This document shows, piece by piece, positions 1 through 20,308 of a DNA stretch of 20,308 bases (positions within the stretch are counted from its first letter, which is position 1; every line of letters starts with the position of its first letter). Under the pieces are notes generated by a model, which did not search any database, had not been told where the DNA came from, and saw only the letters and a program-made list of their open reading frames with translations. The stretch lies in the IMG/VR virus record IMGVR_UViG_3300010885_072326, positions 1 to 20,308 of that record; one strand, given 5' to 3'. The stretch comes from a virus. Both the position numbers and the translations under genes were made by a program.

Positions 1-699
1 GATGAATTCACAACAGCGCCAATAAAAGTAATTAAAGAAGAACCTTTAAAAGACAAGAGGATGTATTTTAATGAGAAGGAGTTTCAGCAACAACTAAGGG
101 AATACCAACAAGCAGTTGTTTTTATTGATGGCGTACCAAAATCAACAAATAGAAGAGCTGAAACATATATAACAAAAGCTGTAATGGAAATCATAAATAG
201 AATCATATCTATTTATCGCTATAATGCATTCGAGGAGCGCGATGACTTGAAGCAACAAGCATTTCTAGCTTGCTATGGAAACTTTCATAAGTTTGATGTG
301 TCAAAAGGAAGTTGCTTTAATTATTTTAGTATCATAGCTAAAATAAGTTTACTTAATTATACTCTTAGAAAGAAGAAGCACAGAGGGCATTCTGATATAG
401 AAGAAGCTTTAGATCTTGAATCGATTAGCCATTTCGATCACGGAAACTTTCTAAATGATTTAGAAAACAAACTATATAGAATTATAGATGAGAACTTTCT
501 AAATAAAAGAAGAAAGAGATATCAACAGATAACAAGTGTTATAGTAGAGTATCTTAGAACTACTGTAGTGTTTGTTGGTAAGACAGATCTATATTCATAC
601 GCAAGAGCATTTGGAATTAAGAATACTGAGATAAGAGCATTTGTTAATGACATTAATAAGAAAGAGAATATATTCCAACACTTCTCTCAATATATGTGA
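1..699 (+). CDS. 55: Late-transcription sigma factor, T4 gp55-like (5' end probably outside window)
   Basis: Small sigma-70-related protein expected to direct host RNA polymerase to phage late promoters, as T4 gp55 does. The core is a region-2-like segment: ERDDLKQQAFLACYGNFHKF, then a YFSIIAKISLLNYTLRKKKHR helix (split here as it matches the core-binding and -10-recognition part of gp55), with the FNEKEF N-terminal motif that aligns with the 'YVNNKEL' start of gp55. The frame has no stop from base 1. The first ATG is at 61 (212 residues), but AGAGG directly abuts that ATG, too close for a ribosome site, and gp55 relatives often carry about 20 residues before this motif, so translation probably starts upstream of the window. 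The C-terminal 70 residues, basic and helical, are not recognised. The stop overlaps the next start (TGATG). Family assignment is by recalled motif similarity, not alignment. Confidence 0.72.
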   Translation, partial: DEFTTAPIKVIKEEPLKDKRMYFNEKEFQQQLREYQQAVVFIDGVPKSTNRRAETYITKAVMEIINRIISIYRYNAFEERDDLKQQAFLACYGNFHKFDVSKGSCFNYFSIIAKISLLNYTLRKKKHRGHSDIEEALDLESISHFDHGNFLNDLENKLYRIIDENFLNKRRKRYQQITSVIVEYLRTTVVFVGKTDLYSYARAFGIKNTEIRAFVNDINKKENIFQHFSQYM

Positions 700-1109
700 T
701 GGTTAAAATGGAAGACGAAGACGAACTTGACAATCTATTAAATCAACTCAATGATAATCCTATAACAGTTGTGGAAGAGGCAAAGGCCCCAGCTGTTATT
801 GATGCCATAGAAGAAGATGAAATACTAAGAAGAGGACTAAAGGAAGTAGAAGATGATAGAGAGCTAGCTAAGAAAGCTTTCGATCTTTTCTATCCTAACC
901 TAGCTTTGGAGAAAGACAAGTCCCAAGGTAGCAAGGAAGCTATTATGAAAGCCATAGAGCTTCGTATACTTGCTAGTAAGACAACAGTAGAGTTGTTAAA
1001 AGCAAAGAATTCAAGACAAAAAGATGCTTCTAGTAATGTTGGTATATTCATTAATCAAAACAAATCAGGAATAGATTTAAAAAACATTAAAGATAACATT
1101 GAGGATTAA
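699..1109 (+). CDS. 16: Candidate terminase small subunit (T4 gp16-like)
   Basis: A 136-residue acidic, helical protein. An acidic N-terminus is followed by EEDEILRRGLKEVEDDRELA, a long amphipathic helical region and ASKTTVELLKAKNSRQKDAS, ending in a short polar tail with GIFINQNKSG. The order resembles T4 gp16: an acidic linker, 'DDYGVVRRNM', a helical hairpin with 'TTNREILKLHKDM', then a segment with 'NATVFMG'. If so, it recognises DNA for packaging and stimulates the large terminase at 5549. I chose ATG 699, which overlaps the preceding TGA (TGATG, translational coupling); GTG 696 and ATG 708 are alternatives, and none has a clear Shine-Dalgarno. The similarity is modest. An unrelated small helical protein remains possible, but position beside gp55 and before the large terminase supports the call. 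Confidence 0.5.
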   Translation: MVKMEDEDELDNLLNQLNDNPITVVEEAKAPAVIDAIEEDEILRRGLKEVEDDRELAKKAFDLFYPNLALEKDKSQGSKEAIMKAIELRILASKTTVELLKAKNSRQKDASSNVGIFINQNKSGIDLKNIKDNIED

Positions 1110-1110
1110 A

Positions 1111-1596
1111 ATGAATCTTAAAGAAATGTTAATATTAGAAGAGAACCTATCTACTACAAAATTTCTGACTATGCTAGCTAATATCTATATAGATAAATCA
1201 CAACAAAGAACTGATGAGGAGAAGAAGGTTCTTCTTAATAAGTTTGCTGATATCATACATAAGAATTCTTTTATGACAAAATCACAGCACAAAGAGAATG
1301 GTGTTGCCAAAGCAATTAGGTTCCTAATGATAGTTAACAACCTAACAACTAATGATGGCAATGCAATTGCCAATGAAATACTTAAAGAAAAGAAGTTTGG
1401 TAATGTATTAAGAAATGCCGATAGAAGCGCAAAGACATTTAAAGATGCTAGTAAAAATCCTACAAGTATTAGCAAAAAGATTGGTGGAGAGAACTTTAAG
1501 TCAACTCATAAAGATTTAAAGACCCCAGCAATAAACGAACTAAACCCAATGGAATGGCAGCAAAGAATACGAGCAGAGATAAGTAAGATCAAATAA
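1111..1596 (+). CDS. Hypothetical protein with capsid-targeting-like N-terminus
   Basis: 161 residues, basic and mostly helical; no family recognised. Start ATG 1111 has GAGG at 1101-1104 with six bases of spacing, far better than the in-frame TTG at 1099. It follows the candidate small terminase by one base, so the three first genes look like one operon ending at the hairpin after 1596. The N-terminus MNLKEMLILEENLS resembles those of the genes at 3833(-), 11468, 16585(-) and 19248: basic start, hydrophobic run, then a site of the form [L/I]-x-E (here ILE, residues 8-10), as in T4 capsid-targeting sequences. The C-terminal part is rich in Lys, Ser and Asn (residues 110-145), likely flexible. 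A head-internal protein is an inference; function is otherwise unknown. Confidence 0.75.
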   Translation: MNLKEMLILEENLSTTKFLTMLANIYIDKSQQRTDEEKKVLLNKFADIIHKNSFMTKSQHKENGVAKAIRFLMIVNNLTTNDGNAIANEILKEKKFGNVLRNADRSAKTFKDASKNPTSISKKIGGENFKSTHKDLKTPAINELNPMEWQQRIRAEISKIK

Positions 1597-1620
1597 AAAA
1601 GGAGCCAATTGGCTCCTTTT
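1597..1620. terminator. Bidirectional rho-independent terminator
   Basis: Perfect palindrome GGAGCCAATTGGCTCC (1601-1616) flanked by A's on the left and T's on the right, so it forms a GC-rich stem with a U tract when transcribed in either direction. It lies exactly between the stops of converging genes (1596 on + and 1623 on -). Confidence 0.9.
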
Positions 1621-1622
1621 GT

Positions 1623-3833
1623 TTATCTACCCATGTTCTTCTTTACTTCATCCATAAATTTAAGCTTCTTACTAAGAATCAAAGCACCATTTGTTCTTCT
1701 CTTCTTTTCATTTTCAATTGTTTTTTCTCTTGCCAATCTTTCCCAAGGAGCTTCTTCCTTCTTGCTTTCCTTTGGTTCTTCTTTCTTGGTGGCAGCTTTG
1801 CCTTTGAATCTTTCTGGGTTGTTTATCGGCTTATCAACTCTCTTTAATCCAAGTCCATTGATATAATCAACCATTTTCTTTTCAACATAATCAATGAGCT
1901 CGTCTTCCATGTCCCCAAACATTTTCTTAACAAACATTGGATAAGATTTTTTCTTTTCAATAACTTCTTGTAATCTACTTACATCATTTCCAGCAGCTTT
2001 CATAGCTTTGATTCTTTCTTCTATAGCCTTTAAGTCTTTTACCTCTTGTCTTATTCCTTCGGGGGCTAATGTTGGAAGATTAAAATTGCTAAACGTTACG
2101 ATAGGTTTATGACCACCACACTGTTCATAGATTTTATCAAAACCAAAGTCAACCATAGACAAAGCTTTCTTTCTAGCTGTACGTAAGTCCATTAATCTTT
2201 TAAGCTCATTAGAACCAGCCGATGCCGATTCAGGACTTCTTGCCTCAGCATCAGCTTTCGCCTTTTTGTCATGATCTTTCCATGGTAAGCTAACTATTTT
2301 ATCTATATCATCAAAATATGCGTTAATCTTTTGCTTGATCTTTGATCCGAACTCTTGCTTGGCTTCCAACACAGCTTTTTTTCCAGCTTCAACAAAGTTT
2401 ATTCTTGCCTTGTCTTCACTGTCCATATCTGGGTTAGCAGCAAATTGAATCATACCTCTCCAGCGTCTTATGCCAGCAGGATATCTTTTGTTGTCCTTTC
2501 CAATAAGCATAGAACCAGCATAGCGATTTGGTTGACCTTTTCCAGCCTTATCAACTTTTTCTTCACTATCATATTTCTTAGCGAAATCAGCCTTAATAAC
2601 AGAATCGCTAACCTTAGCAAACTTGGTCTTACCAGCTGTTCTACTATCTTCTATCTTGTTGGCTTCATTCTCTCTAGTCTTTTCAACTTCTGCCTTAACA
2701 CCTTTCTCGTCAATCATATTTTTATCAGAAGTTCTTCCATTGTCCTTTTCATATTTGGACTTCTCAGAAATCTTTTCTTTAAGAATTTTAACAAGAGGTT
2801 TTCTGAACCTTGGGTCATTTGGAGAAAGCCTGTAAGCGTTAACAGCATTTTTATAAGCGGCATTCCATTTATTGTTAACGCCAAGAGCAGTAAGTTCTTT
2901 TACTATTTTCCAATCATAGTTTGATGTGCCAGCTTCGTGCTCTCCACCTTCTATTCTTCTTATTAACTCTTCTATCTGACTTATCTCGCCTGAATTGCTA
3001 CCTTTCATAACCTTACGAGCAGTACCAGTAGAAACATTTCCCATCAATTCTTTAATCTTATTAGTGTCCCTTTTATAAGGATCCTTTTTTAGTTCCTGTG
3101 CTAATTCTGCTTCGCTACCAGCAACTTTCTTAAACTCTTCACTCCCTAAGGCATTCCATAATCCATAAGTAGTTGGCTTAGCATTTTTTATTAACCATTC
3201 AAAAGCGCCAGTGCTTCTGCTTCCTTTGCTGCCAGTACCAATATCGGGCTTGATTACTTTACTGATTAAAGCATTAACAACGTTGGGAAGATTCTTTCTA
3301 TTAATAGGAAGGTCAATAACGTCAGCAAGGTCATCAAACGTAGCAGAGTCAACTCTACTAACATCTTGTAAAAATGCTGGATCAATAAGGTTTACTGTGT
3401 GAAGTGTAGCAAGTCTTTGTGTGTCTGAGCGATGTATGTCTTTAATCTGTGATATTCTTTTCTCATCTCGTTCACTACCATGGCGCATTGCGTTTTTAGA
3501 TTTTCCACCCTTTGATTCATGGTGATCTGATATTGTAAAACCAGCATTCTTAAATAGCTCTTCATCAAAGTCGCCATAGTCAACTACAACACCGTGTTGA
3601 CCCTTCTTCAAGTTCATAAACTCTGGATGGTTCTGACCATACTGTAGGGGCTTTAATGTTATCTGGCTTTCTTTGAACCCCTGTTTTAATAACTGACGAT
3701 AAGCTACCATAGCGCTGGCCAATCCGTCAAGATCAACATGACTATAAAGAATGATATGTTTGGCTTGTTTTCCGCCAACCTTTGTCTTAATGCCACTCTC
3801 AAGTAAATCTAATACATCTTCTTTAAAATTCAT
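1623..3833 (-). CDS. DHH-family phosphoesterase (RecJ/NrnA-like) with long extension
   Basis: 736 residues. The N-terminal half holds the metal-binding motifs of DHH phosphoesterases: H32-V-D34-L-D36-G37, D85 in VVVDYG, D103-H104-H105 in SDHHES, and a probable fourth aspartate in SRVDSA (D162). A C-terminal CGGH (residues 572-575, followed by KPIVTFSNFN) resembles the GG(G)H substrate-binding motif of the DHHA1 domain, with an unusually long, charged, repeat-free insert between the two. The family hydrolyses short RNA/DNA oligonucleotides, cyclic dinucleotides or single-stranded DNA ends using Mn2+; the substrate here cannot be told. The last 70 residues are Lys/Glu-rich. ATG 3833 is preceded by AAAGAGAG. 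The N-terminus MNFKEDVLDLLESG has an LLE site like other candidate capsid-targeted proteins here. It is far longer than typical NrnA (about 320 residues). It is separated from the upstream minus-strand genes by a terminator, so it probably has its own promoter. Confidence 0.85.
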   Translation of the reverse strand: MNFKEDVLDLLESGIKTKVGGKQAKHIILYSHVDLDGLASAMVAYRQLLKQGFKESQITLKPLQYGQNHPEFMNLKKGQHGVVVDYGDFDEELFKNAGFTISDHHESKGGKSKNAMRHGSERDEKRISQIKDIHRSDTQRLATLHTVNLIDPAFLQDVSRVDSATFDDLADVIDLPINRKNLPNVVNALISKVIKPDIGTGSKGSRSTGAFEWLIKNAKPTTYGLWNALGSEEFKKVAGSEAELAQELKKDPYKRDTNKIKELMGNVSTGTARKVMKGSNSGEISQIEELIRRIEGGEHEAGTSNYDWKIVKELTALGVNNKWNAAYKNAVNAYRLSPNDPRFRKPLVKILKEKISEKSKYEKDNGRTSDKNMIDEKGVKAEVEKTRENEANKIEDSRTAGKTKFAKVSDSVIKADFAKKYDSEEKVDKAGKGQPNRYAGSMLIGKDNKRYPAGIRRWRGMIQFAANPDMDSEDKARINFVEAGKKAVLEAKQEFGSKIKQKINAYFDDIDKIVSLPWKDHDKKAKADAEARSPESASAGSNELKRLMDLRTARKKALSMVDFGFDKIYEQCGGHKPIVTFSNFNLPTLAPEGIRQEVKDLKAIEERIKAMKAAGNDVSRLQEVIEKKKSYPMFVKKMFGDMEDELIDYVEKKMVDYINGLGLKRVDKPINNPERFKGKAATKKEEPKESKKEEAPWERLAREKTIENEKKRRTNGALILSKKLKFMDEVKKNMGR

Positions 3834-3860
3834 GTTCGGCTCTCTTTAAATTTATCTTTT

Positions 3861-3893
3861 CAAAAAAAAATAGTTGACCAAAATCAACTATTT
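3861..3893 (-). terminator. Rho-independent terminator for the 5464-3900 operon
   Basis: Ten-base perfect inverted repeat, AAATAGTTGA (3868-3877) with TCAACTATTT (3884-3893), loop of six. On the minus strand the stem is followed by nine T's (3862-3870 on + are A's). It lies just after the stop of the membrane gene at 3900 and ahead of the DHH gene start. Confidence 0.85.
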
Positions 3894-3899
3894 AATTTC

Positions 3900-4424
3900 T
3901 TATAATAGTTTTCTAAGTTGTTTCTTTTCTTCTATTATCTTCTTCATATCAATTCCCGGGTCATTGCCGCTGGCTTCTATAAAATCTTCAAGTTGTCTTG
4001 GCACCATCTTGTCGGTATCATCTAGTCTTTTCTTTATGTCCTTCTTTTTTAGATCGTTTTCTTTCTTCTTTAAATCTTCTTCTATTTGTGCCCAATCCAA
4101 AGCATCCGCTGCAGGGCCTTGTCCAATTAGCCTTAATCCTAAAGAAGTGTTTGCAAGCAATTGACCAATTTTGGTTCCAACATAACCAAATATGAAAGCA
4201 ATGAAAGAAATCGCTTTCCAATCAACTATTTTTTCAAGACCTATAATAGATCCACCGAAACCAACTGTCATTATAGAAACTACAGCAGAAACGATTATGC
4301 CAAAGAATCTTTCAGAGAGTTTTCTGTGCTTCTTTATAGAAGCGAAATAGTCCTGTGATATTGATCCTAGAAATGCTGAGATAATTATCGGCAAAAGAGA
4401 TAAAATATTGAAATCTAAAAACAC
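3900..4424 (-). CDS. Small three-helix membrane protein, holin-like
   Basis: 174 residues. Three hydrophobic helices at about 7-27, 40-63 and 71-90, the last ending in GYVGTKIGQLL, are followed by a strongly charged Lys/Glu coiled-coil-prone tail (110-174) that should be cytoplasmic. Size, three closely spaced helices and charged tail fit phage holins, broadly of LydA-like architecture, which permeabilise the inner membrane at lysis; the family call is inference. GTG 4424 is the start: GAGGA sits six to seven bases upstream in the minus strand, and the preceding gene stops only two bases earlier, so the two are co-transcribed and probably made together. No endolysin or spanin was recognised in the window, so a non-lysis membrane role (superinfection exclusion, for example) is open. 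Confidence 0.7.
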   Translation of the reverse strand: MFLDFNILSLLPIIISAFLGSISQDYFASIKKHRKLSERFFGIIVSAVVSIMTVGFGGSIIGLEKIVDWKAISFIAFIFGYVGTKIGQLLANTSLGLRLIGQGPAADALDWAQIEEDLKKKENDLKKKDIKKRLDDTDKMVPRQLEDFIEASGNDPGIDMKKIIEEKKQLRKLL

Positions 4425-4426
4425 TT

Positions 4427-5464
4427 TTATTCCTCACTCTCTGTTTCTTTGCACTCACCTTCTTCTTTTATTATTAATTCATATCTATGATTAAGCAAAG
4501 TCGTTCCGATTATAAATATAAGTATTGTCATAGCAAAAGTAGCAATCATAAGAACTTCTTTCAAAATAGTTCCATGATTAATATAACTAATATATAATTC
4601 TTTCTGTGCAGAAAAGTTTTTTAAAGTAACCATTGCTTCTTGATCATTCTTCAATTGATTAACTAATTTAAATCCTTGATTAACTATTATTTGTCCGTTG
4701 TTTTGAAGCATTCCTCTCTCATCAACTAATAATTCACCCTTTAAGTCTTGTCTGTTGTCTATATAGCTAGTAACTAAAAATTCAAAGCTTGCCAAAGCTT
4801 CAAGGCCATATTTTTCATAAAGACTTCTTAGATTTGCTTCTGTAAAATTATCAAATGTATATTCTGGTTTTTCTGGCACAGTAAACTGCCAACCATTTAA
4901 TGAACTGTCAAGTTTTAGAATCCTTGTAATTGCTTGTGTAGCAAGCTCTGGACTGTTATGAAGATTTGCTTCAACTTCGTAGGTTCTAGTTCTTCCTAGA
5001 GAACTGCAGTCAACACTGAAGTCACTTATTACTCCAGTTCTTGATCCTATCCACATGTCATCGCCATCACTCTGTACACCATTTAAATAGTACCCAACAA
5101 TATTCTTAGCGAATATATTAACTATTGGATGATCGTCACTATCAAAATTCTTTAAATCATTTGTAAGATTTTTCTTATCATTGCCATAATAATTTAATAT
5201 ATCTCTTTTAATGTTCGCAGCAATTAAATCAGTTGTTGCTTTGGCTTCATCTCTTAAGCTATGTATTTTTCCATTTATGAATGCCCACTCATTGTCCCTA
5301 AGACCAGCCAATACATCTTCGTTAACTTTTTTACTGTCCATTGTGCTTTGATATTGTATTAAAGTAAATGCACCAAGAAATATAACTATTGATATAAAAA
5401 ATGTAGCAAGGTTCTTGTATAAGTGCATTGATTTACTTTCTTTAACTTCTTTCTTTTCTTCCAT
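4427..5464 (-). CDS. Membrane protein with large extracytoplasmic domain
   Basis: 345 residues from ATG 5464 (an in-frame ATG at 5485 would add seven residues, MCSGNQK; neither has a strong ribosome site). A charged N-terminus (MEEKKEVKESKS) is followed by a first membrane helix at about residues 15-38 (ATFFISIVIFLGAFTLI), a soluble domain of about 260 residues, a second helix (VLMIATFAMTILIFIIGTTLL, near residue 305-326) and an acidic cytoplasmic tail. The topology is therefore N-in/C-in with the central domain outside, the layout of bacterial Cache-type sensor input domains. No kinase, methyl-accepting or cyclase output domain is present. It is translated with the holin-like gene two bases downstream, so it could sense an external signal for it, in the way T4 holin and RI are tuned; this is inference. 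Domain family not recognised. Confidence 0.75.
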   Translation of the reverse strand: MEEKKEVKESKSMHLYKNLATFFISIVIFLGAFTLIQYQSTMDSKKVNEDVLAGLRDNEWAFINGKIHSLRDEAKATTDLIAANIKRDILNYYGNDKKNLTNDLKNFDSDDHPIVNIFAKNIVGYYLNGVQSDGDDMWIGSRTGVISDFSVDCSSLGRTRTYEVEANLHNSPELATQAITRILKLDSSLNGWQFTVPEKPEYTFDNFTEANLRSLYEKYGLEALASFEFLVTSYIDNRQDLKGELLVDERGMLQNNGQIIVNQGFKLVNQLKNDQEAMVTLKNFSAQKELYISYINHGTILKEVLMIATFAMTILIFIIGTTLLNHRYELIIKEEGECKETESEE

Positions 5465-5497
5465 TTTTTGGTTCCCGCTACACATTAACTTTGCAAA

Positions 5498-5548
5498 TTG
5501 TTTTTAATGATGACCAACGTAAATATAATCATAAGGATAATCTTTACA
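5498..5548 (+). promoter_or_regulatory. Putative promoter and folded start leader of large terminase gene
   Basis: The divergent gap between 5464 and 5549 has a perfect TATAAT at 5524-5529 with a weak TTGTTT at 5498-5503 (20-base spacing, longer than ideal). Next comes ATAAGGATAATCTTTACA directly before ATG 5549. AAGGA could pair with TCTTT, and the whole 21-base block including the ATG matches 18 of 21 bases before the homing endonuclease start at 16645. The promoter call is weak; the shared leader is direct observation. Confidence 0.35.
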
Positions 5549-7429
5549 ATGGCAATGAATCAGAAAGAGCTGGACTTCGTGAACTCTATCAAATCAAAGA
5601 TAACTAAGTATGGTATACCCATCACACTGAGAGAAGCATTAGATTATGGAAGCAATCAATTCATTGATACGATATATAATAACCAGACCACAGAGCTCGT
5701 TGACATGAAAATCGAAAGAGAACTATGTGCCCGCTCTCCCAATTATTTCCTATCTAACTATGCAGTATTTAAAGTAGTTGGTGTTGGTGTTATTCCATAT
5801 TCGCCCTACTATTTTCAACAAGAAACTCTTAAAGATTTACCCACATTAAAAAAAGCTGTATTCATTAAATCTCGTCAGGTCGGTATCTCAACCACTACCG
5901 CTCTCTATTGTCTTTGGAAGTGTTTGTTCAACGCTGGTGAAACTATTGTAATCATTTCCAAATCACAGAAAGCAACCTCTGACTATATGGATGTTGTTCG
6001 CCCCACATTGGATTTCTGCCCACTGTTCCTTAAGCAAGATGTAACACTTAATAACCAGAAAGAACTTAAGTTTGCTAACAGATCCAGAATGATTTGCGAA
6101 GCAGCATCAGAAAACGCTGGTCGTTCTAACTCGGCTTCACTACTAATACTTGATGAAGCCGCATTCTATAAGACAGACAGAATGATTCGTAAGATTGTAG
6201 CATCAGCTATGCCAGCTCTTGTTGCATCCAATGGTGACTTAATAATCATCTCAACTCCCAATGGCCTAGTTGGTCCCGGTCAATGGTATTACGAACAAGT
6301 ACAGAACTTAAAGACCAAGGGCAATACCAATAAAGAAAAACTTATCGAGATTGAATGGTGGAACGTCCCAGACAGAAAAAATACTGATACACCAAGAGGA
6401 TATAGCGATAAACTGGCCGAACTTGAATCCAGACATTACTATAGAAACAAGAATGTCTTTGATGATGGTAAAGCTTTCTTTGCTCCTATTGAAAAGAATT
6501 GGAGAGAGAACGCTTGGTTATCCGCAGCACACAATGACTTGGGAGATGTTCTCTTCCGCCAAGAAATTTTGCACTCCTTTACAATCACTGACCAAACAGT
6601 GTTCGACGATGCAACTCTTGATAAGGTTCGCGATAAAATAAAGTTATTCTCGCCATTAGAAGAGAACACACTACTTAAGTATCCACTTAAAGGATTAGTC
6701 ATATGGAATTACCCAGTACCCAACCATCGCTATATCATAGCATCAGACATTGCTAAAGGTTCTGGCAAAGACAACTCAACTATGCAAGTACTTGACTCAG
6801 ATACACTTGAACAAGTTGCAGAGTATCAAGCCAAAATCACCACATCCAATTTCGCCAAGAACCTACGCAAGCTCGCCACTTATTATAACGAAGCATTCGT
6901 AGTAGTTGAATCAAACTCTATTGGTGAAGCTGTTTTTAATGCTCTGTATTACGACGAGAACCAGCCATATCAGAATATGTATAAACAGAAACTCACAAGA
7001 AACAATCTGTCATTTTTCACTGGATGGCAAACCACTGCCAAATCCCGCGACCTCATTATTAATAACTTCATTGATTACATTAATAACCCAGAGCTATTTG
7101 ATTTGCTATCTATCAAGTCCCCACGTCTTCTACATGAAATGACTACTTGGGTCCACTCAGCTAACGGACGTATTGACCACCTAGATAACTCAAATGACGA
7201 CCTCATCTTCGCATTCTGTCTAGCTTTGTTTCTTAGGTCCAAAGCCGCCCACTCAGGAGCTTCTTTCATTATTAATGAAGAAGGAGATACAATAGAGCCC
7301 AACTCAACACAGAAGCAATCCTTACTTACTTATGAAGAAGAACTCTATCAAGAAGAAATGGTTAAGCAGGCAAACGTTCCCGACATCGACACTTACAATT
7401 GGTTAATCGGAGGACTAAATACAAAGTAG
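5549..7429 (+). CDS. 17: Terminase large subunit (packaging ATPase-nuclease), T4 gp17-like
   Basis: 626 residues from ATG 5549; longer readings from 5498, 5507 or 5510 add an unconvincing Ile-rich leader. It powers DNA translocation into the prohead and cuts the concatemer, docking on the portal (17291). Visible motifs: deviant Walker A KSRQVGIST (107-115), where the usual P-loop Lys is Ile and the Lys sits at the start of the loop, as in lambda gpA; Walker B LLILDE (198-203) with catalytic Glu; coupling motif ISTPNG (about 234-239); and an RNase H-like nuclease with D400 in ASDIAKGSGKD, E454 in VVVESNSIG and D550/D551 in NSNDDLIFAF. Length matches T4 gp17 (610). Its coding strand is richer in C than G, unlike most genes here. 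It is seven bases upstream of the next gene. Confidence 0.95.
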   Translation: MAMNQKELDFVNSIKSKITKYGIPITLREALDYGSNQFIDTIYNNQTTELVDMKIERELCARSPNYFLSNYAVFKVVGVGVIPYSPYYFQQETLKDLPTLKKAVFIKSRQVGISTTTALYCLWKCLFNAGETIVIISKSQKATSDYMDVVRPTLDFCPLFLKQDVTLNNQKELKFANRSRMICEAASENAGRSNSASLLILDEAAFYKTDRMIRKIVASAMPALVASNGDLIIISTPNGLVGPGQWYYEQVQNLKTKGNTNKEKLIEIEWWNVPDRKNTDTPRGYSDKLAELESRHYYRNKNVFDDGKAFFAPIEKNWRENAWLSAAHNDLGDVLFRQEILHSFTITDQTVFDDATLDKVRDKIKLFSPLEENTLLKYPLKGLVIWNYPVPNHRYIIASDIAKGSGKDNSTMQVLDSDTLEQVAEYQAKITTSNFAKNLRKLATYYNEAFVVVESNSIGEAVFNALYYDENQPYQNMYKQKLTRNNLSFFTGWQTTAKSRDLIINNFIDYINNPELFDLLSIKSPRLLHEMTTWVHSANGRIDHLDNSNDDLIFAFCLALFLRSKAAHSGASFIINEEGDTIEPNSTQKQSLLTYEEELYQEEMVKQANVPDIDTYNWLIGGLNTK

Positions 7430-7436
7430 ATAAACT

Positions 7437-8048
7437 ATGACCGAAGATTTCCACCAATCATTATCCAACCTCAACAACCAAATCCACTCTAAACAAAACT
7501 ATTTAAACTTACTCAATCAATCCCTACAAGAGAAACTAAATCCTATCACTCTATTGTTTCATCATATCCAGTTTGAACCAATCACTTATAAACAAGGAGA
7601 GACTCCACACAAAGATGACTTTATTCATAAAGCAACTTATACTCATTATATAGATAGTCCAGTTCAACCACCACAACTTCCCATCTCTCCATCTTATATT
7701 CTAGATACTTCTCTCCATAATAGAATATCACAAGGAAAAATTACAATACATATGTCTAAGACACATAATAGAATAGTATTAGAAGGACCTCCATCCCCAC
7801 AAGGATTATCTATATCGTATGATATAGTTTATTCCCTTAATCCAATTACTCTTATGTACTCAAGTAATTCGTCTAGTAGAAATATCCTTTTGCCAGATAA
7901 CTTCTTTCAGAAAGCAGAAGAGTTTACTAAACTTCTTATTATAGATCAGAAACAAAAGCAATTAGATTCTTTAACAAAGAAAGAAGAAGAGCTATTATCA
8001 GTATTATCTCCCAATGATGTTATCAAAGCCAAATTAGAATATTTATAA
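7437..8048 (+). CDS. Hypothetical protein with terminal coiled coils
   Basis: 203 residues, no family recognised. Residues 1-33 (SNLNNQIHSKQNYLNLLNQS) and 165-195 (KQKQLDSLTKKEEELLSVLS) look coiled-coil-forming; the middle is rich in Pro, Ser, His and Tyr and probably beta or unstructured (SPVQPPQLPISPSYI). It starts at ATG 7437, seven bases after the terminase stop, with no evident Shine-Dalgarno, so reinitiation after the terminase is likely. Base composition is extreme: in 7441-7560 I count 36 C and 5 G on the coding strand, the reverse of the purine-rich coding strands elsewhere in the window. Together with the adjoining non-coding region this suggests a replication-strand effect or a different origin. 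No homology to T4 gp18/gp19, which follow gp17 in T4, is evident. Confidence 0.75.
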   Translation: MTEDFHQSLSNLNNQIHSKQNYLNLLNQSLQEKLNPITLLFHHIQFEPITYKQGETPHKDDFIHKATYTHYIDSPVQPPQLPISPSYILDTSLHNRISQGKITIHMSKTHNRIVLEGPPSPQGLSISYDIVYSLNPITLMYSSNSSSRNILLPDNFFQKAEEFTKLLIIDQKQKQLDSLTKKEEELLSVLSPNDVIKAKLEYL

Positions 8049-8138
8049 TTGTTAAAAAACGTTATTCTTTCATTAACTTACTCTAATTACTATTAATTCC
8101 CAGTAACTACATTATCATTTCCAATAACTATTCAAATG

Positions 8139-8147
8139 TTATCCACA
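8139..8147 (+). promoter_or_regulatory. DnaA box, perfect consensus
   Basis: TTATCCACA, identical to the strong E. coli DnaA box. It is the leftmost of the cluster, about 275 bases from the others. Confidence 0.6.
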
Positions 8148-8407
8148 TAAATGTACACATGATGCTATATAATCATTGCTATTATGATATCGTATTCAAC
8201 TTTACAGGGGGCCATTTCAACAGTCCCCGCTCTCTCCTCATACCTTCAATTAATTCCTTCCACAACCTCTTAGGGATAAACCTACTCACCTATTTATTCC
8301 CGCAAAAGCTTAAATATTGCCATTATTTAATCTATTATTCCCTTAATCTATTTAAATATTTAATAAAATAGTTTTGGCCCTATACCTTTTTGAAATCTAT
8401 ACACAAA

Positions 8408-8431
8408 CTATCCACAGGCAACTTATCCACA
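8408..8431 (+). promoter_or_regulatory. Pair of DnaA boxes
   Basis: CTATCCACA (8408-8416, one mismatch) and TTATCCACA (8423-8431, perfect), same orientation, start to start 15 bases apart; a weaker ACATCCACA follows at 8435-8443. Close spacing favours cooperative binding. Confidence 0.6.
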
Positions 8432-8492
8432 TATACATCCACAGATTAAATTATATAATTATTCATGAGTTTAAATGTTAAATTGTGTATGA

Positions 8493-8501
8493 TGTGGATA
8501 A
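8493..8501 (-). promoter_or_regulatory. DnaA box, perfect consensus, inverted
   Basis: TGTGGATAA on + (TTATCCACA on -). It lies between the A+T-rich 8444-8485 block and the first tiny gene at 8553, so bound DnaA could also affect that operon. Confidence 0.6.
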
Positions 8502-8552
8502 TTTAAGAAGCAAAGGAAAAGCCAAACAAACTTCCCACTGTATATATATATT

Positions 8553-8750
8553 ATGAACAACAGATTCTATACATGGCAAGGATTAAATAATGAAACACTT
8601 ACATTCAATAAGCCCACTAAGGTACAAAGAATATATAACACAAACATCCCATCCAAAGGTTATTATATAGCATGTGATGCTGACATCCTTACTTATAATA
8701 GAAGAGTAATAAGAAACAATTTAATATTAGATAGTAGGAATATTAAATGA
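8553..8750 (+). CDS. Hypothetical protein, 65 residues, first of three coupled tiny genes
   Basis: Basic, Asn- and Tyr-rich, no family recognised; a probable beta segment is KGYYIACDADILTYNRRVI. ATG 8553 lacks a Shine-Dalgarno (the leader is an alternating TATATATATA tract). Its TGA overlaps the next ATG (ATGA at 8747-8750), so translation of the trio is coupled, which supports that all three are real despite their size. Small basic proteins of this type in phages are often early host-takeover factors; that is inference. Confidence 0.6.
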   Translation: MNNRFYTWQGLNNETLTFNKPTKVQRIYNTNIPSKGYYIACDADILTYNRRVIRNNLILDSRNIK

Positions 8751-8917
8751 ATCATTCAGGCCCATCATCTAGACCATGTAGTATAGGATTCATATCCAAT
8801 TACTATAAGGCATCTATTAAATCCCATAGAACCAATCTACCATCAGTTCCTTATAAGTGTATATCCAATAAGGTTTACTTTGCCTATAGAGGAAAGATTG
8901 TAGGAGTAATGACATGA
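8747..8917 (+). CDS. Hypothetical protein, 56 residues, coupled tiny gene
   Basis: 56 residues, basic, with an Ser/Pro N-terminus (MNHSGPSSRP) and a C-terminal KVYFAYRGKIVGVM segment. Its ATG overlaps the upstream TGA and its TGA overlaps the downstream ATG (ATGA at 8914-8917), the same four-base overlap twice running, which is the main evidence that it is coding. Function unknown; two cysteines 30 residues apart do not form a recognised zinc motif. Confidence 0.55.
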   Translation: MNHSGPSSRPCSIGFISNYYKASIKSHRTNLPSVPYKCISNKVYFAYRGKIVGVMT

Positions 8918-9108
8918 TACTTACCAATAGACATATAGATAGATTAGACAGTACACAGAATGCGCGCATCGCTAGAGCAAATGATATAACAAAATTCTAT
9001 AAAGGAATAGCTTCCTACTTAAATGATGTATGGTATAATCCAGATCCATCTGTTAAATATATTATATATGATACAGTAAGCGGGTCAGTACTTAAGATTA
9101 TACGTTGA
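8914..9108 (+). CDS. Hypothetical protein, 64 residues, last of coupled trio
   Basis: 64 residues. The helical N-terminal half (NARIARANDITKFYKGIASY) is followed by a probable beta hairpin, VKYIIYDTVSGSVLKIIR. It starts in an ATGA overlap with the 56-residue gene. The C-terminal hairpin is loosely like the ends of its two neighbours (aromatic strand, Gly turn, basic strand), perhaps from old duplication, but too short to prove. A G+C-rich hairpin downstream ends the unit. Confidence 0.6.
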   Translation: MILTNRHIDRLDSTQNARIARANDITKFYKGIASYLNDVWYNPDPSVKYIIYDTVSGSVLKIIR

Positions 9109-9150
9109 AGAGATTTAAAAACGGGTAGGCAGGAATTGAGGGCTTATGGC

Positions 9151-9214
9151 GGGGGTGGGGTGTATAGACCAACTCAAAACTTCACGCCCCCAAAAGGCCC
9201 CCAGTTTATTTTTT
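9151..9214 (+). terminator. Putative G+C-rich terminator
   Basis: In a very A+T-rich setting, GGGGG (9151-9155) and GGGGTGT (9157-9163) can pair with CCCCC (9198-9202) and ACGCCCC (9184-9190, one G-U), followed by TTTATTTTTT at 9205-9214. It sits after the tiny-gene trio and before the EmrE-like gene. The internal asymmetry makes the fold uncertain; the G runs could also form a quadruplex. Confidence 0.5.
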
Positions 9215-9282
9215 CCTATAATATAAGTGTAAAGGTGAAGCTCCAACACTATTTTTACGTATATAGAAATAAAGGTGAACGA

Positions 9283-9615
9283 ATGGAAAAGGCAATAAGC
9301 TTACTATTAATTTTTATTGGAGAATTGCTGGCTGTTTATTCTGAGATGTATATTATAAAATATGGAATAGACATAAAGCATTTGCTATGGGTAGTGTTCA
9401 CAATAACAATGGCGGGCATCCCATTACTTGCTGGCTACTATTTAGGTTATAAGGCTTTCAGTAATGCTTGGCCGATAGCAGTTGCATCCATTAGTTCTAT
9501 AGTACTAGTTGAACCACCTTTAATATTATTAATGACGGGTAATTTACCTACAGCAAGTCACATAGTAGGTTTTATGTTGGCGACACTAGGACTAATAATA
9601 ACAGTCATATTTTAA
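9283..9615 (+). CDS. Four-helix EmrE/EamA-like (small multidrug resistance-type) membrane protein
   Basis: 110 residues from ATG 9283, with AAAGGTGA at 9271-9278 well spaced; the frame is open further upstream to 9136 but runs through the terminator. Four hydrophobic helices at about 4-26, 32-53, 59-80 and 86-108. Glu14 lies in helix 1 (FIGELLAVYSE), the same residue number and setting as the essential proton- and drug-binding E14 of EmrE, and helix 4 (SHIVGFMLATLGLIITVI) has the EmrE helix-4 pattern. The family works as dual-topology dimers exporting cations, guanidinium or polyamine-like compounds against protons. A phage copy could alter host membrane transport. Substrate unknown; a single-repeat EamA protein is equally possible. 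TATAAT at 9217-9222 could be its -10, with no matching -35. Confidence 0.7.
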   Translation: MEKAISLLLIFIGELLAVYSEMYIIKYGIDIKHLLWVVFTITMAGIPLLAGYYLGYKAFSNAWPIAVASISSIVLVEPPLILLMTGNLPTASHIVGFMLATLGLIITVIF

Positions 9616-9619
9616 CCCC

Positions 9620-9648
9620 TTGACAAAATCCCCATCTTATAATATATT
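9620..9648 (+). promoter_or_regulatory. Sigma70-type promoter
   Basis: TTGACA (9620-9625) and TATATT (9643-9648) are exactly 17 bases apart, the ideal spacing. An overlapping TATAAT at 9638-9643 would be only 12 bases from the -35. Predicted transcription starts near 9655, so the run of small genes to 11968 is probably transcribed by unmodified host polymerase, i.e. early. Confidence 0.7.
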
Positions 9649-9654
9649 AAACCT

Positions 9655-9813
9655 ATGAAGAATTATATGCATGAAACTAGTGAGAGAAATATTCTTTTTA
9701 AATCCAAGTACCGTATTGGAGTTATCAGGTATAAAACTGGCAGACTAGTCTTCCCGACCTTAATCATAAGAAAACAATATTTGGTGATTATAGGAACTTT
9801 ATTAAACTTTTAA
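9655..9813 (+). CDS. Possible 52-residue basic protein
   Basis: An open frame from ATG 9655 to TAA 9813. Residues 1-26 are polar and basic, 30-52 hydrophobic (LVFPTLIIRKQYLVIIGTLL), perhaps one membrane segment or a small beta sheet. The predicted promoter would start transcription almost at this ATG, making the message leaderless, and there is no ribosome site, so the frame may be translated poorly, start at ATG 9667, or be only the leader of the next gene. No family recognised. Confidence 0.35.
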   Translation: MKNYMHETSERNILFKSKYRIGVIRYKTGRLVFPTLIIRKQYLVIIGTLLNF

Positions 9814-9830
9814 AAGAAAGGGGTAGTCAA

Positions 9831-10034
9831 ATGTTGAACAACGATACACATTTCATGTTCTTTGAACCTATAGACAGTAATAATGAAAGAAACTGGAGTA
9901 GAGTCTATAATGATGTTTGGAAGAAAGGGGAATCTTATGAAGAGCGATACTACACAAGAAAATATGGTAGACATAGAAAGGTTATAGTAGATAAGACAAT
10001 GGAACAGTTTTTGAAAAAGCATAACAGTTTTTAA
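9831..10034 (+). CDS. Hypothetical protein, 67 residues
   Basis: Charged and aromatic, with the pattern NNERNWSRVYNDVWKKGESY then a basic YYTRKYGRHRKVIV stretch; no family recognised. ATG 9831 has a strong AAGGGG at 9818-9823 with seven-base spacing, the best ribosome site of this operon, so it is probably its first well translated gene. Its TAA is immediately followed by the next ATG with no gap. Size, charge and promoter context suggest an early host-directed phage protein (inference). Confidence 0.65.
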   Translation: MLNNDTHFMFFEPIDSNNERNWSRVYNDVWKKGESYEERYYTRKYGRHRKVIVDKTMEQFLKKHNSF

Positions 10035-10241
10035 ATGAATTACTTTGTAGCAAATATAAAGAAAATAAATAGAACTGTTAGACTCATTAACAGGCCCCTG
10101 TCTAGGTATAAAGAAAATATAGGTCATGTACTGATAAACTCATTAGATGAGAATGATGATTATTCTATGATGATAATTAATAAAAGAAGAGGAAGAGATA
10201 CTTACATTAAGTTAAAGAATGATATCTATAGGAGATGGTGA
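10035..10241 (+). CDS. Hypothetical protein, 68 residues
   Basis: Basic (many Arg, Lys and Asn), with NIGHVLINSLDENDDYSMMIINKRRGRD suggesting two beta strands joined by an acidic turn (quoted piece covers residues 28 on; key features are HVLI and MMIINKRR). No own ribosome site; the ATG follows directly after the previous stop, so it should be translated by reinitiation. Its last codons contain AGGAG (10230-10234), the ribosome site for the next gene. Function unknown. Confidence 0.6.
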   Translation: MNYFVANIKKINRTVRLINRPLSRYKENIGHVLINSLDENDDYSMMIINKRRGRDTYIKLKNDIYRRW

Positions 10242-10242
10242 G

Positions 10243-10590
10243 TTGAATATTGAAGCAATTGATTTTAAAGTCAAGCCTAGAAGATTAAAAGTTACTTGGA
10301 CTACTTTAAATGAAGACCAGCTAAATGGTATGATGAACCTTAACTCTGAAGAAGAACTAATTAAATTTCCTAGTAGTATAGCTGGAAGTTTGGCTGGTAG
10401 AGTGCCATCAAAGAAAGAACAACTGAAAGAGCGTAAAGGAAAAAAATTTGTGGATTCGTATGGAAAATGGTTAAAGGAAAAAAATAAAAATTTGCCATAC
10501 AACGATAATTATGAAGCATACGATTTAAACGATGAGGCGTATGACATTAAAAGTAACTTGTTAAAAGAATATATGTTGGAGAGATTGTAA
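10243..10590 (+). CDS. Small protein with gp23-like motif, unknown function
   Basis: 115 residues from TTG 10243, chosen because AGGAG (10230-10234) lies eight bases upstream and the preceding gene stops at 10241; an ATG at 10219 would overlap that gene and has no ribosome site. The N-terminal part reads IDFKVKPRRLKVTWTTLNED then NLNSEEELIKF, which resembles the 'RKLKAxWT...DLxxxHGLDAEAEL' segment conserved in T4-type major capsid proteins (gp23). The rest (SLAGRVPSKKEQLKERKGKK, then an acidic Tyr/Asp-rich tail) does not, and the protein is four times shorter than gp23. It could be a decoy or assembly factor mimicking the capsid segment, or the similarity may be chance. Confidence 0.6.
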   Translation: MNIEAIDFKVKPRRLKVTWTTLNEDQLNGMMNLNSEEELIKFPSSIAGSLAGRVPSKKEQLKERKGKKFVDSYGKWLKEKNKNLPYNDNYEAYDLNDEAYDIKSNLLKEYMLERL

Positions 10591-10592
10591 AG

Positions 10593-10617
10593 TTAATATA
10601 TCCTGAGGATATATTAA
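10593..10617 (+). promoter_or_regulatory. Perfect hairpin holding the ribosome site of the 43-residue gene
   Basis: Inverted repeat TTAATATATCC (10593-10603) and GGATATATTAA (10607-10617), loop TGA. The Shine-Dalgarno-like GAGGA (10605-10609) is split between loop and right arm, and the TTG start follows directly at 10618, so folding would hide it. No T tract follows, so it is not a terminator. Confidence 0.55.
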
Positions 10618-10749
10618 TTGAAACGAAGATACCTAGAAAAAATAAAATTTGTTAGTAGGATAAAAGACCTGATGGTCGTTCTATTTTTTACGCTTGCTCT
10701 TGTGCCAGTAGTGTTGGCTTTTTATATTATGCTGAGTGTGTTGCTATGA
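10618..10749 (+). CDS. Small single-helix membrane protein (43 residues)
   Basis: From TTG 10618, with GAGGA nine bases upstream in the hairpin: a basic N-terminus (KRRYLEKIKFVSRIKD) followed by one strong membrane helix (VVLFFTLALVPVVLAFYIML, residues 21-40). The positive-inside rule puts the N-terminus in the cytoplasm. The TGA overlaps the hemerythrin ATG (ATGA at 10746-10749), so the two are translationally coupled and might act together at the membrane. ATG 10672 is an alternative start but would leave mostly the helix. No family recognised. Confidence 0.5.
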   Translation: MKRRYLEKIKFVSRIKDLMVVLFFTLALVPVVLAFYIMLSVLL

Positions 10750-11135
10750 CAAGTATAAACGATAACATAGACAAACAACACAATGACATTATAAATGGTT
10801 TGAATAGCTTGCTAAATACCGACATGAAAAAAATGGAAGATGTTAAGATTGCTATGCAATTGTGTAGTTATTATATCAATGAACATTTTAAAAGTGAAGA
10901 AGAACTTATGCTTGGCGTTGATTACCTAAAAGAAGCATTTGAAAAACACAGGAGTGAGCATAAGAGATTAAGTCTTGATTATCAGAAGTTATTATTAAAA
11001 TCTGTTCACTCAACCATACATGAATACTTTCCAATGGCGCACGATTTTGTGGAGTCATTTTTAAATAAGATAGAATTTCATATTGAATTCTTTGATGCAC
11101 CAATTAAAGAATGGATTGATAACAGAAAACTTTAA
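10746..11135 (+). CDS. Bacteriohemerythrin (non-heme di-iron oxygen-binding protein)
   Basis: 129 residues, a single hemerythrin domain. All seven di-iron ligands of bacteriohemerythrins are present with the right spacing: H12 (DKQHNDI), H47 and E51 (NEHFKSEEELM), H68 and H72 (EKHRSEH), H112 and D117 (FHIEFFD). The domain binds O2 reversibly at a mu-oxo di-iron site and in bacteria serves oxygen delivery, sensing or scavenging; some bind NO. The soluble protein should be cytoplasmic. It has no ribosome site of its own and starts within the stop of the 43-residue membrane peptide, so it depends on that gene's translation. Length and ligand set look intact and functional. In a phage it would be an auxiliary gene, perhaps buffering oxygen or protecting iron enzymes; that role is inference. 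Confidence 0.88.
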   Translation: MTSINDNIDKQHNDIINGLNSLLNTDMKKMEDVKIAMQLCSYYINEHFKSEEELMLGVDYLKEAFEKHRSEHKRLSLDYQKLLLKSVHSTIHEYFPMAHDFVESFLNKIEFHIEFFDAPIKEWIDNRKL

Positions 11136-11145
11136 AGATAATATT

Positions 11146-11466
11146 ATGAAATACGAAAATAAGCATGAAACAAATACAGAAAAAAGAATTATTGAATCTC
11201 TAATTCATCAAGCACAAATCAAGAGTGGAAACACTGGTGTAGAAAAAGCTGTTAATGATAAAAAGACTATTGGTACTGCCAAATTAGCCCAAGAAAGAAT
11301 AGTAAATGCTTTAAACCCAGAGCATAAGAAGTTTAATGATAAGAGAAATAGAAAGAGAAGAGAAAAGAGAGCTTTATCAAAGAAAGGTACTAGTGATGCT
11401 ATGCGTAATGTTTTGGATAGTGTAGCTAATGCCAAAGATTTAATGCACCATTTAACGGGGAAATGA
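11146..11466 (+). CDS. Hypothetical highly basic protein, 106 residues
   Basis: Start ATG 11146 follows the hemerythrin stop by ten bases (the frame is open back to 11083, inside the hemerythrin gene, which is less likely). It is rich in Lys, Arg, Asn and Glu, with a very basic stretch FNDKRNRKRREKRALSKKG near residues 65-84, probably nucleic-acid-binding or disordered, and a helical C-terminus (DAMRNVLDSVANAKDLMHHL). No family recognised. Only a weak AAAGATA precedes the start. Its stop is one base before the next gene's ATG. Confidence 0.65.
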   Translation: MKYENKHETNTEKRIIESLIHQAQIKSGNTGVEKAVNDKKTIGTAKLAQERIVNALNPEHKKFNDKRNRKRREKRALSKKGTSDAMRNVLDSVANAKDLMHHLTGK

Positions 11467-11467
11467 A

Positions 11468-11968
11468 ATGAATTTAAAAGAATTACTTGAAACAATTAAA
11501 TCAAAGAAATTTAAAGAGATGACATCTTGTGAAGATCCAGATGATATCAAAGAAAGTGTTGGAAAATCAATATTCGAAAACTACAAAGAAGCACAAGAAC
11601 AATTTGACATTATCGAATCAGCAGTTGAAGAGATGGCAATACAAAACAATATGGACCCAGAAACTCTTTGGGGAGAATTTGAAAATTTGTCGGACGAAGA
11701 GTTAATTCAATTTGCAGAAGATTCAAAAGGCTATAAAAGTGAAACAGGCGGACTTACTCAAAAAGGACGCGATCATTACAATCATGAAACGGGTAGTCAT
11801 TTAAAGGCACCAGTAACGACACCACCAAGTAAGTTGAAGCGTGGAAGTAAAGCAGCCAAAAGAAGAAAATCTTTTTGTGCTCGTATGAGTGGTTTAAAAG
11901 GACCAATGAAAAAGCCAAATGGTAAGCCAACCAGAAAGGCATTAGCTTTAAGAAAGTGGAATTGCTAG
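11468..11968 (+). CDS. Protein with conserved phage C-terminal 'KSFCARM...RKWNC' domain
   Basis: 166 residues. Acidic N-terminal half (to about 88), then GGLTQKGRDHYNHETGSHLK, SKLKRGSKAAKRRKSFCARM and a terminal TRKALALRKWNC. This last 75-residue module is one I recognise as recurring, almost unchanged, in many phage and some bacterial proteins (I believe Pfam DUF6321); its function is unknown, and the two conserved Cys and many Arg/Lys suggest metal or nucleic-acid binding. ATG 11468 has GGGGA about seven bases upstream. The N-terminus MNLKELLETIKSKK carries an LLE site (6-8) like the other candidate capsid-targeted proteins, so it may be a virion protein. It is the last gene before the terminator. 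Confidence 0.75.
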   Translation: MNLKELLETIKSKKFKEMTSCEDPDDIKESVGKSIFENYKEAQEQFDIIESAVEEMAIQNNMDPETLWGEFENLSDEELIQFAEDSKGYKSETGGLTQKGRDHYNHETGSHLKAPVTTPPSKLKRGSKAAKRRKSFCARMSGLKGPMKKPNGKPTRKALALRKWNC

Positions 11969-11981
11969 CAAGGAAGAAAAA

Positions 11982-12008
11982 AGCCACTTAATTAAGTGGC
12001 TATATTTT
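11982..12008. terminator. Bidirectional rho-independent terminator
   Basis: AGCCACTTAATTAAGTGGCT (11982-12001) is a perfect 20-base palindrome with a T run on its right (12005-12010) and an A run on its left (11977-11982), between the stops of converging genes at 11968 and 12009. Confidence 0.9.
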
Positions 12009-13130
12009 TTAAATATTAAAGTTATCGTAAATTTTGTTTCTTTGATTATTTACTTTAATAAATGTAGTTCTTTTATTTAGATGTTTTAATTTTGTAGCTC
12101 CAACATAAGTAAGAGCAGAATTTAATCCACCAGTAATTTGATTTAATGTATTTGATAATTTACCTCTAAATGGAATTAAAGAGGTAGATCCTTCGCTTGT
12201 TTTATAATCTGGTATTTCTACATAATATTTTTCCATAGCAGTAGTTGATGACATTCCATAAAACTTGGCAAATTTTGGAATTTGTATTTTTAATGAATTT
12301 GAACTTGTTGAAGAAGGATCAGGAATCAAATCATATACAATATTTTCTTCGCTTGTGTTTTCTTCGTGAGCAGAAAGCATTCCGCCAATCATTACAAAAC
12401 CATCACCAGAAGCCAATGCTTTTATAACATCTGCTGGTTCATTACAACCACCATCTGCCACAATCCAACCACCCAAACCTTTAACGGCATTACTGCACTC
12501 AATATTACAAGAAAGCATAGGATAGCCAACCCCAGTCATTTTTCTAGTGGTACATCCAGAACCACCACCGATTCCTATTTTTACGACATCTGCACCAGCC
12601 ATTATAATAGCTTCTGCCATATTAGGGGTAGCAACATTTCCAGCAATAATAATGAGCTTAGGAAATAAATCCCTTGCTTCTTTTACAGCATCTAAGAATG
12701 TTTCAGTATATCCATTAGGAACATCAAGACAAAGCCACATCTGTTCTTTTCCACAATCTCTATGTGCTTGAAATACATCCTTCATTTTTTGATTGTCCTC
12801 TTCTCTAATTCCAAATGTAGGAATAATGTAGGTAGGATTGTGGGTAGACAACTTTAGAGATACTTTCCAATCATCTACTGTGTAGAACTTATGAATAGCT
12901 GTAAGCATCATTCTTTCTGCCATTACATATGCAGCATTGAATGTGCTAACTGTATCCATATTTGCAGAAATAATTGGTACGCCTCTCCAGCTTACTTTTG
13001 AATGTGGAAAAGTAAATTCTCTTGTAATGTTAACATCTCGCCTACTTGTAATTGATGTTGATTTATCTGCTCTCTGTGGAACAATAAGAACATCACTATA
13101 ATCTAATTTTATATCTTCTATGATTAGCAT
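12009..13130 (-). CDS. guaC: GMP reductase
   Basis: 373 residues. It catalyses NADPH-dependent deamination of GMP to IMP and ammonia, returning guanine nucleotides to the common purine precursor (EC 1.7.1.7). A TIM-barrel protein of the IMPDH/GMPR family: LDYSDVLIVPQR near the N-terminus, ISANMDTVST, the catalytic loop GIGGGSGCTTRKMTGVGYP with the reactive Cys, the phosphate site VADGGCNEPADVIKALASGD and FVMIGGMLSAHEE, then FYGMSS and the C-terminal GGLNSALTYVGATKLKHL and KRTTFIKV. CTTR, the YGMSS...EG segment and no CBS domains point to GMP reductase rather than IMP dehydrogenase. It is some 25 residues longer than the bacterial enzyme, mainly an insert (VYDLIPDPSSTSSNSLKIQI) before YGMSS. 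ATG 13130 has AGGAG well spaced. It is alone on the minus strand between a terminator and a divergent gene, i.e. a self-contained cassette. Confidence 0.92.
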   Translation of the reverse strand: MLIIEDIKLDYSDVLIVPQRADKSTSITSRRDVNITREFTFPHSKVSWRGVPIISANMDTVSTFNAAYVMAERMMLTAIHKFYTVDDWKVSLKLSTHNPTYIIPTFGIREEDNQKMKDVFQAHRDCGKEQMWLCLDVPNGYTETFLDAVKEARDLFPKLIIIAGNVATPNMAEAIIMAGADVVKIGIGGGSGCTTRKMTGVGYPMLSCNIECSNAVKGLGGWIVADGGCNEPADVIKALASGDGFVMIGGMLSAHEENTSEENIVYDLIPDPSSTSSNSLKIQIPKFAKFYGMSSTTAMEKYYVEIPDYKTSEGSTSLIPFRGKLSNTLNQITGGLNSALTYVGATKLKHLNKRTTFIKVNNQRNKIYDNFNI

Positions 13131-13168
13131 TTTTTCTCCTATACAAAATATATACTAGGATGTAAATA

Positions 13169-13573
13169 ATGTCAAGAAAAGATAAATCTATGAACACTCA
13201 AGAAATCAAAAATAATATAGAAGATTTGGCAGACTATTTAGGTGTTAGTGCTGCACTGATGATGAAGTTTGTGTTGAGTAAAGAACATTTAATTATATCT
13301 AGTACCAATGAGTTTGCACCTATAAAAAAATTTAGTGGTTTAACTGGGTCTAATTTGTTAAGAGATATATGGAACAAGTATTCTAAAGAACACCCTGAAG
13401 TTAAGCCCGGAACTGTATTCGGGTACTCTAAAAAGAAAGTAGCTAGTGTAATAGGAACCAGAACAAAAAAGCCAATATTAAGAGTTCATCTATTTGAAGA
13501 AGAAGATGGAAGTCTTGATTATAATGGTGTTCAATATCCACTAGTATTTGCTAGTGGATCCACGGCAATATGA
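13169..13573 (+). CDS. Hypothetical protein, 134 residues
   Basis: No family recognised. Helical N-terminal half with IEDLADYLGVSAALMMKFVL, then a probable beta-rich part (KPILRVHLFEEEDGSLDYNG). ATG 13169 is preceded by AGGA (13157-13160) eight bases upstream; ATG 13190 is an alternative. It is divergent from guaC across 38 bases containing TATACT (13151-13156) that might be its -10, but I see no good -35. It precedes the large virion-like gene by 21 bases and probably shares its transcript. Confidence 0.65.
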   Translation: MSRKDKSMNTQEIKNNIEDLADYLGVSAALMMKFVLSKEHLIISSTNEFAPIKKFSGLTGSNLLRDIWNKYSKEHPEVKPGTVFGYSKKKVASVIGTRTKKPILRVHLFEEEDGSLDYNGVQYPLVFASGSTAI

Positions 13574-13594
13574 TCTACAATAGAAGATTTTTTA

Positions 13595-15790
13595 ATGGAA
13601 ACAAAAAAGTTGTATAAAATGGCACAAATAGCTGAAGAAGAAGCTAAGAAAATCGCTGATCATAAAGTAGTTGGAAAGATTTCAAATAAAACATTGAAGG
13701 AATATATTGAAATGAATGAAAGTTCCGCTGAAAAAATGAAGAGTGATTTAGTTATAATTAGAAAAGAATTCCTTAATGGCAAACTAGATAACGAGATTTA
13801 TAGAAGAACTTGGATTAAGCCAATGATCGATTATATAAAAAAGTCGGGAACAGGAATAATAAATTTTGAGACAAATGACAAAACAGCTGAGGAATTGTTT
13901 GGGTCAGATTACAGAGCGGTTAAAAAAATTAAGAACGATTACTCTTCAAATCATTTATATAATGTAGAAATAGAGTCCTGTGGATATTATGCTATTATAT
14001 ATGAGAATGGGTATAACGAGTATTTCTTTGATAAGGAAGTACCACAAAGCTTTGCTGAATTTGAGAAGAGTTTTAATAGAAGAATAAATATTTTGGAACT
14101 AGATGACGATGCCAGTAAAAAGCTTTTATCAGGAGCGCCACCCTTTGGTAAGAAAGGAAACAAACAATTGAAAGAAAGTTTTTTAACACTAATTGAAGCA
14201 GCAACAGAAGAAGAAAAGAAGAAGCAAGAGAAATATAGAAAGAAGAGCGATGTTTATAAAGAAAGACAAGTAAATATAGAAAACAAAGCAACAACACAAA
14301 TTGTTCCAAAGGATGTTCATAACTCAAAAAATGCCTATCAGAATGATATTGCTTTAAGTGTTGGTAGAATTGTTAAGTCAATGGTTAATGGAAAGAATGG
14401 AGAATACAACAGGGAGGCTATTCTTTTAAAACAAAATGTAGTAAGTGAATTCAAGAAGAAGCATCTATCAGAAATTAATGAAGAGTCATTGAAGTTCACA
14501 AAAGATGATGCTAGATATAAATTTGGTATCGACTTCATTAATAAGATATTTGGCGATAAAGAAAGAAAGACAGCTCTCGAATTAGTAAGAGCTTGTAATG
14601 CTTCTTTAAGTAAGGGTAGTGAAGGTAGTGAAGGTTATCTAATCAATGCTGGTGAACATAGCTGGAACCATACACAAAGAATAAGCGAAGGTGGAAACCA
14701 TAGAACTATTAGCTTAATGTATATTGGAACACCAATAGAAGCAGCAGTTAATAAAGCAAAAACTGATGGTTCTGATATAGCATCTAAAATAGAGGATATT
14801 TCAAATGCTGGACACTTCCGCAACAGTATAGGATTTGTTCGTTATAGTATTGTAAGTGATAGATGGATACATATTGACGCTATTCAGACAGATTTTTTCA
14901 ATAAGGTAACAGGAAGTATTAGAGGAGCTTCTGTTTCGAAAGAAGACCAGAAACTTGTATCATTTATAGTAGGCAAACAAGACACTGTATTTAAAACTCT
15001 TATTAGTAAAATGAAGGCAGACAATCCAAAAGTATCTATTTACACAATGAATAATGCTGAAATGGTTAAGAAAGTAGAACATATGCAAAGTGATGAGAAG
15101 GTAGGTAGTTTGTACACTTCTTATCCAACTAAACTAGGGTTTGTTAATAAGCCAGTTAGTTATTTAACAAGCTCACTAAATACAAGAAAGAGAAATGACA
15201 CTAAAGGTTCTCCAAGTGAATTTCAATTCGATCAGAATGAAAAGACTTTTTTACATGATATTGGAGCAAATAAAGAGCAAGAAGTTATCCCAATGGCTTG
15301 GCTCGATAAACTTCATATTCTTTTAAAGAGTGATGAGTTTTGGAAAGGCGAGCTACAAGGTGGACATCATGTAGGTTATAAGAAAGAGAGCCAAAAAGAT
15401 GCTGTTGAAATAATTGGACATAAAATCGCAGAAGAAATGGATAGTACTTTCAGAGATAGTGGCGAAGAACTTTTTAGATATTCACTGACATTTGTTCATC
15501 AGATATTTAATACTATCAAATCAACTGTTGAAAATAGAATTAATATGTTAGCAAGAGAAGGTCAAGATTGGAATGGCGATCCAGAATTTAGAAAGAAATA
15601 TGATGGTAGAATAATTTCATTCATTGGTTCATTTAGAGAAATGATAATTTGGAAAGTAGAACAAAAATTTAATGAATTAAACCGTGAAATAGAAAAGAGC
15701 AATAAAGGTGCTGGTAATACTAGCATATGGTGGGCAAATAAATCAATGCTTCATGAAGGGTTTCAATTGAAGGTAACAGATTTACTTTAA
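13595..15790 (+). CDS. Large probable virion protein of unknown function
   Basis: 731 residues, Lys- and Glu-rich, without membrane segments. Regions seen: a charged coiled-coil-prone stretch (about 205-235, EAATEEEKKKQEKYRKKSD), a central folded part with GEHSWNHTQRISEGGNHRTI (about 352-372), and HFRNSIGFVRYSIVSDRWIH followed by IDAIQTDFFNK (about 408-437). The last resembles the 'VRFxDR...IEEIQSDW' segment found in large polyvalent proteins of phages and mobile elements, which are thought to be packaged or injected; this is a weak, recalled similarity. The C-terminus is helical. Length and place (between guaC and the portal cluster) suit an internal or tail-associated structural protein. 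ATG 13595 has only a weak AGAAG upstream. Its 3' end overlaps the convergent zincin gene by nine bases. Confidence 0.75.
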   Translation: METKKLYKMAQIAEEEAKKIADHKVVGKISNKTLKEYIEMNESSAEKMKSDLVIIRKEFLNGKLDNEIYRRTWIKPMIDYIKKSGTGIINFETNDKTAEELFGSDYRAVKKIKNDYSSNHLYNVEIESCGYYAIIYENGYNEYFFDKEVPQSFAEFEKSFNRRINILELDDDASKKLLSGAPPFGKKGNKQLKESFLTLIEAATEEEKKKQEKYRKKSDVYKERQVNIENKATTQIVPKDVHNSKNAYQNDIALSVGRIVKSMVNGKNGEYNREAILLKQNVVSEFKKKHLSEINEESLKFTKDDARYKFGIDFINKIFGDKERKTALELVRACNASLSKGSEGSEGYLINAGEHSWNHTQRISEGGNHRTISLMYIGTPIEAAVNKAKTDGSDIASKIEDISNAGHFRNSIGFVRYSIVSDRWIHIDAIQTDFFNKVTGSIRGASVSKEDQKLVSFIVGKQDTVFKTLISKMKADNPKVSIYTMNNAEMVKKVEHMQSDEKVGSLYTSYPTKLGFVNKPVSYLTSSLNTRKRNDTKGSPSEFQFDQNEKTFLHDIGANKEQEVIPMAWLDKLHILLKSDEFWKGELQGGHHVGYKKESQKDAVEIIGHKIAEEMDSTFRDSGEELFRYSLTFVHQIFNTIKSTVENRINMLAREGQDWNGDPEFRKKYDGRIISFIGSFREMIIWKVEQKFNELNREIEKSNKGAGNTSIWWANKSMLHEGFQLKVTDLL

Positions 15791-16585
15791 ATCTTGATAA
15801 GCTTGGTAAACTTTTCGAAGAAATCTCTTATAGGTCTTTCCGTCACCAATTGCTTTCTTCATCTTGTTTCTCATAATTAATTCATCGGGATCTTCATCGT
15901 TTACTATGGCATTTGGCAACTTTCTATCCATCAGAGCTTTATAATCCCGAACCACTTTTCCTTTACCAAGGCCTTCAATATTTAATACATCAGCTAAGTA
16001 GTCATTGATGGATTTTCCGGATTGTTTAACTGCTTTAGCGATTTGAACTGCAAATGCACCTACTTCTTGTGTGTCACTTAAATAGTTCTGGTCGTTGTAT
16101 AAAGTAATCAAACCTTTTAGTCTTTCTACTGAAACGCCATCAAGGCCTTTTGTACTTATTTGATTAAGACCTTTTGTGTTAAAATCAAAATCATTGCCCT
16201 TTTCTTTTCTTGATTTTTGTTGTAGTAGGTGTGTATATTCGTGAGTCAAAGCTTGAATCAATCTATTGACAGTGGTTTCAAGCTCTTCTTTGTTTACTTC
16301 GGATAAAGCATCTCTTATGTCATCAAACATCTTCTTAGATATTGCAATTTTCTTTGTGGTTTCATTGTAGGTAGCATTTCTTCCAATTAGTTCTTTAATA
16401 ACAAAGTTGTTGCCGTCTTTGTTTAATTTCATGTGAATCTTAGTGACTTTTGAACTTGCCACTCCAGTTCTATCTCTCTCTGACATTTTCTTTAATGATT
16501 CAAGTTCTTTCATCAAATCTTCTTTTATCCAGTCAAAATCTGGCATGTCTTTTGCAATGCTTTCTAAGAATAGTTTTAGTTTCAT
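15782..16585 (-). CDS. Zincin metalloprotease-like protein (HEYTH)
   Basis: 267 residues. The zinc motif HEYTH is at 115-119 in LIQALTHEYTHLLQQKS, and a likely third ligand E174 lies in DTQEVGAFAVQIA, the gluzincin-type arrangement (HExxH plus a downstream Glu helix). It is therefore probably an active zinc peptidase; target unknown. The N-terminus MKLKLFLESIAKDM resembles the start of the other possible capsid-targeted proteins here, with FLE (6-8) instead of the usual [L/I]-x-E. The C-terminal 50 residues are basic. ATG 16585 has only GGAAAAG upstream, at long spacing; a 12-base inverted repeat (16588-16624) begins two bases before it. Its stop overlaps the 731-residue gene by nine bases, with no terminator between. 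Candidate roles are processing of virion proteins or attack on a host protein. Confidence 0.8.
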   Translation of the reverse strand: MKLKLFLESIAKDMPDFDWIKEDLMKELESLKKMSERDRTGVASSKVTKIHMKLNKDGNNFVIKELIGRNATYNETTKKIAISKKMFDDIRDALSEVNKEELETTVNRLIQALTHEYTHLLQQKSRKEKGNDFDFNTKGLNQISTKGLDGVSVERLKGLITLYNDQNYLSDTQEVGAFAVQIAKAVKQSGKSINDYLADVLNIEGLGKGKVVRDYKALMDRKLPNAIVNDEDPDELIMRNKMKKAIGDGKTYKRFLRKVYQAYQDLK

Positions 16586-16587
16586 AC

Positions 16588-16624
16588 AGTTATCTTTTCC
16601 GTAAATAGGTATGAAAAGATAACT
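16588..16624. repeat. 12-base inverted repeat between zincin and homing endonuclease genes
   Basis: AGTTATCTTTTC (16588-16599) and GAAAAGATAACT (16613-16624), loop of 13. It fills the 60-base divergent gap with the start of both genes close by. No T tract follows, so it is not a standard terminator; operator, RNA hairpin or an insertion scar of the homing element are possible. Confidence 0.75.
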
Positions 16625-16628
16625 CTAT

Positions 16629-16644
16629 AAGGATATCCTTAACA
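16629..16644 (+). promoter_or_regulatory. Ribosome site buried in a palindrome before homing endonuclease
   Basis: AAGGATATCCTT (16629-16640) is a perfect palindrome containing the Shine-Dalgarno AAGGA, followed by AACA and ATG 16645. Self-pairing would mask the site, as hairpins do for I-TevI and other T4 homing endonucleases on early transcripts. It matches the large terminase leader closely. Confidence 0.6.
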
Positions 16645-17274
16645 ATGATAGGAATTTATAAAATAACAAACAAAATAAATGGAAAAGTTTACATCGGACA
16701 ATCTTGGGACATAGAAAAAAGATGGGCTAATGAAAAAAGTGGCAGAACAAACAACCATCTACTTAAGTCATTTAAAAAGTATGGCTTCGAAAATTTCCAT
16801 TTTGAAGTTCTGGAGAATTTGTGTGAAAACACCCCACAAGAATATTTGGATATAAAAGAAGATTTTTATATATTAAAAACAAATTCTCTAGACCCTAATT
16901 TTGGATATAATAAAAAAAGAGGTGGGCACACAGGAAAGCATACTCAAGAAACTAAAATCAAACTAATGGAACTTAATCTTGGAGAAAACAACCCTAATTT
17001 TGGAAAAAAGGCATCTGAAGAGACAAGAAAAAAAATGTCTGAAATTAGAGTTGGGGACAAAAATTTCTTTTTTAACAAAAAACATAATGAAGAAACAAAA
17101 AGAAAGATATCAGAAGCACAAAGTAAAAAAGTAATATGTGTAGAAACTGAAATAATTTATAAAAGCTTAAGAGAAGCAAGTAAAAGCTTTGGTCTAACAC
17201 CTAGGTCAATTGCACAAGCAATTGAAAACAACTGGAAGTCCGCCGGTCTTCACTGGAAGTATTATGTTATATAA
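16645..17274 (+). CDS. GIY-YIG homing endonuclease (free-standing, NUMOD-type)
   Basis: 209 residues. GIY-YIG nuclease domain at 1-95: G3-I4-Y5, V15-Y16-I17-G18, catalytic-type R26 (DIEKRW) and E72 (KEDFYIL). Then NUMOD3 DNA-binding repeats, NPNFGKKASEETRKKMSE (about 114-131) and FFFNKKHNEETKRKISEAQ (about 139-157), and a C-terminal NUMOD1-like helix-turn-helix, SLREASKSFGLTPRSIAQA (about 174-192) ending in SAGLHWKYY. This is the complete I-TevI/Seg-type plan. Such enzymes cut a relative's genome near their own insertion point and copy themselves in; the target is probably in or beside the portal gene. It is inserted between the divergent zincin gene and the portal, and its stop lies 17 bases before the preferred portal start. 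All key residues are intact. Confidence 0.93.
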   Translation: MIGIYKITNKINGKVYIGQSWDIEKRWANEKSGRTNNHLLKSFKKYGFENFHFEVLENLCENTPQEYLDIKEDFYILKTNSLDPNFGYNKKRGGHTGKHTQETKIKLMELNLGENNPNFGKKASEETRKKMSEIRVGDKNFFFNKKHNEETKRKISEAQSKKVICVETEIIYKSLREASKSFGLTPRSIAQAIENNWKSAGLHWKYYVI

Positions 17275-17290
17275 TGGAAAATTTATTAAG

Positions 17291-19255
17291 ATGGACCCTT
17301 TGTCCGCTGCAAAAACTCAGACGCAAATAAACCAAAGTAACTTTGTTACTCAAGATTTAAAATCAGAAATATCAAAACCGAAACAGGTAATAAACGGAGA
17401 TTACGACCAAGGTATAGGCCTTGAATATGGAAACACATCATTTACTGGCGCTGGAACTTCTTCACAGCCATATGATAAGAAAACAACTTATAGTGTTTAT
17501 AGTGAAATGGCACAGATGGAGTTCATCAATAAAGGTCTTACAATAATTGCCTCAAACGCTTCTAAAAAGAATGTTCAAGAAAACGTATTCAAACTCTATA
17601 GTGAGAATGAGGATATAAAAGAAAAACTTAATGACTTATTCTTTAATCGTCTTGATATGAATAACGATTTGTATAACATTTTCTTTGAAACCGTTAAGAT
17701 GGGCGACAATTATTACGAAGTAATACCTGATGATTATGAAAATCCAAAGAAGATTATTTATATTCGTTATCTCGATCCAAGAAAGGTTATCAGAATAGAA
17801 ATAAACGGAAGATTATCACACTTTGAATACACAATAGAAAACGATAAAGACGCCAAGATGGTATCTAATGACACCTCTGTTAAAGAGCTTACTTATAAAC
17901 TCCAGCCATGGCAAATTATTCACTTTAGAATTCCTGATAAAGAAAGCGAACCCTATGGCGGTAGCTTATTGAAGCCAGGAGTTTCTACATTTAGAAAGCT
18001 TTCATTATTGGAAGACATTGTTCTTGTTTATACATTGAGCAGAGCACCAGAAAGAAGAGTATTCTATATTGATGTTGGTAATATGAACGTTACTGATGCC
18101 AAGAGATATATGCAGAGAATTAAGGATGAATATCGTTCCAAGCCACTTCTTGATGAAACTGGTGAGTACAACAAAAGAGCTAATCTTCTTTCTATTACCT
18201 CTGACATTTTCGTTCCAACAAGGGCAGAGGGTAACAATGCTACGAAAATTGATACTCTACAAGCTGGTCAAGGATTGGCTGGTGTTGAAGAATTCCTAAA
18301 GTATTTCAAAGAAAAGATTCTAAAAATAATGAACATTCCTCTTTCATATATGGATGCGAGTTCTGACCATAGTAGAGGAAGTGCTGCTTCAAGTGATGCT
18401 GATTTCGGTTTATTTATTGAAAGAGTTCAAGCTCATATTGTAGTTGGATTAAATAAGATTGCCACTCTTGAATTGCTTTTTAATGGATTCAAAAAAGAAC
18501 AACTAACAAACTTCAATATTAAGATGACCAATCCAAGTAACATTGGAGAAATTAGCAATATAGAAATAATGAATCAAAGATTTGGATTGCTACAAACAAT
18601 TCAAGGTCTTCAGCTGTTCAGTAACAAATGGATGTTGAAGAATGTCATGAAGATGACAGATAAAGAAATTGCTGATGAAATCCTTAATAAGACACTAGAA
18701 TTACAAGCATCTGCAGGTAGTCAACCAACTGATGGTGGCATGGGAATGGGTGGTGGAATGGGCGGAATGGATATGGGCATGAGTGGGATGCCCCCAGAAC
18801 AAGGTATGCCAGCAGATATGGGCGGAATACCACCAGAACAAGGCGCATTACCACCGGAAGGCGCTGCGCCTCCACCAGTGAACGCTGATACATTTGTTGA
18901 TATGTTCGGAAGAGATTTCCTAATAGAAAACAAGGATGACTTTTTTAAGCTAGTTAAAATAGCTGAAGAATATAAGAAAAATCTTGACGTATATAAAAAC
19001 ATGCCCAAAACAGTAATTCCTTTAATAGAAGCTGCAAGTTCATTTATTCGTGGTGAAACCATGAACAAGAAAGAACTTATAAATGAAACTAGTAGAAACA
19101 TAACCAAACAGTTCATTCTAAATGAGATTGGTGGATTTAGGTTTAATGAAGAAGGTATTATATTTGAATTCTTTGACCACGAATCTGAGAACGATGAATT
19201 ATTAGAATCATCAGTTATACCATATGCCGAAAGTGAAGAAAGTATAAATGGCTAA
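17291..19255 (+). CDS. 20: Portal protein (T4 gp20-like)
   Basis: 654 residues from ATG 17291; ATG 17264, overlapping the endonuclease stop, would add nine (MLYNGKFIK), and neither has a clear ribosome site. It forms the dodecameric ring at the capsid vertex, nucleates head assembly and is the channel for DNA packaged by the terminase. T4-type signatures: VYTLSRAPERRVFYIDVGNM, DAKRYMQRIKDEYRSK, KIDTLQAGQGLAGVEEFLKY and ILKIMNIPLSYMDAS (clip and wing/stem region). Unlike T4 gp20 (524 residues) it has a long tail: a Gly/Met/Pro-rich low-complexity linker encoded by about 18737-18880, with three PPE(Q)G repeats, then a helical C-terminal domain of about 125 residues (DMFGRDFLIENKDDFFKLVK onward). 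The stop overlaps the next gene by eight bases. Confidence 0.94.
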   Translation: MDPLSAAKTQTQINQSNFVTQDLKSEISKPKQVINGDYDQGIGLEYGNTSFTGAGTSSQPYDKKTTYSVYSEMAQMEFINKGLTIIASNASKKNVQENVFKLYSENEDIKEKLNDLFFNRLDMNNDLYNIFFETVKMGDNYYEVIPDDYENPKKIIYIRYLDPRKVIRIEINGRLSHFEYTIENDKDAKMVSNDTSVKELTYKLQPWQIIHFRIPDKESEPYGGSLLKPGVSTFRKLSLLEDIVLVYTLSRAPERRVFYIDVGNMNVTDAKRYMQRIKDEYRSKPLLDETGEYNKRANLLSITSDIFVPTRAEGNNATKIDTLQAGQGLAGVEEFLKYFKEKILKIMNIPLSYMDASSDHSRGSAASSDADFGLFIERVQAHIVVGLNKIATLELLFNGFKKEQLTNFNIKMTNPSNIGEISNIEIMNQRFGLLQTIQGLQLFSNKWMLKNVMKMTDKEIADEILNKTLELQASAGSQPTDGGMGMGGGMGGMDMGMSGMPPEQGMPADMGGIPPEQGALPPEGAAPPPVNADTFVDMFGRDFLIENKDDFFKLVKIAEEYKKNLDVYKNMPKTVIPLIEAASSFIRGETMNKKELINETSRNITKQFILNEIGGFRFNEEGIIFEFFDHESENDELLESSVIPYAESEESING

Positions 19256-19694
19256 GGTTAATATTTCTCTTCTTCTAGAAGAGTTAAAAGATTTCTATTT
19301 TAAAGAGGGGCAGACATTTGAGGTTCTTAGGGCCATATACCCACACGAGCCAAAAATTAATGTAGTTAAGTACAAGAAGAAGTATTTTACAAAACCACTT
19401 GGAGTAGACAAGAAATTTAAGAAGAACCTTATAAAAGAAGGTGATGATTTAGCTGATTTTTTCAAAGAAAAAACGAAGGGCGATTTCATAAGAGTGTTAT
19501 CTATATTAGATAACGGAAAAAAAGCGGTATGCGAGAACCTTTCCATGCACAAAGAAATAAAAGAAGAATTCTACAAAGATAATTTTGTATTAGAAAGTGT
19601 TTATTTAAGAGATGGTAGTTTGAAACTCTGTAAGCGTAGTGTTTCAAAATATCTAGTTGAAAAGATAAAAGAAGAACCCAAGGAGAAAATATAA
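19248..19694 (+). CDS. Hypothetical protein downstream of portal, capsid-targeting-like N-terminus
   Basis: 148 residues, Lys/Glu-rich, no family recognised. It starts at ATG 19248 inside the portal reading frame (eight-base overlap), so it is coupled to portal translation. N-terminus MAKVNISLLLEELKDFYF includes LLE (9-11), matching the prohead-protease pattern. In T4 the genes after 20 encode prohead core proteins (67, 68), protease (21) and scaffold (22); this one is in the right place for a core protein, but shows no sequence likeness I can see. Its TAA overlaps the next ATG (TAATG), continuing the operon. Confidence 0.75.
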   Translation: MAKVNISLLLEELKDFYFKEGQTFEVLRAIYPHEPKINVVKYKKKYFTKPLGVDKKFKKNLIKEGDDLADFFKEKTKGDFIRVLSILDNGKKAVCENLSMHKEIKEEFYKDNFVLESVYLRDGSLKLCKRSVSKYLVEKIKEEPKEKI

Positions 19695-20308
19695 TGAAGC
19701 TATCACTAGCACAATTTGAAAACATTAACCTACTTAGCAATCGTAATGTTGAGAATATTTTAAGAAAAGTAATTAACGAAAGTTCGAACGCTGCCCTCGT
19801 CAATGTATTTGACGATTCAGTAGTTCTTTATGACCACACTGATGGTAAGTTCCGCACTGCTGACTATAATTTAGATAAGGATAATTTGAGAGTTACGCTA
19901 GAAAATTTCGAAGAGATCCAGCTTGTCCAGTATGAAGAAAGCACAACTGAAATGATTGAGAGTTTCTTTGAAGATGAAGCTTCTGTCGAACAAATTTCAG
20001 AAAGCTATCGCAAGGAAATTATCGGTAGAGATTCTTATGTAAAGGATTTGGTAAACGAATCTCTTTCAAGCAAGAACTTCTTCGGTACTCCTGACTTCTC
20101 ACAGATTGAAGAAGCAAAGGCAAGAATTAAGATTTCTTCTAAGGAAATGAAGTTCTTCGAAGCTTATCAAGAAAGAATCAAGGAAGTTCCAATGACCAAG
20201 ATTGTTTCGTTTGACTGGGTAAATCCAGTTGCCGTTTCACTTGATGAAATGGAACAAGAAAGAGTTGTTGCTTCTGTTAATGTTGCCGAAGCTCACGATT
20301 TTTGGAGA
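19694..20308 (+). CDS. Incomplete gene, probable abundant head protein (3' end outside window)
   Basis: An uninterrupted frame of 205 codons to the window end. ATG 19694 overlaps the previous TAA and has AGGAG (19681-19685) with eight-base spacing, the best ribosome site of the portal operon. The protein is acidic and helical, e.g. NFEEIQLVQYEESTTEMIES and KISSKEMKFFEAYQERIKEV. Its codons prefer TTC, AAC, GAC, ATC and AAG, more so than neighbouring genes, a usual sign of very high expression. Place after the portal and acidic helical make-up suggest a scaffold or prohead core component (T4 gp22-like role) or a protease-scaffold fusion, but no catalytic motif is visible in the part present. 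Function not recognised. Confidence 0.75.
   Translation, partial: MKLSLAQFENINLLSNRNVENILRKVINESSNAALVNVFDDSVVLYDHTDGKFRTADYNLDKDNLRVTLENFEEIQLVQYEESTTEMIESFFEDEASVEQISESYRKEIIGRDSYVKDLVNESLSSKNFFGTPDFSQIEEAKARIKISSKEMKFFEAYQERIKEVPMTKIVSFDWVNPVAVSLDEMEQERVVASVNVAEAHDFWR

Follow-up and report, generated by a model that had tools for sequence, protein, structure and literature searches.

Among large phages, bacteriophage T4 is the textbook example of replication that starts independently of host DnaA, and DnaA is not known to take part in T4 initiation. Host DnaA assists the replication of phage P1 from oriR and that of phage lambda, both of which are temperate and have initiators of their own (RepA and O, respectively). 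In T4, replication is initiated from R-loops (PMC5333043). Bacterial origins (oriC) combine DnaA boxes with a DNA-unwinding element, often accompanied by DnaA-trios (PMC8287927), and for the lytic Pseudomonas phage vB_PseuGesM_254 a DnaA-box origin was predicted by Ori-Finder (PMC11512268). Clusters of DnaA boxes in viral DNA are already known and are not new; none was found for a T4-like phage in the literature searched, a limited set.

Gene context of the phage fragment

The window, that is, the whole stretch of DNA that was analyzed, comprises 20308 bases and is an entire virus record that was not cut from a larger genome sequence. PHROG profiles recovered a T4-type large terminase (phrog_2), a gp20-type portal (phrog_213), and a late sigma factor (phrog_234), which supports the T4-like identity proposed from the sequence alone. 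The gene order sigma-g2-terL-portal-g19248-g19694 is common to the window and many relatives. In the terL and portal trees, the latter built by a quick method, the window forms a long branch of poorly supported placement, with no clear conflict. An insert of 9.8 kb separates terL and portal, compared to mostly 0.02–3.4 kb, and in a few cases 6.1–6.5 kb, in relatives. This insert (7430–17290) includes small ORFs, an IMPDH/GMP-reductase-like gene (12009–13130), and a GIY-YIG endonuclease (16645–17274). The boxes are located inside the insert, in the following surroundings:

5549–7429, + strand: terL, T4-type large terminase, with a C-rich coding strand
7437–8048, + strand: orphan ORF of 203 aa, adjoining the left edge of the gap
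8049–8552: longest non-coding gap of the window, 504 bp, 71% A+T, containing the entire origin-like region
8553–8750, + strand: small ORF of 65 aa, adjoining the right edge of the gap, with no match in PHROG

With the same ORF set, the second-longest non-coding gap measures 215 bp; the ranking depends on the ORF set used, and with this set the siting of the boxes in a long non-coding stretch, as described in the sequence-only reading, is borne out. The orphan ORF has no relative in PHROG, Pfam, phages, or viral contigs, and its structure model (pLDDT 41.5) is unusable. The window encodes no DnaA gene. Comparison of the gap DNA with phages or plasmids yielded nothing meaningful, and an Rfam search gave no match. 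Rfam was also without a match for another short non-coding gap, at 9120–9215, which consists of a G-rich stretch followed by a C-rich stretch.

A non-random array of DnaA boxes

Altogether, three exact boxes, one box with a single mismatch, and three boxes with two mismatches are present at the locus:

8139–8147, + strand: exact DnaA box TTATCCACA, an outlier 258 bp to the left of the array
8397–8405, + strand: weak box CTATACACA, 2 mismatches, 2 bp ahead of the 8408 box
8408–8416, + strand: box CTATCCACA, 1 mismatch
8423–8431, + strand: exact DnaA box TTATCCACA
8435–8443, + strand: weak box ACATCCACA, 2 mismatches
8484–8492, − strand: inverted weak box TCATACACA, 2 mismatches, immediately next to the exact box at 8493
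8493–8501, − strand: exact DnaA box TTATCCACA, inverted

The coordinates and strands of the three exact boxes and of the one-mismatch box at 8408 had all been given correctly from the sequence alone, and a search of all 20308 bases returned no further exact TTATCCACA, as had been claimed. Adding the three two-mismatch copies (8397+, 8435+, and 8484−), which had been overlooked in the sequence-only reading, to the right-hand group forms an array from 8397 to 8501, in which direct sites follow each other head to tail with gaps of 2–6 bp and precede two inverted boxes that abut each other. The boxes at 8423 and 8493 are part of a 13-nt inverted repeat (8420–8432/8492–8504, 92%).

The array is not a product of chance. 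Markov models of the local sequence (order 0–2) yielded 0.008–0.036 exact boxes per 504 bp when sequences were simulated, and three exact boxes were reached in none of the 3000 runs per model. A weighted array score, which takes into account boxes with up to 2 mismatches within a span of 105 bp, amounted to 11 at the array; no score above 8 arose in 2000 order-2 simulations, and the rest of the window did not exceed 3. The clustering beyond chance that had been suspected was thus confirmed. The earlier chance estimate of about 0.3 exact copies per 20 kb is close to the 0.19 exact boxes per 20.3 kb that are predicted from the rate in relatives (20 exact boxes in 66 relative records, 2.18 Mb). 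Sites with at most one mismatch are not in excess in the whole window (ten versus 6.45 expected); what stands out is that exact copies are clustered, not the total of near-matches.

Unwinding candidate and GC skew

A low-stability, A+T-rich segment that could serve as an unwinding element adjoins the array, and the window has its minimum of cumulative skew nearby:

8322–8371: least stable 50 bp of the 20.3 kb by nearest-neighbour energies (at scales of 100 or 200 bp the least stable DNA lies in other places), 88% A+T; candidate DNA-unwinding element
8850: global minimum of cumulative G-C in the window, flat from about 8500 to 9100

The candidate element stops 25 bp short of the array, on its left side. 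With the published definition of DnaA-trios (PMC8287927), applied within 16 bp of a box, three minimal trios were found, only beside the box at 8139, and scattered one-mismatch boxes equal or exceed this number.

The skew changes from −0.20 in the 2 kb to the left of the cluster to +0.13 in the 2 kb to the right, an equally large rise being observed at 7% of the positions in the window. These values were read on a fragment, and the minimum is local to the window, not that of a whole genome. In addition, the skew is confounded by gene direction and by a C-rich block from 5.5 to 9.1 kb; from terL to 8.75 kb, the coding strand is C-rich at all codon positions. Gene direction alone does not account for the negative left flank, because the rightward terL is C-rich (third-position GC skew of −0.22 to −0.38), unlike the terL genes that have the same position relative to portal in relatives (about −0.1 to +0.4). 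An origin at 8.5 kb predicts a negative third-position skew for the rightward genes at 61–1596, whereas it is positive. Two near-complete relatives have their skew minima at points of divergence in gene direction, and DHH-family genes are located within about 3.5 kb of these minima (G104, 150165–151805; G090, 8686–10419). Thus, the skew lends weak support to an origin. In the block from 5549 to 8750, C-ending codons and TCC/CCC are used much more often than in either flank, and this unusual codon usage could have come about by import or by strand bias close to an origin.

Relatives and other viral DNA

Neither viral contigs nor phage records contained a close relative of the phage. Compared with relatives in viral contigs, the terminase is mostly 37–46% and the portal mostly 37–53% identical, with 26% as the weakest value, and the nearest relatives (about 44–53% protein identity) are all devoid of the insert. 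The exact boxes in the 66 relative records are at least 600 bp apart, the distance of the nearest pair. A further set of 11 genomes of T4-like or large phages, 2.18 Mb in total, was assembled via a shared GMP-reductase-like gene (two genomes), by name (T4), and by terL or portal (the rest); it contained 13 exact boxes, with 7.8 kb between the nearest pair. A box search in relatives had been proposed, with loss of the boxes in close relatives as evidence against a function. The search revealed no cluster in the 66 records or the 11 genomes, and the argument from loss does not apply, as the nearest relatives lack the whole insert. Among the records compared, the cluster is specific to this fragment, and, with close relatives not found, its absence elsewhere is no sign of loss. 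The Bac_DnaA domain (PF00308) was absent from eight relative records, and the positive controls were detected.

At least 120 further viral contigs contain tandem exact boxes, and clusters of four or more boxes are mostly intergenic (80 viral contigs examined). Of the 23 viral-contig clusters that contain at least three boxes, 16 show a left-to-right rise in skew (p = 0.09), weakly indicating the same direction as here. Some of the box-bearing viral contigs may be plasmid or bacterial DNA. No T4-type portal was detected in 38 of them, but the same PHROG search missed the portal in every control genome, which makes this negative result a weak one. In four viral contigs (L086, L109, L117, and L120), seven exact DnaA boxes lie within 600 bp, and on L109, a short locus, the skew flips strongly, from −0.48 to +0.22.

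Several candidates were rejected. The three boxes of the 484-kb phage LR756508 extend over 2.3 kb, within which the skew trend continues without a break, and are likely due to chance, as are three one-mismatch boxes in L011, the contig with the closest portal relative. The terL gene of L011 (30–2978) is interrupted in frame by an intein-like sequence. A comparison of the box spacing with bacterial genomes yielded one Firmicutes contig with a box-dense, oriC-like region and no hint as to the host.

Alternative explanations

The number of boxes is similar to that in Escherichia coli datA, which has two consensus boxes and four boxes with one misfit (PMC5835720), and the locus might, accordingly, be a decoy or modulator that soaks up or inactivates host DnaA during infection and so blocks host initiation. 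However, datA action requires an IHF site between the boxes (PMC5835720), and no exact match to the IHF consensus exists between 5.7 and 16.2 kb, and thus none near the boxes at 8.1–8.5 kb, making a decoy less likely. The adjacent least-stable DNA would have no role in a decoy, and a single site per genome would presumably titrate little DnaA before the phage has multiplied. A decoy titrating host DnaA, also raised in the sequence-only reading, is therefore weakened by the missing IHF consensus and by the presence of an unwinding-type element, and we consider it unlikely. A role of the boxes as binding sites for another protein, such as an initiator or regulator of the phage that recognizes a similar motif, or of DnaA as a promoter regulator of the ORFs at 8553–9108, would be in line with a promoter-like match (8432–8459) that overlaps the right part of the array. 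Yet the exact motif is that of a strong bacterial DnaA box, and promoter-like matches in 7300–10800 are not above chance (20 versus 19.2 expected); such a role seems unlikely.

The 9.8-kb insert, which relatives lack, could also have brought in the origin of a mobile or plasmid-type module with its own initiator, in which the DnaA boxes would play an auxiliary part, as they do in many origins of plasmids; the orphan ORF at 7437–8048 could be the initiator, and codon usage differs from 5.5 to 8.75 kb. Against such a module, no Rep-like domain was found in the proteins scanned with PHROGs and Pfam, the region 7300–9700 contains two-copy families only and no iterons (multi-copy direct repeats), no match of plasmid DNA to the gap exceeds 53 bp, and the block of odd codon usage takes in terL itself. 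We regard this origin as improbable. The distinct codon usage and skew of the genes from 5.5 to 8.75 kb, and the reliance on a single metagenome fragment, could also point to a contig chimera or to a cluster that arose by accident in DNA rich in C and in A+T. Such an artefact or accident is quite improbable, as the gene order from sigma to g19694 is preserved across the block as in relatives, and the cluster was never reached in simulations of the local composition.

A putative DnaA-dependent origin

The combination of a box array, adjacent least-stable DNA, an intergenic site, and a local skew minimum makes an origin the best reading of the locus. Of the functions considered from the sequence alone, a DnaA-dependent origin is thus the best supported, although unproven: on balance, the region from about 8140 to 8510 probably serves a T4-related phage as an oriC-like origin that works with host DnaA. 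Counting against it are that no relative shares the cluster, that only a fragment is available, that the DnaA-trios are minimal, that the skew is confounded, and that initiation in T4 itself proceeds from R-loops (PMC5333043).

The anatomy described above is observed, and every step from DnaA binding through melting and helicase loading to initiation is deduced from it. Host DnaA would bind to the strong (exact) boxes and then fill in along the array; it would melt the segment 8322–8371, and a helicase would be loaded on the melted DNA, leading to early bidirectional replication. The origin module would have arrived with the terL-portal insert and would not be ancestral. More tentatively, a phage of the T4 lineage may have acquired an oriC-like origin that recruits host DnaA for early replication and either replaces or supplements R-loop- and recombination-driven initiation, a scenario that we regard as possible but somewhat doubtful. 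In a relative of T4 this would come as a surprise, and it rests on one metagenome fragment without conservation. If true, the initiation step can be swapped in T4 relatives, and phage replication would be tied to the level of host DnaA and to those hosts in which DnaA recognizes TTATCCACA. Such an origin would also supply a short, cloneable piece of DNA.

Comparison with known systems

The locus resembles bacterial oriC in its tight intergenic array of TTATCCACA boxes, the adjacent least-stable A+T-rich DNA, and the local GC-skew minimum nearby. It differs in being phage-borne and downstream of terL, in having three exact boxes only and no convincing DnaA-trios, and in the absence of a DnaA gene from the window. 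With E. coli datA (PMC5835720), it shares the clustering of consensus and misfit DnaA boxes, but it is without an IHF consensus site and has adjacent unwinding-type DNA. T4 belongs to the same wide virus lineage, as judged from terminase and portal; its three exact boxes, however, are scattered over 169 kb, and those of the P1 record, also three in number, stand 11.7–23.5 kb apart, unlike the cluster described here. For vB_PseuGesM_254, too, an A+T-rich region with DnaA boxes was proposed as the origin, and both proposals are predictions only. The region described here differs from it in that it is found in a T4-like phage (phrog_2, phrog_213, and phrog_234), was tested against chance, and was compared with relatives.
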